A stretch of 64,000 nt of DNA from Hoeflea prorocentri (lineage in GTDB: Bacteria > Pseudomonadota > Alphaproteobacteria > Rhizobiales > Rhizobiaceae). The position numbers and the translations under genes are program-made. This document shows positions 1 through 64,000 of the stretch, piece by piece (the first letter of the stretch is position 1; each line of letters opens with the position of its first letter). A model generated the notes under the pieces. It saw only the letters and a list, made by a program, of their open reading frames with translations, did not search any database and was not told the origin of the DNA. The stretch covers positions 1,364,001 through 1,428,000 of the forward strand of contig NZ_JAPJZI010000001.1 in the NCBI RefSeq assembly GCF_027944115.1, given 5' to 3'.

Positions 1-54
1 GGTGAGGGGCGCAAGCTGCTTGATGAGCTCAGGTCCGAGCTGACGACGGCCTGA
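1..54 (+). CDS. 3' end of an upstream gene (partial; possibly a MoxR/CoxD-type AAA+ ATPase)
   Basis: Only the last 17 codons and the TGA stop are inside the window (…KLLDELRSELTTA). Nothing in the fragment itself identifies the protein. The CoxE-like VWA gene follows directly, and in cox-type accessory operons that gene is normally preceded by a MoxR/CoxD AAA+ ATPase, so that identity is an inference from gene order. Confidence 0.5.
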   Translation, partial: GEGRKLLDELRSELTTA

Positions 55-155
55 GGAGCAACAAACGGAGGCTGGAGCTGGCCGCGCAAACCGGCATAGA
101 CAAACAAGCGCAGGACGGGCGACTGGCGGATAACATCGTCTATTTTGCCCGGGCG

Positions 156-1313
156 TTGCGCCGCGCCGGTATGCGCGTTGGACCGGCTGCGGTGACCGAT
201 GCCGTGGAAGCCGTGAAAGTTGCCGGGATCGGTTCGCGAGACGATTTTTACTGGACCCTGCATTCGATCTTCGTCAACCGGCATGAAGACCATGCGGTGT
301 TCGACGAGGCCTTCCGGCTGTTCTGGCGTTCCCGCGAGCTGGTGGAGAAGCTGATTGCCATGTTCTCTCCGGTGGCGATGGAGCGGCGGGAAAAGGAAAA
401 GCAGCGCAGCGGACAAACACGGGCCAGCCAGGCCTTTCAGAACCGCAACGAGCGGCCGCTGCAGAAGGACGAACCTGAAATAGAGGTGGACGCGCGTCTC
501 ACCAGTTCGGACAATGAGGTCCTGCGTAAAATGGACTTTGCGCAGATGACTGCAGAAGAGCTCGTGCAGGCCAAACAGGCACTCACACAGCTTCTGCTTC
601 CCGATGACCGGGTTGTCACGCGACGGTTCCGACCAAGCCGCAGGAATGTGCGAATTGATCCGCGCGCAACAATGCGCACGGCGCTGAAGACGGGCGGCGA
701 CCTCATTTTGCCCAGATTCCGCCAGCCAAAAACGGTTCATCCGCCCATTGTCGTTCTGGCCGATATTTCAGGCTCCATGAGCCAGTACACACGCATATTC
801 CTGCATTTCCTGCACGCGTTGACGGACAAACGGCGACGGGTTCACACCTTTCTCTTCGGCACGCGGCTGACGAATGTGACGCGGCAGATGCGCCATCGCG
901 ATCCGGACGATGCGCTGGAAGAGTGTTCGGCCATTGTGCAGGACTGGTCGGGTGGAACGCGGATTTCCGACACGCTGGCCGAGTTCAACCGGTTGTGGTC
1001 CCGCCGGGTTTTATCTCAGGGTGCGATCGTCCTGCTGATCAGCGATGGTCTTGAACGCGAGAGTGTTGATGATCTGCCGCTCCAGATGGAAAGGCTGCAG
1101 AAATCCTGCCGGAGACTGATCTGGCTCAATCCGCTTTTGCGGTTTGAGGGTTTTGAAGCCAAGGCGATGGGTGTGCGGGCGATGCTGCCGTATGTTGACG
1201 AGTTCCGCGCGGTGCACAATCTAGAAGCCCTATCGGATCTTGTTGCCGCACTCGATGGTGGGCGCGGCAGGGACAGCGATCCGCGGCGCTTCCTCAAGAG
1301 TGCCGGAATCTGA
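156..1313 (+). CDS. VWA domain-containing CoxE-like protein
   Basis: Member of the CoxE / VWA-containing family, which works with a MoxR-type AAA+ ATPase in maturing molybdenum hydroxylases such as CO dehydrogenase-like enzymes. The von Willebrand A domain lies in the C-terminal half. Its MIDAS motif is visible (VVLADISGSMS, about residue 200), followed by a metal-site threonine in GGTRISD. No signal peptide or membrane segment is seen. The start is uncertain: 156 is a TTG, but the same open frame runs upstream and encodes family-like sequence (GRLADNIVYFARALRRAG), so translation probably begins near 70-125 at a non-ATG codon. A purine-rich GGAGG lies at 67-71. The gene sits 2 bp before the XdhC N-terminal-domain gene and is probably in the same operon. 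Confidence 0.85.
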   Translation: MRRAGMRVGPAAVTDAVEAVKVAGIGSRDDFYWTLHSIFVNRHEDHAVFDEAFRLFWRSRELVEKLIAMFSPVAMERREKEKQRSGQTRASQAFQNRNERPLQKDEPEIEVDARLTSSDNEVLRKMDFAQMTAEELVQAKQALTQLLLPDDRVVTRRFRPSRRNVRIDPRATMRTALKTGGDLILPRFRQPKTVHPPIVVLADISGSMSQYTRIFLHFLHALTDKRRRVHTFLFGTRLTNVTRQMRHRDPDDALEECSAIVQDWSGGTRISDTLAEFNRLWSRRVLSQGAIVLLISDGLERESVDDLPLQMERLQKSCRRLIWLNPLLRFEGFEAKAMGVRAMLPYVDEFRAVHNLEALSDLVAALDGGRGRDSDPRRFLKSAGI

Positions 1314-1315
1314 TC

Positions 1316-1660
1316 TTGGAGGCGATGGCGATGGCTGAAACTGGCGAACAACTTGATCCGCTCATGGTTGCGCAACGCTGGTCCGGCGAGGGGCGGGAGG
1401 TTGCGGTTGCAACCGTCATAGACACCTGGGGCTCGGCGCCGCGTCCGGTGGGCAGCCACCTCGTGATTGACGCTGACGGCAATTTTCACGGATCGGTTTC
1501 CGGCGGATGCGTCGAAGGCGCGGTCGTCAGTGAGGCGATGGATATCATATCGGGCGGCAAACCGCGCATGCTTGAATTCGGGGTCGCCGATGAAACAGCC
1601 TGGGAGGTCGGGCTGTCCTGCGGCGGCCGCATCCGGGTCTTCGTGGAAAAACTGGGGTAA
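1316..1660 (+). CDS. XdhC family protein, N-terminal domain only
   Basis: A 114-residue protein matching the XdhC/CoxI N-terminal domain. XdhC-type proteins bind molybdenum cofactor, help insert its terminal sulfido ligand and deliver it to xanthine dehydrogenase-like enzymes. The conserved stretch WGSAPRPVGSHLVID…GSVSGGCVEGAVV is present, including the SGGCVE motif. The reading frame opens with TTG at 1316; ATGs at 1325 and 1331 are alternatives. It stops where the classical XdhC domain boundary would be, and the Rossmann half is encoded by the next gene, 3 bp downstream. A two-gene XdhC is common in rhizobia, so this is a split rather than damage. Confidence 0.85.
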   Translation: MEAMAMAETGEQLDPLMVAQRWSGEGREVAVATVIDTWGSAPRPVGSHLVIDADGNFHGSVSGGCVEGAVVSEAMDIISGGKPRMLEFGVADETAWEVGLSCGGRIRVFVEKLG

Positions 1661-1663
1661 CGC

Positions 1664-2356
1664 GTGGATATCGATCTGCTTAGCCAACTGAATGCAGAGC
1701 GTGCCGCGCGCCGTGCGGCCGTGCTGGTAACCGATCTCGCTGATGGAAGCAATACGCTTGTAAAGGAAGGCAAAGCGACTCCGGGCACACTGGGGCCGAT
1801 GGTGGAACGGGCGTTCCGAACCGGCAAGTCGGCTGCAGTCGAAGCCGATGGACGCCAGTATTTCATCAACGCCCATTTACCGCCGCCGCGTCTGGTGGTG
1901 ATCGGAGCCGTCCATATTTCGCAGGCGCTTGCGCCAATGGCAAAGATTGCCGGATTTGACCTGAGCGTCATCGATCCGAGAACGGCGTTCGCGACGAGCG
2001 AGCGGTTTGAGGGGGTGACGCTCCATGCGCAGTGGCCTGAGGAGGTCTTGCAGGCGCATCCGCTGGATCCGTTTACGGCGCTTGCTGCCGTGACGCACGA
2101 TCCCAAGATAGACGATGACGCCCTGAAAGCGGCGCTGGACGCCGGATGCTTTTATGTCGGCGCCCTTGGCAGCCGCAAAACCCATGCGAAGCGGGTGGCC
2201 AGACTTTCGGATATTGGCGTCACAGATGAGATGATTGCGCGGATCGCTTCCCCGATTGGTCTGGATATTGGTGCTTCGAGCCCGCAGGAAATTGCCGTTG
2301 CAATCCTTGCGGAGATTATTTCGGCCTTGCGGAAAAGACAGGTGGTAGGCAGTTGA
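1664..2356 (+). CDS. XdhC family protein, C-terminal Rossmann domain
   Basis: A 230-residue XdhC C-terminal (NAD-binding Rossmann-like) domain protein. Visible family features are the nucleotide-binding strand and turn LVVIGAVHISQALAPMA (near residue 75), the DPRTAFAT segment, and the C-terminal GALGSRKTHAKR and PIGLDIGASSPQEIAVAI motifs typical of XdhC. It starts with GTG at 1664, immediately after the N-terminal-domain gene. The stop overlaps the TTG start of the next gene (TTGA), implying translational coupling. Together with the preceding gene it would make one complete Moco chaperone. Its client hydroxylase is not in this window. Confidence 0.87.
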   Translation: MDIDLLSQLNAERAARRAAVLVTDLADGSNTLVKEGKATPGTLGPMVERAFRTGKSAAVEADGRQYFINAHLPPPRLVVIGAVHISQALAPMAKIAGFDLSVIDPRTAFATSERFEGVTLHAQWPEEVLQAHPLDPFTALAAVTHDPKIDDDALKAALDAGCFYVGALGSRKTHAKRVARLSDIGVTDEMIARIASPIGLDIGASSPQEIAVAILAEIISALRKRQVVGS

Positions 2357-3987
2357 AATTCGGACCGGTCTCAACAGCACAGGCAGTCGGCTGCGTGCTT
2401 GCCCATTCGTTGGTAGCGGGCAAGGTGCGGCTGAAGAAGGGACGGGTTCTTGACACGGAAGACGTCGCTGTGTTGGAGGGCGAGCACATTGAAGAGGTCG
2501 TCGTTGCCTGCCTTGAGCCCGGCGATATCGGTGAAGATCGTGCGGCTGAGGCGCTTGCCGAGGCACTTGACGTTCCGCAGATCAGGGCCGGACGGGCGGC
2601 CACCGGGCGGGTCAATCTGTTTGCCGACACAAACGGCCTTTTTCGTGCCGACGCCGAAATGGTCAACCGGTTCAACCGCATCGATCCGGCCATCACACTG
2701 GCGACCGTTGCCGACCATAGCCAGGTGAGCGCCGGCGAAATGGTGGCGACCATCAAGATTATCCCGCTTGCGGTTTCGGGCCAAAGCCTGAATGCCGCAC
2801 AGGATGTCATTTCGAAGCCGGGCATACTTGCGCTCCGCCCGTTCCAAAGGGCGCGTGTCGGACTGGTTGCAACAACTTTGCCATCGCTCAAACAGTCTGT
2901 CATGGACAAGACCGCACGGCTTTTGCAGACGCGCCTTGATGCGTCCGGAAGCGTGCTTGCGGCCGAAAAACGGGTGCGCCATGACGCTGCGGCGGTGGCC
3001 GATGCAGTGTCGAAAATCAAGTCAGAGTGCGATGTGATCGTCGCGTTCGGGGCATCGGCGATCGTGGACGGCGAGGATGTCATTCCGGCAGCTATCAAGC
3101 TCGCGGGCGGTGCTGTTGACCATGTAGGCATGCCGGTCGATCCCGGTAATCTTCTTGTGCTTGGGCATGTCGGGCCGGTTCCGGTGATCGGGGCGCCTGG
3201 ATGCGCGCGCAGTCCCAAGGAAAACGGATTTGACTGGGTGCTTGCCCGTATTCTGGCCGGTGAGACGCCTTCACCCGAGACGATTATGTCCATGGGTGTC
3301 GGCGGACTGTTGAAGGAAATTCCTACGAGGCCGCAGCCTAGGCTGAAAGGCGAAGGCGTCGATAAAGCCGATCTGCCGGTGGAGATCGTCGTTCTTGCCG
3401 CCGGGCGCGCCAGCCGTATGGCAGGTGCGTCAAAAGAGGACCCGCCCCACAAGCTTCTTGCCGAGTTCGACGGCGTACCGCTGCTGCGCAAATCATGTCA
3501 GGCGGCCCTGGCCAGCAAAGCTTCGGCGGTTACCGCCATTGTTGGCTATCGGGGTGAAGAGATGTCTTCGGTACTCGACGGTCTTGAAGTAACGGTCGTC
3601 GACAATCCTGACTTCGAGGAAGGCATGGCATCATCCCTGCGCCGTGGCGTGGCCTCACTGAACGAGCGAAGCGCCGGCGCGCTGATTATGTTGGCTGACA
3701 TGCCGGCTGTTGAAGCATCTCATCTGGATACGTTGATATCGGCGTTTCAAAATGTCGGCGGTGAAGCCGTTGTCCGTGCGGCGAGTGGTCAGGTGCGGGG
3801 TAACCCCGTAATCCTGCCACGTTCCGCCTTCGATGCCGTCATGCGCCTGGAAGGCGATACCGGCGCACGCCAGATCATCGCCGCGAGCGGTTTGCGGGTT
3901 GTTGATGTTGATATCGGGGATGCCGCTCTGGTCGATGTCGATACGCGTCAGGCTGTCATCGAAGCCGGCGGTGTACTCAGGAATTGA
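2353..3987 (+). CDS. MoeA-like molybdopterin-binding / MocA-like nucleotidyltransferase fusion
   Basis: A 544-residue two-domain protein. The N-terminal part (about 1-335) resembles MoeA/MoaB-type molybdopterin-binding proteins (FGASAIVDGEDVIPAAIK, then PVDPGNLLVLGHVG). The C-terminal part (about 343-544) is a MobA/MocA-type NTP transferase with the signature VVLAAGRASRMAG, a substrate lysine in HKLLAEFDG, and LADMPAV as the metal-binding aspartate region. The family adds CMP or GMP to molybdopterin; molybdenum hydroxylases of the xanthine oxidase/CODH type use the cytosine dinucleotide form. Translation starts at a TTG that overlaps the stop of the XdhC gene. It converges on metC with only 6 bp between the stops. 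Confidence 0.87.
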   Translation: MKFGPVSTAQAVGCVLAHSLVAGKVRLKKGRVLDTEDVAVLEGEHIEEVVVACLEPGDIGEDRAAEALAEALDVPQIRAGRAATGRVNLFADTNGLFRADAEMVNRFNRIDPAITLATVADHSQVSAGEMVATIKIIPLAVSGQSLNAAQDVISKPGILALRPFQRARVGLVATTLPSLKQSVMDKTARLLQTRLDASGSVLAAEKRVRHDAAAVADAVSKIKSECDVIVAFGASAIVDGEDVIPAAIKLAGGAVDHVGMPVDPGNLLVLGHVGPVPVIGAPGCARSPKENGFDWVLARILAGETPSPETIMSMGVGGLLKEIPTRPQPRLKGEGVDKADLPVEIVVLAAGRASRMAGASKEDPPHKLLAEFDGVPLLRKSCQAALASKASAVTAIVGYRGEEMSSVLDGLEVTVVDNPDFEEGMASSLRRGVASLNERSAGALIMLADMPAVEASHLDTLISAFQNVGGEAVVRAASGQVRGNPVILPRSAFDAVMRLEGDTGARQIIAASGLRVVDVDIGDAALVDVDTRQAVIEAGGVLRN

Positions 3988-3993
3988 GCCGCT

Positions 3994-5187
3994 TCAGGAA
4001 ATCTTCGCCGCAGCTTCCAGGCCACGATCAATATCGTCCAGAAGATCGGCAGCGTCCTCAAGGCCGATCTGCAGGCGCATGACGGGTCCTTCTTCCGGAG
4101 CTTTGGCGACGGTGCGGTCAGCAAGCGAAACTTGGACTGCCAGGCTCTCATAGCCACCCCAGGAATAACCCAGTCCGAAAATCTCAAGGGCGTCCAAAAA
4201 CGCGTGTGCCTTCGCGCGCTGCAGGTCGCGTGATGGTCCGCCGTCAAGAACGATCGAAAACAGCCCGCTTGCACCTTTGAAATCGCGTTTCCATAAATCG
4301 TGACCCGGAAAGTCCGGCAGGGCGGGGTGCAGCACGTTCGCTACGCCGTTTCGCCCCTGCAGCTTTTGGGCGATCTCAAGGGCGGTGTTTTGATGGCGTT
4401 CCAGCCTTACGCCCATGGTGCGCAACCCGCGAAGGACCTGATAGCAATCATCCGGGTTGCCGCAGGCGCCAAGGGCTGTGTAACCGTCACGCAAGCCCTG
4501 CCAGTACCGCTCATTGGCGGAAACAAGGCCCAGCAGTACGTCGGCATGGCCGCCCGGATATTTGGTTGCAGCGTGGATACTGATATCGACACCGAAATCG
4601 AGCGGCCGGAAGTAGAGCGGCGTTGCCCAGGTGTTGTCCATCATGACGATGGCATCCTGTTTGTGTGCGACGGCGGCAATGGCCGGTATATCCTGGATTT
4701 CCATGGTGTTTGAACCCGGCGACTCGGTAAACACCACTTTTGTATTGGGCTTCATCAGCGTTTCAATACCGGCGCCAATAAGCGGATCGTAATAGGTGAC
4801 CTCCACACCAAGCCGTTTCAGCATCGTGTCGCAGAAACGGCGGGTCGGGAAATAGACCGAATCGACGACAAGCATGTGGTCGCCGGAACCGAGGAATGAC
4901 AGCAGTGGAACCGTGATGGCAGCGAGGCCCGATGGAACGGCAATGGTGCCGGTCGATCCTTCAAGTTCATCGATCGCATCCGTCAAGGCATCGGACGTCG
5001 GCGTTCCATGGGTGCCATAGAGATACTTCTGATTTCCGCTCGCCATGGTTGCGGCATCTGGAAACAGCACAGTGGAGGCGCGCGCAATCGGAGGATTGAC
5101 AAAGCCATGGAATTCGAGCGGGTCGTTGCCGCAATGGGCGAGCCTTGTATTGTCGCCCCATTTCGACCGGTTTTCTGACTGTGCCAT
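3994..5187 (-). CDS. metC: Cystathionine beta-lyase
   Basis: A 397-residue PLP-dependent enzyme of the Cys/Met metabolism family. It cleaves cystathionine to homocysteine, pyruvate and ammonia in methionine synthesis, in the cytosol. The PLP lysine lies in the motif SIHAATKYPGGHADVLLG (around residue 208). Upstream are the cofactor-contact segment VMMDNTWATP and the N-terminal NPPIARASTVLFP stretch typical of beta-lyases. Length matches the family. Related gamma-synthases and gamma-lyases share this fold, so MetC is the best but not the only call. It is divergent from aapJ, with a 306-bp intergenic region. Confidence 0.88.
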   Translation of the reverse strand: MAQSENRSKWGDNTRLAHCGNDPLEFHGFVNPPIARASTVLFPDAATMASGNQKYLYGTHGTPTSDALTDAIDELEGSTGTIAVPSGLAAITVPLLSFLGSGDHMLVVDSVYFPTRRFCDTMLKRLGVEVTYYDPLIGAGIETLMKPNTKVVFTESPGSNTMEIQDIPAIAAVAHKQDAIVMMDNTWATPLYFRPLDFGVDISIHAATKYPGGHADVLLGLVSANERYWQGLRDGYTALGACGNPDDCYQVLRGLRTMGVRLERHQNTALEIAQKLQGRNGVANVLHPALPDFPGHDLWKRDFKGASGLFSIVLDGGPSRDLQRAKAHAFLDALEIFGLGYSWGGYESLAVQVSLADRTVAKAPEEGPVMRLQIGLEDAADLLDDIDRGLEAAAKIS

Positions 5188-5493
5188 TGGTTTTCCTGAC
5201 GTGTCTGTCTCGGCGTGTCGGTCTACACCGGCACCGGCGCAAGTGCAAAGGCCTCATTGGCCATAGATGCGGAAATATTGGATATTATGTCCAGATTTCC
5301 CTGCAACCCCGACGCGTTTAACCAAATCCGGGACGAATTGTCATATTTTGAACATATGGACTTGACCCGGAGCGGGAATTGGGAATGTGATACCCGTGTC
5401 GAGAGCGTGTCAAAAAAGAGCGGTATATTGACGCTGATAAAAAACACGCTCTCAGGGAGTGACAAAAACAGGGCAATCGAAAAGGTTATACAA
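5188..5493. other. Divergent metC / aapJ intergenic region
   Basis: About 306 bp that must hold the promoters for metC (leftward) and aapJ (rightward). An open frame continues upstream from aapJ to 5215, but it lacks protein-like composition and the signal peptide starts at 5494, so this is treated as leader. The clearest structure is a perfect inverted repeat at 5401-5453. A CTTGAC hexamer occurs near 5360 without a convincing -10 at 17 bp. Confidence 0.7.
5401..5453 (+). promoter_or_regulatory. Nested hairpin in the aapJ leader
   Basis: A perfect 10-bp inverted repeat (GAGAGCGTGT at 5401-5410 and ACACGCTCTC at 5444-5453) encloses 33 nt that contain a smaller AGCG…CGCT pairing. It ends about 40 nt before the aapJ ATG. 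There is no following T-run, so it is not an intrinsic terminator. In the transcript it would be a stable leader stem, possibly controlling translation or stability; function is inferred only from position. Confidence 0.5.
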
Positions 5494-6513
5494 ATGACAA
5501 GAAAAATCCTGTCGGCAATCGTCGGCACAGCGGTATTGAGTCTTGCGGCCGGTACCGCGTCAGCGGCGACCCTTGACGAAGTCAAGTCGAAAGGTTCGTT
5601 GCAGTGCGGCGTGAGCCAAGGCCTGCCGGGGTTCTCAAATCCGGATCAGGACGGCAACTGGACCGGTCTTGATGTCGATTTCTGCCGTGCAGTGGCTGCA
5701 GCGGTCTTTGGCGACGCATCAATGGTGAAGTTTACACCTCTGTCCGCCAAGGAGCGTTTCACGGCTCTGCAGTCAGGCGATATCGATGTTCTTTCGCGCA
5801 ACACCACCTGGACCATGAGCCGTGATACGGCGCTGGGTCTGAACTTCTCTGTCGTCAACTACTATGACGGGCAGGGCTTCATGGTTCGCAAGGAAATGGG
5901 CATCAATTCAGCTCTTGAGCTTTCCGGCGCGTCCATCTGCACGCAGACCGGCACCACGACGGAGCTGAACGTGGCAGACTATTTCCGGTCCAACAACATG
6001 GACTACGAACTGGTCGCTTTCGAAAAGAACGACGAAGTGGTTGCAGCCTATGATGCGGGGCGTTGCGACGTCTTTACCACGGACCAATCCGGCCTTTATG
6101 CAAACCGTCTGAAGCTTGCCGAGCCGGCAGCTCACGTCGTTCTGCCGGAAATCATCTCCAAGGAGCCGCTTGGTCCGGCAGTCCGTCAGGGCGACGACCA
6201 GTGGCTTAACGTCATCAAGTGGACCCACTTTGCGATGCTGAACGCAGAGCAGCTTGGCGTAACGTCCGCAAATGTCGATGAGATGAAAAACAGCGACAAC
6301 CCCTCGATCAAGCGGCTGCTTGGAACCGAGGGTGAGTTCGGTGGTGCCATCGGCCTCAGCAATGACTGGGCCTATAACATCATCAAAGAGGTCGGCAACT
6401 ATGCCGAGGCCTTCAACCGCAATGTTGGCCCGGACACGCCGCTGGCAATCGCCCGCGGCCTGAACGCCCAGTGGAACCAGGGCGGCCTGCAATACGGTCC
6501 GCCGATCCGCTAA
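5494..6513 (+). CDS. aapJ: General L-amino acid ABC transporter, periplasmic binding protein
   Basis: A 339-residue solute-binding protein of the polar amino-acid (family 3) type, first gene of an aapJQMP operon that imports a broad range of L-amino acids. Start chosen at ATG 5494 because it gives a clean Sec signal peptide (MTRKILSAIVGTAVLSLAAG, cleavage near TASA|ATLDEV). Family landmarks include LQCGVSQGLPGFS, LDVDFCRAVAAAVFG, ICTQTGTTTELN and the C-terminal WNQGGLQYGPPIR. A strong hairpin follows the stop before aapQ, as often seen after binding-protein genes that need more product than the permease genes. Confidence 0.95.
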   Translation: MTRKILSAIVGTAVLSLAAGTASAATLDEVKSKGSLQCGVSQGLPGFSNPDQDGNWTGLDVDFCRAVAAAVFGDASMVKFTPLSAKERFTALQSGDIDVLSRNTTWTMSRDTALGLNFSVVNYYDGQGFMVRKEMGINSALELSGASICTQTGTTTELNVADYFRSNNMDYELVAFEKNDEVVAAYDAGRCDVFTTDQSGLYANRLKLAEPAAHVVLPEIISKEPLGPAVRQGDDQWLNVIKWTHFAMLNAEQLGVTSANVDEMKNSDNPSIKRLLGTEGEFGGAIGLSNDWAYNIIKEVGNYAEAFNRNVGPDTPLAIARGLNAQWNQGGLQYGPPIR

Positions 6514-6521
6514 AGAAACAA

Positions 6522-6557
6522 AATGTGCCCGGCTTTCTCACGATCGCCGGGCACATT
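6522..6557 (+). promoter_or_regulatory. Intercistronic hairpin between aapJ and aapQ
   Basis: Perfect 12-bp inverted repeat, AATGTGCCCGGC at 6522-6533 and GCCGGGCACATT at 6546-6557, with a 12-nt loop, starting 8 nt after the aapJ stop. No T-run follows. A structure at this position typically protects the upstream message from 3' exonucleases or attenuates transcription, raising AapJ relative to the permease subunits. Confidence 0.6.
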
Positions 6558-6654
6558 GCCTAAATAATGAATGAACCCGCCGGAAAGGCGGGCGTGGGGA
6601 AAAGACAGGCCCGGCCGCCGATGGAGTTTCGGGGCACGGGTGGGAGATCACATA

Positions 6655-7851
6655 ATGGCTATGCAGGACGTTTCGCAGGGCGTCGGCCAGCCGAAGGTTG
6701 CTTTATTCAACGATCCGAAAATACGCGGCTGGGTCTATCAGGTCGTACTGCTCGTGATCATTGCATATCTGGCCGTTGTCGGCGTCCAGAACATGTTCGC
6801 AAACCTTGCGGCGCAGAACATTGCATCCGGCTTCGGGTTTATTGACCGGAACGCGGGATTCGCCATCAGCCAATCGCTGATTGAATACAACCAGGCGGAA
6901 TCAAGTTACGGGCGGGTTTATCTCGTCGGTCTGCTCAACACCATATCGGTGGCCTTTGTCGGAATAATCATCGCGACTATCCTTGGCTTTCTGATCGGCA
7001 TCGCCCGGCTGTCGCAGAACTATATCATCCGCCTTGTGGCCTCGGTCTATGTGGAAGTCTTCCGCAATATTCCCCTGCTGCTTCACATATTCATCTGGTA
7101 TTTCGGTGTCTTGCGCCTGTTGCCGGCGGCAAGAGAAAGCCTTGGGCTAGGCGCCTTCGGCATGATCAATATCCGCGGTTGGTTCGCGCCGAAACCCATT
7201 CCGCAGGATTTGTCATTTCTGACGTTCCTGGCGTTTGTCATTGGTATCGTTGCCACCGTGGTGATCTATTACTGGTCGCGGCAGCGTCAGATGAGGACAG
7301 GGCAGCAGTTCCCCATCGTCTGGACAGCTCTCGGACTGATCGTCGCCTTGCCGATTGTGGTCTTTGTCGTCACCGGAGCGCCGCTCGAATTCGAATATGC
7401 AGAGATGGGACGCTTCCGGCCGACCGGCGGCATGACAATCGTGCCTGAGTTCATTGCGCTGCTCTTGGCGCTTGCCTCCTATACGGCTGCTTTCATCGCG
7501 GAAATTGTCAGGGCGGGTATTCTGGCCGTCAACAAGGGACAGTCTGAAGCCTCACATGCGCTTGGTCTGCGCAACAGTCCGACTTTGCGGCTGGTGATCA
7601 TTCCTCAGGCCATGCGCGTGATCATACCGCCATTGACGAGCCAGTATCTCAATCTGACCAAGAACTCATCGTTGGCGGTGGCAATCGCCTATCCGGACCT
7701 GACCTCGGTTTTTGCCGGCACGGCGCTCAACCAGACGGGGCAGGCGGTTGAAATCCTTACGATGACGATGCTCACCTATCTGGCGCTGTCATTGCTCACC
7801 GCGGCGTTCATGAACTGGTATAACGCCCGTATGGCGCTGGTGGAGAGGTAA
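6655..7851 (+). CDS. aapQ: General L-amino acid ABC transporter permease AapQ
   Basis: A 398-residue integral membrane subunit of the HisM family. Start set at ATG 6655, which has a GGGAG Shine-Dalgarno about 10 nt upstream; the open frame from 6571 would add a non-hydrophobic tail unlike the family. It shows an N-terminal membrane segment (VYQVVLLVIIAYLAVV), a large periplasmic region, and the C-terminal permease domain. The ATPase-contact EAA-type loop is seen as SHALGLRNSPTLRLVIIPQA. It pairs with AapM, and its stop is 4 bp before aapM. Confidence 0.93.
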   Translation: MAMQDVSQGVGQPKVALFNDPKIRGWVYQVVLLVIIAYLAVVGVQNMFANLAAQNIASGFGFIDRNAGFAISQSLIEYNQAESSYGRVYLVGLLNTISVAFVGIIIATILGFLIGIARLSQNYIIRLVASVYVEVFRNIPLLLHIFIWYFGVLRLLPAARESLGLGAFGMINIRGWFAPKPIPQDLSFLTFLAFVIGIVATVVIYYWSRQRQMRTGQQFPIVWTALGLIVALPIVVFVVTGAPLEFEYAEMGRFRPTGGMTIVPEFIALLLALASYTAAFIAEIVRAGILAVNKGQSEASHALGLRNSPTLRLVIIPQAMRVIIPPLTSQYLNLTKNSSLAVAIAYPDLTSVFAGTALNQTGQAVEILTMTMLTYLALSLLTAAFMNWYNARMALVER

Positions 7852-7855
7852 GACG

Positions 7856-9235
7856 ATGGCTCAGACATCCCATGACACCTCCATTGCCTTTGTCCGCGAG
7901 GAAATGGTGGATGCATCGGCGGCTCCCGTTCGGGACATCGGTGCGATCGCCTGGCTGCGCAGCAACCTGTTTTCGACATGGTATTACACGCTGCTGACGT
8001 TGTTGGTCCTTTATGCGCTGTATCTAGTGATACCGCCGCTTTTCAGGTTCGCGTTTGTTGACGCAGTCTGGACCGGCACGGACCGGGCCGCCTGCACCAC
8101 GATCGGGCAGGGCGGCGTGCAGGAAGAAGGCTGGTTCGGCGCCTGCTGGACCTATGTGGGCGCCTATTTCAACCAGTTCATCTACGGTCGATATCCCGAT
8201 GCCGAGCAGTGGCGGGTCAATATCGTCTACGTGATGCTGTTCGGGGGACTGGCTCCACTGCTGATCCCGTCCGCTCCCTTCAAGGGTGCCAACATCCTGT
8301 TCATGACCATCATCTTTCCGGTCGCCAGCTTTATCCTGTTGACCGGCGGAAACCTGCACTATGGCGGTTTCCTGCTGCCGGAACTGTTTACGGACAACGC
8401 CACCGTCCGGTTCTGGATTGATTATCTGGTCGTCACACTTGTCCTTATGGCAATCGGATACGGGATCGCGCGGGGCACCGACTCCAATCCCAATCCCATT
8501 ATCTTTAGCATTCTCGCCATTATGGGCGGGCTGGCGGTGGTCCTGCTGCTGTTTGCAGTGCCATTCGGCCTGGAGACGGTTGAAACGGACCGGTGGGGAG
8601 GGCTCCTGGTCACCCTGGTGATCGCGGTGACCGGCATTGCCGTATCGCTGCCGATCGGCATCGGGCTGGCGCTCGGGCGACGTTCCAACATGCCGATCGT
8701 CAAACTGTTTTCGGTGATCTTCATTGAGTTCTGGCGCGGCGTTCCGCTGATTACGGTTCTGTTCATGGCCTCGGTCATGCTGCCCCTGTTCCTTCCGGAA
8801 GGCACACATTTCGACAAGCTTCTGCGGGCGCTGATCGGCGTTGCCATGTTCTCGGCGGCCTATATGGCGGAGGTTGTCCGGGGCGGGCTGCAGGCGATCC
8901 CCAAGGGGCAGTACGAAGGTGCCATGGCGCTGGGGCTGAGCTTTTGGCAGATGATGCGAATGATTATCCTGCCGCAGGCGCTGACGCTTGTCATCCCCGG
9001 TATCGTCAACACCTTCATTGGCCTTTTCAAGGATACGACGCTGGTCCTTATTATCGGTCTGTTCGACTTTCTCGGGCAGATCCAGGCCAGCTTCTCCGAT
9101 CCGAAATGGGCTTCGCCCGGTCAGGCCCTGACGGGTTACCTGTTCGCCGCGTTTGTCTATTTCTGGTTCTGCTTCGGTATGTCACGCTACTCGCAATACA
9201 TGGAACGCCGGCTCGATACCGGCCACAAATCATAA
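7856..9235 (+). CDS. aapM: General L-amino acid ABC transporter permease AapM
   Basis: A 459-residue membrane subunit, longer than AapQ because of extra N-terminal membrane segments (WYYTLLTLLVLYALYLVIPP and several more before residue 230), as is usual for AapM. The C-terminal HisM-type domain carries the EAA loop GAMALGLSFWQMMRMIILPQ. The ATG at 7856 lies just after the aapQ stop with a GAGAGG ribosome-binding sequence inside the end of aapQ. It forms the heteromeric permease with AapQ and is followed 15 bp later by aapP. Confidence 0.93.
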   Translation: MAQTSHDTSIAFVREEMVDASAAPVRDIGAIAWLRSNLFSTWYYTLLTLLVLYALYLVIPPLFRFAFVDAVWTGTDRAACTTIGQGGVQEEGWFGACWTYVGAYFNQFIYGRYPDAEQWRVNIVYVMLFGGLAPLLIPSAPFKGANILFMTIIFPVASFILLTGGNLHYGGFLLPELFTDNATVRFWIDYLVVTLVLMAIGYGIARGTDSNPNPIIFSILAIMGGLAVVLLLFAVPFGLETVETDRWGGLLVTLVIAVTGIAVSLPIGIGLALGRRSNMPIVKLFSVIFIEFWRGVPLITVLFMASVMLPLFLPEGTHFDKLLRALIGVAMFSAAYMAEVVRGGLQAIPKGQYEGAMALGLSFWQMMRMIILPQALTLVIPGIVNTFIGLFKDTTLVLIIGLFDFLGQIQASFSDPKWASPGQALTGYLFAAFVYFWFCFGMSRYSQYMERRLDTGHKS

Positions 9236-9250
9236 GTCAGGGGAATAGGA

Positions 9251-10039
9251 ATGTCTGAAGAGGCAATTCAGGAAGTAGACCGGTCAAAGATGACGGTGTC
9301 CGACACGGATGTCGCCGTCGAGATTACCGGAATGAACAAATGGTATGGCGATTTCCACGTGCTTCGCGATATCAACCTGAAGGTGATGCGCGGCGAGCGG
9401 ATCGTCATTGCCGGACCGTCGGGGTCCGGCAAATCCACCATGATCCGGTGCATCAATCGCCTCGAGGAACACCAGCAGGGCAAGATCGTGGTTGACGGGA
9501 TCGAGCTAACCAACGATCTGAAGAAGATCGATGAGGTGCGCCGTGAAGTCGGCATGGTGTTCCAGCACTTCAATCTCTTTCCGCATCTGACGATCATCGA
9601 GAACTGTACGCTGGCGCCGATCTGGGTACGCAAGATGCCGAAAAAGGAAGCCGAGGATGTTGCGATGCATTTCCTTGAGCGGGTCAAGATCCCCGAACAG
9701 GCGCATAAATATCCCGGCCAGTTATCCGGCGGTCAGCAGCAACGTGTGGCTATTGCCCGCTCGCTGTGCATGAACCCCAGGATCATGTTGTTCGATGAGC
9801 CGACCTCGGCACTTGACCCTGAGATGATCAAGGAGGTGCTCGACACGATGGTGGGGCTTGCCGAAGAAGGCATGACCATGTTGTGCGTAACGCACGAGAT
9901 GGGTTTCGCACGCCAGGTCGCGAACCGCGTCATCTTCATGGACCAGGGCCAGATTGTCGAACAGAACGAGCCCGGCGAATTCTTCGACAATCCTCAGCAC
10001 GAACGCACGAAACTGTTCCTGAGCCAGATCCTGCACTAG
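9251..10039 (+). CDS. aapP: General L-amino acid ABC transporter ATPase AapP
   Basis: A 262-residue ABC ATPase that energises the AapQM permease from the cytoplasmic face. Complete motifs are visible: Walker [10 protein letters not shown] (about residue 55), Q-loop [11 protein letters not shown], signature [15 protein letters not shown], Walker [15 protein letters not shown] and the switch histidine in [11 protein letters not shown]. Last gene of the aap operon; GGGGAATAGGA precedes the ATG. No intrinsic terminator is obvious in the 34 bp before the convergent monooxygenase gene. Confidence 0.95.
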
Positions 10040-10073
10040 TGGTGGTTGGCCTACGGCCCGTTGATTGTTGATT

Positions 10074-11264
10074 TCAGGACTGAGCCGTCTTGCTGACGGC
10101 GGCTATGGCGTCGTAGCCGTAAAGCCAGTCAAAGTCGGACATGAGTTTTTCTGGTGATCTGAGCGACAATACAATGTCGCGCACCATGCGAACCGGCCCG
10201 CCGGCCTGGTAAGTAAATTTGTTGAAATCGCCACGCTTGCGAACCCTTGCAATGCGTGGTGTCCGTGCGGCGCTGAAGGTTTTGATGGCCTTTTCAATAT
10301 CGCCGCCGGCCGTTGCCATACACTCGGCCAGCGCGCAGGCGTCTTCGATTGCCATGGCCGCGCCCTGTGCCGCATGCGGCGTGAGCGCATGGGCTGCATC
10401 GCCGATCAGCACCGTCCTGGCTCCCGCACTGAATACCGTTTGCCTGACCTCGAACAAAGGCCACCTTCTCCATGTGGTGTCTGCAAGCCAGGCGCGGATG
10501 CCTTCGTCCCAGCCCTTGAAGTGTTCGAGCAGTGAGGCCGGTTCCGCCGCAAGGTCCCATTCGTGACTGTCGATTGTACCAGCGGTGATGGCAATGACAT
10601 TGACCGCATTGCGGCGTCCAAGCGGGTAAAGAACAAGGTGGGATCCGGGTGCCAGAAAGGCAGTGACCGTTGGGAGGCTATCCCCGTCGGATGAATACAA
10701 GTTTTCGCTAACACCCCGCCAGGCGACGGTGCCGGAGAAGGTCGCCGGGCTGTGTGCGGCGGCGATCTTTCTCGTCGATGACCAGACGCCGTCGGCTCCG
10801 ACGACGAGCACCGGTTCCTCACCAACAATTTCGGTTATAATCGTCAGCAGATCGTCCTCGGTATCTGCCGCAATATGCTTTCCCATGTGCATTCGGACAT
10901 TAGTCTTATCAGCAACGGCTGCCGCCAGTATATTCTGAAGGTCTGTACGGTGGGCAACCCCGTAGGGGGCATGCCAGCGCGTGCGTGCTGATTCGCCAAA
11001 CTGCAATTCACAAAGAAGACGACGGCTGGTTCCCGAGCGCAGCGCCAGCGTTTTCGGCTCGGCAATGATGGAGGGCAGCGCGGCGGCCAATCCAAGGTCG
11101 ATGAGAAGTCTTGTAACGTTTGGGGAGAGCTGCAGTCCGGCACCGACTTCCGCCAGTGCATCGTAACTCTCGATCACGTCGACATGGAAGCCGCGCTGTG
11201 ACAGCGCAAGTGCGGCGGTCAGTCCGGCAATGCCTGCGCCAATAACAGCAATTTTTGGTTGCAT
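10074..11264 (-). CDS. FAD-dependent monooxygenase (salicylate hydroxylase-like)
   Basis: A class A flavoprotein monooxygenase of the UbiH / salicylate-hydroxylase family, about 396 residues from ATG 11264 (an in-frame upstream ATG at 11288 would add 8 residues). The Rossmann FAD-binding motif IAVIGAGIAGLTAALALSQ opens the protein, and the second FAD motif VLIGDAAHALTPHAAQGAAM occurs near residue 280, followed by AIEDACALAE. These enzymes hydroxylate aromatic rings using NAD(P)H and oxygen. The substrate cannot be read from the sequence, and neighbours give little help. It converges with aapP. Confidence 0.82.
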   Translation of the reverse strand: MQPKIAVIGAGIAGLTAALALSQRGFHVDVIESYDALAEVGAGLQLSPNVTRLLIDLGLAAALPSIIAEPKTLALRSGTSRRLLCELQFGESARTRWHAPYGVAHRTDLQNILAAAVADKTNVRMHMGKHIAADTEDDLLTIITEIVGEEPVLVVGADGVWSSTRKIAAAHSPATFSGTVAWRGVSENLYSSDGDSLPTVTAFLAPGSHLVLYPLGRRNAVNVIAITAGTIDSHEWDLAAEPASLLEHFKGWDEGIRAWLADTTWRRWPLFEVRQTVFSAGARTVLIGDAAHALTPHAAQGAAMAIEDACALAECMATAGGDIEKAIKTFSAARTPRIARVRKRGDFNKFTYQAGGPVRMVRDIVLSLRSPEKLMSDFDWLYGYDAIAAVSKTAQS

Positions 11265-11383
11265 TTTGTTGTCGTGACTAATTGGCAAATATGCCGCTTC
11301 TGAAGAACAGTCCGGTCGAATTTGGTCTGATGGTTTCCTGACAAGCGTACCATCTTTCGGCCATTGCTCAAACCCTGTTCAGA

Positions 11384-11629
11384 TCAGCTTATCTCGACCT
11401 CGAATTTGCAGCCATTGGGTTTGGTCTCGCCCGGTTCCAAGTCGCTGTTGAAACGATAAAGCGTTGAGCAGTAGGGACAAATTATCTCATTGTCGCTACC
11501 CATGTCTAAAAACTCATGGGGGTGATCGAATGGTGCATTGGCACCGACACACATGAATTCCCGGACGCCGACCTCGATTGAAGGATGTCCGGCGTCGTTG
11601 TGGAAATGCGGGATGGGCTGCCCGGCCAT
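11384..11629 (-). CDS. zf-CHCC zinc-finger domain protein
   Basis: A small 81-residue protein of the zf-CHCC family, related to the zinc-binding part of the mitochondrial complex I subunit NDUFS6. Candidate zinc ligands are the cysteine in FMCVGAN, a histidine in FDHPHEF and both cysteines of ICPYCSTLYRF. Such genes are nearly universal in alphaproteobacteria, and a role with respiratory complex I is likely but not shown here. It reads in the same direction as the FAD monooxygenase, about 120 bp upstream of that gene's start. Confidence 0.83.
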   Translation of the reverse strand: MAGQPIPHFHNDAGHPSIEVGVREFMCVGANAPFDHPHEFLDMGSDNEIICPYCSTLYRFNSDLEPGETKPNGCKFEVEIS

Positions 11630-11913
11630 TTCAGTTCTCCAAAGTCAAGTAGTCTGTCCAATCCATATACGCATGGTTGTCAAATGTGTAGAGAAAATAC
11701 TCCTCCATATGTCGCATTTTTCAATCGGTATTAAAAAACTCCCACTTTTTCGGTGATTGTTACCTGACAGACAGGCCGGCGACCCGAACGGATTGTCGAA
11801 AGCCGGCCGGCTGGCATTCAGTATCCGTTTGCATTGATGCTTGAATGCGATGTTGAGAAATGTTCAAGATTGTCATATCTCACTGGTCCGGACTGCAACT
11901 TTGGAGCCGCGGA

Positions 11914-12696
11914 ATGGATTTCAACCGCCTGCAGATGGACGAATTCGAGAATGACGGCGTCGGCATCGCCTTTCTGGACACCGGCCCGCGCGACGGTTTT
12001 CCGGTTCTGCTCATTCATGGCTTTGCCTCAACCGCTCACGTGAACTGGGTTCATACCGGCTGGGTGAGGGGGCTTTCCGAGGCCGGTTACCGGGTTGTTG
12101 CGTTGGACAATCGCGGTCATGGAGCAAGTGAAAAGCTTCACAACCCAGCTTTCTATTCGCCAGAGCTGATGGCATCGGATTCAAGGGCGCTGCTTGATCA
12201 TCTCGGGCTAGGTCGGGCGCATGTGATGGGATATTCCATGGGTGCGCGGCTGAGCGCATTTCTCGCCCTTCAGGCGCCCGATGCCGTGCGCTCGCTTGTC
12301 TTCGGCGGTCTTGGTGCCGGCATGATTGACGGGGTTGGAGATTGGGCGCCGGTCGCAAGGGCGCTTCTTGCACCGTCCCTTGAGGATGTGAGCGACGAAA
12401 CGGGCAAGGCGTTCCGGGCCTTCGCCGATCAGACGAAGTCAGACCGCATTGCGCTTGCGGCTTGTATTGAAGCCTCGCGCACGCTGGTCCAACCCGACCA
12501 GCTGCAGCAGCTCACCATGCCGACGCTCGTGGCGGTTGGAAGCAAGGACGTCATCGCAGGATCGGCGGATGAACTCGCTTCAAAAATGCCACATGCACGG
12601 GCGTTCGAAATTGCCGGTAAGGATCACATGCTGGCGGTGGGCGACAAGACCTACAAGGCGGAAGTTATCTCCTTTTACAGCAAGGCAGGGGCCTGA
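11914..12696 (+). CDS. Alpha/beta hydrolase
   Basis: A serine hydrolase of the alpha/beta fold, about 260 residues from ATG 11914. The open frame begins at 11860 but the extra 18 residues look unrelated to the family. Features: oxyanion-hole region LLIHGFASTAHVNW, nucleophile elbow VMGYSMGARLSA (serine near residue 103), acid region LVAVGSKDVIAG and catalytic histidine in GKDHMLAVGD. The substrate is unknown; esters, lactones or C-C bonds are possible. Its stop overlaps the start of a second alpha/beta hydrolase (TGATG), so the two are coupled. Confidence 0.8.
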   Translation: MDFNRLQMDEFENDGVGIAFLDTGPRDGFPVLLIHGFASTAHVNWVHTGWVRGLSEAGYRVVALDNRGHGASEKLHNPAFYSPELMASDSRALLDHLGLGRAHVMGYSMGARLSAFLALQAPDAVRSLVFGGLGAGMIDGVGDWAPVARALLAPSLEDVSDETGKAFRAFADQTKSDRIALAACIEASRTLVQPDQLQQLTMPTLVAVGSKDVIAGSADELASKMPHARAFEIAGKDHMLAVGDKTYKAEVISFYSKAGA

Positions 12697-13586
12697 TGAG
12701 CAATGCAACGACATCACAGACTGTGAACGACAGCGTTGTTTGTCACTATGAGGGTGCGCACGGCAACAGGCTTGCGGCGAGCGTTTACGAGGCCGAAGGC
12801 CCGCCCGTCCTGTTTTTCCACGGTGGCGGTCAGACGCGCCATGCATGGGATACAACGGCACGGGCGTTGCAAAAGGCCGGGCGCACTGCGATTGCCATCG
12901 ATCAACGCGGTCATGGCGATAGTGAGTGGGTTACAGACAAGGCCTATGCTTTCGACGATTTTGCCGCCGATGTCGCCAGTGTTGCTCGCAGGATCCGCCG
13001 CGATTACGGTATAAGGCCGATCGTCATAGGTGCGTCGCTGGGCGGCATTTCCTCGCTTTCAGCGCAGTATGAATCCGGACAGGATCTCCTAAAAGCCCTG
13101 GTTCTCGTCGATGTTACGCCGCGCATGCGCAGGGACGGAGTCGACCGGATTTTGGGCTTTATGTCGGACCGAATGGAGGAGGGGTTTGTATCGCTTGAGG
13201 AAGCCGCCGATTCCATTGCAGCCTATCTTCCCAATCGCAGCCGCCCAAAATCCTTGTCAGGGTTGTCAAAGAATTTGCGTCTCGGCGATGACGGTCGCTA
13301 TCGCTGGCACTGGGATCCGGCGTTTATAAACGGTCCGCGTCCCGTCAGCACCGGCCGTGACAATCCCGAAGCCTATCGTTCGCAGGCCGCGCGGGCGCTT
13401 GCCATTCCGACATTGCTCGTGCGCGGCCGGCAGTCCGAGCTTGTTTCAGAAGAGCATGCCGAAGAGTTTCTCAAACTGGTTCCGCATGCCAAGCTCGCCG
13501 ATGTCTCGGGCGCCGGCCATATGGTGGCTGGTGATCGGAACGATATTTTTCAGGCGGCTATTCTGGAGTTCCTTGAAACAATCTGA
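12696..13586 (+). CDS. Alpha/beta hydrolase
   Basis: A second alpha/beta-fold hydrolase of 296 residues, starting at an ATG that overlaps the previous stop by one base. Motifs: FFHGGGQTRHAWD (oxyanion loop), IDQRGHGDSEW, nucleophile elbow VIGASLGGISSL, and the C-terminal histidine in SGAGHMVAGDRND. Pairing of two such hydrolases suggests a small catabolic or detoxifying unit. It is convergent with the crotonase gene 13 bp away. Confidence 0.8.
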   Translation: MSNATTSQTVNDSVVCHYEGAHGNRLAASVYEAEGPPVLFFHGGGQTRHAWDTTARALQKAGRTAIAIDQRGHGDSEWVTDKAYAFDDFAADVASVARRIRRDYGIRPIVIGASLGGISSLSAQYESGQDLLKALVLVDVTPRMRRDGVDRILGFMSDRMEEGFVSLEEAADSIAAYLPNRSRPKSLSGLSKNLRLGDDGRYRWHWDPAFINGPRPVSTGRDNPEAYRSQAARALAIPTLLVRGRQSELVSEEHAEEFLKLVPHAKLADVSGAGHMVAGDRNDIFQAAILEFLETI

Positions 13587-13599
13587 CCGATTTACCGTG

Positions 13600-14418
13600 C
13601 TATTTGCCGGAGAAGACCGGCGGTCTCTTTTCCTGAAAAGCCTTTCTACCTTCCTGGTAGTCTAGGCTGGCAAAAGTTGATTGCGCGATATTTTCCGCGA
13701 GCGTCCGGTCATCGGTGCTGCCACTGAGTACCGCGCGTATCGAGGCTTTGGAGGCGCGATTGGACAGCGGTGCGTTTGTGCAAATCTGCTCAACCAAGTC
13801 CATGGTGACCGCTTTGAGATCGGCAAGACCGCAAACCGACAATAAAAGCCCGGCAGAATGGGCTTGCCGCGCATTAAAGCGTCGGCCGGTGTAAAGCAGC
13901 GCGCGCGCCGTTTGTGGTCCGACGGCCTCGACGATATCGCTCATCGCATCGACCGGGTAGGCAAGGCCCAGCCTTCCCGCAGGCACGGCGAAGATCGCAT
14001 CATTGCTCGCAATACGCATATCGGCGGCCGCTGCAAGACCGAATGCGCCGCCGAAGCATACGCCATTGATCATGGCGATTACAGGTACGGGGCAATGCCG
14101 AACGGCGCGAAATCCGTCTGCGTTCGATTTTTCATAGTCTTCGGCTGCCGAGCGTTCCTCTCTCAACTGGTCGAACTCCGTGATGTCAGCACCGGCGGAG
14201 AAATCCATCCCGCCTTCTCCCTCAAGGATGACGCAGCGGATATCTCCCTGGGCGCAAAGCCATTCAAGCGCTTGAGGGATTGTGCGCCACATATCAAAGG
14301 TGATCGCGTTTTTCCGTTCCGGTCGATTGAGGGTCAGGAAACCAGCCGTGCCGTCGGTAGAAGCGATAAGGGTCTCGGCGGCGAAAGTGTGCCTTGATTT
14401 CATCAAAAAGTTATCCAT
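13600..14418 (-). CDS. Enoyl-CoA hydratase/isomerase family protein
   Basis: A 272-residue crotonase-fold protein. The oxyanion-hole segments MDFSAGADITEFD (near 70) and MINGVCFGGAFGLAAAADM (near 117) are typical; the second normally follows a catalytic-loop glycine. The family covers hydration, isomerisation and decarboxylation of CoA thioesters, and the reaction here cannot be fixed from sequence alone. Start at ATG 14418, with a second in-frame ATG at codon 6. The gene stands alone between convergent and divergent neighbours. Confidence 0.82.
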   Translation of the reverse strand: MDNFLMKSRHTFAAETLIASTDGTAGFLTLNRPERKNAITFDMWRTIPQALEWLCAQGDIRCVILEGEGGMDFSAGADITEFDQLREERSAAEDYEKSNADGFRAVRHCPVPVIAMINGVCFGGAFGLAAAADMRIASNDAIFAVPAGRLGLAYPVDAMSDIVEAVGPQTARALLYTGRRFNARQAHSAGLLLSVCGLADLKAVTMDLVEQICTNAPLSNRASKASIRAVLSGSTDDRTLAENIAQSTFASLDYQEGRKAFQEKRPPVFSGK

Positions 14419-14536
14419 TTGAATCTTAATGTGTCTGGCCTATCTTTACCGAATGTTGTTTCTGTTGCGATAGAGATAATCTGGCCGGATCCGTGTAATT
14501 ACACGGCCTTTCGAGCCACCGCCGGAGGAAGGTAAT

Positions 14537-15352
14537 ATGGTTGTTGGCAAAACCGTTGGCGCCAAGCAGGTCAAGGTTATGGATCCCATATGGGAAGCGA
14601 TCCGGACCGAAGCGGAACAGGCGATCGAAAATGATCCGGTGCTTGCGACCTATCACTATTCGACAATCCTGAACTTCAGGACGCTTGAAGACGCGGTCAT
14701 CCACCGCGTGTGCGAGCGGCTTGATCATCCGGATATGCCGACAAATCTCCTCAGGCAGACCTTTGAAGAAATGCTGGCAGACTGGCCGGAATGGAGCTCG
14801 GTGCTGCGTGTTGACGTACAGGCGGTCTACGATCGTGATCCTGCCTGTGGGCGCTTCATCGAACCGGTCCTCTATTTCAAGGGGTTCCATGCCATTCAGG
14901 CTCATCGCCTTGCCCATTGGCTTTGGGAGCAGGGGCGCACGGATTATGCGCTTTACCTGCAGAGCCGATCGTCCGAAGTGTTTCAGACGGACATCCATCC
15001 GGGCGTGCGCATGGGCAAAGGCATTTTCCTTGACCATGCTACCGGTCTTGTCGTGGGTGGAACCGCGGTGATCGAGGATGATGTGTCCATCCTGCAAGGC
15101 GTTACCCTTGGTGGAACCGGCAAGGAACAGGGTGACCGGCATCCGAAGGTGCGCCATGGTGTCCTGATCGGCGCCGGCGCCAAAGTGCTCGGCAATGTCG
15201 AAATCGGTTGCTGCTCGCGCATTGCATCGGGTTCGGTGGTGCTCAAGCCGGTTCCTGAATCAACCACTGTTGCCGGAGTGCCGGCGCGCGTGGTCGGGCA
15301 GGCCGGTTGCAAGGAACCTGCGCGTTCGATGGACCAGACATTGAACGACTGA
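14537..15352 (+). CDS. cysE: Serine O-acetyltransferase
   Basis: A 271-residue serine acetyltransferase, which makes O-acetylserine from serine and acetyl-CoA for cysteine synthesis. The N-terminal helical SATase domain (about 15-120) is followed by the left-handed beta-helix with hexapeptide repeats (about 150-245). Catalytic-site sequence includes DIHPGVRMGKGIFLDHATG and VTLGGTGKEQGDRHPK. Start at ATG 14537 with AGGAAGG just upstream. A weak hairpin follows the stop. Confidence 0.93.
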   Translation: MVVGKTVGAKQVKVMDPIWEAIRTEAEQAIENDPVLATYHYSTILNFRTLEDAVIHRVCERLDHPDMPTNLLRQTFEEMLADWPEWSSVLRVDVQAVYDRDPACGRFIEPVLYFKGFHAIQAHRLAHWLWEQGRTDYALYLQSRSSEVFQTDIHPGVRMGKGIFLDHATGLVVGGTAVIEDDVSILQGVTLGGTGKEQGDRHPKVRHGVLIGAGAKVLGNVEIGCCSRIASGSVVLKPVPESTTVAGVPARVVGQAGCKEPARSMDQTLND

Positions 15353-15355
15353 TTT

Positions 15356-15380
15356 GAAGCGGGGGACAAATCCGCTTCTT
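15356..15380 (+). terminator. Weak terminator-like hairpin after cysE
   Basis: GAAGCGG at 15356-15362 pairs with CCGCTTC at 15372-15378, starting 3 nt after the cysE stop, but only TT follows, so any intrinsic termination would be poor. Confidence 0.35.
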
Positions 15381-15471
15381 GTGGAAATGACGGGATTTGC
15401 CGCTGGGGGCTTTACACTGCCCGCCAAGCCATGCATGACACCGTTCGAATGGCACCAATACGGAGAGCGAC

Positions 15472-15684
15472 TTGAAGCCTGAAGAACTGCGTAAGCTCGA
15501 TTCCTACTTCAAACGGACGTTCAATCCACAGATGCAGGTGCGGGCACGACCGCGCAAGGACGATTCAGCCGAAGTCTATATCGGTGATGAGTTTTTGGGC
15601 GTGCTGTTCCGGGACGATGAAGATGGCGATTTGTCGTTCAACTTCTCCATGGCGATCCTGGATATCGATCTCGACGAGCACTGA
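15472..15684 (+). CDS. DUF3126 family protein
   Basis: A 70-residue acidic protein recognisable as DUF3126, a short family conserved in alphaproteobacteria. Visible conserved stretches are KLDSYFKRTFNP, VRARPRKDDSAEVYIGDEF and the acidic tail LDIDLDEH. It starts with TTG at 15472, preceded by GGAGAG. No function is established for the family. It follows cysE by about 120 bp on the same strand, an arrangement I believe is common in rhizobia. Confidence 0.83.
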   Translation: MKPEELRKLDSYFKRTFNPQMQVRARPRKDDSAEVYIGDEFLGVLFRDDEDGDLSFNFSMAILDIDLDEH

Positions 15685-15741
15685 TCGCGCCCTGGCGAAG
15701 CTTCGGGGGCTGGCAGTACAAAAGAGCTGCGGCAGGCGTTG

Positions 15742-16494
15742 TCAGGCGGCGGGGCGCTTGTTGCCGGCAGCCAGAGCGCCTTTCACGAATGACGTGATGG
15801 ACCGGTCAAGCGTTTGCCATTCGGGCAGGAGCCGGTGGGAAAACCGGTAAGTCAATGTCAGGTCCGGGGCGATGTTGACGTCACGCATGCAGGCACGGGC
15901 CCCATTGGGCAGGCCCTCGCTTCTGAGGCAGCGCACCACGAATTTGGACTGACCGGGCCGGTCGCCGATATAGAGATATTCGCCGGCATAGCGCGTATTG
16001 GCATCAAACTCGTATTCGGTGAGGCCGTGTTGACCAGGAATTGCCTGATCCGTTGTCAAACGGCTGTAGACCGAAGTGAGGCGCTCCGACATATCCAGTG
16101 GCATGGCGCGTTCCGACATTGTCAGGAAAACCAGTTGATGAGCATTTCCCGAACCGTTGAAAATGGCACTTTGCGCGCGTGAGTAGCCTTCCAGCGCCGG
16201 CCATGAGACATAGGCTTCAATGCGTTCATAGTCGCCGTCGACACGTTGGCTTTCAAAGCGGATCGTATTGGCCGGCAGTTCCAGGTGTTGATCGCCGATA
16301 CGCAGTGCCACCGGTGCCGTTTCGGTACTGAAGCCGGCTGTCGCCATGCGCTGTCCCATCCAGCGCCCGCCAATGCTCAGCAGGATCGTAAGTACTCCCA
16401 GAACAGCGATGCAGATCAGGACCTTGCGTATCAGTTCCGGTGAAATGAGCGGTTCGTATTCGCCGGGCGACGTTGACGGAATTGTCTGATTCAT
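15742..16494 (-). CDS. Conserved hypothetical single-pass membrane protein
   Basis: A 250-residue protein starting at ATG 16494; the frame is open to 16602, but the added residues are unlike a protein start. One transmembrane helix (about residues 23-43, VLICIAVLGVLTILLSIGG) is followed by a periplasmic domain of about 200 residues with two cysteines that could pair (VRCLRS, RACMRD). I do not recognise a named domain. Aromatic-rich beta segments suggest a compact extracytoplasmic domain. It is divergent from the gamma-carbonic anhydrase gene. Confidence 0.7.
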   Translation of the reverse strand: MNQTIPSTSPGEYEPLISPELIRKVLICIAVLGVLTILLSIGGRWMGQRMATAGFSTETAPVALRIGDQHLELPANTIRFESQRVDGDYERIEAYVSWPALEGYSRAQSAIFNGSGNAHQLVFLTMSERAMPLDMSERLTSVYSRLTTDQAIPGQHGLTEYEFDANTRYAGEYLYIGDRPGQSKFVVRCLRSEGLPNGARACMRDVNIAPDLTLTYRFSHRLLPEWQTLDRSITSFVKGALAAGNKRPAA

Positions 16495-16625
16495 GAATAG
16501 AGGTCCGGTCGCTCTTTGGCTTACTGGCTGGATTACAGGCTCCCGCAGATCATTCAGGACTATGGTTAAGGGGCGGTAAATTCGGGCGCTATGTCGCACC
16601 ATTCACATGGAGTTAGAGGTACGAA

Positions 16626-17156
16626 ATGCCGCTTTACAGTTTAGGAGACGACCGCCCGTCATTACCCGAGGGTTTTCACTGGATCGCCGATACAGCGGTT
16701 TTGATTGGAAAGATCACCGTTTATGACGATGTCGGTATCTGGTTTGGAAGCGTTCTGCGCGGTGACAACGAACCGATTGTGATCGGGCAGGGAAGCAACA
16801 TTCAGGAAAATTGCGTCCTTCACACGGATATGGGATTTCCGCTGACCGTTGGGGCCGGGTGCACAATCGGTCACAAGGCGATGCTGCATGGCTGTACGAT
16901 TGGCGACAACAGCCTTGTCGGCATGGGGGCGACGGTCCTTAACGGTGCACGCATCGGAAATAACTGCCTGATCGGCGCCGGAGCGCTTGTAACCGAGGGC
17001 AAGGAGATACCGGACAACAGTCTGGTGGTCGGATCGCCGGGCAAACCGGTACGCGAACTCGATGAGAAAGCTGTTGAGATGCTTCGCTGGTCAGCTCGCC
17101 ATTATGTGGACAATGCCCGACGTTTCGCAAATGGGCTGAAACGTATCGATCCCTAG
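16626..17156 (+). CDS. Gamma carbonic anhydrase family protein
   Basis: A 176-residue left-handed beta-helix protein of the gamma-carbonic anhydrase / YrdA-PaaY family. The three zinc-ligand histidines are visible in [16 protein letters not shown] (two). The sequence [17 protein letters not shown] is the typical arginine-containing turn. Catalytic activity of this family varies. Start at ATG 16626 with an AGAGGTACGAA leader. A perfect 11-bp hairpin lies 12 nt after the stop. Confidence 0.88.
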
Positions 17157-17168
17157 TGAAATTGGGGG

Positions 17169-17194
17169 TGGGAGCCGACTTTCGTCGGCTCCCA
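17169..17194. repeat. Perfect 11-bp hairpin between convergent genes
   Basis: TGGGAGCCGAC (17169-17179), loop TTTC, GTCGGCTCCCA (17184-17194). It sits between two convergent genes. Neither side has a T-run, so it may stop transcription weakly in both directions or protect 3' ends. Confidence 0.55.
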
Positions 17195-17308
17195 AGGCCA
17201 TGGTCTGAGACGGGAAGGGTGGGGACTGACCGTGGCCTAAACTTATGCGTATCCCGCTTATTTGCTGTTGTATCCATACCGCGGCGTGCCCGTCCCACGC
17301 CCTTTGCG

Positions 17309-17911
17309 CTACTTGCGGATACTGCCAACCGATGTCGGTTGACCATGTTCAATGCTTTTCCAGCGTCCCGAATGGCGCGTGGATTGACGCTTCAAATAGG
17401 TGTATTCCGTGTCCCGCCAAAGCAGCACCTTGTTGCGCATATTATCCAGGATGTAGTCACCGAGGTCGGTCCGCACTGTCAGGACCGCATGGCCTGAGCC
17501 GTCAGGTTGGCGAACAACGGTGATCAGCAGATCTGCCGGCTTGAAACCTGCTTCCATGAGCATCTGGCGTTTCAGGAGGACGTAGTCCTCACAATCCCCA
17601 ACCGACTCAGGATAAGCCCAGTACTCCTCGACACCGAAGATTTCCATGTCGGTCCGCGGCTCGATAGCCTGGTTGACCGAATGGTTTATCTCGATCATCT
17701 TCTGCCACGCGACTTTGGTCAGCTTCATGGGACGCGAACTGCGTGAACGCTGCCTGCATTCGCGAGGGTTGCTCTTGCAGAACTGATAGTGGCCAATTGG
17801 CTGGCTCGTCAGGCCGGTGGTGATCATATTGGCCGCATTTGCCTGTGTATGAACCGGCAAAGTCAGGATTGCGCCTATCAGCGCAGATCTGAAAAGTGTT
17901 GCGGTTTTCAT
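17309..17911 (-). CDS. Bacterial transglutaminase-like cysteine peptidase (BTLCP)
   Basis: A 200-residue secreted or periplasmic protein of the BTLCP (DUF920) family. An N-terminal signal peptide is present (LFRSALIGAILTLPVHTQAN). The Cys-His-Asp triad is readable: VGDCEDYVLLKR, GHAVLTVRTD and DYILDNMR. Homologues include LapG-like periplasmic proteases that act on adhesins, but no LapD or adhesin is nearby, so the target is unknown. It ends in a tail rich in basic residues. Its upstream region is strikingly AT-rich. Confidence 0.87.
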   Translation of the reverse strand: MKTATLFRSALIGAILTLPVHTQANAANMITTGLTSQPIGHYQFCKSNPRECRQRSRSSRPMKLTKVAWQKMIEINHSVNQAIEPRTDMEIFGVEEYWAYPESVGDCEDYVLLKRQMLMEAGFKPADLLITVVRQPDGSGHAVLTVRTDLGDYILDNMRNKVLLWRDTEYTYLKRQSTRHSGRWKSIEHGQPTSVGSIRK

Positions 17912-18333
17912 GTCGTGTCTCCCCGTCGATTTGGTGGGAGCATGACATCTATGTTTTTAGATCACGCAAATATCTGCAGTATAAATAAGTATAAACTTTC
18001 GATTATTTGTATTTTACTTTGAATAAAATAAGTATAAAATTTGATTCAAATTTTAATGAATTGAAACTGCGAGACAGCACGGGCTGTCACCGTTGAAACC
18101 GGAGCATCCAGGCAATCTTGATCGTTGGAGTTTGGTGGAAGGCCCCGCTGCCGGCATGCGGCATGGTGCCGGGCAAAAGCCTGCGACGGTGCAGTTAGGA
18201 CGCCCGAGTTTGTAGAATGGTCCAGCGGACGCAATGCCCGAGGCGACGGGCTTGGCATTCATGCGGAAAATTGAGGTGCTCGGGATTCAGGAAACCGCGT
18301 AGCTATGGATCCTGTCTGGGCAGGCAGTCATGC
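17912..18333. other. Non-coding gap with AT-rich island
   Basis: About 420 bp between the BTLCP start and the PilZ stop. Positions 17950-18060 are very AT-rich against a GC-rich background and contain AAGTATAAA twice (near 17988 and 18029). The BTLCP promoter should lie here. The remaining part (18061-18333) has some short open frames without convincing protein character and a small inverted repeat GACAGC/GCTGTC near 18071. I see no RNA gene in it. Confidence 0.6.
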
Positions 18334-18978
18334 TCAGATAAAGTTTTCGAGCGATTCCGGCGGCTGGATCGTGGCGAATTCAATCGCGATGCCGTCATCG
18401 AAATGGCGCACCACACGGGCCCGCATCGTGCCCAGAATCACCTGGGTTCCCATCTCGGGACGGATTTCCAGCTCGAGCGCTGCGCCTGACATCGACAGAT
18501 CGACGATGCGACAGGGATAGGTGTCTCCGTCAGCGAGCCGGATTTCGGCATTGGGGTTGCGCGGAACGATCCGCTCATGCCGCCTGTCTTCCGGAAGACC
18601 CAGCTCATTTCTGTTGGCAAACCATGTCAACTGGGCGGCGAGCTTCTGGCGCTTCCTGTCCGGTGCGCTGACCGCCATGCGGAACCCGTCGTCGAGCAGT
18701 TCGGTTACCTTACCCTCAATGCGGCCGATGTGATCGATATAGGAGACGATCCGCTCTTCCAGCCGGGGCAGGGCAGCACATTTGAATTGGACTTCACCGG
18801 GAGACATCTCGACCGCAACGCACTCATATTCGGTGAAATCGGCGCACATCAGCCGTCCGTGAAGATTGACCACAACGTTTTGATAGGCTGTGTCTTCATC
18901 CGGCTCCATGGCAATTGATTGTGCCGATCCTCGTGCAAAGTGCATGTGGGTTAAGTCCGCTCCTTGGAATTGTGCCAT
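18334..18978 (-). CDS. PilZ domain-containing protein
   Basis: A 214-residue protein with a C-terminal PilZ domain (about 125-212). The c-di-GMP-binding elements are present: RRHERIVPR, with basic residues as in the RxxxR motif, and DLSMSGAALEL, matching [DN]xSxxG. The N-terminal half (about 20-105) looks like a second, degenerate PilZ-like barrel without the motif. Such proteins relay c-di-GMP levels to motility or polysaccharide output. Start taken as ATG 18978; GTG 18981 is just upstream. Confidence 0.83.
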   Translation of the reverse strand: MAQFQGADLTHMHFARGSAQSIAMEPDEDTAYQNVVVNLHGRLMCADFTEYECVAVEMSPGEVQFKCAALPRLEERIVSYIDHIGRIEGKVTELLDDGFRMAVSAPDRKRQKLAAQLTWFANRNELGLPEDRRHERIVPRNPNAEIRLADGDTYPCRIVDLSMSGAALELEIRPEMGTQVILGTMRARVVRHFDDGIAIEFATIQPPESLENFI

Positions 18979-19019
18979 CACAATAGGATGTTCTGGTTAA
19001 CAAGCGGTAATCAGATTAG

Positions 19020-19268
19020 CGCTCATTTTTATGGGTTTTGCCTTGCCCGGGGGCATTAGGGGAGTTTGAGAACGGGGGCGCGTCTACAGGGGTTCAACTG
19101 ACCGCGGTTAAGGTTAACGGATGGTTTAGATTGCCAGGGCCCGGGTCTCATGGCACAACGGACTCAACACACTACAGGTTGTTTCAAAACAGCCATTCAG
19201 CACAAATTCGTGGTGGGGTGGGGCCCGACCAGAGCCGTTTGACAGCAATGTCAAACGGCTTCTTTTTT
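19020..19268 (+). ncRNA. Putative small RNA ending at an intrinsic terminator
   Basis: Inferred from an orphan rightward terminator with no upstream coding gene on that strand. The 5' end is not visible; the start given is only the earliest reasonable limit. Internal pairing includes GGTTGT…ACAGCC near 19177-19194. I could not match it to tmRNA, SRP RNA, RNase P RNA or a known 6S structure. Confidence 0.4.
19233..19268 (+). terminator. Intrinsic terminator
   Basis: Perfect 12-bp stem, AGCCGTTTGACA (19233-19244) with TGTCAAACGGCT (19249-19260), GCAA tetraloop, followed by TCTTTTTT. A textbook Rho-independent terminator reading rightwards, 51 bp before the rhomboid gene. Confidence 0.9.
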
Positions 19269-19318
19269 GCCAGCTGCCGGTATGCTAAGCAGGCGCCGCA
19301 ATCTTTCCAGGAGTTGAA

Positions 19319-20056
19319 ATGACCACTCAGCGCGCGCTTGATGAACCGGAAGGGGCTGGACCGGGCGGTCCCGGCGCGAGGCAGCCCATGTTCAACCTGC
19401 CCGCGGTGATTGTCTGGGTGCTGGCGATCATGTGGCTGGTGCAGTTGGTGCGCGACTTTTTGCTGAGCCGCTTGCAAAACCTTCAGGTCGTTATCGAGGG
19501 CGGTTTTATTCCGGTTCGTTACTCAATCGATCTGGGCGAGCAGAGCCTTGCCTGGTTGTGGACGCCCTTGACGTATTCACTGCTGCATGGCGGGTTTGCC
19601 CATATCATCGTCAACTCGATATGGCTGATGGCCTTTGGTGCGGTTGTGGCGCGCCGGATTGGAACAGGGCGTTTTCTTGTCTTTTGGCTGTTTTCCGCCG
19701 TCGCATCGGCCGGGCTTTACTGGCTGATGAACCAGGGCAGCAATGTGCCAATGATCGGTGCATCCGGTGTGGTTTCGGGCCTCATGGGGGCTGCCGCCCG
19801 CTTTGCCTTTCCGTCCGGCGGGCGTTTCAACCGCACCGATGCGCATCTTTTGCCACGTCTGACATTGGCGCAGGCGATGGGCAATAAAACCGTTCTCATC
19901 TATGTCGCCGTCTGGTTCGGGATCAATGCGCTCGCGGCCTTTGGTTTTGCGGCGGGAGCGGGCGACGGGGCACAAATTGCCTGGGAAGCGCATATTGGCG
20001 GCTTCATCTTCGGGTTCCTGCTTTTTCCGCTGTTTGACGTTCAACCGCGACACTGA
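19319..20056 (+). CDS. Rhomboid family intramembrane serine protease
   Basis: A 245-residue membrane protein of the rhomboid family, which cleaves membrane-spanning substrates inside the bilayer. At least six hydrophobic segments are seen. The catalytic serine lies in MIGASGVVSGLMG (about residue 148), the catalytic histidine in AHIGGFIFGFLLF (about residue 224), and the conserved HGGFAHIIVNSIWLMAFG segment precedes them. The GAxxG-type helix-packing motifs are intact. The gene is insulated by the terminator upstream. Confidence 0.9.
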   Translation: MTTQRALDEPEGAGPGGPGARQPMFNLPAVIVWVLAIMWLVQLVRDFLLSRLQNLQVVIEGGFIPVRYSIDLGEQSLAWLWTPLTYSLLHGGFAHIIVNSIWLMAFGAVVARRIGTGRFLVFWLFSAVASAGLYWLMNQGSNVPMIGASGVVSGLMGAAARFAFPSGGRFNRTDAHLLPRLTLAQAMGNKTVLIYVAVWFGINALAAFGFAAGAGDGAQIAWEAHIGGFIFGFLLFPLFDVQPRH

Positions 20057-20198
20057 AGGCGACACATCCGGACGGTTCACGGTGACCGGGCAATGACTTG
20101 CAATTCACATTCAGTGCGCGCACCATGTCCCTATTGAAAAACAGAGTGCACAATCTGGGCGTGCGCTTGGCGGCGTACGGCGCGAAAAGGAGGTCACG

Positions 20199-20627
20199 AT
20201 GACAGTTAAAGCGATATTGGATCAAAAGGGGCGGGATGTTTTTACCGTCGGGCCGGATATCACCGTTGCCGAAGCCGGCAGACAACTATCCAAGCACAAG
20301 ATCGGCGCGATTGTTGTCGTGGATACGTCAGGCAAGATCTGCGGCATCGTGTCCGAGCGCGATATCGTGCGGTCAATTGCCGAAAAGGGGCCGGCTATTC
20401 TCGAAAATCCTGTTTCGACGGTCATGACATCCAGCGTGAAAGTGTGCGACGACAACCACACGGTCAATCAGCTTATGGAAATGATGACGCAGGGACGCTT
20501 CCGGCACCTTCCGGTCGAAGTTGACGGAAAAATCGGCGGCATCGTGTCCATTGGCGATGTCGTGCGCATGAAAATCGAACAGGTGGAACGTGAAGCCGAA
20601 GAGATAAAGGCTTATATTGCAAGCTGA
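20199..20627 (+). CDS. CBS domain-containing protein
   Basis: A 142-residue protein made of a tandem CBS pair (Bateman module): the first around 8-60 (DITVAEAGRQLSKHKIGAIV), the second around 75-130 (HTVNQLMEMMTQGRFRHLPV, GGIVSIGDVVRMKIE). CBS modules bind adenosine nucleotides; stand-alone proteins of this kind are regulatory, with unknown partners. A strong ribosome-binding site (AAAAGGAGG) precedes the ATG. A terminator follows. Confidence 0.9.
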   Translation: MTVKAILDQKGRDVFTVGPDITVAEAGRQLSKHKIGAIVVVDTSGKICGIVSERDIVRSIAEKGPAILENPVSTVMTSSVKVCDDNHTVNQLMEMMTQGRFRHLPVEVDGKIGGIVSIGDVVRMKIEQVEREAEEIKAYIAS

Positions 20628-20653
20628 TTTTCGATCTCACGGCGGAGAATTGG

Positions 20654-20680
20654 AGGCGGACGCGTTGCGGCCGCCTTTTT
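20654..20680 (+). terminator. Intrinsic terminator after the CBS gene
   Basis: AGGCGG (20654-20659) pairs with CCGCCT (20671-20676), with an inner CGC/GCG pairing, followed by a run of T ending at 20680. It closes the CBS transcript before the oppositely oriented HIT gene. Confidence 0.75.
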
Positions 20681-20705
20681 ATTGATGCCGGTGCGTGATG
20701 ATTGA

Positions 20706-21140
20706 TCAGCCGTCCAGGGCAGCCTTAATCGTTTCGGCATTGGCTTTGAGCACATCCGGTTCTTCCATGGTGCTTGCTGGTGGTCCGAGCTTTACCCCGT
20801 CGAAACGCGGAATGACGTGAACATGGAGGTGGAACACGACCTGACCGCCCGCCGGCTCGTTGAATTGTTGGATGGTGACGCCGTCGGCGTTGAACGCCTT
20901 CATGGCGGCGCGCGAGATCTTCTGAACGCTGGCCATCACATGGCCGAGGTCCGCGGGTTCGACATCGAGAATATTGCGGGCGGGCGCCTTCGGGATCACC
21001 AGGCAATGGCCAGTGCCGCGCGGCATGATGTCCATGAAGGCGAATGTCTTGTCGTCCTCGTAAACTTTGTGACAGGGCATCGCGCCGGTCAGAATCTTGG
21101 CAAAAATATTTTCATCGTCATAGGCGGGCGTTTCGGTCAT
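20706..21140 (-). CDS. HIT family (histidine triad) protein
   Basis: A 144-residue Hint-type nucleotide hydrolase or transferase. The histidine triad is visible as HLHVHVIPRFDG (about residue 100), with the N-terminal IFAKILTGAMPCHKVYED and the MPRGTGHCLVIPK segment typical of Hint proteins. The family hydrolyses purine nucleoside phosphoramidates; the physiological substrate is unknown. It converges with the CBS gene. Confidence 0.9.
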   Translation of the reverse strand: MTETPAYDDENIFAKILTGAMPCHKVYEDDKTFAFMDIMPRGTGHCLVIPKAPARNILDVEPADLGHVMASVQKISRAAMKAFNADGVTIQQFNEPAGGQVVFHLHVHVIPRFDGVKLGPPASTMEEPDVLKANAETIKAALDG

Positions 21141-21351
21141 CTGTATCCTCGCTGATCATGAAGCGGCGCACGCAACGATTGCCTTTCGCAACTGCCTGCG
21201 TCAAGCATTGCACCTTGGACAAACCCTCTGTTGTGCCAAAAAGCCTTGATCCACCATCAAGATAGTGGCGAAGATGGGTTTTCACGCAATTTGTGCTTTG
21301 CCGGCGCCTTATCCTGGTCCGGTTGAATGCAGGACCAAACGGGAGATGGAC

Positions 21352-23100
21352 ATGGCATCGAAGAAAAACGTTTGTGAGGTGCTTCTGGACAGCCTGCATG
21401 TGGCTGGAGCGCGCCAACTCTTCGGGGTGACGGGTGACGCGCTCAACCCGCTGCTCGAGGCCATTCGCGGGGACGAGCGCTTTGAGTGGATTGCCATGCG
21501 GCACGAGGAAAACGCCGCCTATGCTGCCTATAGTCAGGCGGCATTGACTGGAGGGATCGGCGTGTGCGCGGGAACAGTCGGTCCCGGAGCGCTCCATTTG
21601 ATCAACGGTCTTTACAATGCAAAACGCGAGGGCGTCGGTGTTGTCGCCTTGACCGGACAGATCGGTCACAAGGAGCGCAGCACCAACTACCACCAGGAAG
21701 TCAATCTGGAAAAGATGTTTGACGATGTCTGTGCGTTCCAGGCGGTCATCAACTCTCCTGAGCAAATGCCGCGCCTTGCGCAAATCGCCATCCAGCGCGC
21801 GCTTATCGGTCGCGAGGTCGTTCGCATTGAACTGCCCATCGATGTGACGGAAGAGCCGGTCCCCAACCTGCGCAAGCATTATCACATGGTGACCGAGGCT
21901 TCAGCGGTTGTTCCGCCGCAATCTGAAATCGAAAGAGCGGCGGAAATCATCAACAAAGGCAAGAAAGTCGCGTTTTTCTGCGGTGTGGGCTGCCGCGACG
22001 CCAAGGACATGATCATCGACCTGGCAAAGCGGGTGAAGGCCCCGGTCGCGCATACGCTCAAGGGCAAGGATATTTTCGACTACGATGACGGGCCGGTTGT
22101 CGGAATGACCGGGCTGATCGGAAATCCGGGCGGCTATCATGCCGTCCGGGACTGTGATGTGCTGGTCATGCTTGGCACCGACTTTCCCTATGAATGGTTC
22201 CTTCCGGACGGACCTGAAATCATCCAGGTCGACTGCAAGGTTGAAAATGTCGGCCGCCGGGCCTCGGTGACGGTGGGTCTTGTCGGCACGGTGAAAGAGA
22301 CGCTCGAAAGGCTTGTCCCGCTTGTCCAAGACAAGAGCGATGACAGCTATCTCAAGACGCATGTCAAATGGGCCGGTAAATGGCTGGAAAGCATGGACAA
22401 GCAAGGCTCCCTCGAAAACGACGGCGAACCGCTGCATCCGCAGCTCTTTGCAAAGGCCATTTCCGACCATGCCGCCAGCGATGCGGTGATCGCGGCCGAC
22501 GTTGGTCTCAGCACCGTTTGGATCGCCCGGCAAATGCGGTTGAAGGGCGGGCGCCGGCTTGTCGGCTCGTTCAATCACGGCTCTCTCGGCTCCGGTCTGC
22601 CGTCCGGTCTCGGCGCCGTTGCCACGGACCCGAAGCGCCAGGTCTGGGCCCTGTGCGGCGATGGCGGCTTTGGCATGGCCATGCAGGATTTCGTGACTGC
22701 GGTGCGTTACGGATGGCCTTTGAAAGTCATCGTGTTCAACAACAGCGAACTGGGCTTTGTGAAAATGGAGATGGAGGTCGGCGGCTATGCCTACAACGCC
22801 GAGGCCACGCATCTCGTCAATCCGGACTTCGCCGAATACGCAAAATCATGCGGCGGTGATGGGGTCCGGGTGGAAAGGGCCAAGGATATCATGCCGGCGA
22901 TCAAGGCCGCGATTGATTCGGACAAACCCTTCTTAATCGACGCGATTGTCACCGCCGGTGAACTCGTCATGCCGCCGCATGTCTCAGTCGAGCAGGCCTG
23001 GGGCTTTGGAATGGTCAAGATCAAGGAAGGTATTCTTGGGCTCAAGGGCGATCATAAACAGTGGGACAACTGGAAAGAAGAAATCAAAGCCGCTTTGTGA
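21352..23100 (+). CDS. Thiamine pyrophosphate-requiring enzyme (PoxB / pyruvate oxidase-like)
   Basis: A 582-residue ThDP enzyme with the three-domain layout of pyruvate oxidase and acetolactate synthase. Start at ATG 21352, six bases after GGGAG; the frame is open further upstream. The cofactor-activating glutamate is in AMRHEENAAYAAYSQA (about residue 50), and the ThDP/metal motif is CGDGGFGMAMQDF…VIVFNN. Pyruvate:quinone oxidoreductase (PoxB, 572 residues) is the closest well-known relative; decarboxylase or acetolactate roles cannot be excluded. It is not next to related metabolic genes. Confidence 0.82.
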   Translation: MASKKNVCEVLLDSLHVAGARQLFGVTGDALNPLLEAIRGDERFEWIAMRHEENAAYAAYSQAALTGGIGVCAGTVGPGALHLINGLYNAKREGVGVVALTGQIGHKERSTNYHQEVNLEKMFDDVCAFQAVINSPEQMPRLAQIAIQRALIGREVVRIELPIDVTEEPVPNLRKHYHMVTEASAVVPPQSEIERAAEIINKGKKVAFFCGVGCRDAKDMIIDLAKRVKAPVAHTLKGKDIFDYDDGPVVGMTGLIGNPGGYHAVRDCDVLVMLGTDFPYEWFLPDGPEIIQVDCKVENVGRRASVTVGLVGTVKETLERLVPLVQDKSDDSYLKTHVKWAGKWLESMDKQGSLENDGEPLHPQLFAKAISDHAASDAVIAADVGLSTVWIARQMRLKGGRRLVGSFNHGSLGSGLPSGLGAVATDPKRQVWALCGDGGFGMAMQDFVTAVRYGWPLKVIVFNNSELGFVKMEMEVGGYAYNAEATHLVNPDFAEYAKSCGGDGVRVERAKDIMPAIKAAIDSDKPFLIDAIVTAGELVMPPHVSVEQAWGFGMVKIKEGILGLKGDHKQWDNWKEEIKAAL

Positions 23101-23436
23101 TCGTTACTGGATTGTAATGGATGCTCGAATTCCGTGAAGATATGCGTTAACAATTGCTTATGGAATTCGGTTAGGATTTGGTGACGATTGGCGCCTATCA
23201 TTGGCAACCGGGTTTTGTGACGGGTAGAACATTGCCCGGTTCGGATAAGTGCAGCGTTCCGGAAACTGGTTGCGATGCCTCTTCCGGGTCGAAAATCGAG
23301 CATTGCCGCACCTGCGCGCGGCAATGACCGCTTGAGTGAGGAAGGGTATTGCAGGCCGATTGCGGCGCGTTTTTGGACTTCACCGTTTGAAGGTCCGTCC
23401 AACAAGCGAGTATCAGCCTTGCCTGCAGAAGGGTCC
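23101..23436. other. Leader region upstream of tamA
   Basis: About 336 bp. It contains two inverted repeats, GAATTCC…GGAATTC around 23128-23168 and ATTGCCGC (23302-23309) with GCGGCAAT (23318-23325). The frame is open from 23275 into tamA, but that part lacks outer-membrane signal-peptide character. The tamAB promoter should be here; I could not choose hexamers with confidence. Confidence 0.5.
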
Positions 23437-25353
23437 ATGAACGGCGATCAGCGCTCCTTGACCGCAATGAAGGCAATGGCGTTCTCCCTCGCCATGGCGT
23501 TGCTGATTGTCACCCTGTCTCCCGGTCAGGCGGCCGCCTTCAAGATTTTCGGTATCCGGCTCTGGGGTAGCGAAGACGCCAAGGAAGCCGCAGAAGAGGT
23601 GCCCGACGCAGTGCCCTATGACGTCCATCTGTCTGTGGACGACGATGCTGAGCTGGGGGAGCTGCTGAACTCCATTTCGCTTCTGGTAACAAAAAAAGAC
23701 TCGCCGCCTTCCGGAACGATCGGCCTTCTTACCCGCGCCAAGAATGACAAACGCCGCCTCGTTGCGGCGCTTTATTCCGAAGCCCTTTACGGCGGCACCG
23801 TCGACATTCTGATCAATGGCACAGCGTTCGAGAATGTACCGATCGATGCCGTTTTAAATCGCGGTGCGCCGGCAAGTGTGCACATCGATGTGGATGCCGG
23901 GCCGGAGTTCACCTTCGCCCGGGCAGATGCTCGGACGACCACTGGCGATACGATCGATCTTGCCCAGTTCGGGGTTGTTGTCGGGGAGCCGGCCAAGTCG
24001 GAGACGGTCGTCAATGCGGAGAGCAAGCTGGTCACGGCATGGCACGACGATGGTTATGCCTTTGCCAGGATCGCCAGCCGCGACATGATTGCCGACCACC
24101 GAAACCGCACCCTTGAGGTTGATGTGCGGCTGAACCCCGGACCGCTGGCAATTTTTGGTCCCGTCACGGTCTCGGGTGCCGAAGATGTTGATTCGGCCTT
24201 TATCATCCAGCAGGCCAACATACCGCAGGGCACTGTTTACAGCCCGAAGCGGCTATCGGATGCAAGCAAGAGGCTTCGCGGTCTTGGCGTGTTCGACAGC
24301 GTTGTTATCGTGGAATCGGAAGAACCGGGACCCGACAATTCCGTTTCCATCTCCATTGAAGTCAGCGAACGCAAACCACGAACGATTGGTGCCGGTGTCA
24401 CCGCCGCAACGCAAGACGGTCTTGGGACGGAGGCCTTCTGGACGCACCGGAACCTTTTCGGTCGGGCCGAGCAATTGCGCATTGAGGGTGCTGTTTCCGG
24501 TATCGGTCGGTCCAATTTTTCGACGTCCCTCGATTATCATGTCGCTGCGACTTTTACGAAACCAGGTGTCTGGGGGCCAACGACATCTTTCAAGTCCCGT
24601 CTGGAAGCGCAGTATCAGGATACCGATGCGTTCAAGAAGCATTCCTTCAGTGCCAATGCCGGGCTGGAGCGCGAGTTTGACGACCAGTTGACCGGTTCCG
24701 CCTATCTTGACGTCGAATATGCGCGCTTCCAGGACACGGACGGTCCTTCAACCAGCGTTCTGGTTTCGGTGCCACTGGAACTGATTCGCGATACGCGAGA
24801 CGACAGACTGAACCCGACAACCGGATACAGGGCCCTTTTGTCGGCGGAGCCGACCTATGACGTTCACAATGGTGACAGTTTCTTCAAGACGCAGGCCGGC
24901 TTGAGTGTCTACCGCGCGCTCAACAGCTCCGGTTCCTTTGTTCTGGCGGGCAGGGTGCTCGTCGGGTCCATCTTTGGCGCCGACCTTTCGGAGGTGCCTG
25001 CAGACCGGCGGTTTTATGCCGGCGGTGGCGGCTCTGTCCGTGGATATGAATTCCAGTCGGCTGGACCGCGTTCGGGCAGTCAGCCGACGGGTGGGCTGTC
25101 ACTGGTTGAAACCTCCATTGAGGCGCGATTGCGCGTGACGGAAAACATCGGCCTTGCGGCCTTTATCGACAGTGGCGGCGCGTTCACCTCGTCAACGCCC
25201 GGGCAGGGCGGCGAGTGGTTTACCGGCGCCGGGGCAGGGATACGCTATCTCACGCCCGTTGGTCCGCTGCGCGTCGATTTGGGCGTTCCGCTCAACAAGA
25301 TCAGCGGCGATCCCGATTTTGGAGTTTATCTGGGCCTTGGTCAGGCGTTTTAG
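23437..25353 (+). CDS. tamA: Autotransporter assembly protein TamA (BamA/Omp85 family)
   Basis: A 638-residue outer-membrane protein of the Omp85 superfamily, partner of TamB. Start set at ATG 23437, which has an AGAAGG ribosome-binding sequence and is followed by a signal peptide (MALLIVTLSPGQAAAF). The N-terminal half carries POTRA domains (for example FGPVTVSGAEDVDSAFI), the C-terminal half a 16-strand barrel with the RRFYAGGGGSVRGYEFQ motif of Omp85 lid loops. It ends in a terminal phenylalanine (GLGQAF), as outer-membrane barrels do. TamB follows 57 bp downstream. Confidence 0.9.
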   Translation: MNGDQRSLTAMKAMAFSLAMALLIVTLSPGQAAAFKIFGIRLWGSEDAKEAAEEVPDAVPYDVHLSVDDDAELGELLNSISLLVTKKDSPPSGTIGLLTRAKNDKRRLVAALYSEALYGGTVDILINGTAFENVPIDAVLNRGAPASVHIDVDAGPEFTFARADARTTTGDTIDLAQFGVVVGEPAKSETVVNAESKLVTAWHDDGYAFARIASRDMIADHRNRTLEVDVRLNPGPLAIFGPVTVSGAEDVDSAFIIQQANIPQGTVYSPKRLSDASKRLRGLGVFDSVVIVESEEPGPDNSVSISIEVSERKPRTIGAGVTAATQDGLGTEAFWTHRNLFGRAEQLRIEGAVSGIGRSNFSTSLDYHVAATFTKPGVWGPTTSFKSRLEAQYQDTDAFKKHSFSANAGLEREFDDQLTGSAYLDVEYARFQDTDGPSTSVLVSVPLELIRDTRDDRLNPTTGYRALLSAEPTYDVHNGDSFFKTQAGLSVYRALNSSGSFVLAGRVLVGSIFGADLSEVPADRRFYAGGGGSVRGYEFQSAGPRSGSQPTGGLSLVETSIEARLRVTENIGLAAFIDSGGAFTSSTPGQGGEWFTGAGAGIRYLTPVGPLRVDLGVPLNKISGDPDFGVYLGLGQAF

Positions 25354-25410
25354 GTTGGCGGTGCCAATGCGCTATAATGGACCGGCGAATCCCATGAGCG
25401 AACGGTTCCG

Positions 25411-28400
25411 ATGAAGAGCGTGAAACGCATTCTTACAGTCCTTGCCGGCGTCATCGTCGTGTTGTTCCTGTGTGTCCTTGCGCTTCTGGGCACAGGTCCG
25501 GGTCTTTCCATGACAGCCTCAATGATCGGTTCCGTTGCAAGCGGTCAGGGGCGGGCAGTTGCTTTGACTGATCTATCGGGTGTGCTCGGTGGAACGCCAA
25601 AGATCGGCAAGCTGACCATCGCGGATGAAAAGGGCGACTGGTTGATTGCCGATGGCATCGAGGCCGATATCGCGCTTGGCAGATTGCTGACCGGTACGGT
25701 CGATATCAGCAGGCTTTCGGTGACAGAACTTGCGGTTTCCAGGCAGCCGGTTGCCGGCAATCAGGACGCAGCATCCGATACCGGTCCTCCCAGCCTGCCT
25801 GCGGTCACCATCGTGGCGGACAATATCTTCATTCGGTCGATCAATCTGGCGGAGCCGTTTCTTGGTGAAGCGGCCCGGCTGCAGTTGACGGGGAACCTTC
25901 TGCTGAGGGATGCTCCCGTAGACCTTTCAGGTATGCTGGATGTGGTGCGCATCGACGGCACGTCCGGTGAAGTCTCGGCGCAGTGGAAGGTAGCACCCGA
26001 AACAAATGAGCTTGATCTGGATCTTACGGCCAAGGAGCCTTCGGACGGCCTTCTTGCCCGACTTCTCAATATTCATGGCCTGCCAGCGATTGATATCGAC
26101 ATCGCCGGAAGCGGTCCGCTTGATGGCTGGGACGGAACGCTTGCGGTCAGCCTTGATGGAGAAAGAACGGTCGAAGGCGATGTTTCGCTGTCGGTGAGCG
26201 AGGAAAGGCAGGCCGTTAAAGGCACGCTCAAGGGATATCTGGCGCGGCTGATGCCTCAGGATGTGGCTCCGCTTTTTGCCGGCGACACCAGTATCGATCT
26301 CGATATTGAGCGTGACGATGGCAGAACGGTTCGTATCGGAAAGCTATCGGCAAAGTCTGCGCTCCTTTCGCTCGAGGCGTCGGGCCAGGTGCTGCCGGAT
26401 GATGACAGCGTCGATCTTCGTGCCGATATCGCTTTCGGTGAAGAAAATGCGCTGGTGGCCTTTTCGCTGGGCGATGATCGTACAGTCGATGTCGGACAGG
26501 TGTCTGTCCGTTCCAGTCTGAAAGGAAGCCTTGAGAAGGCCGAGTGGATTTTGGACGGTTCGGTCCGATCCTTGAGCGCCGATGCCTTTTCGGTCGAAAA
26601 CGCCACAATTTCCGGACGTTCTTCCAACGTCAATTTTCTTCGTGGCAGCGGCGATGCCAATCTGGAACTGGCGTCACAGTCGCTGAAAACCGGTCAGGAT
26701 ATGGCCGACAATCTTCTTTCCGGCTCACTGAGCGCGTCAGCCGAGGCGGCGTTCAAGGGTATGCAGGTCGATATCTCACGCTTCGATTTAAAGGCTTCCG
26801 GTCTTGATGCCAGCGCAAGCGGCAGCGCCGATCTCGCCGAGCGTTCTTTTGATCTCAAAACACAGGCGCAACTGCGCTTGACCGAAGACGACCAACTCGT
26901 CCCGGTGCTTGGTCAGTCAGAGGTGAAGATATCCGGACAGATAGCGCAAACGGAACCCGGCGCGCTGACGGTGACAAATCTCAATGTGCAGAGCCAGAAC
27001 CTGGAGGCCAACGGTAACGGGCGACTCGATAACGGTTCATTGGAGTTCGGCGTGCAGGCATCGATCATGGACCTTTCCAGGGTCGCCGGCGGTCTGGAGG
27101 GCGGCGTCAACGTCGATCTCGATCTGTCGGGTCCGCAGGATGCGCCGAACTTTGATCTTAAGGCGGAGGGCGCCGAGATATCGGTTGCCGGCAAACCTCT
27201 GGAAGGCCTGTCGATTGTCGCCAGGGGCGTTGCCTCTGCTGCGCAGCCTTCGGCCAATCTCAAGGTGGACGGTCGCTATGAAAACCAGCTCGTTTCGATT
27301 TCCGCAAGCCTGACGAGAGATGCAAACGGCGCGCCTCTTGTCGACACCCTGGATTTGACAGTGCCGGGTGCAACGGCGACCGGAAGCCTCAACGCGGATG
27401 CGGCAGGCCTTCTGACCGGCGCAATGGACGTCAATGTCACCTCTCTGGCCGAGCTTGGCCCTCTGATGCTGCAGGAGGGATTGTCCGGTGCGATGTCCGG
27501 AAAGGTCATATTTGCCGGATCGGATGGCAAACAGTCGGTCAAAGCTGATTTCGAGGCAGGAGAATTTTCAGCCGGCGCGGTTGCCGCATCGGGTGTCTCT
27601 GTACAGGCGTCTCTTCAGGACCTTTCCTCACCGCAATCCGTCGATGTTTCCGCGACCGCCGCGACACTCGAGGTATCGGGGACGACCGCCTATGATGTGA
27701 AGGCCACCGCCAAAGGCGGCAGCGACCTTATCCCGTTTTCCGTTTCCGCCCGGGTCTATGATGCGCCCTTGTCCGTTGAGGGCGATGTTTCATCCGCAAA
27801 TGGAGCGACGACCGTCACGCTCTCAAAGGCGAGCGCGACCTTCCGCTCCATACCTGTCAGCCTGTCGGAGCCGGTTTCGCTGACAGTCTCTGAAGATGCA
27901 ACGCATGTGGAGACTGCCACGCTGAAAGTCGGAAGCGGTACGGTCGTTGTCAGTGGCAAGATGCAGGACCAGCTTGCATTCGACATTGCGGTCAGCCAGT
28001 TTCCGATCGCGCTTTTTGAGAGCATTGCTCCCACAGGCCTTGGTCAAAGCGGCACATTATCGGGAAAAGCGACCGTATCCGGCTCGGCTTCGGACCCGCT
28101 TGTCGACTACAATCTCGCCATTGCCGGTTTTTCCGTAGAGGCAAGCCGCGGTGTTCGCATGCCGACGCTTTCGGTTCAGTCTTCGGGCAATCTTGCGTCC
28201 AATACGCTGACAACGAAAACCCAGGTGCTTGGCAGCGGCGTGCAGTTCAACGTTGACGGGACGGTCGGCATCGAGGGACAACGGGCGATCAATCTGAGAA
28301 TAAACGGTAATGCACCGCTGGAGCTTGCGACCCTGCCGGCCGCCGATTCAGGCGTGCAGCTGGAGGGCATGGCGAGGGTTGCCATGAGCGTCACCGGAAC

Positions 28401-29598
28401 GGCCGCCAGCCCTGTCATCAACGGCACCGTTACGACCGCCGGGGCGGATTTTGTCGAGTCCAATACCTCGCTGACCGTCCGCGAGATCAACGCGACAATC
28501 TCGTTCGACGGGACAACGGCGCGTATTGTCGAACTGACCGGCAGGCTCGGGACGGGCGGTACGGTTTCGATGGCGGGGTCGGTCGGGACGAATCCTGCAA
28601 GCGGTCTTCCGGCGAATATCTCACTGACGGTCAGCAACGGCACCTACACGAACAGCGAGATCGTGACCGCGCAATTCGACGCAGATCTGAAGATTGAGGG
28701 CGAGTTGCTGCGTTCAGGAAGGATCGGTGGATCGATTTCGCTGGACCGGACGGATATCAGCATTCCCGATCGCCTTCCGGCGTCGATACCCTTTATCGAT
28801 GTCAAACATGTCGGGGCATCGCGGAGCGTTCAACAGCAGGCCCGCGAACTCGAACCACGCAACGTGCAGGCAAGCGGCAACGGCTCCGGTGGCGGACTTT
28901 TTCTCGATATCTCGGTCAGTTCGCCAGCGCGTATTTTTCTTCGCGGGCGCGGTATAGACGCCGAATTCGGCGGATCGGTCGACATTACCGGCACGAGCAG
29001 CGCGCCGCGCGTGCGCGGCACATACTCCATGATCAGAGGCCGGATCGACATTCTGACGAAGCGGTTTGACTTCAGCAACGGAACGATCACCTTTGCCGGC
29101 CCCCTCGACCCGACCTTGAATTTCACCACGACGACGACGCGAGGCGGAACATCCTACTCGATTGTCGTCACCGGCACGGCGTCCCAGCCGGATATCTCGT
29201 TTGAGTCCTCGCCGTCGCTTCCCGAGGATGAAATCCTCGCCAACCTCTTTTTTGGCAAGAACCTGTCCAACCTCTCCGCTGTCCAGATCGCCCAGCTTGC
29301 CAATGCCGTGGCGTCCCTTGGGGGCGCAAACAATCGCGGCGGCATTCTCGATCGGCTGCGTGGTTTCGGCGGGCTCGCCGATATTGACATCAACACCGAC
29401 GATGCGGATGGCGGCACATCGGTTGGTGTCGGCCGGTATCTGAACGACCGCACCTATCTTAATGTGGAAAAGGGATTGTCCGGAGGTTCCGGCCGGGTGA
29501 CCATCGATTTGGACATCACCGACAATCTCAAGGCGCGCGGAGAAGCGGATATGGACGGCAACTCAAAGGCCGGCCTGTTCTTTGAGCGCGACTACTAG
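25411..29598 (+). CDS. tamB: Translocation and assembly module inner-membrane protein TamB
   Basis: A 1395-residue bridging protein anchored in the inner membrane by an N-terminal helix (ILTVLAGVIVVLFLCVLALL). A very long repetitive beta-rich region (AsmA/TamB type) spans the periplasm. The C-terminal DUF490/TamB domain (about 1050-1395) contains VRGTYSMIRGRIDILTKRFD and ends with LKARGEADMDGNSKAGLFFE. TamB with TamA inserts some outer-membrane proteins, and TamB-like proteins also take part in lipid transport. Low-complexity serine, glycine and alanine content is normal for this family. Confidence 0.92.
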   Translation: MKSVKRILTVLAGVIVVLFLCVLALLGTGPGLSMTASMIGSVASGQGRAVALTDLSGVLGGTPKIGKLTIADEKGDWLIADGIEADIALGRLLTGTVDISRLSVTELAVSRQPVAGNQDAASDTGPPSLPAVTIVADNIFIRSINLAEPFLGEAARLQLTGNLLLRDAPVDLSGMLDVVRIDGTSGEVSAQWKVAPETNELDLDLTAKEPSDGLLARLLNIHGLPAIDIDIAGSGPLDGWDGTLAVSLDGERTVEGDVSLSVSEERQAVKGTLKGYLARLMPQDVAPLFAGDTSIDLDIERDDGRTVRIGKLSAKSALLSLEASGQVLPDDDSVDLRADIAFGEENALVAFSLGDDRTVDVGQVSVRSSLKGSLEKAEWILDGSVRSLSADAFSVENATISGRSSNVNFLRGSGDANLELASQSLKTGQDMADNLLSGSLSASAEAAFKGMQVDISRFDLKASGLDASASGSADLAERSFDLKTQAQLRLTEDDQLVPVLGQSEVKISGQIAQTEPGALTVTNLNVQSQNLEANGNGRLDNGSLEFGVQASIMDLSRVAGGLEGGVNVDLDLSGPQDAPNFDLKAEGAEISVAGKPLEGLSIVARGVASAAQPSANLKVDGRYENQLVSISASLTRDANGAPLVDTLDLTVPGATATGSLNADAAGLLTGAMDVNVTSLAELGPLMLQEGLSGAMSGKVIFAGSDGKQSVKADFEAGEFSAGAVAASGVSVQASLQDLSSPQSVDVSATAATLEVSGTTAYDVKATAKGGSDLIPFSVSARVYDAPLSVEGDVSSANGATTVTLSKASATFRSIPVSLSEPVSLTVSEDATHVETATLKVGSGTVVVSGKMQDQLAFDIAVSQFPIALFESIAPTGLGQSGTLSGKATVSGSASDPLVDYNLAIAGFSVEASRGVRMPTLSVQSSGNLASNTLTTKTQVLGSGVQFNVDGTVGIEGQRAINLRINGNAPLELATLPAADSGVQLEGMARVAMSVTGTAASPVINGTVTTAGADFVESNTSLTVREINATISFDGTTARIVELTGRLGTGGTVSMAGSVGTNPASGLPANISLTVSNGTYTNSEIVTAQFDADLKIEGELLRSGRIGGSISLDRTDISIPDRLPASIPFIDVKHVGASRSVQQQARELEPRNVQASGNGSGGGLFLDISVSSPARIFLRGRGIDAEFGGSVDITGTSSAPRVRGTYSMIRGRIDILTKRFDFSNGTITFAGPLDPTLNFTTTTTRGGTSYSIVVTGTASQPDISFESSPSLPEDEILANLFFGKNLSNLSAVQIAQLANAVASLGGANNRGGILDRLRGFGGLADIDINTDDADGGTSVGVGRYLNDRTYLNVEKGLSGGSGRVTIDLDITDNLKARGEADMDGNSKAGLFFERDY

Positions 29599-29698
29599 AA
29601 CCTTCAGCCTTAGCTGATGGATCATCAATTCACGCGGTGACGGTGTTTGTCATTCGCCAACAGGGTTTTAAGCGATCCATCCGCTCGAGCGGCCAGGA

Positions 29699-31000
29699 TC
29701 AATAGGTTCTTTCATAGGCAGCGCAGCGTGCGGCCGTGTCCATCTGAGCGACATGGGCAATCTCGCTTTTCTTGTGTGCCCGGTAGACGCCGGAAAACAT
29801 ATCAGGAAACCAACCTGTTACCGTGTCGCTCGCTCCAAAACGCTCCAGTGCGACTTCCAGTGTATCAGGCAAACGAATGTACCCGCGGTCGGCCAGAGTT
29901 TCGGGCGACAGGAGCGACAGATCCTCCTCTGTCGCGTCGGGCGCGGTCAGTTTCTCTTCGATCCCCTGACATCCGGCATGGACGACGGCGGCCAGGGCCA
30001 GATGCGGGCACGCGGCGGCATCGGCGGCGCGGTATTCAATGTTGAACTGCCGTGCAACGCTGGCGGGATCCTTGGCGGTGACAGGACATACCCGCAAAGA
30101 CGCCTCGCGGTCTCGAAAGCCGAGGTTGTTGTAGGCCGCCGACCATCGATGCGGTGTGAGGCGCAAATAGGAGACGACAGAGGGTGCCGTAAGCGCGAGG
30201 ATCGCGTCGAGATATTTCAGGATACCTGCGCAAAAGGCACTGGTCAGTTGAGACATCCCGCACGGACCGCTCGGGTCATAGGTGGCGGGCGTTCCGTCTG
30301 GATTGAGGAAACTCATATGGATATGCACGCCATTGCCGACGCTGTCGGTGTCGCGGATCGGTGTGAAGGTTGCGGCCTCTCCGTGCGCGCGTGCGACCGA
30401 GCGCGTAAGTTCCCGCAGAATGACGGCGGCATCGGCAGCACGCACGCCTTCCTCGGGGCCGATGACGACCTCGTATTGATTGGGGCCGTATTCTTTCATG
30501 ATGCTGTCCGGGCTGAGGCCAGCAGCAGAAATCTGCGTCATCAGGTCTTCGCACAGTCCTCTGTGCACCTCGAACCCGGTTCGCCCATAGCCTTCGCCCA
30601 CCAGCAGGCTGTCACCCTTAAGTTGGAACTCATGTTCGAACGCCGCTAACAGACGCACCCCGCCCAGTTGCTCCAAACGAGTCAATGCGCTCTTCAGCAG
30701 AGCGCGGGTGCAAAAATCCCAGGGTTCGCCGTCCAGCTCGACAATGTCGCCCAGCATGAAGCGTTCAATCTGTGTGCCGAGCGCGGCAGTGACGCCAGTG
30801 GTTTCATCCGGGATCAGGAGCAAATCACCAAGCGCACCGAACGGGCTATCGGCGATACCGTCAAAACAATTGATCTGCACGTTGGTTGGCGTCCATCCCA
30901 CGCCGCGTTGCAGCCGTTTCTCAAGGTCTCGCGATGGAAAGGCCTTGCCGCGCACTTTCCCTGAGAGATCGCAGGTTGCAGCAAAGATCAGATCGCTCAT
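29699..31000 (-). CDS. Glutamine synthetase family protein (GlnA-like ligase)
   Basis: A 433-residue glutamine synthetase-fold ligase. Start at ATG 31000, which overlaps the RpiR stop as ATGA; the frame runs further upstream inside that gene. Catalytic-domain motifs: LAAFEHEFQLKG (metal ligands), GNGVHIHMSFLNPDG (ATP/metal histidines), APSVVSYLRLTPHRWSAAYN and NIEYRAADAAACPHLALAAV. The N-terminal region is short and divergent. These GlnA-like enzymes are usually gamma-glutamylating ligases in amine or amino-acid catabolism rather than the ammonia-assimilating enzyme, which fits its coupling to a catabolic regulator here. The substrate is unknown. Confidence 0.87.
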   Translation of the reverse strand: MSDLIFAATCDLSGKVRGKAFPSRDLEKRLQRGVGWTPTNVQINCFDGIADSPFGALGDLLLIPDETTGVTAALGTQIERFMLGDIVELDGEPWDFCTRALLKSALTRLEQLGGVRLLAAFEHEFQLKGDSLLVGEGYGRTGFEVHRGLCEDLMTQISAAGLSPDSIMKEYGPNQYEVVIGPEEGVRAADAAVILRELTRSVARAHGEAATFTPIRDTDSVGNGVHIHMSFLNPDGTPATYDPSGPCGMSQLTSAFCAGILKYLDAILALTAPSVVSYLRLTPHRWSAAYNNLGFRDREASLRVCPVTAKDPASVARQFNIEYRAADAAACPHLALAAVVHAGCQGIEEKLTAPDATEEDLSLLSPETLADRGYIRLPDTLEVALERFGASDTVTGWFPDMFSGVYRAHKKSEIAHVAQMDTAARCAAYERTY

Positions 31001-31842
31001 GGCTCGTTCTCCAGAATCGTTTCTCTTGCCGCATCCCAGGCTTCGATCCGGGCACGTGTTTCGCCCCATGTCTCCTCTGCAATCCGGGTGACAATGGCCT
31101 CTGTGACCGCCAGGGCGGTGCTGTAACTGTCCCAGACTGTTCCCATGTCGATGGGTACAGCAACCACTTCGGAGGCAAATCGCGTTGCAGGAGACAAGCC
31201 TTTGTCCGTCATCAAAACGACCTTGGCGCGTCGTGCATTCGCCTGTTCGGCCAGGCGAACCAGGTTCCTCTGGTAGCGCCGGAAATCGACCAGGAAGAGT
31301 ATATCGCCGGGTTTCATGCGCAACAGATATTCCGGCCATACATCGGGCTCACGCGGAAGGTGAAAGACATCTTCCCGGGACTGGCGTAAGTGAAAGGAGA
31401 GGATCAGTGCGATCGTATCGCTGATCCGACCCCCGACGACGTATATTCTGCGTTTTCGGTCGTTTAAAAGATCACAGATGCGATTGAATTGCCCTTCGGT
31501 GACGGCTTCGCTTGCGGAGTTCATCTGGTCCGCGGCGCGATCTAGGAAGCCCGTCAGATATCCGCCCTCTATCTGTTTTGACGTTGCATGAAGATCAACG
31601 GGTGAGCGCTGACCGTCCCGCAGCTCGGCCAGCAACCGCTTTTGCATATCTGCATAACCACCCAAACCGATTTTACTCACAAAGCGCGATATCGAAGGCG
31701 GCGATACTTCGGCGCGTTCAGCCAGTTCCTGGATCGAGATGAGCCCGGCGTAGGGGTAGTCCGACAACAAGGCGGTTGCCAGTTTTCTCTCGGATCGAGT
31801 GAAGGAAGCTGAAGTCGCTTCAATTTGATTACGGATGCTCAT
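30997..31842 (-). CDS. MurR/RpiR family transcriptional regulator
   Basis: A 281-residue regulator with an N-terminal RpiR helix-turn-helix (about 1-77; ISIQELAERAEVSPPSISRFVSKIG) and a C-terminal SIS domain (about 120-255; IYVVGGRISDTIALIL, and later DKGLSPATRFASEVV) that in this family senses a phosphosugar or related ligand. It is coupled to the GS-like ligase and divergent from the catabolic and ABC genes, so it most likely controls both through the 83-bp intergenic region, which carries a dyad at 31872-31894. Confidence 0.9.
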   Translation of the reverse strand: MSIRNQIEATSASFTRSERKLATALLSDYPYAGLISIQELAERAEVSPPSISRFVSKIGLGGYADMQKRLLAELRDGQRSPVDLHATSKQIEGGYLTGFLDRAADQMNSASEAVTEGQFNRICDLLNDRKRRIYVVGGRISDTIALILSFHLRQSREDVFHLPREPDVWPEYLLRMKPGDILFLVDFRRYQRNLVRLAEQANARRAKVVLMTDKGLSPATRFASEVVAVPIDMGTVWDSYSTALAVTEAIVTRIAEETWGETRARIEAWDAARETILENEP

Positions 31843-31862
31843 AGTGCCATCGTTTCTGGAAA

Positions 31863-31910
31863 TTTATTTTCAGTCAATGGTATTCTCATTGACTCTGTCG
31901 CTTTATTTTC
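31863..31910. promoter_or_regulatory. Candidate operator between the RpiR gene and the catabolic genes
   Basis: A perfect 8-bp dyad, AGTCAATG (31872-31879) and CATTGACT (31887-31894), is flanked by two copies of TTTATTTTC (31863-31871 and 31902-31910) 39 bp apart. It lies in the short divergent interval next to an RpiR gene, so it is a natural site for that regulator. Confidence 0.5.
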
Positions 31911-31925
31911 TTTACGCTATGTTAC

Positions 31926-32309
31926 ATGAACAAGCTTTCTGCTCGAACATTGCTTAGTCAATCCGACCTCTCGCCAGTCGAGGTTTTGAATGCTGACAGT
32001 CGCGTACCGTTCCTTTTGCTCTGTGAGCAGCGACCGCGGCACCCGGGGCTTTTAAGCGGGACCGACCTCAACGCGGCGCAGTCCTTGCGCGACCACATCT
32101 CGGCCAGGCGCATGGACCTGAACCTCGCCATCAATCAACCCAACAAGATCGACCCCGAGAGCGACTGGTTCATTCCGGCCCATGCAGAACCACGCGGGTT
32201 GATGCATAGCTTGATCGAGGTGCGCAACGATCAATTGGGCGACACGGCTGGTGTGACCGTCTGGGCCGACCTGCTGGCTGACGCCATTCAATCGACTGTA
32301 GAGGCCTGA
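31926..32309 (+). pseudogene. Remnant of an N-formylglutamate amidohydrolase-like gene
   Basis: The 127-residue product matches the two ends of the N-formylglutamate amidohydrolase (HutG-like, FGase) family but not its middle. Residues 18-34 resemble the N-terminal strand (VEVLNADSRVPFLLLCE), and residues 68-127 resemble the C-terminal end (NQPNKIDPESDWFIPAHAEP, then HSLIEVRNDQ). Full family members are about 250-290 residues, so roughly 130 central residues are missing. Just after CE, a shifted frame would restore a family-like ATAAPGAF, hinting at compensating small frameshifts. It is the first gene after the divergent regulatory region and lies 4 bp before the isochorismatase gene. It could instead be a truncated protein with a new role, but decay is more likely. 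Confidence 0.65.
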
Positions 32310-32313
32310 GCGT

Positions 32314-32955
32314 ATGACCTTGTCACGTGACATCCCGCTTGATCCGCACCACAGCGCGCTCTTGTTCATCGACGTACAAAACTTCTCGGCTCATCCCAAG
32401 GGGTCCGAGTTCGCCGATTGCAGTGACGCCGACTTCGACAAAAAATACGGCTGGTACTTCAATCAGCTGAACACCCGCATTGTTCCGAACATGCAGGCGC
32501 TTCAGACGGCCTGCCGCAAAGCGCAGGTCGAGGTGATGTACACAACCATAGAAAGCCTGACATTGGACGGGCGCGACCGATCACTCGATTACAAAATCAC
32601 TGGCTTCAACGTGCCCAAGGGGTCGTGGGACGGGAAGGTGATCGATCAGATCGCGCCCAGGGGCGACGAGATCGTGCTGCCGAAGTCATCCTCGTCAGTC
32701 TTTGTCTCGACCCATATCGACTACATCCTGCGTAATCTGGGCGTGAAGCAACTGGTCGTCTCCGGGCTTCTGACCGACCAATGTGTTGAAAGTGCTATCC
32801 GCGACGCCTGCGATCTTGGCTATCTGGTGACGCAGGTAACCGATGCGTGCCTGACCTATTCCACGGACCGGCACGACAATTCAATCAGCACAATCAAGGG
32901 ATATTGCCGTCAAGTCACGACGGCCGAGCTTGTTAAGGAACTGGAGGGCACTTGA
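32314..32955 (+). CDS. Cysteine hydrolase, isochorismatase-like family
   Basis: A 213-residue amidohydrolase of the isochorismatase superfamily (relatives include N-carbamoylsarcosine amidase, biuret hydrolase and nicotinamidase). The Asp-Lys-Cys triad is visible: LLFIDVQNFSAH (about residue 20), LPKSSSSVF (about 123) and GLLTDQCVESAIRDA (about 156). The predicted reaction is hydrolysis of a small amide or ureido compound. Its stop overlaps the ATG of the M20 peptidase gene (TGATG), so the two are co-translated. Confidence 0.88.
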   Translation: MTLSRDIPLDPHHSALLFIDVQNFSAHPKGSEFADCSDADFDKKYGWYFNQLNTRIVPNMQALQTACRKAQVEVMYTTIESLTLDGRDRSLDYKITGFNVPKGSWDGKVIDQIAPRGDEIVLPKSSSSVFVSTHIDYILRNLGVKQLVVSGLLTDQCVESAIRDACDLGYLVTQVTDACLTYSTDRHDNSISTIKGYCRQVTTAELVKELEGT

Positions 32956-34268
32956 TGGAAAAAGCACTCGAAGCCGTTCTGGCGGCAATTGACGCTGAGA
33001 AAGATCATGTTGTTGCGCTGACCCAGGATCTGGTCCGCATACCCTCGGTCAATCCGAAATTTCAGGCCGAGCAAGGGCTGAACCGAGAAGCCGACGTGCA
33101 GGATCGGATCGAGGAAGAACTGCGCCCAATGGAATTCGGCATTGAGCGGTTCGAGACGTTTGAAAACCGACCGAACGTGGTGGCGGATTTGCCGGGGTCG
33201 GAGGAAAAAAGCATGATCCTGTGTGGTCACGTGGATGTCGTGCCGGTGGGCGATGCAAATGCGTGGGCGCGTGATCCTTTTGGTGGCCAGCTGGATTCAG
33301 GAAAAATTTGGGGACGCGGCGCGGTCGACATGAAAGGCGGCGTGGCGGCGTGCATCTCGGCTGCCCGCGCCATCCGCAGGGCAGGGGTTGAGCTGGAAGG
33401 GCGTTTGTCGATCCACACTGTCGTGGACGAGGAAGCCGGCGGCTTTGGCGCCATTGACGTGGTCAACCGCGGCCATCTGGCAAAACACGCGATCATTGCG
33501 GAGCCCACCTGGGGTGACGTGATCCCGGCGGAAGGAGGCCTGGACTGGACCAAGGTCACCATCTTCGGCAAACAGTCCCATGCGGGCTGGCGCTATAACA
33601 TGATCTGGCCGCAGCACGACACGCCCGGACGGCTTGAGCCGGGGGTGAATGCCATTGAGCTTGCAACACGCTTCATTGCCGCATTACGCGATTTTGAGGC
33701 AAGCCGCTGCCGCAGGACCAACCATCCGCTGATGCCCGCCGGCCTGGCCACCATCAACCCCGGCACGATCATGGGCGGGGCCGGTATGGGCGAGGATGGC
33801 AATCCGGCGATCATGACCAATGCTGCGATGACCTCGGATGTCTGCACCATTGTGCTCGACTACAAATTCATGCCGCAGGAAGACTTTGCTGACGTAAAGG
33901 CCGAGTTCGAGGCCTTCGTACACCATTTTGCCAGCATGGACCCCTGGATGCGGGAAAACCCGCCAAAGATCGAATGGTCGCTTTGGGACTTGCACTTCCC
34001 GCCTATGAACACACCGGAAGATCACCCGCTGGCGCAGGCCACTTTGGCCCGTGCGACGCAGTTGCAAGCCAAGCCGCCGCTCCTGAAGGGGTTTGAAGCG
34101 GTCACGGATGCCGCCCACTACGCCGGAAAGGGCGTGGTGCCGATCATTTACGGCCCCTCCGGCGACGGGTTTCACGGCGACAATGAATGCGTCGAGGTCG
34201 ACAGCCTGGTCGAGACGACCAAGGTCATCGCGGCCACCGTTCTGGATATGTGCGGGGTCAAATCTTGA
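32955..34268 (+). CDS. M20 family metallopeptidase (ArgE/DapE/CPG2-like)
   Basis: A 437-residue zinc-dependent amidohydrolase. Metal-site motifs: LCGHVDVVPVGD (about residue 91), GRGAVDMKGGVA and the catalytic glutamate in VDEEAGGFG; a C-terminal histidine occurs in DGFHGDNE. The dimerisation domain lies in the middle (about 195-310). Substrates of this family are N-acyl amino acids, N-succinyl-diaminopimelate or dipeptides. Context with an amidase and an amino-acid/amide importer suggests breakdown of an imported N-acylated compound. Start at ATG 32955, overlapping the previous stop. Confidence 0.9.
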   Translation: MEKALEAVLAAIDAEKDHVVALTQDLVRIPSVNPKFQAEQGLNREADVQDRIEEELRPMEFGIERFETFENRPNVVADLPGSEEKSMILCGHVDVVPVGDANAWARDPFGGQLDSGKIWGRGAVDMKGGVAACISAARAIRRAGVELEGRLSIHTVVDEEAGGFGAIDVVNRGHLAKHAIIAEPTWGDVIPAEGGLDWTKVTIFGKQSHAGWRYNMIWPQHDTPGRLEPGVNAIELATRFIAALRDFEASRCRRTNHPLMPAGLATINPGTIMGGAGMGEDGNPAIMTNAAMTSDVCTIVLDYKFMPQEDFADVKAEFEAFVHHFASMDPWMRENPPKIEWSLWDLHFPPMNTPEDHPLAQATLARATQLQAKPPLLKGFEAVTDAAHYAGKGVVPIIYGPSGDGFHGDNECVEVDSLVETTKVIAATVLDMCGVKS

Positions 34269-35086
34269 GTGATTTGAAACACATAGACACCAGCCATGCG
34301 CGTCTCGCCTATCGTGAGACGGATGGGCCGGGCCAGCCTCTCTTGATGGTCCACGGCAACTCAACGTCCCATCAGGTGTTCCGTAACCAGTTGGATGGTG
34401 CGATTGGGGCTGCGTATCGCTGTGTGGCTTTTGATCTGCCCGGACATGGGGCAAGCGACGATGCATGCGACCCGGACACCACGTACAACGTACAGGGCTA
34501 CGCCGCCGCCGCAGTCGAACTGATGCAGGCGCTTCGGATCGACCGCTATGCTGTGCTGGGTTGGTCGCTCGGCGGACACATAGCGCTGGATATGATGGCG
34601 CAGACCAGGGCCTTGGCCGGTGTCATGATTACAGGCTCCCCACCGATCACCCAGGGCAAAGGTGCGGTCTCGGAAGGGTTCGCCGGCGACATCGAGCACT
34701 CCATTGCTTCCAAGCAAATCCTGACCGGCGAGGAGATCGAGGCCTTCGCCCACAACACCTGCGGACCGAACGCGCCCTACGCTTCGTTTCTGAAAGAGGC
34801 GGTGACCCGCTGTGACGGGCGCGCCCGGTCGCTCATGATCGCCAAGTTGGCTTGCGGGGTAGGGCCGAACCAACAGGAGCTTGCACTCAACGCACCGGTT
34901 CCATTGGCCATCGTCAACGGCTCGGAAGACGCCTTCATACACAACGATTTCATTGCGCGTCTGCCCTACCGGAACCTTTGGGACAAAAAGGTCCACGACC
35001 TGCCTGGCATCGGGCACGCGCCTTTCTGGGAGGCGCCTGAAACATTCGACGCCTATCTCAGCAGATTTCTCAACGACATCACCTAA
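34265..35086 (+). CDS. Alpha/beta hydrolase
   Basis: A 273-residue alpha/beta-fold hydrolase beginning at TTG 34265, which overlaps the stop of the peptidase gene (TTGA). Features: LLMVHGNSTSHQVFRN (oxyanion loop), FDLPGHGASDD, nucleophile elbow VLGWSLGGHIALDM (serine near residue 100), the acid region IVNGSEDAFIH and the catalytic histidine in GIGHAPFWEAPE. In this operon it probably hydrolyses an ester or amide intermediate. The binding-protein gene starts 14 bp after its stop. Confidence 0.85.
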   Translation: MSDLKHIDTSHARLAYRETDGPGQPLLMVHGNSTSHQVFRNQLDGAIGAAYRCVAFDLPGHGASDDACDPDTTYNVQGYAAAAVELMQALRIDRYAVLGWSLGGHIALDMMAQTRALAGVMITGSPPITQGKGAVSEGFAGDIEHSIASKQILTGEEIEAFAHNTCGPNAPYASFLKEAVTRCDGRARSLMIAKLACGVGPNQQELALNAPVPLAIVNGSEDAFIHNDFIARLPYRNLWDKKVHDLPGIGHAPFWEAPETFDAYLSRFLNDIT

Positions 35087-35100
35087 TGGGGAGAAAGACT

Positions 35101-36330
35101 ATGAAACGCAGAACTCTACTTGCAACCGCGACGGCCTTCGGTCTCATCGCTCAAGTCGGCTTCGCCGCAGCCGACGTGGTCAAAATTGGCGTTCTGGCGC
35201 CCGTCTCCGGCCCGCAGGCCGCCGATGGTCAGGAGATGGTCAATGGCGCCCAGCTCGCCATTGACGAGCTGAACGCTGCCGGTGGCGTCGCGGGTCACAC
35301 GTTTGAACTGGTCGTGGGTGACGTCGTCGACGGCGCGGCGGACAAGGTCACGACGGCGGCGGAACGTTTGCTGGGCGACCGCCAAATGGGCGCGATCATG
35401 ACGGGCTATGCCTCCGGTTCAAATTTCGAGATCGAGCTGATGGCCGAGATGGAGATGATCTACATGGTCTCGGCCAACTCGTCCCAAACCGAGGGGATTA
35501 TTGCGCCCGACCCGGATGCTTTTCCGACAGTCTGGTCGCTCACTCCGTCCTTTGCAGGCTACAACACAGAGATCGTGCCGGTCATAGAAGGGCTGGCGGC
35601 GGACGGGAAACTTGACCTGCCGAACAAAAAGGTCGCACTGATCGCTTCGGACAATCCCTACTCCAAAGGGATTGCCGATGGAATGGTCGAAGCCTTTACT
35701 GGCGCCGGATGGGAAGTCGTGACCAACGATCTTCTGCCCTTTGGCGAAATCAACGACTGGCGCGGCTTCCTGGGTACGGTAAGAGAGGCGGAGCCAGCTG
35801 TCATCATCAACACCGATTACGTGTCGTCCAACGCTGCGCTTTTCGTGTCCCAGTTCAACGAAAACCCGACCGACAGCCTGGTGTTTATCCAATATGCACC
35901 ATCCGTCCCCGAATTCATTGAACTGACGAAAGAGCAGTCTTCGGGCATCGTCTACAACCTGCTCGGCGGTATCTTGAACACGCCGACCAACCCGCGTGCG
36001 GCAGAGGTGATGGCCAAGTACAAGGACGCTTTCGGCAACGAGCCGGGCACCTATGGCGCGGCCCTCTATGAACAGGTGCTGATCTATGCCGCAGCCCTTG
36101 AGAAGGTGGGCGATCCTGCCGATCGTGTAGCGATTGGCGAGGCCATCGGAGCCTCCAGCACCCAAACCGCCATGGGCATGGTGTCCTTCGATCCGGCCAC
36201 CCATCTGGCGGTCCAGTCCAACGAGGGCATCCCCCTGCAGTTCTATCAAATCCAGGATGGCGAGCGGGCGCTGTTCTACCCGCCGGTCTATGCCACGGGC
36301 GAGTTTGTTGAACCTGCCTGGATGAAGTGA
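35101..36330 (+). CDS. ABC transporter substrate-binding protein (LivJ/amide type)
   Basis: A 409-residue periplasmic binding protein of the type I, branched-chain amino acid / amide family. Start at ATG 35101, with GGGGAG upstream; the signal peptide is RRTLLATATAFGLIAQVGFA, cleaved near AAA|DVVKIG. Family features: KIGVLAPVSGPQAADGQEM, GAQLAIDELNAAGGVAG and the sugar-binding-like core with ALIASDNPYSKGIADGMVEA. The family transports branched-chain amino acids but also urea and short amides, so the ligand may be the substrate of the amidohydrolases encoded just upstream. Confidence 0.88.
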   Translation: MKRRTLLATATAFGLIAQVGFAAADVVKIGVLAPVSGPQAADGQEMVNGAQLAIDELNAAGGVAGHTFELVVGDVVDGAADKVTTAAERLLGDRQMGAIMTGYASGSNFEIELMAEMEMIYMVSANSSQTEGIIAPDPDAFPTVWSLTPSFAGYNTEIVPVIEGLAADGKLDLPNKKVALIASDNPYSKGIADGMVEAFTGAGWEVVTNDLLPFGEINDWRGFLGTVREAEPAVIINTDYVSSNAALFVSQFNENPTDSLVFIQYAPSVPEFIELTKEQSSGIVYNLLGGILNTPTNPRAAEVMAKYKDAFGNEPGTYGAALYEQVLIYAAALEKVGDPADRVAIGEAIGASSTQTAMGMVSFDPATHLAVQSNEGIPLQFYQIQDGERALFYPPVYATGEFVEPAWMK

Positions 36331-36340
36331 TCTCCCGAGG

Positions 36341-36391
36341 CGGGCTGCGCGTGTCCATCCGCGTGCAGCCCGGCTCTAGTTTTTGAGAGCC
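36341..36391 (+). promoter_or_regulatory. Hairpins between the binding-protein and first ATPase genes
   Basis: CGGGCTGC (36341-36348) pairs with GCAGCCCG (36365-36372). A second stem, GGCTCT (36372-36377) with AGAGCC (36386-36391), has TTTTT in its loop. They start 11 nt after the stop of the binding-protein gene. This may be a partial terminator or mRNA stabiliser that gives extra binding protein relative to the other subunits. Confidence 0.45.
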
Positions 36392-36395
36392 TCCC

Positions 36396-37118
36396 ATGAC
36401 CCGATCCATTCTTTCCGTGCACAATGTCAGCAAGCGCTTTGGCGGGTTGACGGCGGTGAACAATGTAAGCTTTGACGTGAAGCCGGGCGAACTTCTGGGC
36501 ATTGCCGGACCGAACGGGTCCGGAAAAAGCACGCTGTTCAACCTCATGACGCGCATTCCGTTCGGTCCAAGTGAAGGTCAGGTCACGTTTGACGGCCAGA
36601 GGATAGACACGCTGGCGCCGCACAAGATAGCTGGACTGGGGCTGTCTCGAACATTTCAGAAGGATGTCGAATTTCCGGACCTTTCAGCGTCGGAAACGGT
36701 GCATATCGCGGCGACTTATGGCGGTCGTCACGCGCGCAAAACGGGGGCAGACATTCTGGACTTCGTCGATTTCGCCACGGATCGCCGGGAAATGCACACG
36801 ACTGAATTGTCCGTTTATGAACGCAAGCAGCTTATGATAGCCTCGGCGTTGGTGATGGACCCCAAGGTCCTGATGTTGGATGAACCGGCCTCCGGCCTTA
36901 CCCGCCCCGAAATCAACGCGCTTGAGGCTCTCTTACGCAAAATCAGCCAAAGTGGTGTGACCATCCTGTTGATCGAGCACGTGCTGGGCCTCCTGATGGC
37001 CGTCTCCGAGCGCCTGATCGTTTTGAACCAGGGCGCGCTTTTGGCGGAAGGGCACCCCAAGGATGTGATGCAAGACCCTGCGGTGATTGAAGCTTATCTC
37101 GGCGCGCGCGCGGCATGA
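36396..37118 (+). CDS. ABC transporter ATPase (LivG type)
   Basis: A 240-residue ATPase of the HAAT importer family. Walker A GPNGSGKST (about residue 38) and Walker B VLMLDEPASGLTRPE are intact, with the switch histidine in LLIEHVLGLLM. The ABC signature region reads LSVYERKQLMIASAL instead of the common LSGGQ or LSYGQ, so the usual glycines are absent. I recall similar sequence in some LivG-type paralogues, so this may be a subfamily trait. The ATG overlaps nothing upstream; its stop overlaps the next ATPase as ATGA. Confidence 0.88.
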   Translation: MTRSILSVHNVSKRFGGLTAVNNVSFDVKPGELLGIAGPNGSGKSTLFNLMTRIPFGPSEGQVTFDGQRIDTLAPHKIAGLGLSRTFQKDVEFPDLSASETVHIAATYGGRHARKTGADILDFVDFATDRREMHTTELSVYERKQLMIASALVMDPKVLMLDEPASGLTRPEINALEALLRKISQSGVTILLIEHVLGLLMAVSERLIVLNQGALLAEGHPKDVMQDPAVIEAYLGARAA

Positions 37119-37834
37119 CGCGGGTCCTCGACGTCTCCGGCATTGATGCGGCCTATGGCTCGGTAACGGTTCTGCGTGGGCTCAGCCTGCATATGAACGC
37201 AGGCGAAAATATCGGGCTTTTTGGTCCCAATGGCCATGGCAAGACAACGCTGTTGCGGGTGATCTCCGGCCTGATGAGGCCACGGGCGGGCCAGGTGAGA
37301 TTTCAAGGAGAGGATATCACCGGCGCGCGGCCTTCGGTCATCGTGTCGAAAGGCCTGGTGCAATCACAGCAGGGCAACACGCTTTTTGGCGACATGGCGG
37401 TCGCGGAAACACTTGAAATGGCTGCCTTCACGAAACCGGCTCGCGCCGTTGCGCAAGCCTCCCTTGCGCAGGTCTATGACCTCTTTCCGCGTCTGGCTGA
37501 ACGCGGACCGCAAAAGGCCAAAACCCTGTCAGGGGGCGAACGTCAAATGCTGTCGATCGGCGCGGCCTTGATGTGCGCGCCGCGCCTGCTTTTGCTGGAC
37601 GAGCCGACACTTGGCCTGTCGCCCAAGCTGAAAGAAGAGCTGGCTGTTGCGCTCAAGGATATTTCCGCCCGCGTGCCCGTGGTGGTGGTCGAACAGGATG
37701 TGGAATTGCTTTTGTCCCTGGCGGACCGTCTCTACCTGATCGAGCATGGTGAAGTGGTGCGCGAGATCGCCCAGGACAATGCGCCCGACCACCAGGAAAT
37801 CATGCAGATGTATTTCGGAGAGGGGGCGCATTGA
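37115..37834 (+). CDS. ABC transporter ATPase (LivF type)
   Basis: A 239-residue ATPase, the second nucleotide-binding subunit of the importer. Motifs: Walker A GPNGHGKTT (about residue 38), signature LSGGERQMLSIGAALM, Walker B LLLLDEPTLGLSP and the tail VVVVEQDVELLL, with a glutamine-containing switch region in place of the usual histidine, as is normal in LivF. Start overlaps the preceding stop (ATGA) and its own stop overlaps the permease start (TGATG). Confidence 0.9.
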   Translation: MTRVLDVSGIDAAYGSVTVLRGLSLHMNAGENIGLFGPNGHGKTTLLRVISGLMRPRAGQVRFQGEDITGARPSVIVSKGLVQSQQGNTLFGDMAVAETLEMAAFTKPARAVAQASLAQVYDLFPRLAERGPQKAKTLSGGERQMLSIGAALMCAPRLLLLDEPTLGLSPKLKEELAVALKDISARVPVVVVEQDVELLLSLADRLYLIEHGEVVREIAQDNAPDHQEIMQMYFGEGAH

Positions 37835-38697
37835 TGGATGCGTTGATGACAACCCTCGTGTCCGGCATCGTGTTGGGCTCGCTCTACGCGCTGATGGCCA
37901 GCGGCCTCAGCCTGATCTGGACGACGCTGGGTGTATTCAACTTCGCCCATGGTGCGCTGATGATGATCGGAGCCTTTGTCGCCTGGACCGTGTCCGAGCC
38001 CCTGGGGCTCGGTCTGTGGCCCGGATTGATGGCCGGTATTGGGTCGGCGGCCTTGCTGGGGATCATCATAGAGTTCCTGTTGGTCCGTCCGTTTTACGGC
38101 CGCTCGAACATGCTTCTAATTACCGTGATGACCACGCTGGCTGCGATGATCATCCTCGAGAAATCCGCACAGATAATCTGGGGTGCGCGGCTCAAGCAAT
38201 TGCCGCGATTGGTCGAGGGTGATGTCTCTGTCTTCGGCGCGGTCGTGTCGGCCCATGAGGCGCTGATCGTTCTCTTGGCTCCGTTGATCCTTCTGGCGCT
38301 TTGGGCCTTTACCACCAAGACCGCAACAGGCCGATCCTTGCGCGCTGTGGGCCAGAACCAGGACGCGGCAGCGCTTCTGGGAATCAATGTACCGCTTACA
38401 TTTGCGCTCGCCTTCGGTCTTGGCGCGGCGCTTGCCGGGCTGACGGGTGTACTTTTGGGCGGTATCCGGTTCATCACGCCAAGCCTTGGCGCAGAGCCGC
38501 TTGTCAAGGCGATGATCGTTGTGATCTTTGGCGGGCTTGGCTCGCTTGGAGCAACCGTCGGCGCAGCTTTTGTGATCGGATTGGCGGAAGCGTTTCTGGT
38601 GCTCGTTCTCGGTCTTTACTGGACGCCTTTCATGCTGTTTCTCGGGCTGATCGTTGTGCTTATTTTCCGGCCTAACGGCCTCTTCGGGAGGGCCTGA
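37834..38697 (+). CDS. ABC transporter permease (LivH type)
   Basis: A 287-residue inner-membrane permease of the branched-chain amino acid/amide family. It has about eight hydrophobic segments, beginning MTTLVSGIVLGSLYALMASG, which is the typical LivH N-terminus. The ATPase-contact loop is around RSLRAVGQNQDAAALLGINV. Translationally coupled to the upstream ATPase gene by TGATG and followed by the partner permease with a 1-bp gap. Confidence 0.9.
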   Translation: MDALMTTLVSGIVLGSLYALMASGLSLIWTTLGVFNFAHGALMMIGAFVAWTVSEPLGLGLWPGLMAGIGSAALLGIIIEFLLVRPFYGRSNMLLITVMTTLAAMIILEKSAQIIWGARLKQLPRLVEGDVSVFGAVVSAHEALIVLLAPLILLALWAFTTKTATGRSLRAVGQNQDAAALLGINVPLTFALAFGLGAALAGLTGVLLGGIRFITPSLGAEPLVKAMIVVIFGGLGSLGATVGAAFVIGLAEAFLVLVLGLYWTPFMLFLGLIVVLIFRPNGLFGRA

Positions 38698-38698
38698 G

Positions 38699-39631
38699 AT
38701 GCTGCGCACGCTCGGTCTTCTTCTGGCGCTCGTCGGCCTTGCTGTCGTGCCGATCTTTGTGACCGACAGTTATACCCGGCACCTGTTCATCCTGGCTTTT
38801 GTCTATGCAGTGATCGCGTCGAACTGGGACCTTTCACTGGGCTATGCAGGGTTGTTCAACTTCGGACACCTGACGTTCTTTGCAGCAGGCGTCTACACGG
38901 CGGCCCTTGCGGCCAAAACCTTCGGCGTAAACCCCTGGCTTGCCATTCCCATGGGCGGCGCGACGGCCGTGTTGGCCGCGCTGATCGTGTCTTTACCCGT
39001 AGCCCGGCTGAAGGGCATCTATGTGGTGCTGGTGACCTTCGGCTTCAGTCAGTTGGTGCTGCAGCTGATCCTCAGTCAAAGTCAGATCACCGGCGGGGCC
39101 GGCGGCATGGTCCGTATTCCGGGGCTGGAGATCGGAGATTACCGCTTCATCCGGGATTTCAAATTTGGCTACTATTACGTCGCCCTCGGGCTTCTGACCT
39201 TGTCGACAGTCTATCTGTTCTGGCTGACGAAATCGCCTTTCGGCAAATCCCTGCTCGCCGTGCGCGACAATGAGGATTATGCACAGGCCCGCGGCATCTC
39301 CGTTGCCCGGCAACGGGTTTTGGCATTGGTCGCCAGTGCTGTGTTTCCAGGCATTGCGGGCGGTTTCTTTGCAATCTACCTGCGCGTTGCCGCGCCCGAC
39401 GTGCTCAGTTTCGGCACTCTCAGCCTGGCGTTGTCCATGGTCCTGATCGGCGGCACCGCCACAATCATCGGTCCAATCATTGCCGCACTGGTCTTGACCT
39501 TCGCCACCGAGGCCATGGCGGGCATCCGTGGGATGGAGGAAGCGCGCTTCATCGTGGTCGCGGTCGGCATGATCCTGATCCTGCGATTTGCTCCGGGCGG
39601 ATTGGCGCGTTTAATAGGCAAAAGCACCTGA
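38699..39631 (+). CDS. ABC transporter permease (LivM type)
   Basis: A 310-residue permease, start ATG 38699, which comes 1 bp after the LivH-type stop. Multiple membrane segments; LivM features include SLGYAGLFNFGHLTFFAAGV and the coupling loop GKSLLAVRDNEDYAQARGI. It forms the heterodimeric channel with the previous subunit and is the last gene of the catabolic and uptake operon that started near 31.9 kb. No clear terminator was seen in the 90 bp before the LysR gene. Confidence 0.9.
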   Translation: MLRTLGLLLALVGLAVVPIFVTDSYTRHLFILAFVYAVIASNWDLSLGYAGLFNFGHLTFFAAGVYTAALAAKTFGVNPWLAIPMGGATAVLAALIVSLPVARLKGIYVVLVTFGFSQLVLQLILSQSQITGGAGGMVRIPGLEIGDYRFIRDFKFGYYYVALGLLTLSTVYLFWLTKSPFGKSLLAVRDNEDYAQARGISVARQRVLALVASAVFPGIAGGFFAIYLRVAAPDVLSFGTLSLALSMVLIGGTATIIGPIIAALVLTFATEAMAGIRGMEEARFIVVAVGMILILRFAPGGLARLIGKST

Positions 39632-39723
39632 AGGTCTCAGGCCTGGTGCCGTGACATGAATAACAAGAACGAAACCGATATGACCGTCCTGTTCTTCGGG
39701 CGCGATTACAAAGGCACGGCTCG

Positions 39724-40668
39724 TTACTTTTTGGCGGCAGAGGAGGGCTTTGTGCCCGCGCGTTGTGCGATCCAGTCATAGACCCGCCGCGGGCCACTAT
39801 ATGAGTTCGGCCGGTCCAGAGACATGATGTAGCCGGCGAAGCTGTCGACCACATCGTCTGTTGCCTGGACAAGCAGGCCCGTGCGCATGACGTCATCAAT
39901 CAGGCCGAGCCATCCCAGCGCAACGCCGTCTCCTGCGATCGCGGCCTGGGTGACCATGTCGTAATTGTTGAAGCTGACATAGTTCTGCGAGCGTTCTCCG
40001 ACTATGCCGAGGGCATCGAACCATCCCTGCCAGGTCTGCCACTGTGCCGACGGTGGCCTGGAGAGACTTAAGAGCTGGGTTTTCAACAGATCTTTCGACG
40101 ATGTGATCGGCCCGTTGGCCGCAAGGAATTTCGGGCTGCAGACGGCTGCCACGCGCTCTTGCAAAAGCAGAATATCGTCCCCCTTCATCTGGCTGAGAGG
40201 CCTGACATGGATACTGATATCGCAATCGTCGCCATCGTCTTCGGGAGGGATTTGCGAAGCCAGAATCTGAAGCTCGATTTCCTCACCAAGCTCCGAACGC
40301 AATTGGGACAATCGCGGAAGAAGCCAGAATGTCGAGAAGGCGAAATCGGCCGAAAGCCGAACCCGCGGCTTCGATTTGCGCTCCAGCAAGGCATTGACGG
40401 AATTGCCCATTTGCCGCATTGCCGGACCGACGACATTGAGCAGGCGCGAGCCCTCGTTTGTCAGCACCACGCCGCGGTGTATGCGGGTAAAGAGGACAAC
40501 ACCCAGTTCCTGTTCCAGCGCCTTGATACGCTGCGATACCGCCGACTGGCTCATGCCCAGCGCATCGGCGGCGCCGGTGAAGTTGCCGTGACGGGCGACA
40601 AGGTCGAAGGCGCACAGACCCACAAGGTTCTGGCTGAGCTTCCTATTAGCCGGACTTATGCCACTCAT
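39724..40668 (-). CDS. LysR family transcriptional regulator
   Basis: A 314-residue LysR-type regulator. The winged HTH covers about residues 10-75 (FDLVARHGNFTGAADALGMS, QSAVSQRIKALEQELG), followed by an effector-binding domain. Start taken as ATG 40668 with a TTG two codons before it. It is divergent from the BCCT transporter, with a 21-bp dyad between them, so that transporter is its likely target, perhaps along with the liv-type operon that converges on it. Confidence 0.9.
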   Translation of the reverse strand: MSGISPANRKLSQNLVGLCAFDLVARHGNFTGAADALGMSQSAVSQRIKALEQELGVVLFTRIHRGVVLTNEGSRLLNVVGPAMRQMGNSVNALLERKSKPRVRLSADFAFSTFWLLPRLSQLRSELGEEIELQILASQIPPEDDGDDCDISIHVRPLSQMKGDDILLLQERVAAVCSPKFLAANGPITSSKDLLKTQLLSLSRPPSAQWQTWQGWFDALGIVGERSQNYVSFNNYDMVTQAAIAGDGVALGWLGLIDDVMRTGLLVQATDDVVDSFAGYIMSLDRPNSYSGPRRVYDWIAQRAGTKPSSAAKK

Positions 40669-40693
40669 AATCAATTACCCACTGCACACGCAT

Positions 40694-40714
40694 GCATATT
40701 TGTAACAAACATGC
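40694..40714. promoter_or_regulatory. Candidate LysR operator
   Basis: A near-perfect 21-bp dyad, GCAT-a-TTTGT-a-ACAAA-c-ATGC, in the LysR/BCCT intergenic region. It contains a T-N11-A spaced element, the usual core of LysR-type binding sites, and lies about 27 bp from the regulator's start and 77 bp from the transporter's start. Confidence 0.55.
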
Positions 40715-40790
40715 TATCGTTAACAATTGTGCGGACGTTTCAAGGAATCCGCTGACGCGATTGCGTAAAAAAACAGAGACGGGGAAACAC

Positions 40791-42446
40791 ATGTCCATAA
40801 AACCTGCGCTAACCGAATTGCCTATAGGCACCGCCGATAGCGGTTTCTACAGGGGATTCAGTCACATCGTTACCATATCCTCCAAGCTTGTGATTGGGGG
40901 GCTGGTCGTTTGGGCGATTGCTTTTCCAGAGCAGGCCGGCGCCATTCTCAACCGGATCAATGCCTTTATCCTGGCCTCGTTCGCGTCATGGTATATCTGG
41001 ACGGTCGCGTTTTTCGTCTTGTGCTGCCTGGCGCTTTCCATATGGCCCACGGCAGGACGACTGAAGCTTGGCCGGCCGGAGGATGAGCCGGAATTCTCGA
41101 ATTTCTCCTGGTTTTCCATGATGTTCGGTGCCGGTATCGGTGTTGGAATGTTGACCTGGGCCGTGGCGGAGCCGGTCTATCACTGGAACAACAATCCGGA
41201 GGTGATCCAGGGCATTACCAACGGTGCGACCGCAGACAATATCCGCATGGCGTATAAATGGTCGTTCCTCCATTGGGGACTTGGGGCATGGGCCTGTTAC
41301 GCGATTGCCGGTCTGGCGCTTGGTTTCTTCAGTTATCGCAGGGGACTTCCGCTGACGATGCGGTCCTCGCTGACGCCCTTGTTCGGCGAAAGACTGTCGG
41401 GTTCGCTCGGTCACATCGTCGACATCGTCGCCGTGGTTGCCACAATACTCGGCGTCGCGCAGACGCTGGGTTTCGGCGTCGAGCAGTTTGTTGCCGGTCT
41501 GACGCGTATCGGCATTACGGGCCTGACTACGGAAGCCGGAAACGCCAATTCCGCGGGCGTGATCGTTGCGATCGTGGTCATTATGGGTGCGTCGACGCTA
41601 TCGGCCCTGTCGGGTGTCGGCAAAGGCATCAAATGGCTCTCCAACATCAACATGGTTCTCAGTATCCTGCTACTCGGGTTTTTCCTGCTGTTCGGTTCGA
41701 CCTTCTTTGGAATGAAGGCGCTGCTGCTTGGTCTGTGGGATTACCTCATTGCCCTGCCCGACATGATGTTCCGTGTATGGTCGGGTGACGGAGATCCGGA
41801 CAGCGTCGCCTCCAAGCTGGAATCCTGGCAGGGTGGCTGGTCTGTCTTCTACTGGGCCTGGTGGATTGCCTTTGCACCTTTTGTCGGCCTCTTCCTGGCC
41901 CGTATCTCCAAGGGCCGCACCATCAGGGAATTCGTGCTTGGCGCGATGATCGTGCCGTCGCTGATGTGCTTCATCTGGTTCACATGGGCAGGTGGCACGG
42001 CGATTGATCTGGAACTGAATGGTGGCGCCGGCGGCCTGATCGCCAGCGCTCCTGACGGCGACAAGATCTTTGCGATGGTCAACTATATGCTGATACCGGC
42101 ACTGGGCTGGGCGATGTCGCTGATGATCGTCGTCCTCCTCATGACCTACCTGGTGACCACGGCTGACTCCGCCGTGCTGATCGTCAACACGATCAACGCC
42201 GCGGGCGACGAAGGTCCGAAGGCTCGCCCGCATATCATCTTCTGGGGCGTTGCTCTTGGATCGGTCGTGACTGCTCTGTTGCTGGTCGGCGGGCTCAAGG
42301 CGATCCAGACGGCCATGGTGATCGGCGCCTTGCCGTTCTCGCTGGTGATGGTGCTTCAATGTATCTCGCTGGTCAAGGCGATCTACAATGACGGCCGACG
42401 AGAAAAGGCCGGTATGGAGACTACGGTTCAACCGGCAGCCGAATAG
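40791..42446 (+). CDS. BCCT family transporter (betaine/carnitine/choline type)
   Basis: A 551-residue secondary transporter. Start at ATG 40791 with GGGGAAACAC just upstream; the open frame reaches back to 40692 without family-like sequence. Twelve hydrophobic segments are expected, and the BCCT hallmark regions are readable: WFSMMFGAGIGVGMLTWAVA, the tryptophan-rich GWSVFYWAWWIAFAPFVG and LARISKGRTIREFVLG. These proteins take up glycine betaine, choline, carnitine or DMSP, for osmoprotection or catabolism; the substrate is not determined. A terminator follows the stop. Confidence 0.92.
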   Translation: MSIKPALTELPIGTADSGFYRGFSHIVTISSKLVIGGLVVWAIAFPEQAGAILNRINAFILASFASWYIWTVAFFVLCCLALSIWPTAGRLKLGRPEDEPEFSNFSWFSMMFGAGIGVGMLTWAVAEPVYHWNNNPEVIQGITNGATADNIRMAYKWSFLHWGLGAWACYAIAGLALGFFSYRRGLPLTMRSSLTPLFGERLSGSLGHIVDIVAVVATILGVAQTLGFGVEQFVAGLTRIGITGLTTEAGNANSAGVIVAIVVIMGASTLSALSGVGKGIKWLSNINMVLSILLLGFFLLFGSTFFGMKALLLGLWDYLIALPDMMFRVWSGDGDPDSVASKLESWQGGWSVFYWAWWIAFAPFVGLFLARISKGRTIREFVLGAMIVPSLMCFIWFTWAGGTAIDLELNGGAGGLIASAPDGDKIFAMVNYMLIPALGWAMSLMIVVLLMTYLVTTADSAVLIVNTINAAGDEGPKARPHIIFWGVALGSVVTALLLVGGLKAIQTAMVIGALPFSLVMVLQCISLVKAIYNDGRREKAGMETTVQPAAE

Positions 42447-42454
42447 ACAATCTG

Positions 42455-42486
42455 CTCCCCCGCTTATCAAGAGCGGGGGAGTTTTT
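42455..42486 (+). terminator. Intrinsic terminator after the BCCT gene
   Basis: CTCCCCCGCT (42455-42464), loop TATCAAG, AGCGGGGGAG (42472-42481), then TTTTT. A strong rightward Rho-independent terminator. Confidence 0.92.
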
Positions 42487-42544
42487 CATTTAGAGGTGAT
42501 GCATCCGCCGATCACCCGGACAGATGCCAAAACCTGCTTCCTGT

Positions 42545-43786
42545 TTAAGATGCGTGTGAGAGCTGCTCCCGGCGCTGGCGCATTGTGCGCTGCTCAAGCC
42601 CGATGCATCCCCAGATGATGCCGAGCAGGATGTAAAAATGCCGCCAGTGATCGGTGTCGATGAACGTCGATATCAGGATATGGCCAAAGAAGACGACATA
42701 GGCGCAAACGAAATAGGGTTGCCAGGGGCGATCCCTGAGCAGGCATTTGAACCCGACGGCAAGTGTCCAGACAATGAGTGTCAGATAGGACGCAAAGCCG
42801 AGCCAGCCGTAGTCGAGCAGTGCCTTGAGCCAGATATTGTGGGTATCCTCGCCAAATAGTGTGCCGAAGATCAAAGGGCCGATACCGAGTGGTTTGGTCA
42901 GCGCGAGCTCAAGGCCGAGCCAATAGCGGTTGAAGCGCCCGAACTCCCCGGCGTCGTAGCTTTGAACAAGCTGTGCCCGTACGACGAACAGTTCCGCGAC
43001 CTGATCGAATTGCAGCGCGATCAACAGCATGAGGGCGAGTACAAAAAAACCGGCGCATCCAAGAAGCAGAACCCGCAGGCGAAAGGCGGTGGAGTTTTCC
43101 TTCAGCAGCATGATGAAAACGATGGTCAGCATGCAAAGGGCGTAAAGCCCCCAAGCGGCGCGAGAAAAAGACAGGAAAATCGCCATGGTCAGGATCGCAA
43201 GGGCCATGATGCGAGGCAGCGAGGCGCTCAACCGTCCCATAAGGATCTGCTGCATCATGAAACAGGCTGGAAGCACGAGGAATGGTCCGAAGACGTTTGG
43301 ATCTTGGAAAACACCCATTGCCCGGCCGTATCTCAAGAACAGATCGCTTGCGGGAAAGAGCTGAAAATAGCTGAGGATACCGACGAGCCCCGTTGTCAGG
43401 GCTCCAAGGACATAGGCATTGAAGATAGGCCGCAGGCGGTTGCGATCGGCTTCGATCACAGCGGCAAAAAACACTGAGGACAGTGCCAGGAACAGCGACA
43501 CGGCGATGTAGAGCGTACGGCGCGTATCGAGCTGCTCAAGCATTGTCAGGGACAACAGACCGCCAATATTGAAACAGACAAGAATGGTCAGCAAGATGGC
43601 ACTGTTTTTGGAAAGGCGCAGTCCGAAGAGGAACCACACGGCGATAAGGCCGACCATGTAGAGTTCGTAGGGCGCTGGTTCATAAAGCACAAAGCCGGAA
43701 AGAAAGGCGCCGAGCGCAAGTGAGCCTTTGGCAAGGAGAGGCACGGCGGCCGGCGAAAGTCCTCCCTGTGCAATCGTCCCGGCCAT
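42545..43786 (-). CDS. O-antigen ligase / Wzy-like polymerase family membrane protein
   Basis: A 413-residue polytopic membrane protein with about ten hydrophobic segments and a large loop before FGTLFGEDTHNIWLKALLDY, the histidine-containing region typical of the O-antigen ligase / Wzy superfamily. In a locus with an initiating transferase and a flippase it is best read as the polymerase that joins repeat units at the periplasmic face. ATG 43786 overlaps the stop of the next upstream gene by one base (TGATG), so both are co-translated. Confidence 0.85.
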   Translation of the reverse strand: MAGTIAQGGLSPAAVPLLAKGSLALGAFLSGFVLYEPAPYELYMVGLIAVWFLFGLRLSKNSAILLTILVCFNIGGLLSLTMLEQLDTRRTLYIAVSLFLALSSVFFAAVIEADRNRLRPIFNAYVLGALTTGLVGILSYFQLFPASDLFLRYGRAMGVFQDPNVFGPFLVLPACFMMQQILMGRLSASLPRIMALAILTMAIFLSFSRAAWGLYALCMLTIVFIMLLKENSTAFRLRVLLLGCAGFFVLALMLLIALQFDQVAELFVVRAQLVQSYDAGEFGRFNRYWLGLELALTKPLGIGPLIFGTLFGEDTHNIWLKALLDYGWLGFASYLTLIVWTLAVGFKCLLRDRPWQPYFVCAYVVFFGHILISTFIDTDHWRHFYILLGIIWGCIGLEQRTMRQRREQLSHAS

Positions 43787-45339
43787 CAATAGGCGTTTTC
43801 CGAACCGAGCAATCGGAATGGTGTCAGAAAAAGTATCCTCAGGTCAAAGAGCAGCGACCAGTTTTCAATGTAGTAAAGGTCGAAAGCGGTGCGTTGCTTG
43901 ATTTTTTCCGCATCGTCAATTTCGCCGCGCCAGCCGTTGATCTGCGCCCAGCCGGTCACGCCGGGCTTGACACGGTGACGCGCGAAGTAGCCGTCAACCA
44001 CTTCTGTGAAGACCGTGTCATGCGAACGCGCATGAATTGCATGGGGGCGCGGGCCGACCAGTGAAAGCTCCCCCTTCAGCGCATTGAAGAACTGGGGCAA
44101 CTCGTCGATTGAGGTGCGTCGGATAAAGCGGCCGACAGGTGTGACGCGCGGGTCGTCCTTGGTTACCGGATTGATCGCCGTCGGGTCCGATTTTTCGACA
44201 TACATCGATCTGAATTTGTACACATTGATGATTTCGTTGTTGAAACCATGTCTTTGTTGCTTGAACAGGATCGGTCCCTTGGAGGTCATCTTAACGGCAA
44301 TGGCCGTTGCCAGCATGATTGGCGAGAAGGCGATGATGCCCAGGATGCTGAAGACGATATCGAAGGCACGTTTGGCAACTGAGTCCCAGTCATTGATGGG
44401 CCGGTCGAAAATGTCCAGCATCTGGACGGAGCCGATATTGGAGTAGGCGCGGGGCCGGAATTTGAGTTCGCTTGAGTGGGCTGCCAGGCGGATATCGACC
44501 GGCAGTACCCACAGTTTCTTCAGAAGCTCCATAACCCGCTTCTCGGCCGTCAAGGGCAGGGAAAGGATCAACATGTCGATACGTGCCAGGCGGGCGAATT
44601 CAACCAACTCCGAAATATTGCCGAGCTTGGGATAGCCGGCAACAATGGCGGGTGAGCGCCGTTCACTGCGGTCATCGAAAATACCGCAGATGCGTACATC
44701 GTTATCGGGTTGCTGTTCGAGTGCGCGAATGAGTTTTTCGGCCGCTTCGCCGCCGCCGACAATAACGGCACGCCGTTCCATGGTGCCGTCGCGCGCCCAG
44801 CGGCGTATTGCAAATGCAATGAAGTTCCTTCCAAGGGTAAGAAAGGCTAAACCGGACAGGAACCATGACCCGAACCAGACACGGGAAAACTCCTGGCCGA
44901 TTTTCATGAAAAAGGCGGCCGCGGTCAGCGTAGCGAAGGCAATTGTCCAGCCGATGTAGAGTTTAGGCAGATTTCTGAAAGCGCTGCGTAACGACTGTAC
45001 CTGGTAGGCATCGCTGATCTGAAACAGGAGGACCGCAAGGATGGCGCCGGCGACCGAGGCAAATATGTATGAGCTCGTATATTCGCCCTGCGGGGCAACA
45101 TAGATCAGACTGACCGCAATGCCGCAGAGGCTCAGGCCGACGATCTCGAACAGCCGTGCCATGCCGGTGATCATCGCTGGAGAAAGGCTGTCATCACCCA
45201 GCTGACGGGCGATTTGAGTCGCCAGCTTGCCGATTTTTTCGGAAGGTTGAGCGGACGGATCGGCCGGTGGCGTCTGCGGTTCGTCTGCCGGTTGTGCGCC
45301 TTCGGGCTTCTCGGGTTCGATGGTTTGGTGTGCGGTCAT
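43786..45339 (-). CDS. Undecaprenyl-phosphate glycosyl-1-phosphate transferase (polyprenyl glycosylphosphotransferase)
   Basis: A 517-residue initiating enzyme of the bacterial sugar transferase family. After a variable, proline- and glutamate-rich cytosolic tail (about 1-60) come membrane segments and a Rossmann-like CoA-binding-like domain (RRAVIVGGGEAAEKLI near 190). The C-terminal catalytic domain has RAFDIVFSILGIIAFSPIML, GPILFKQQRHGF, YKFRSM and RRTSIDELPQFFNALKGELS, all hallmark motifs. It loads the first sugar phosphate onto the lipid carrier. The sugar is unknown; glucose is common in this family. Confidence 0.9.
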   Translation of the reverse strand: MTAHQTIEPEKPEGAQPADEPQTPPADPSAQPSEKIGKLATQIARQLGDDSLSPAMITGMARLFEIVGLSLCGIAVSLIYVAPQGEYTSSYIFASVAGAILAVLLFQISDAYQVQSLRSAFRNLPKLYIGWTIAFATLTAAAFFMKIGQEFSRVWFGSWFLSGLAFLTLGRNFIAFAIRRWARDGTMERRAVIVGGGEAAEKLIRALEQQPDNDVRICGIFDDRSERRSPAIVAGYPKLGNISELVEFARLARIDMLILSLPLTAEKRVMELLKKLWVLPVDIRLAAHSSELKFRPRAYSNIGSVQMLDIFDRPINDWDSVAKRAFDIVFSILGIIAFSPIMLATAIAVKMTSKGPILFKQQRHGFNNEIINVYKFRSMYVEKSDPTAINPVTKDDPRVTPVGRFIRRTSIDELPQFFNALKGELSLVGPRPHAIHARSHDTVFTEVVDGYFARHRVKPGVTGWAQINGWRGEIDDAEKIKQRTAFDLYYIENWSLLFDLRILFLTPFRLLGSENAY

Positions 45340-45425
45340 GTATCCAGCGGCATCCCTGACTTTCAGGGCTCACGGATATCACAGAGCCGTTAATATTCTT
45401 TGACCCGTATACCGCGGGCGGGCGG

Positions 45426-46562
45426 TCAGGCGGTGCAGTCCCTGTAGAAATCCGTGATCTGGTTCGCCATGGTCCTTGCGGAAAACCGCGTCTCCAGGTC
45501 CATTTTGTCCGGCATCTGCGCCATCAGTTCCCGCGGGGACCCGACTGTGTTTGCCATCGCTTTCGCAAGGGCGTCGGCGTTCCCGGGCGGGATCAGTACC
45601 GGACTGTCGACCCCGAATATTTCAGGTATGCCCCCCACACGGGTGGCGATTACTGGGCGTCCCGCAGCCAGCGTTTCCAGAACGAGGTAGGGCAGGGACT
45701 CCGCCCTTGAAGGCACGACGACAAACTCACCGCGCCGCAAGGCATCGCGAACAGGCATTGCCGGCTCGAGTTTCACCCGGTCAGTCTGGCCGCTGGCCTC
45801 CAGCATGCGCCGGTATTTGTCCTTATCGTCGCCATCGCCGATCATCATGGCGCTTAAAGGCTTGCCGATCAACTTCTCGGCCTTGCCCAGGGCATCGATA
45901 AAGACGTCGGGTCCCTTCAGGTCGCGCATCATCCCGACATAAAGGAAATCGGCCGCGCCCTCTTCGGGCGTTATGTCCTCGAATTCCTTGTCGTGCAAAC
46001 CGTTATAGATGAGCCGGCTGGGCGGCCGTGGGGGGCCGATCTTGGCGGTATAGGCCTGGCGTTCATAGTCGCTGACGAAAACAAGGCCGTCGGTGAAGCG
46101 TTCTAGGAAGCGTTCGAGGGCAAAATAGAACCGTCCGGACAGTTGCGAACGGCTATAGTGGAGGCTGCCCCCGTGCGGGGAATAAAGGCGGGATACGCGA
46201 GACCTGGAAACCCGCAACTGTGAGCCGACCAACCGCGTCATGGCACCGCCTTTGGCGCCGTGACCATGGATGATGTCCGGCTTCAAACTCTTGATTTCAC
46301 TCCTGCATTTTAGTGCAGTAACAATATCTCCTGGCCCAATGGAACGGTGCATGGGAACTCTGGTCAGGCCGAGATTGAGAAATGGCCTGATTGTGTCGAA
46401 CAGGGCATCTTCATGTGCTCCGCCGGTGATGCTGTCACACAGTATTCCAACCTTGTGCCCGGCCTCGTGCTGATATCGTACAAGATCCCGCACATGCCGG
46501 AAAATGCCGCCGACCGGAGAGCGGAAACAATGCACGATACGCAAGGGGGCATGATCCGACAT
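45426..46562 (-). CDS. Glycosyltransferase family 4 protein
   Basis: A 378-residue GT-B fold transferase. The N-terminal acceptor domain has RSPVGGIFRHVRDLVRYQHE; the C-terminal donor site has LPYLVLETLAAGRPVIATRV with the E-x7-E type arrangement (a glutamate in SRAESLPYLVLE). It probably adds the next sugar to the lipid-linked repeat unit at the cytosolic face. It lies 86 bp upstream of the initiating transferase gene on the same strand and 20 bp downstream of the export gene. Confidence 0.88.
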   Translation of the reverse strand: MSDHAPLRIVHCFRSPVGGIFRHVRDLVRYQHEAGHKVGILCDSITGGAHEDALFDTIRPFLNLGLTRVPMHRSIGPGDIVTALKCRSEIKSLKPDIIHGHGAKGGAMTRLVGSQLRVSRSRVSRLYSPHGGSLHYSRSQLSGRFYFALERFLERFTDGLVFVSDYERQAYTAKIGPPRPPSRLIYNGLHDKEFEDITPEEGAADFLYVGMMRDLKGPDVFIDALGKAEKLIGKPLSAMMIGDGDDKDKYRRMLEASGQTDRVKLEPAMPVRDALRRGEFVVVPSRAESLPYLVLETLAAGRPVIATRVGGIPEIFGVDSPVLIPPGNADALAKAMANTVGSPRELMAQMPDKMDLETRFSARTMANQITDFYRDCTA

Positions 46563-46582
46563 TTACGTCCTGACCCTTGTCC

Positions 46583-47158
46583 TCAGAACAGACGCTCACG
46601 GACGTAGATAGTATCGCCCGCCAGAATGGGATCTGAGATCGTTACCCGTCCTGTCAGGACGTCGCCATTGACCTTTCTCGTGATATCGACGTTGGATTGA
46701 TTTGCACGGGCGGTGAATCCACCTGCGATGGCGATGGCGTTTTGTACATTCATTCCAGGAACATAGTTGTATTGTCCTGCCGTATTGACCTCACCAAGGA
46801 TGAAGAAGGAGCGGTGCTGATCGACCTGAATTGAAACATCGGGATCGCGCAAATAGCCCTGGCGCAGCTTTCCTGCAATATGCGTCTCGAGTTCGGAGAC
46901 GGTCTGGCCGCGGGCTGCGACCGATCCGATAAGCGGGAATGCCACATAGCCAGCCTGATCAACTGCATAGGTGTTTGTCAGCTCTTCCTGTTCGAACACT
47001 GTGATGCGCAGATTGTCTCCTGAATCCAGCCTGTAGGGCTGAATGACGGCCTCATGAAAGGCCTGCGGTGCAGGCCGATAACCCGAGCAGGCGGCCAGGG
47101 CAATGGCGAGTCCTGTCATAAGGGCAGCGGCCGCAATTTTTCGTATTTCAAACGCCAT
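46583..47158 (-). CDS. Polysaccharide biosynthesis/export protein (Wza/KpsD-like)
   Basis: A 191-residue outer-membrane export lipoprotein. The N-terminus is a lipoprotein signal (GLAIALAACSGYRP, with the cysteine as the lipidation site). The Poly_export domain follows (YRLDSGDNLRITVFEQEELT) and then a SLBB-type domain (FFILGEVNTAGQYNYVPGMN). At 191 residues it is much shorter than full Wza (about 380), so it resembles the short ExoF/GumB-like exporters that rely on a separate co-polymerase. It is divergent from the PCP gene. Confidence 0.9.
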   Translation of the reverse strand: MAFEIRKIAAAALMTGLAIALAACSGYRPAPQAFHEAVIQPYRLDSGDNLRITVFEQEELTNTYAVDQAGYVAFPLIGSVAARGQTVSELETHIAGKLRQGYLRDPDVSIQVDQHRSFFILGEVNTAGQYNYVPGMNVQNAIAIAGGFTARANQSNVDITRKVNGDVLTGRVTISDPILAGDTIYVRERLF

Positions 47159-47383
47159 GTTGAGCGAATACTCTTCACAGGAGCAGTTATTGAACCGGCC
47201 CCGTTATCGACCGGTTAAGGTTAATGACGGGTAAAGTGTGGGGTATTTTCGCACCCAAACTTTCCGAATGGCGGCATTTGGGGTTAGCGGGCTGATTTTG
47301 TTAATGAAATATAAATGCAGATTTAACCCTTATGTTACCATGTTCATTTACTCATTCGACTGATTGAAGTGGAGTGATTACCC

Positions 47384-49807
47384 ATGCGCGGTTCGCAGTC
47401 GAGCGGCAGTGACGTTGATATTGATATTGTGCGGTTGTTCGTTGCCGTTTGGGAACGGCGCATCGCCATTGTTTCTCTTTTGCTTATCGTAAGCGTTGCC
47501 GCGTTTGTTCTTTCAGGCATGTCGTCGCCGCGATATCGCGCAGAGGCTCGCATCCTGATAGAATCGCGCCAGTCGCCACTGTCCGGCGCCAACCAGACAA
47601 CGAACGGGCGCCCGCAGTTTCTTGACGAGCAGGGTATTGTCAGCCAGGTCGAGATCATCAATTCGACCAATCTGATCAAATCCGTCGCCGATCAACTCGA
47701 CCTTGTCGACAATCGCGAGTTCAGCTCTGCGGCCAAACCCTCTCTTATCGAAAGCCTTCTTATTCAGTTCGGTTTTGAGGAAGACCCGTATGATGCCTCG
47801 CCGGAGGAGCGTCTGATCGAACGATTCCGGGAACATATGACTGTTTATCAGGTCGACAATTCCCGCGTCATCGTGGTTACCTTCTGGTCTGTCGACAGAC
47901 AGCTTGCGGCGCAGGCCGCCAATGCAATCGCCCAGACTTATCTCACGCTGCAAAGCGGCGCCAAGGTGTCGACCAATGTCGATGCGACGGCCTGGCTCGA
48001 GCCGGAGATCGCCGATCTGCGGGACAAGGTGCGCGCGGCCGAGGCGAAGGTGGCGCAGTTCAGGGCCGAATCTGGCCTTTTGCTGGTGGACAGCACGGAG
48101 ACACTCGCCACGCGGCAGCTTTCCGAGATTTCCTCGGAATTGAGTCGGGTGCGCGGCGAAAAGGCCGAGGCCCAGGCGCGGGCGACGGCCGTCAGGAATG
48201 CGATCGAAAGCGGGCGTCCTTCAGAAGACTTTGCCAATCTGGTTCAGTCCGATGTCATCCAGAGATTGCGGGAACGGCAGGCAGCGCTCCAGGCACAGAT
48301 TGCGGATCTTTCCGTAACGCTGCTTGAGCAGCATCCACGGATCAAGGGCTTGCGGTCGCAGTTGAACGATATCGAAAAGCAAATTCAGGCAGAGACCCGT
48401 GGCTTGCTGCGAACATTTGAAAATGACGCAGAAATCGCGCAGCTACGCGAAGATGAACTAAATCAGCAACTTGGCGAGTTGAAAGCGGATTCGGCAAGGG
48501 CAGGCGGCGATGAGGTCGAATTGCGGGCGCTTGAACGCGAGGCAACCGCGCAGCGCGAGTTGCTTGAAGTCTATCTGAGTCGTTACCGCGAAGCTGCCTC
48601 GCTTTCGGACCGGGGCGACCTGCCGGCCGACGCGCGCGTCATTTCCGAAGCATTGGTTCCGACGAAACCCTATTATCCGAAGCCCGTGCCGGTGGCGATT
48701 ATTGCCGGGTTGGTTACCTTCCTGCTTTCGTCTCTCGCCATCATGCTGTTTGAGCTTTTTTCCGGCCGGGCGCTCAGGCCGGTCGATTACGGTGTAGCGC
48801 CGACAAATTCGGATGCAATGGAGCCTGAAGCCGCTGTTGATCCAGGCCCGCCCATTGGGACGGGGCTCACACCAAAACCGTTTGATGATGTGCCCGTGGC
48901 GGGTGTTTCAGACAAGGCCGAACCGGGGGCTGAAGCCTTCGAAACTGCCCGGGAAGACGACGCCGTTGAGACATTTGCAGCAGAGCAGAGCGATGTTGTC
49001 GTGAGCGCGCATACGCCTGACTTGAATGCAGACCCTGTCGGGGCCGATGCACCTGTTGCCGCGAACGACGACAGCTCCGCTGAAAATGACGAGACACTGG
49101 ATGAAGACGTGGTGGTCGAAGCCGGACCGGCCGTTGAAGAACCGCCTCATGACAGTTTGGATGCAAAGGTCCCGGTTGCAGCTGACATCGATGACGGCAT
49201 CATCGAAGACCACGAGCCGGAATACAGTGTCAGTGCCGTCACCGACCATCTGATTGCGGCCGGAACGCGTCTTGCCATTGTGGTCTCGCCCGAAGGCGAC
49301 AAGGGCTCGATGACTTCCGTCATGCTTGCTCGGATGCTGGCAAATGAGGGAAGCCAGGCATTGCTCCTGGATATGACCGGCTCTGCCTGTCCAAGTCGGA
49401 TGATGGTGCCCCATTCGGATCTGCCGGGCATTACCGACGTGCTAGTCGACGACTGCACCGTGCCGGAGGCCCTTCATGCGGACCGCCTGTCAAATGCGCA
49501 TATTCTTCCCCAAGGCATAACGGACCCGGCCATGGCCATGCAAAACGCTGACAAGCTGCCGGATGTGGTTGGCGCTCTGACCAAAGTCTATGACATTGTC
49601 ATTGTGGAATGCGGTCCGGCTAATTCTGCCGGCGTCAAGCGCCTTCTCGACGGGCAGGACGTGGAGATGATCTTCTCCGTGGTGCAGCCCGATGACGATC
49701 TGATGGTTGAATACCTCAACGATTTTTATTCGGAAGGTTTTCAGAATCTTCTCATGATGAGCCCCGGGGCAGGGGCGCCCGGCAGCCCCGACCGGACCGC
49801 TGCCTAA
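47384..49807 (+). CDS. Polysaccharide co-polymerase (Wzz/GumC-type) with degenerate ATPase domain
   Basis: An 807-residue protein of the PCP-2 / GumC-Wzc family. Wzz-like N-terminus (about 10-120) with a first membrane helix (IAIVSLLLIVSVAAFVLSGM), long periplasmic coiled coil (about 205-410), second helix near 440 (VPVAIIAGLVTFLLSSLAIM). Residues about 470-620 are an acidic, low-complexity linker. The last part (about 625-790) resembles the CpsD/BY-kinase ATPase fold (RLAIVVSPEGDKGSMTS), but the P-loop lacks the GK[ST] core. There is no C-terminal tyrosine cluster, so kinase activity is unlikely. Chain length control and export coupling are the likely roles. Confidence 0.86.
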   Translation: MRGSQSSGSDVDIDIVRLFVAVWERRIAIVSLLLIVSVAAFVLSGMSSPRYRAEARILIESRQSPLSGANQTTNGRPQFLDEQGIVSQVEIINSTNLIKSVADQLDLVDNREFSSAAKPSLIESLLIQFGFEEDPYDASPEERLIERFREHMTVYQVDNSRVIVVTFWSVDRQLAAQAANAIAQTYLTLQSGAKVSTNVDATAWLEPEIADLRDKVRAAEAKVAQFRAESGLLLVDSTETLATRQLSEISSELSRVRGEKAEAQARATAVRNAIESGRPSEDFANLVQSDVIQRLRERQAALQAQIADLSVTLLEQHPRIKGLRSQLNDIEKQIQAETRGLLRTFENDAEIAQLREDELNQQLGELKADSARAGGDEVELRALEREATAQRELLEVYLSRYREAASLSDRGDLPADARVISEALVPTKPYYPKPVPVAIIAGLVTFLLSSLAIMLFELFSGRALRPVDYGVAPTNSDAMEPEAAVDPGPPIGTGLTPKPFDDVPVAGVSDKAEPGAEAFETAREDDAVETFAAEQSDVVVSAHTPDLNADPVGADAPVAANDDSSAENDETLDEDVVVEAGPAVEEPPHDSLDAKVPVAADIDDGIIEDHEPEYSVSAVTDHLIAAGTRLAIVVSPEGDKGSMTSVMLARMLANEGSQALLLDMTGSACPSRMMVPHSDLPGITDVLVDDCTVPEALHADRLSNAHILPQGITDPAMAMQNADKLPDVVGALTKVYDIVIVECGPANSAGVKRLLDGQDVEMIFSVVQPDDDLMVEYLNDFYSEGFQNLLMMSPGAGAPGSPDRTAA

Positions 49808-49819
49808 ATCAGAGTTGTT

Positions 49820-50989
49820 CTAGCGGTTGGTGACCCAGAGGCGGATCGCCTTGGCAAGCTTGAAGATGGCCGGATGGTGCTTGGTAAAGCGCTTGATGTC
49901 GGTTGACAGCCGGGCTGCAAGGGCACCGATATGTCCGAGCGGTGTGATGGCCACAAACGTATCATAGTGGGTTGTTTCGACATCGCACCAGGAGCGTTTG
50001 AACTGTTCGTCTCCGACACCGAAATCGAAAGTGTGAGCGCCGGACTCACAGGCGTCGCGAATAACCAGGTAGAATAACAACTCACCCGGACTTGCCGCTT
50101 CTGTCGGCCCGATCGCGATGGAACTGAACTGGCAAATCACATCACGGCCCTTTGTCGACAGAGCCGCTATCGCGCATAAGAACCCGTCGCGGTTGCGCAG
50201 ACGGATCGCGTACATTTCAATTGTTTTTCTGTCCTGACCGACGCTTTCCTGAGCCAGACGGCGGAAATAGGATTTGATCTTCGCGTCATCGAAGACGTCC
50301 GGCAGGCCCATAAAGGCAAAGCGCGCAGCTTTCTGATTGAAGAACTCCTCCAGCAGATCGCCTGCTTCATCGGGAGTGCGCGCTCGTATGTAGTCGTATC
50401 CGCCCAGCTCATCGAGCCGGCGTTCCGAGATGCGAAATTTTTTTCTGCGACGCTTGGCGTTGCCCCTTGAAAGGACAGCATCAAAGCCTCCATCCAGTGT
50501 TGCCTGGAATGTCGGGTTCTGATTTTCAACATGCGGCCAATGGGAAAACGGGTGAACGTATCCATGCCAGGCCCTCGGCTGCCGGTCGAGGAAGACATAG
50601 TCAACGCCGAGCGGCAGTTGGGCAATCTGCTTCCTGATTGCAAGCATGGTGGCCGGATTGGCATCATCGAGGAAATGCGTTGAGAAAACCCCGAAATTCA
50701 CGTTGTTGAACGGCGTTGCGATATATCTGGCAATCCGGAACGGTCCGCTGCGTGTGATACATAGCGGCAGGATGAACGCGGTTTCGCCGGACCGTGCGCC
50801 GGATGTGTAGGTGGCCGTTATGATAAGCGGCGTCGCGCCGGTCTCTTCGATCCAGCCACGGCACCAGTCATAAGTCTGGTGAATACTGCACTCGGGAGCA
50901 GCCTCCAATGCCCGCCATACGGGCTCCAGAGGTTCAATTTCCCTGTTGCATTGAATGGAAAAACTGGTTGCCTCAACCGGTTTTCGCAT
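49820..50989 (-). CDS. GNAT family acetyltransferase (CelD/BcsL-like)
   Basis: A 389-residue protein of the CelD/BcsL (Acetyltransf_6) branch of the GNAT superfamily, a group frequent in polysaccharide loci and related to FemAB. The core region is around 200-330. The conserved C-terminal FDFGVGDEQFKRSWCD motif (near 330) is typical. Start at ATG 50989; an in-frame TTG lies just before. The acyl donor and target are unknown. It converges on the PCP gene and is oriented opposite to the similar gene at 51645. Confidence 0.82.
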   Translation of the reverse strand: MRKPVEATSFSIQCNREIEPLEPVWRALEAAPECSIHQTYDWCRGWIEETGATPLIITATYTSGARSGETAFILPLCITRSGPFRIARYIATPFNNVNFGVFSTHFLDDANPATMLAIRKQIAQLPLGVDYVFLDRQPRAWHGYVHPFSHWPHVENQNPTFQATLDGGFDAVLSRGNAKRRRKKFRISERRLDELGGYDYIRARTPDEAGDLLEEFFNQKAARFAFMGLPDVFDDAKIKSYFRRLAQESVGQDRKTIEMYAIRLRNRDGFLCAIAALSTKGRDVICQFSSIAIGPTEAASPGELLFYLVIRDACESGAHTFDFGVGDEQFKRSWCDVETTHYDTFVAITPLGHIGALAARLSTDIKRFTKHHPAIFKLAKAIRLWVTNR

Positions 50990-51148
50990 CAATCAAATTC
51001 CCATCTCTCATCCAGCATGTCAGCGCCTTGGCCTGCTGAGGCTTCTAATATTTCGCGCGAACAAGTGGAACCAACGTCAGAGACACACTATCCGATTGAA
51101 CTTAAAAAACTCTGATCGATACGAATTCTGGTTAAAATTGGTTGCCGA

Positions 51149-51367
51149 TTAATTGCTTTCGTCGCCTTGCGGCCGTTCCATCCAGCGAATAATCCACATG
51201 GCCGGTAAAACCCAGATTACGCCGCTGACGGCAAAATATATAAGATGCACCCACCATGGTGACTCCGCCAGCCTGTAGGTCGCGACCGTCGTCGCCACCA
51301 GCGCGTAAAGCACCACAAGCGCAATCAAGGCAAATGTACCGATGAGTTTGCGTAGGCGAAGCGGCAT
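51149..51367 (-). CDS. DUF2842 family small membrane protein
   Basis: A 72-residue protein with two membrane helices (IGTFALIALVVLYALVATTV and WVHLIYFAVSGVIWVLPAMW), matching DUF2842, a short alphaproteobacterial family. The conserved MPLRLRKLIGT start and IIRWMERP end are present. Function unknown. It probably is a housekeeping gene caught between polysaccharide genes. Confidence 0.83.
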   Translation of the reverse strand: MPLRLRKLIGTFALIALVVLYALVATTVATYRLAESPWWVHLIYFAVSGVIWVLPAMWIIRWMERPQGDESN

Positions 51368-51644
51368 TTATCCCTAATCCTCGTCTTGAAGGCTTTTGAA
51401 GTATAGGAATTGATGTCGCAATCAAGTCCTTAATCTCTTTGTGGCGCCGCCATGCCTGACTCTCGGCGGCAGGCCCTGGATTTGGTTTGATACCGTTAAT
51501 TGATCCGTTAACCCAAATTGGACTTTTAAGTCGCAGATTTACGATTGTGGCACGATATTGCCGTATGATTGCAACATCTTGAACAGGAAGGTGTTTCGGG
51601 CTCGAAAGCGTGAAGCTGCCGAGTTGCGTGGCAAGGAGACACAA

Positions 51645-52976
51645 TTGTCATTCCATACGGCAAACATCAGTCCGGTCTCGGATGAAAAGCCGATGGCCGA
51701 TACGCCGCGTCGGATAGATATCGGGTTTCTGTCCGGGTGCCGGTACTTCGCTTATGAGGCGATGGAAGACATTGCGGCTCTGTGGACAGGTCTTCAGCGC
51801 GATTGTGTCGGCACACCATTTCAAACCTATTCATGGATCAAGGCAGTTGTCGCGGCGGATTGCCCAGATCAGGGGGATGGGAAGACCGCTTGTTTCAGGC
51901 CGCTTTTTGTTGTCGGTTTTGTCGAGGACAAACCGGTCGTGATCCTGCCTTTGGCAATTCGCTATGCGATGACCGGCAAGCTTTTGACTTGGCTCGGCGA
52001 CAGGATTTCCGATTATCATGGTCCGTTGGTCGATCGCGCCTATGCATCGCGACTGCCGGACAATCTGATTGAAGCGATTGCGTCTCTGATTCACAGTGCC
52101 ATTCCACAGATCGACGCGGTTCACCTGACACGTCTGCCTGCCAGCGGACCCGATATTGCGAAATCGTCGCTGACAAACGCCTCTGTTCTTGCCGCTGAAT
52201 ACAGCTCCCACACGCTTGCCCTCAAGAAGGACTGGAAGGGTCTTTACGCAGCAATGCGCTCATCCAAGTCGCGCCAGCGTCTGCGCTCGAAATACAGGGC
52301 GTTCAAGGCGACCGGCCGCGTCAGTTTCCGAAGGGTAAGAGGCGCGGAAAACTGTTTGACGGCGGCCCGGCAGATACTGGATTGGAAGTCCGCCCAGGTG
52401 GAGGAAGCTGGCAGACGCAGCCCCTTTGGTACAGCCGATGCTCCAAGTGCCACCCGGATGGCAATCGAAGCGGCGCTGAGTGATGCGGACAATACGTCGC
52501 TGAGAGTCTACGGCCTTTTCAGAGACAACGCTCTCACGGCCGGTATGCTGGCCTTCGCATCCGACCGGGTGTTTTACTACTATGTCTCAGCTTATTCGCC
52601 GCAGCTTGACAGCAAGTTCTCGGCTGGCATCCAGCTTCTGACCAAGACGATAGAACTGGCAGCGCGGGCGGGCTGTGACAGCTATGACCTGCTCATCGGC
52701 GATGAGAAATACAAGAATGATTGGGCCGATACCGATGTCGCTCTGTTCAACTACACGCGCCCGTTTACATTGAAAGGCCGGTTGATCTGCGCGGCCTTGC
52801 ATGCGCGTTTTTCACTGAAGAAGAAGATCATGAGAACCCCATGGCTCGACGATTTCGGTCGTTCGACGGTCAAGACGATCTTTGGCCAGACGGCTCGCAA
52901 GGCACGTCTGGCTGCGCGGGAACCGAGTCGCGGGGATAAAGCCGTCAGTCCCATCCAACACAGACCACCCATGTAG
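51645..52976 (+). CDS. GNAT family acetyltransferase (CelD/BcsL-like)
   Basis: A 443-residue CelD/BcsL-type acyltransferase, first gene of a five-gene operon. Start chosen at TTG 51645 because a strong AAGGAG site lies 7 nt before it; ATG 51693 is an alternative. It has the same C-terminal motif as the gene at 49820 (YDLLIGDEKYKNDWAD), and the central SSKSRQRLRSKYRAFKATG basic segment seen in this family. Function is probably acylation of a polysaccharide or lipid-linked precursor; donor unknown. Two similar genes in one locus suggest duplicated or paired modifications. Confidence 0.82.
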   Translation: MSFHTANISPVSDEKPMADTPRRIDIGFLSGCRYFAYEAMEDIAALWTGLQRDCVGTPFQTYSWIKAVVAADCPDQGDGKTACFRPLFVVGFVEDKPVVILPLAIRYAMTGKLLTWLGDRISDYHGPLVDRAYASRLPDNLIEAIASLIHSAIPQIDAVHLTRLPASGPDIAKSSLTNASVLAAEYSSHTLALKKDWKGLYAAMRSSKSRQRLRSKYRAFKATGRVSFRRVRGAENCLTAARQILDWKSAQVEEAGRRSPFGTADAPSATRMAIEAALSDADNTSLRVYGLFRDNALTAGMLAFASDRVFYYYVSAYSPQLDSKFSAGIQLLTKTIELAARAGCDSYDLLIGDEKYKNDWADTDVALFNYTRPFTLKGRLICAALHARFSLKKKIMRTPWLDDFGRSTVKTIFGQTARKARLAAREPSRGDKAVSPIQHRPPM

Positions 52977-52987
52977 CGAGAGGTTTT

Positions 52988-53710
52988 ATGGCCGGAACGA
53001 TACACAGCACACACAACCGTATCGGCACCTTCCTTCGAAGCAAATTGAGCAGCCACGCGATGGCCCCGGACCTGCGTATGCCGGATGTCGACTGGCTCGT
53101 CCATCTTGTCACGATGCTTATATCGATTGCGGTTTTGGCTCCTGTGGTCCTGCAGCCATGGGTGGAGCCGAAATGGTTGTTCCTCGACGCGCTGACCGCC
53201 GCAGAGCTGTCCGATAGCTGTTGTCGCTCCTATTACGGGTTTATCTCGCTTTTGGGTATCATGATCTGGGTGGCATCAGCAGCCGTGTGTCTGTTCGCCG
53301 CGGCATTGCTGTTTTTCATGGGCAAAAAAAATTCGTTTCTCGTCTTTGCACTAAGCGCGGGACTGTTCACTGGCTGGCTTGCTCTGGATGATGGCTTTCT
53401 CCTGCATGAGCGGGTGTTGCCGGGGCTGGGCGTTCCGCAAAATGCTGTGCTTGCCGGATATGTGATCATCGCCTTTGGTTATCTGGCGGCAAATTACAGG
53501 ATCCTGCTTGCGAGCGATTACTGGCTGCTTCTGGCCGGTGGCGGAGCGCTGGCGTTCAGCATGCTGGTGGATGTGGTCTTCCACAGTCTTGATCCGAACA
53601 TGGTGCTGCTTGAGGACAGCGCGAAATTTGTCGGCATATGCGCGTGGGCCACGTTCCACATCACTACGATGGCCAAAATCCTGCTTCTTGATCGCGAGGC
53701 CAGACCATGA
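52988..53710 (+). CDS. Multi-pass membrane protein of unknown function
   Basis: A 240-residue protein with about six hydrophobic segments (for example LVTMLISIAVLAPVVLQPWV and VLAGYVIIAFGYLAANYRIL). Two motifs stand out: LDDGFLLHERV after the third helix and MVLLEDSAKFVGICAWATF in the last part. The spacing of acidic residues and histidine resembles a widespread family of hypothetical proteins with LDE..xxHE and LEE..E motifs. I do not know its function. The stop overlaps the ATP-grasp start (ATGA), so it is co-translated. A role in the polysaccharide pathway is inferred from context only. Confidence 0.7.
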   Translation: MAGTIHSTHNRIGTFLRSKLSSHAMAPDLRMPDVDWLVHLVTMLISIAVLAPVVLQPWVEPKWLFLDALTAAELSDSCCRSYYGFISLLGIMIWVASAAVCLFAAALLFFMGKKNSFLVFALSAGLFTGWLALDDGFLLHERVLPGLGVPQNAVLAGYVIIAFGYLAANYRILLASDYWLLLAGGGALAFSMLVDVVFHSLDPNMVLLEDSAKFVGICAWATFHITTMAKILLLDREARP

Positions 53711-54963
53711 CCTCAACCTCCGGTAAAGAACCGGTCGCCTTGCTGCTGGGCAACTATCGCCCATCGCTTACCCTGGCGCGAGACCTTCAGCGGAAAGGTT
53801 ACCGTGTTGTGGTCAGCTCGCATGGATGCGAACGAGGCTGCCAATACAGCCGGGCGGTTTCGGATATCTGGGATCATGCACCGCTTGAGGCCACACCGGA
53901 CAGGTTTGCCCAGGAACTGCAGATGTTCCACAAGGACAATCCGAACCTTGCGGTTATTTTTCCGGTTGCGGAGGAATATGTCCGTCTGATTGCCGAGCAT
54001 GAAAATTCGTTCGAAGGCCTCCCGCCGATTGCCACGGTCGATGCTGCAACCGTCCGCAAATGCCTCGACAAGCCATACATGATGCAACTGTCGCATTCGT
54101 GCGACGTTCCCACCGCGCCTTTTTCGACGAGTTCAAATACCGAGCAGTTTTACTCGGCGATGGAGACAGTCGGTTTTCCTTTGATCGTGCGGCCATCCGA
54201 TTCAACAAAACGGATCGATGGCGCAAAGGCCTTGTTTCTGAATTCCGCTGCCGAGGCGGAACAGGCCTTCAAGGATTTCAGCCTCGGGTATCAGGACCTT
54301 CTGCTTCAACAAAAGTTCGAGGGTGTTCGCCACAATGTCTATTTTGCTGCTCACGACGGCGTCGTGAAACGCTGTCTCCATGCGGTTATTGATCGTACGG
54401 ACAGCCCCGACGGAACCGGGCTTGCCGTTGAGGGCAGAACACTTCCAGCCGGTCACCCGCTTGTCGATCAGACCTGCTCACTTGTTCGCGCACTCGGCTA
54501 CACCGGTATCGGTTGCGCGCAGTTTCTCTTTGATGAAGTGACGGAGCAAAGCTCCTTCCTGGAAATCAACCCGCGCATTGCCGGCAATCACGCCTTGCCG
54601 GAGTTTGCGGGCCTGGAGTTGGGCACGTTCATGCTCGACCTCGCACTCGGCCGCAAGCCGGGGGCTGGAAGCGAGCAGGGTCGGGCCGGTATTCGCTATT
54701 GCTGGACCAGCGGCGATCTCATGGGAGCCAAAGTTTCCTATCTGAGAGGCGAGGTCAGCCTGCGAGAAACAGTCACGTGGATTATTCGGGCGCTGTCCGT
54801 TGGCTTTCGATCCGATGTCCACATGGTTTTCAGCGTGTCGGATCCCGCGCCGGCGCTTCACGCCCTTTGGGATGTCGTGCCGCGCCTTGCCCGTTGGAAA
54901 CGGCCGGTTATTTCACCGCGTCAAAATACGATAACAAATCATACTTCCGGAAAATCGTTATGA
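53707..54963 (+). CDS. ATP-grasp domain-containing ligase
   Basis: A 418-residue ATP-grasp enzyme (carbamoyl-phosphate synthetase large-subunit-like). The N-terminal pre-grasp domain begins PVALLLGNYRPSLTLARDL; the ATP-binding core spans about 115-310 (GFPLIVRPSDSTKRIDG, DLLLQQKFEGVRHN). The metal-binding motif is FLEINPRIAGNHALPEFAG. ATP-grasp ligases form carboxylate-amine or carboxylate-thiol bonds via acyl phosphate. In this locus it could attach an amino acid or another amine to a sugar or lipid carrier precursor. Both ends overlap neighbouring genes (ATGA), so it is translationally coupled. Confidence 0.84.
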   Translation: MTSTSGKEPVALLLGNYRPSLTLARDLQRKGYRVVVSSHGCERGCQYSRAVSDIWDHAPLEATPDRFAQELQMFHKDNPNLAVIFPVAEEYVRLIAEHENSFEGLPPIATVDAATVRKCLDKPYMMQLSHSCDVPTAPFSTSSNTEQFYSAMETVGFPLIVRPSDSTKRIDGAKALFLNSAAEAEQAFKDFSLGYQDLLLQQKFEGVRHNVYFAAHDGVVKRCLHAVIDRTDSPDGTGLAVEGRTLPAGHPLVDQTCSLVRALGYTGIGCAQFLFDEVTEQSSFLEINPRIAGNHALPEFAGLELGTFMLDLALGRKPGAGSEQGRAGIRYCWTSGDLMGAKVSYLRGEVSLRETVTWIIRALSVGFRSDVHMVFSVSDPAPALHALWDVVPRLARWKRPVISPRQNTITNHTSGKSL

Positions 54964-56126
54964 ACATGAATGTAGATGCACGTCTGTCCAGCCAGGCCAA
55001 CACCATTGGCCTTGAATCTGTAAAGGCAGCCACAGGTCACCGCGGGGCTTTATCCAGCGGCCTGCGGGTGCAGGTTGTTGCACCCCTGGAATGGGATGAA
55101 ATCGCGACGGGATTTGCTGATATTCTTCCTGAGCAAACGGGCGCCTTCAATATCGCGCGGTGGGGAGAGGATCGCATTGAATGCGTGAAGTTCCTGGAGA
55201 ACGATCGCATTGTTGGCGGGGCGGTTGCCTATGTTCGCCCAATTCCGCTGACCGGAACCGGTATTGCCATCGTCAAATGGGGACCGATCTGGCGTGCGAA
55301 GGGACAGGAGGTCAGCGATGACATGTATCGCAGGATCATACTTGCCCTGGACGAGGAGTATTGCACGCGCCGCAACATGCACCTGACGGTCGCGCCGCAG
55401 GCGGTTCCACCGTATGACGCGCTGGCGCTGAAGGTGCTGGAACAGCTTGGATTTTCCAGGGGCGCGAGTTTCGCCGCGCCGGAGCGCTACCTCGTCAATG
55501 TCGATCTTGCCGAAGACGATCTGATGGCGAGCCTCGATCAGAAATGGCGTTACAATCTGCGCAAGTCATGGAAGAACGAATTTGATATCGCGTTTTGCAA
55601 CGACGACAACGGACTGAAGGAATTCCTCAAGCTCTATACAGAGATGACAAGCAGAAAGCAGTTCCTTGATGCATCCGCGATCGACTCGCTCGAGGATTTC
55701 GTTCGAAATGGCGTAAACGGCATAAGGCCGTCCGTGGTTCTCGTTTCGCACGAGGGGACACCCACTGCAGGCGGCGTGTTTTTCGCATCCGGCGAAGTGG
55801 CAAGTTATATGTACGGAGCGACCGACGGTCGGGCCCTGCGTCTCAAAGCGGGGTACGCGATGCACTGGTGGATTGCTCAACATTATTGTCAGCAGCCCGG
55901 TGTGAAATGGTACGACCTGGGCGGCAACGATCTGGATTCGGGCCTGCATCAGTTCAAGAAAGGCATGGTCGGCAAGGGCGGCAGCATCGTTGATGCCCCG
56001 CCGCGTTTTCACCATGCCCGCTCGCTCTTGTCCAACTTTCTGGGCACCTCGGTTTTCCGTCTACGTGACGCGATGTCTGCTGTAGAGCGTTACAAGCATG
56101 ACCTGCTGCGAAAGGCCGGCCGGTGA
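54960..56126 (+). CDS. FemAB-like GNAT peptidyltransferase/acyltransferase
   Basis: A 388-residue protein of the FemAB/GNAT type (lipid II:glycine glycyltransferase-like fold). It starts at ATG 54960, overlapping the ATP-grasp stop. Features: WRYNLRKSWKNEFDIAFC (basic segment before the second GNAT half), YMYGATDGRALRLKAGYAMH, and KWYDLGGNDLDSGLHQFKKG near the C-terminus, close to the DLxG…xFK motif of FemX/FemAB proteins. These enzymes transfer aminoacyl groups, often from aminoacyl-tRNA. With the ATP-grasp ligase beside it, an amino-acid decoration of the polymer is plausible. Its stop overlaps the flippase start (GTGA). Confidence 0.83.
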   Translation: MNMNVDARLSSQANTIGLESVKAATGHRGALSSGLRVQVVAPLEWDEIATGFADILPEQTGAFNIARWGEDRIECVKFLENDRIVGGAVAYVRPIPLTGTGIAIVKWGPIWRAKGQEVSDDMYRRIILALDEEYCTRRNMHLTVAPQAVPPYDALALKVLEQLGFSRGASFAAPERYLVNVDLAEDDLMASLDQKWRYNLRKSWKNEFDIAFCNDDNGLKEFLKLYTEMTSRKQFLDASAIDSLEDFVRNGVNGIRPSVVLVSHEGTPTAGGVFFASGEVASYMYGATDGRALRLKAGYAMHWWIAQHYCQQPGVKWYDLGGNDLDSGLHQFKKGMVGKGGSIVDAPPRFHHARSLLSNFLGTSVFRLRDAMSAVERYKHDLLRKAGR

Positions 56127-57445
56127 AACACGGCGCGTTTCGAAGCTTTCTTGCGCGATTTTCGATCCTGGTTTCGGGCCGCCTTGTCGGCGCGGTGGCA
56201 ACATTTGCCCTCAACCTGCTGATTATCAGGCTCCTGGGCGTTGATGCGCTGGCCGATTATGCGGTGTTCGTGTCGATTTCCGGTGTGCTGGCGGTCTGCC
56301 TTTTCCTTGGTTTCAACTCCGTCGCGTCCTTCTTTGCTGCAGAATACCAAAACGACAAGTCCCTTGATCTGCTGAAGGGTTTCGCCATACGGGCAATGAA
56401 AAACGGTTTGGCGGTTATCGCTGTTCTGCTGGCAGCTTTCAGCGTCTACTGGGCGATAAACCCGGTCGGCATCGGCCTGGACCATGTGGCCTATCTCGGC
56501 ATTGTCGTCGTGACGGCCGCCGGCCTTGCGACACTCAATCTGAACAGCGCGATACAGGTCGGGCTGAAGCGGCCTCTGGCGGGGTTGCTGCCGGATACAT
56601 TGCTGCGTCCCGTTATCCTGATCGCCGGCGCCGCCCTTCTGCTTTTCGGCCAGTGGGTGACGGACATATCCGGGATCATAGCCCTGGCCGGCGTTGCCGC
56701 CTGGCTTGCGGTGGCGGCGGTCTTGATCTGGGATGCAAATTTCCGCAGGCGTTTCAGAGAATTTGACGGACGCGGGGAAAGCGGCCGCTGGTACCGGGCT
56801 GCGTTTCCATGGCTGGGCACGAGCCTGCTTTGGGATCACATGATCGATCTCGTTGTTTTGACCGCCAGTCTGCTCGCCGGTTCGGTCGAAATCGCGATCC
56901 TTCACATCTGCTTTCGTTACCGGGTGCTTGCCGGCTTTGGAATGCGGACCATCCATTCGCTGATGATGCCGGAAATCACAGAGCAGACCTTGCGACGCGA
57001 TACTGAAGCCCTTCAGCGCAAATTGTTTCTGACAAATATCGCGTCGATCGGTTATTCGATTTGTGTTCTGGCCGTGTTCGCAGTCGTCGGTCACTTTCTG
57101 CTCGGCCTGTTCTCGAAAGAGGTGGAGGCCGGTTATCCGATTCTTCTTGCCGTGACCCTGACCATGCTGGCGCGCTCGATCTTCGGTCCCGCTCCGCTTA
57201 TTCTTGCCGTCCACAATCAGCATGTGGCGACGATGCTGGTGAGCCTTGCCGGCCTCGTCGTAGCCGTCACATGGATGATGCTGGCCTATCCGGGTCTTGG
57301 AATCATGGCTGCAGCGTCCGGATACACGGCGGGCAATCTTCTTGTATCGGTGGTCTTGTGGCGGTATGCGCGCCTGAAGACCGGCATCGACTGTTCCATC
57401 TTCGCGGCCTTGACGCCGGCCGGAGCCACTTTTGCCGTAAAGTAG
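56123..57445 (+). CDS. Polysaccharide flippase (Wzx/MurJ-like, MOP superfamily)
   Basis: A 440-residue membrane protein with about twelve hydrophobic segments, starting at GTG 56123 which overlaps the previous stop. The N-terminus (ILVSGRLVGAVATFALNLLI, IRLLGVDALADYAVFVSIS) and the pattern of paired helices match the Wzx / polysaccharide-transport group. It would move the lipid-linked repeat unit to the periplasm for polymerisation by the Wzy-like protein encoded at 42.5 kb. Last gene of the operon; the next gene, ctaA, begins 123 bp later. Confidence 0.85.
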   Translation: MKHGAFRSFLARFSILVSGRLVGAVATFALNLLIIRLLGVDALADYAVFVSISGVLAVCLFLGFNSVASFFAAEYQNDKSLDLLKGFAIRAMKNGLAVIAVLLAAFSVYWAINPVGIGLDHVAYLGIVVVTAAGLATLNLNSAIQVGLKRPLAGLLPDTLLRPVILIAGAALLLFGQWVTDISGIIALAGVAAWLAVAAVLIWDANFRRRFREFDGRGESGRWYRAAFPWLGTSLLWDHMIDLVVLTASLLAGSVEIAILHICFRYRVLAGFGMRTIHSLMMPEITEQTLRRDTEALQRKLFLTNIASIGYSICVLAVFAVVGHFLLGLFSKEVEAGYPILLAVTLTMLARSIFGPAPLILAVHNQHVATMLVSLAGLVVAVTWMMLAYPGLGIMAAASGYTAGNLLVSVVLWRYARLKTGIDCSIFAALTPAGATFAVK

Positions 57446-57568
57446 CACTGCCCGGCAGAAAACACTGTCAGGACACGTTTGCCGGTGATGAGGCAAAATG
57501 GCGCTTGCCTTCGGCTGCACTCTGCTTCAAATGTCCGAAAAATCAGTCCGTTGACGGAAAGCCGATCC

Positions 57569-58645
57569 ATGAGTGTTGCAGAGAGTTCGGATAGTGTAGC
57601 CAGGAACCGTGTGGCGGTGCGGATTTGGCTCGGGATCGTTACCCTTGCGATCTTTGCTCTTGTGATTGTCGGCGGCGCAACACGATTGACCGATTCAGGC
57701 CTTTCGATAACGCAATGGGAACCCATCCATGGTGTCATCCCGCCGCTCAGCGAAGCCGAATGGCAGGAAGAGCTCGAGCTCTATCGGCAAATTCCGGAAT
57801 ATCAGCAGATCAACAAGGGCATGAGCCTTGATGAGTTCAAGTTCATCTACTGGTGGGAATGGGCTCATCGGCTGTTGGCACGCGGGGTAGGGGTTCTCTT
57901 TGCCGTGCCGCTCCTGGTTTTCTGGGTTTCGGGGCGCATTGAACAACGCCTGAAATTGCCTCTTTTGGGACTTCTAGCGCTTGGAGGGCTGCAAGGCTTT
58001 ATCGGATGGTGGATGGTCACGTCCGGCCTCGTCGACCGGGTGGATGTCAGCCAATACCGGCTTGCAACGCACCTGACGCTGGCCTGTGTGATCTTTGCAG
58101 CGATAATCTGGGTCTCGCGCGGGCTTGCTCCGCATAGCAGCGACCGACCCCCATCGGAGGGGTCAGGTGGTTTTGCCGGTCTTATAGCCCTAATGATCGT
58201 CGTGCAGATTTATCTCGGAGGTCTTGTCGCGGGGCTTGATGCGGGGTTGGCCTATAATACCTGGCCCTTGATGGACGGCGCATATGTTCCTTCGAACCTG
58301 CTGGTGATGGAGCCTGTGTGGGTGAATTTCTTCGAAAACGCCAAAACTGTTCAGTTTACCCACCGCGTCTTTGCCTATCTTCTGTGGCTTGCAACGCTGT
58401 TCCACATGATCAGATGCATGGTTCTTGCGCCTGAGACGACCCATGCCAGGCGTTCGGTCGTCCTATTTGTCCTGATGACACTGCAGGCGGCTATCGGCAT
58501 CACGACACTGCTTGAGCAGGTGCCGGTGACTTGGGCGCTAATCCATCAGGGCATGGCATTGGTGGTACTGGCCTTTGCCGTCGCGCACTGGCGCGCTTTT
58601 GCCGGCACCTATCCAAGACCCGCCCTGTCCCTTCAGGCAGCCTGA
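57569..58645 (+). CDS. ctaA: Haem A synthase (COX15/CtaA)
   Basis: A 358-residue membrane enzyme that oxidises the C8 methyl of haem O to make haem A for cytochrome aa3 oxidases. Start at ATG 57569; upstream codons to 57479 are not family-like. Two four-helix bundles are evident. Haem-contacting regions: [70 protein letters not shown] and [16 protein letters not shown]. This is the COX15-type form common in alphaproteobacteria. Confidence 0.93.
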
Positions 58646-58680
58646 AGAGACACTGGCGAGGTTGTCGGAGCGCAGCGGGT

Positions 58681-59613
58681 TTACCCGGCGAGCATCAGGT
58701 CCATGTTCTGAACGGCAGCGCCTGATGCGCCTTTTCCGAGATTGTCGAGCAGGGCCACCAGATTGACATGCGGACCTTCCGGGTTGCCGCAGACAAACAG
58801 GCGCATATTGTCCTGTCCGGCGAGAGCCTCGGCATTGATGCGTTCGCTCGAACCGCATTCCTCAAGTGTCGCAACCTCGACAAAAGACTGGCCGGCATAG
58901 TGCGCGTTCAAGATTTCATGCACATCGGCCAGCGTCGTATTGCCGGTCAACAGATCGAGGTGAAGCGGAACCTGGACGATCATTCCTTGCGCGAAGCGGC
59001 CGACACTGGGCGAAAACAGCGGGGTTCTTTCCAGAAGTCCGTGCTGCTGCATCTCGGGCAGGTGCTTGTGCCGCAAAGAAAGCGCATAGGCAAAATGCGG
59101 CGCGTCAATATGCTCCGCATGCGCCTCGTCTTCCATCTTTGCAATCAGTTGCTTTCCGCCGCCGGTATATCCCGATACCGCATTAACTGTGACCGGATAG
59201 TCGGACGGCAGTAAGCCGGCCATCCGCAGCGGGCGGATCAACGCGATCGCACCCGTCGGGTAGCAGCCGGGGTTGGCGACAAAGCGTGCGCCGGCAATCT
59301 TGCCGGCCTGGGTACGCTCCATCTCAGCAAAGCCATAGGTCCAGCCCGCATCTGTCCGAAAGGCCGTGCTCGTGTCGATGACACGGGTTGAATTGCTGCC
59401 GCCGAGCATGCCCATGGCCTGACGCGATGCGGTGTCAGGCAGGCACAGGATGGCGATATCGGCCTCATTGAGCTTGTCTTCGCGCATAGCATCGTTACGC
59501 CGCTCGGCTTCCGGGATCGAGATCAGATCGATATCGTCGCGACGCGACAGCCGGGACCTGATCTGCAGTCCGGTTGTTCCGTGTTCGCCATCGATAAAAA
59601 TCTTCGGTTTCAT
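58681..59613 (-). CDS. argC: N-acetyl-gamma-glutamyl-phosphate reductase
   Basis: A 310-residue enzyme reducing N-acetylglutamyl phosphate to the semialdehyde in arginine synthesis. It is the short class of ArgC. Start at ATG 59613 ([18 protein letters not shown]), the family N-terminus; the open frame continues to 59862 without similarity. The catalytic cysteine lies in [17 protein letters not shown] (near residue 117), and the histidine region is [13 protein letters not shown]. It stands near rpsI-rplM, as in many rhizobial genomes. Confidence 0.93.
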
Positions 59614-59770
59614 TGTCGTCCCGATCTTCTTTCCGTTTGTTGGTGTGTCTAACCGCTTTGATCTGTCAAACCTGATCGCCGAGAAGCTTCGCCCGCGGCA
59701 AATTTGACGTATCATTTGTAAGCACTCCCGTATAATTGTAGCGCAAACAGGTTTCAATAGGGTTGGTTTT

Positions 59771-60943
59771 ATGCGTGTGTTGAGCCGTTTTGTTTCAACG
59801 GTGTCCCTGACTGCCGTTTTGCTTCCCATTGGATTTGCAATGGCCGACGAGACGGCCTTCAATTCGCCCCAGAAACTCGGCGAGGCGCTGTTTCACGACG
59901 TCAATCTTTCAAAGAACCGCTCGCAGGCCTGCGCCACCTGCCATGCGCCCGAAGCCGGATTTGCTGACCCGCGTGAAAACGGGCACCCAGGAACCGTGGC
60001 AAGGGCCGTTTCGCTTGGCGATGACGGCGTTTCGATCGGTGACCGGAATGCTCCGACCGCCAGCTATGCGCGGTTCAGCCCGGTTTTTCATCTCCGCAAG
60101 GACGGTGAATATGTCGGCGGGCAGTTTCATGACGGGCGGGAGCCTGACCTGGAAGGACAGGCGGGCGGTCCGCCGCTGAACCCGGCTGAAATGGGCATGG
60201 AGAGCAAGGCGGCGGTCGTGGCGCGGCTCATGGAGAATGCCGACTATGTGGCCGCATTCAAAGCGCATTTCGGTTCGGATGTTTTTGACGATGCGGAAGT
60301 CGCCTATGGGGCGATGACAAAGAGCATTGCCGCCTTTGAGCGAACGGATGTCTTTTCGCCGTTCGATTCCCGTTACGACCGTTATCTGAAAGGCGAGGTC
60401 ACCTTCACCGATCAGGAGGAGTTGGGCCGGACGTTGTTTTTTTCCGACCAGTTCACCAATTGCAATCAATGTCACCAGCTTCAGGCCATTCCGGGCGCTG
60501 AGCGGGAGACATTCAGCAATTACGAGTATCACAATATCGGAGTGCCGGTGCATGTGGCTGTCAGGGAAGCCAATGGCAGCGGGGAAAAGGTCGCCGATCT
60601 TGGACTGCTCGCCAATACGGTTGTGAGCGATCCGGCGCAGGCGGGCAAGTTCAAGGTGCCGACATTGCGTAATGTCGCCGTGACCGGTCCCTATATGCAT
60701 AACGGCATTTTTGCGGAGTTGCGGACGGCTGTCGCGTTCTACAACAAGTTCAACACAACGGCGCCGTCAGCGCAGATCAACCCGGAAACCGGTGAGCCTT
60801 GGGGTCAGACCGAATTCGAACATACGATTTCGGTGGAAGAGCTGACCCACGGGCCGGCTCTGGAAGACGAGAGGATCGATGCGCTTGTCGCGTTCCTGAA
60901 GACGCTGACCGACGCGCGCTATGAGCACCTGCTTGAGGAATAA
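59771..60943 (+). CDS. Di-haem cytochrome c peroxidase / MauG family protein
   Basis: A 390-residue periplasmic protein with an N-terminal signal peptide ([18 protein letters not shown], cleaved near ADE). Two CxxCH haem c sites are present, [15 protein letters not shown] (about residue 58) and [10 protein letters not shown] (about 234), with downstream methionine/histidine ligand candidates such as [18 protein letters not shown]. This is the layout of bacterial CcpA/MauG proteins, which reduce peroxide or modify protein substrates. Its end overlaps the end of the convergent DUF2867 gene by 25 bp. Confidence 0.9.
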
Positions 60944-61416
60944 GCCAAGCCATCAAACGGTTCTTTTCCAACTCTTGCCAGCGCATCCCGGGCAATCAGG
61001 ATATGAAACGGCAAAATGGTTCTCAGGTACAACCGGCCGCCGAGATTGTGCGGGTGGACCCAGGTGGCGAGGTAGACACGCCCCTGCGTCGAAAGAACTG
61101 AAACCCGGAAATTCAGATGCCGGTCGTTGAAGCCGGCGATGAGCTCTTCTTGTGTTTCGCTTTCGACGGGGAAAGCTCCGACTTTGTCCTCGGCAGGCGG
61201 GCCGTCCCCGGACAGGCCAAAGGGTGCTGTCAGCATATTGCGTAAGCACACCAGAACGCGCGCCCAGGCGGGAAACGAGGTGATGATCTCAGCCGCGCGG
61301 CGCGGAGGCATGTTTGCAGCAACACAATAGCAATCAAGGAAATCGCCCGGCGATACACGCTTGTGCAGTGTGCTTTGCGCGGGCAGGTCTGTTGCAGCCA
61401 CGCCATTTTCAAACAT
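60919..61416 (-). CDS. DUF2867 family protein
   Basis: A 165-residue protein matching DUF2867, seen mostly in proteobacteria. Readable family segments: DFLDCYCVAAN, VLVCLRNMLTAPFGL, NDRHLNFRVSVL and VHPHNLGGRLYLRTILPFHI. No membrane segment or signal is obvious. Function unknown. It lies downstream of the rpsI terminator, so it likely has its own promoter. Confidence 0.77.
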   Translation of the reverse strand: MFENGVAATDLPAQSTLHKRVSPGDFLDCYCVAANMPPRRAAEIITSFPAWARVLVCLRNMLTAPFGLSGDGPPAEDKVGAFPVESETQEELIAGFNDRHLNFRVSVLSTQGRVYLATWVHPHNLGGRLYLRTILPFHILIARDALARVGKEPFDGLAYSSSRCS

Positions 61417-61544
61417 GTCCAGCCTCTCGCATGTGCATCATCACCAAAAACTTTTCCAGCATATAGGTGTTACCACTGCCCCGAACAGGTGCTTTGCCAG
61501 GGTCAAATCAGCGCAACCAAAGCCCTTGCGATTTGCTCGAAAGC

Positions 61545-61573
61545 AAAAGAGGCGCTGCCAATGGCAGCGCCTC
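61545..61573 (-). terminator. Intrinsic terminator of the rplM-rpsI operon
   Basis: Reading leftwards: GAGGCGCTGCC (61573-61563), three-base loop, GGCAGCGCCTC (61559-61549), then TTTT. It sits 26 nt after the rpsI stop. Confidence 0.88.
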
Positions 61574-61598
61574 ATATTGATCAGACCTGAAAGGCTGT

Positions 61599-62075
61599 TT
61601 AGCGCTTGGAGAACTGGAAGGAGCGGCGGGCTTTTGCCTTGCCGTATTTCTTACGTTCAACAACGCGGCTGTCGCGGGTCAGGAAGCCGCCTTTTTTCAG
61701 AACCGCACGAAGGGCCGGCTCGTAGTGGGTCAGCGCTTTTGAGATGCCGTGGCGCACTGCGCCGGCCTGTCCGGACAGACCACCGCCAGTCACCGTTGCG
61801 ATCACGTCGAACTGGCCGTCACGGGCCGCAGCGACGATCGGCTGCTGCAGGATCATCTGCAACACAGGACGGGCGAAATACTCCGAGAAGTCTTTCTTGT
61901 TGACCGTGATCTTGCCGGTTCCGGGCTTGATCCAGACGCGGGCGACCGCGTCCTTACGCTTGCCGGTGGCATAGGCGCGGCCGTGTTCGTCCAGCTTCTG
62001 CACGTGGACGGGAGCCTGGACTTCTTCGGTTTCGGTTGCCTGGCCGAGTTCTTCCAGTGAGTTGAGTTCAGCCAT
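61599..62075 (-). CDS. rpsI: 30S ribosomal protein S9
   Basis: A 158-residue S9 protein. It has the alphaproteobacterial N-terminal extension (about 1-30, [20 protein letters not shown]), then the conserved core [40 protein letters not shown] and the basic C-terminus [17 protein letters not shown], which reaches the P-site tRNA. It follows rplM by 2 bp and shares its operon. Confidence 0.97.
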
Positions 62076-62077
62076 GG

Positions 62078-62542
62078 TCAGCCATTCCTCTTGTTCTTGG
62101 TATTGAGCGCGGCGACGTCGAGAACGGCGGGCTGCTGCGCTTCATGCGGATGCTCGGAACCAGCGTAAACGCGCAGGTTCTTCATCTGGCGACGACCGAG
62201 AGGACCACGCGGGAGCATGCGCTCGATGGCCTTTTCAACGACGCGTTCGGGAAAGCGGCCCTCGAAAATCTGCCGCGCCGTGCGCTCCTTGATGCCGCCG
62301 GGATAGCCGGTGTGCCAGTAGTATTTCTTGTTGGTGTATTTGCGGCCGGTCAGGACGGCCTTGTCCGCATTGATGATGATGACATTGTCGCCGTCATCGA
62401 CATGAGGCGTGTAGGTCGGTTTGTGCTTGCCGCGCAAGCGCAGGGCCACGAGGGAAGCAAGGCGGCCGACGACGAGACCTTCGGCGTCGATCAGTACCCA
62501 CTTCTTCTCCACCTCTGCCGGTTTCTGCGAGAAGGTTTTCAT
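62078..62542 (-). CDS. rplM: 50S ribosomal protein L13
   Basis: A 154-residue L13, a large-subunit assembly protein. Conserved segments: [40 protein letters not shown] and the C-terminal [20 protein letters not shown]. Promoter-like hexamers are found 110-140 bp upstream. Gene order rplM-rpsI is universal in bacteria. Confidence 0.97.
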
Positions 62543-62652
62543 TGATATGCTCTTTCTCAGGACCTTTGAAACAAAGGCTTTTCTTGTTGCTTGGCGCCGG
62601 ACCCGTCCGGCAAACGCATATCGGCCCCGCTCGGGACCGATATTGACGGCGG

Positions 62653-62681
62653 TTATAGATCAAGCAATTGACTGCCGCAAG
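62653..62681 (-). promoter_or_regulatory. Predicted promoter of rplM-rpsI
   Basis: Reading leftwards: CTTGCG (62681-62676), 17-bp spacer, CTATAA (62658-62653). This matches the alphaproteobacterial vegetative consensus CTTGAC-N17-CTATAT closely and gives a leader of about 100 nt before the L13 start. Confidence 0.65.
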
Positions 62682-62686
62682 CAAAA

Positions 62687-62708
62687 TTTTGAAGCCTTAT
62701 CTTCAAAA
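62687..62708. repeat. Dyad just upstream of the rplM promoter
   Basis: TTTTGAAG (62687-62694) and CTTCAAAA (62701-62708), an 8-bp perfect inverted repeat with a 6-bp spacer, ending 6 bp before the -35 element. Possibly a regulator site or the 3' end hairpin of the thioesterase transcript. Confidence 0.45.
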
Positions 62709-62776
62709 TACCCATTAAATTCAATAGTTTAAAAAATAGGTATTATATTACCACAACGGGGCCGGCCTATGACCGC

Positions 62777-63232
62777 TCACGCATTTGACGGCTGACCCGG
62801 CGGTATCGAATAGGTTCCTGTTGCATGGGCGACCGTCAGCCCGTCCGAACAGGTTCTCATTTCGACATCGAAGACGACCAGTGAACGTCCGAATTTAAGA
62901 ATTCGGCAGAGGCCGTCAATCGGCCCGGCAAGCGCCTTTCGCATGAAGTTGATGTTGAGGTTGGTGGTGACGCTCAACGCTTCCGGTCCGGTGTGTGAAA
63001 GCACACAGGCATAACCGCCGATGTCGGCGAGTGTGAAAAGGGAAGGGCCGGAAACCGTTCCGCCGGGGCGTAGATGCGCCTCCGTTGCATCAAGCCGGAC
63101 AGTGCAGCCGCCAGGCACAACATCAACAACCGAATAGCCTGACATGGCATCGTTCAGTTGCGGGTATACTTCCGCCAGAAAAGCGTTGACTTCCTGTGCG
63201 GTCATGAGGGGGTTCAAGGTATGTTTTGACAT
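62777..63232 (-). CDS. PaaI family thioesterase (hotdog fold)
   Basis: A 151-residue hotdog-fold acyl-CoA thioesterase. The family segments LRPGGTVSGPSLFTLADIGG (catalytic aspartate on the long helix) and VTTNLNINFMRKALAGPIDG are present. These enzymes free CoA from arylacetyl- or acyl-CoA. It follows the crotonase gene by 13 bp on the same strand and is probably co-transcribed with it. Confidence 0.87.
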   Translation of the reverse strand: MSKHTLNPLMTAQEVNAFLAEVYPQLNDAMSGYSVVDVVPGGCTVRLDATEAHLRPGGTVSGPSLFTLADIGGYACVLSHTGPEALSVTTNLNINFMRKALAGPIDGLCRILKFGRSLVVFDVEMRTCSDGLTVAHATGTYSIPPGQPSNA

Positions 63233-63245
63233 GGTGTTCCGTCTG

Positions 63246-64000
63246 TTAGCTGCCTTTTACGGAATTTATCGGCCGGTCTTCGGTCCAGTCATAGGTTCCA
63301 AGATCGCGTTCACGAACCGCCTGCTTCCAGCCGACCTCTTCGGCGCGGTGTTTGAAATTCAGGCCTTCGGGCGAATGGCGGGTGATGCCGTCAAACACCG
63401 TCGCGAACATCTGTGTCTGGTGCAGTCCCATGGCTTCGATTGCCTGGTTGACCACGAGCTTTTGCATCATGAGCTGATTTTTCGGAACCCCGGCGACCCT
63501 CTCTGCCAAAGCGTCAACCTCGCCGTCAAGCCGGTCAGCGGGAACGGATTTGAGTACAAGGCCCCAATCCTCGGCTTGCGCGCCGTTGATCGTATCGCCC
63601 GTAAAGAGCATGCGTTTGGCTTTTTCCGGTCCGAGGCGATAAACCCACATGGCGGTTGTCGGGCACCCCCAGACGCGCGTCGGCATGTAGCCGATGCGGG
63701 CATCATCAGCCATGACGATCATATCGCAGCACAGCGCGATGTCTGATCCGCCTGCGACGGCAAATCCGTGAATCTTGGCAATGACCGGTTTGTAAGAGCG
63801 CCAAAGCGACATGAAATGCTGCGTGTTGCGCATCATGAAGCTGTAGTCTTTCATCGGGTCCCAGGGCATGTCCTGGGTGGCTTCGAAGCCTTTACCCTCG
63901 CGCGCTTCGGCGTAGTAGGCGAGATCGTAGCCGGCGCAGAAGCCCTTGCCGGATCCCGACAGCACGATGACATGCACATTGTCATCGTCATTGGCTGCGG
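63246..64000 (-). CDS. Crotonase / enoyl-CoA hydratase family protein (partial at window edge)
   Basis: The C-terminal 250 or so residues of a crotonase-fold enzyme; its start lies beyond the window, since the frame is open to base 64000 (…ANDDDNVHVIVLSGSGKGFCAG). Motifs: GKGFCAGYDLAYYAEAREG (oxyanion hole), IHGFAVAGGSDIALCCDMIV and RVWGCPTTAMWVYRLGPEKA. The exact CoA thioester is not clear. Together with the PaaI-type thioesterase it suggests a fatty-acid or aromatic-CoA degradation unit. Confidence 0.86.
   Translation of the reverse strand, partial: AANDDDNVHVIVLSGSGKGFCAGYDLAYYAEAREGKGFEATQDMPWDPMKDYSFMMRNTQHFMSLWRSYKPVIAKIHGFAVAGGSDIALCCDMIVMADDARIGYMPTRVWGCPTTAMWVYRLGPEKAKRMLFTGDTINGAQAEDWGLVLKSVPADRLDGEVDALAERVAGVPKNQLMMQKLVVNQAIEAMGLHQTQMFATVFDGITRHSPEGLNFKHRAEEVGWKQAVRERDLGTYDWTEDRPINSVKGS

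Follow-up and report, generated by a model that had tools for sequence, protein, structure and literature searches.

The stretch of DNA analysed here (the window, 64,000 nt of Hoeflea prorocentri) carries five open reading frames on the plus strand, between positions 51,645 and 57,445, which encode a GNAT, a membrane protein, an ATP-grasp ligase, a Fem-like protein and a Wzx-like flippase. The module formed by these genes recurs in related genomes with the same families and tight spacing, in variable order and between unrelated flanks. On an evenly balanced judgement, the five genes would constitute an autonomous, probably mobile biosynthesis-and-export cassette, whose products form amide bonds, place an aminoacyl group on a membrane-carried acceptor supplied by the host and flip the result. 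No description of the five-gene cassette was found in the open-licence PMC literature searched. If this reading is true, an uncharacterised envelope molecule has a pathway of its own in at least 30 of the 397 sampled genomes of the order, those with the ATP-grasp and Fem-like proteins together, and this pathway includes a membrane protein family without a convincing Pfam match. The cassette is small and self-contained.

Gene layout and recurrence of the module

The first gene, GNATb (51,645..52,976), encodes an N-acyltransferase of the Acetyltransf_6 family (PF13480; Pfam E 1.1e-21) and starts at a TTG codon at 51,645 with a plausible ribosome-binding site, AAGGAGA. It is followed, always on the plus strand, by TM (52,988..53,710), a membrane protein of an unnamed family, by ATPg (53,707..54,963), an ATP-grasp ligase with a carbamoyl-phosphate-synthase/biotin-carboxylase-like fold (Pfam CPSase_L_D2, 6.7e-12), by FemAB (54,960..56,126), a Fem-family aminoacyl-transferase-like protein (Pfam FemAB, 9e-15), and by the Wzx-like flippase of the MOP superfamily (56,123..57,445). 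As read from the sequence, 11 nt separate the GNAT stop at 52,976 from the next ATG at 52,988, and the other junctions are 4-nt overlaps, ATGA at 53,707-53,710 and 54,960-54,963, and GTGA at 56,123-56,126 between FemAB and the flippase, in agreement with the single coupled operon proposed in the first-pass annotation. The family names given there were also correct, through Pfam for GNAT, ATP-grasp and FemAB and through Polysacc_synt-matching relatives for the flippase, and so was the remark that the part list is unusual for a Wzx/Wzy pathway. The cassette lacks genes for a priming transferase, a glycosyltransferase, a polymerase, Wza and Wzc.

The ATP-grasp family was detected in 40 of the 397 sampled genomes of the order (this one included), in 3 more genomes within a 385-genome sample of the class and in no further one within a 398-genome sample of the phylum; a single-protein scan of genome contigs led to two loci. 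For the 40 genomes of the order, all wide neighbourhoods except that of G424 were fetched. Among the 47 ATP-grasp neighbourhoods obtained, FemAB was present in 33, Wzx in 35 and TM in 27, while GNATb-like sequences formed separate genes in 18, some of them weak, and fusions with the ATP-grasp gene in another 2. The exact gene order of the window was found in 10 of the 47. TM was missing from 20, GNATb (separate or fused) from 27 and FemAB from 14, some of these at contig ends, which cut several neighbourhoods (L017, L054, L057 and L068 among them), so that absences there may be unreal. Reduced sets were also detected, such as TM-ATPg-Wzx outside the order (L088, L089) or a TM-ATPg pair (L061), and the ATP-grasp gene stood without any partner in eight neighbourhoods, three of which (L016, L065, L067) adjoin M20 peptidase and PrpF genes. 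These variable gene sets suggest that not all steps may be needed. When the spacing was counted with a script over the 47 neighbourhoods, with guessed start codons, 102 of 112 same-strand successive family pairs were at most 60 nt apart and 73 overlapped, a packing tighter than expected by chance.

Tree distances of FemAB and Wzx showed a correlation of 0.94 (n = 31), an agreement that can mirror shared species history, and those of TM correlated only at 0.44-0.60 with FemAB, Wzx and GNATb. The ATPg-TM correlation was r = 0.12 (p = 0.14) in the first trees, probably because of L017, and 0.72 after removal of partial or outlying rows. The first trees were built from single hits above 170 bits with no internal stops, and the later comparison left out L017, L054, L057, L068 and L090.

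Probable insertion site and the adjacent polysaccharide locus

In the window the cassette adjoins a UPP-like polysaccharide locus (42,545..50,992; Pfam/NCBIfam) with Wzy_C, HfsE/WcaJ-like PHPT, GT4, Wza, Wzc and GNATa genes, a label that rests on gene content and not on comparison with Agrobacterium Atu1235-1240. The presumed insert is flanked on the left by a DUF2842 gene conserved in congeners (blastn-matched part 51,170..51,367, minus strand; Pfam 1.1e-23), and on the right by ctaA/COX15 (57,569..58,645, plus strand; Pfam 4.8e-111). The flank-to-flank blastn distance is 215 nt in L108 versus 6,236 nt here, and PHPT lies 12.2 kb from ctaA here versus 6.1-6.6 kb in G001, G002, G004-G007, G026 and G031. 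Of 15 fetched relatives, 14 have the UPP-like gene set close to ctaA and no cassette genes there, and the region of the fifteenth (L112) is partial; the GNAT of L121 is by its place the counterpart of GNATa and not a cassette gene. As the congeners keep the locus beside ctaA without the module, here the module looks like an insert of around 6 kb. The possibility that it is a fixed part of the locus was rejected, given that none of the 15 fetched regions has cassette genes, together with the blastn borders and the shorter PHPT-ctaA distances in congeners, and loss in the congeners instead of gain here would be less economical. ATPg is 40-41% identical to the copies of the congeners G006 and G007, in which ctaA and PHPT are 79-81% identical. 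The cassette is probably moving horizontally, although this movement is only inferred, as the search for a mobility gene brought none. Plasmid-borne spread, as far as PLSDB shows it, was considered and discarded, since the 23 matched records held only distant ATP-grasp proteins (20-29% identity).

An imperfect direct repeat lies near the insert ends (51,662-51,694 and 57,538-57,566), and could have occurred by chance; it was not seen by eye in the upstream regions of L107 and L108, and no conclusion was drawn from it.

This location had led to the proposal that the module acts in exopolysaccharide (EPS) synthesis. In this genome, the cassette would take part in the assembly of the adjacent UPP-like polymer by adding amino acids or acyl groups to its lipid-linked repeat and by supplying its flippase, an idea favoured by the adjacent Wzy, PHPT, GT4, Wza, Wzc and second GNAT genes, and also by the Agrobacterium upp cluster, described in excerpts of PMC4018554 as a Wzy-type cluster that is incomplete and for which no flippase had been identified as of 2014. 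We consider it improbable, given that the fetched UPP-like regions lack cassette genes, that G011, G042 and G056 carry both locus and cassette on different contigs, and that a second flippase gene occurs in the host and in all 7 congeners searched. The genome-neighbourhood search suggested in the first-pass annotation brought recurrent partners, but the Wzy, PHPT (priming transferase), GT4, Wza and Wzc of the window and three GT2 seeds had no match in any of the 47 neighbourhoods (phmmer, E<=1e-5). Because these were single-sequence searches, divergent glycosyltransferases could be missed; the GT2 seeds came from the three of four sources that gave a usable ORF (none from L123). Sugar-nucleotide genes were noticed close to the module in 2 of the 47 (L056, L076). 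It had been set beforehand that orthologues away from polysaccharide genes would count against a general role in EPS pathways, and this role is left unsupported by their recurrence in such contexts and by congeners whose EPS locus lacks the module. Amide or acyl transfer before export, the other part of the proposal, stays plausible from the families. If the preferred reading is true, the case also shows that a functional assignment can be misled by a neighbouring EPS locus in a single genome.

The five proteins and the proposed pathway

ATPg belongs to the ATP-grasp superfamily. Its model (pLDDT 90.7) has biotin carboxylase as top PDB fold match (E 4.5e-19), and E286, N288 and R290, invariant in 31 alignment rows, form a conserved E-x-N-x-R stretch, a motif which we take to bind metal/ATP. 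A function as biotin carboxylase itself is not supported, as the NCBIfam carboxylase models gave at most 33 bits versus cut-offs above 500 and the cassette has no biotin carrier gene. The GNAT/ATP-grasp fusions of L059 and L084 show opposite domain orders, and fusion in either order in two genomes suggests that both enzymes work on the same intermediate.

TM matched no Pfam family at E<=0.1. Its AlphaFold model (pLDDT 87.7) has six long helices, and the invariant residues in an alignment of 22 include D134, D135, H140, S191, D195, E209, D210 and K213. Searches against PDB sequences gave one match (E 0.13), and no fold match was obtained at E<=0.001; the alkaline ceramidase ACER3 (6g7o), of the alkaline ceramidase/CREST-type membrane hydrolases, was a weak one (prob 0.41, E 1.6, TMq 0.33). 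The position of D134 six residues before H140 resembles the cpCone spacing of the Lipocone superfamily as described in excerpts of PMC12419801. This superfamily is recognised by His, Glu and Asp on three consecutive core helices, and no VanZ model appeared among the Pfam hits of TM at E<=1. TM may be ceramidase-like or Lipocone-like.

The Fem-like protein can be placed, by the motifs of its C-terminal half and its profile match, among the predicted FemABX ligases. The family profile matches solved FemX sequences (E 9e-12 to 9e-10), and motifs of the FemX C-terminus are kept, YDLGG and, against Weissella FemX, L..FK. The NCBIfam FemX model gave 28.7 bits for a cut-off of 500, and membership in the XrtA/PEP-CTERM EPS systems was rejected (TIGR03019 FemAB, 25.5 bits versus 260.35). 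In the PDB, the profile best matches entries with the names lipid II:glycine glycyltransferase (6snr) and FemX, which would suit a peptidoglycan side branch, in which the ATP-grasp enzyme (as in D-aspartate ligase) and the Fem-like protein add residues to lipid II or a precursor and the flippase of the cassette flips the branched form. This proposal has little probability in our view. The alignment with Weissella FemX covers only the C-terminal half, and the N-terminal part aligns weakly against 6snr, so the acceptor may differ; amino-acid cross-bridges of this kind are not known in this order; and inspection by eye of the recurrent flank clusters, most of them without family-model annotation, brought out no peptidoglycan gene. 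ATP-grasp and Fem ligases do build D- and L-amino-acid cross-links in Gram-positive-type walls, according to excerpts of PMC2922099.

The window flippase had no Pfam hit, and a search of PDB sequences gave nothing at E<=1. It is assigned as a putative MOP flippase through its family, 13 of 23 aligned members matching Polysacc_synt (PF01943; E<=0.1) and 2 of 23 MatE. The MatE matches would fit a soluble or diffusible metabolite. In that case the ligases would make a peptide without NRPS, an N-acyl amino acid or a lipopeptide, and the MOP-type transporter would export it in the manner of a MATE pump. ATP-grasp and Fem/GNAT ligases occur in small-peptide pathways (PMC2922099, in excerpts), and AMP-binding-type proteins turned up repeatedly, in 4 of 44 flanks. 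This is also unlikely, as the Polysacc_synt matches predominate, no flank family goes beyond 7 of the 44 loci and TM suggests a membrane-bound step. The flank and glycan scan covered 44 neighbourhoods at first, L088-L090 being added for the glycan search, and a small selection of flank genes was put to Pfam (L011 twice, L013, L015, neighbours of L016 and L019, and ten others).

In the preferred reading, a self-contained cassette acting on a membrane-carried acceptor, every chemical step is deduced from the families. The ATP-grasp enzyme would convert a carboxylate through an acyl phosphate into an amide, with the GNAT on the same intermediate; the Fem-like enzyme would transfer an aminoacyl group, probably from aminoacyl-tRNA, onto an amine of the acceptor; TM, with its conserved acidic, His and Lys residues, may act on the lipid or head group; and the flippase would bring the completed product to the other side of the inner membrane. 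Since the cassette does not make the acceptor lipid, the host must provide it. A bolder version, which we put forward tentatively and regard as rather doubtful, is an undescribed glycan-free and NRPS-free envelope pathway on a mobile cassette, in which ATP-grasp, GNAT and Fem-type ligase would build a short amide chain on a membrane lipid, with a new intramembrane enzyme family and its own MOP flipping, so that one order would have a novel kind of aminoacylated or peptidylated lipid.

Comparison with known systems

ATPg has the fold and the E-x-N-x-R stretch in common with CPS/biotin-carboxylase-like ligases, but it is a stand-alone protein of 418 aa, with its own conserved motifs, and the cassette has neither a biotin carrier gene nor one for a CPS partner. 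The Fem-like protein resembles FemABX ligases (Weissella viridescens FemX and the lipid II:glycine glycyltransferase 6snr) in its C-terminal half, whereas its N-terminal half has diverged and the genes beside it encode an ATP-grasp enzyme and a flippase. With Wzx/Wzy-dependent pathways and the UPP/holdfast-type locus, physically adjacent here, the cassette has in common a MOP-type flippase and PF13480 acyltransferases; in contrast, the queried polysaccharide genes are found only beside the window copy, and relatives have the UPP-like locus but not the cassette beside it. Iyer, Aravind and colleagues are said to have surveyed amidoligases in 2009. The non-ribosomal peptide-ligase operons of these authors, as presented in excerpts of PMC2922099, join ATP-grasp and GNAT/Fem ligases, so that ATP-grasp and GNAT-fold ligases share one operon as in the cassette, which differs from the operons in those excerpts in that it also includes a MOP flippase and a membrane protein of an unnamed family.

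The five-gene cassette

The five open reading frames that the first-pass annotation had placed at 51645-57445 on the forward strand were found exactly there, and its reading of them as a coupled operon stands: the first two genes are 11 nt apart, and start and stop codons overlap by 4 nt at each of the other three junctions. The family names hold as well, and Pfam and NCBIfam concur on the first four: a GNAT protein (GNATb, Acetyltransf_6), with a plausible ribosome-binding site for its TTG start codon (51645), a membrane protein (TM) of no family, an ATP-grasp protein of the CPS/biotin-carboxylase type, and a member of the FemAB family. The fifth, the Wzx-like flippase, has no Pfam match itself and is named through its relatives: of the 23 proteins aligned, 13 match Polysacc_synt. 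The portions of the open-licence literature consulted carry no description of the cassette; a 2009 amidoligase survey may list part of it.

A probable insert beside a UPP-like locus

On the 5' side of the cassette, at 42545-50992, lie genes for Wzy_C, an HfsE/WcaJ-like priming transferase, a GT4, Wza, Wzc and a second GNAT (GNATa), and on its 3' side lies ctaA (57569-58645, forward strand). The unipolar-polysaccharide (UPP) cluster is described as an incomplete Wzy-type cluster with an HfsE homologue (PMC4018554; PMC12727192), and the upstream locus fits it, as judged by gene make-up. The priming transferase was found in 56/61 relatives and ctaA in 59/61 (own genome included), and in 14 of the 15 relatives fetched, Wzy, the priming transferase, GT4, Wza and Wzc are close to ctaA. 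The fifteenth region (L112, from genome G003) was covered over a stretch that starts at ctaA and breaks off within Wzc. Cassette genes were found in the UPP-like region near ctaA in none of the 15, L112 being partial. In locus L121 the GNAT adjoining Wzc scores with the GNATb profile, yet it is closer to GNATa in pairwise search, and by its place it is the GNATa counterpart. In G003 an unrelated stretch of about 13 kb, with genes that by eye are metabolic and sensor-kinase-like, splits the UPP-like locus between GNATa and Wzc (L112:5071-18454), so that the region tolerates insertions.

The ATP-grasp gene was detected in only 9/61 relatives (E<=1e-10, own genome counted), one of them with a weak partial match (G003). 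The priming transferase and ctaA lie 12.2 kb apart in the window versus 6.1-6.6 kb in G001, G002, G004-G007, G026 and G031; G003, with its unrelated stretch, is an exception. By blastn, the insert is bordered by a DUF2842 gene (51170-51367, reverse strand; Pfam 1.1e-23) on one side and by ctaA on the other, and the matches to these two genes are separated by 215 nt in locus L108 versus 6,236 nt in the window. In the congeners G006 and G007 the cassette is on other contigs than the UPP-like locus, and their ATP-grasp proteins are 40-41% identical to that of the window, versus 79-81% for ctaA and the priming transferase, which suggests that the window cassette did not descend together with the genus background. 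Both elements are also present on different contigs in G011, G042 and G056. The cassette is separate from the UPP-like locus. As no mobility gene was found, we infer its movement from these contrasts. Taken as a five-gene unit (with a core of three genes), it is well supported as an autonomous and recurrent cassette that appears to have been inserted here. An imperfect direct repeat, which may be due to chance, lies near the insert ends, at 51662-51694 (start of the GNAT gene) and 57538-57566 (just 5' of ctaA).

The own genome has a second flippase gene, with a Polysacc_synt match, 1 nt from a PF13480 GNAT gene; the pair (L128:7507-10219, contig C2, about 307.5-310.2 kb) lies beside a large ORF that, from its sequence, is presumably secA. 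The flippase was found in 7/7 congeners searched (60-70% identity) and in 23/31 genomes overall (own included). It is a candidate for a flippase that would serve the UPP-like locus from elsewhere in the genome, and the host has no obvious need of the one in the cassette.

Recurrence and genomic surroundings

With the ATP-grasp profile A1 at E<=1e-50, matches were found in 40/397 genomes of the order (own included), in three further genomes of a class sample of 385 and in no further ones of a phylum sample of 398. Gene content and the nearest named relative, a Hyphomicrobiales MAG (54% identity), suggest that this order is Hyphomicrobiales. An Ilumatobacter MAG has an ATP-grasp relative without other cassette genes; there, on an actinobacterial contig (L019:523-3134), the ORF that it overlaps on its upstream side matches AMP-binding weakly, below the cut-off (E 5.8e-5).

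The neighbourhood search covered 47 neighbourhoods, most of 20 kb or to the contig end, which with the window represent 39 of the 40 order genomes. FemAB was present in 33, Wzx in 35, TM in 27 and a separate GNATb-like gene in 18 (some weak). All five families were found together in 12/47, 10 of these with the gene order of the window, and 102 of 112 same-strand successive pairs of cassette genes are <=60 nt apart, with start codons guessed by script. ATP-grasp and FemAB occur together in at least 30/397 order genomes, the window counted. The gene order varies among loci (TM-FemAB-Wzx-ATP-grasp in L071, for example), which favours functional linkage over the mere inheritance of one stretch. 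Tree distances of FemAB, Wzx and GNATb correlate strongly (r 0.94-0.97, n=13-31), those of ATP-grasp less so (0.60-0.72), and those of TM against FemAB, Wzx and GNATb at 0.44-0.60. The lower values would be consistent with some independent exchange, though part of the signal could come from nothing more than a common species history.

The ATP-grasp family stands without any of the other four in 8/47 neighbourhoods. M20 peptidase and PrpF genes are common to three of these (L016, L065 and L067), which gives the ligase family another setting besides the cassette. Partnerless relatives of the gene were seen in L016, L065, L067 and L070, doubled in the last two.

The Wzy, priming transferase, GT4, Wza and Wzc of the window, and three GT2 seeds from the own genome, gave no phmmer match at E<=1e-5 in any of the 47 neighbourhoods (814,604 bases). 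The assignment of the cassette to exopolysaccharide synthesis made in the first-pass annotation therefore does not generalise, as the cassette recurs without the queried polysaccharide genes and the UPP-like loci of the relatives fetched are found without it. Sugar-nucleotide genes were noticed in L056 (UDP-glucose dehydrogenase family) and L076 (an epimerase, by eye), and as queries they found no further copies across the 47 neighbourhoods. The commonest flank clusters, present in 7, 6, 6, 5 and 4 of 44 loci, resemble SDR, sensor kinase, ABC, response-regulator and AMP-binding proteins.

Putative mechanism and relation to known enzymes

Two opposite fusions, with GNATb ahead of ATP-grasp in L059 and ATP-grasp ahead of GNATb in L084, suggest that the two proteins work on one common intermediate. 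The model of the TM protein is confident (pLDDT 87.7), and its alignment has 17 invariant columns in 22 rows, among them D134, D135, H140, S191, D195, E209, D210 and K213. Its fold search gave nothing at E<=0.001, and any Pfam family that matched did so for a single one of the 22 members, with 0.026 as the best E. With about an even chance, the cassette would build an amide-modified, membrane-carried molecule and then flip it.

The ATP-grasp model (pLDDT 90.7) has biotin carboxylases as best fold matches (E 4.5e-19, TM-score 0.59), and the family profile has carbamoyl-phosphate synthase as best match; scores against the NCBIfam carboxylase models are far below the cut-off. Residues E286, N288 and R290 are invariant in 31 rows. 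Among sequences of solved structures, the Fem-like profile finds FemX at E 9e-12 to 9e-10. On Weissella FemX it aligns with the C-terminal half, where YDLGG and L..FK are retained; on FemX 6snr it aligns in two weak stretches, reaching part of the N-terminal half.
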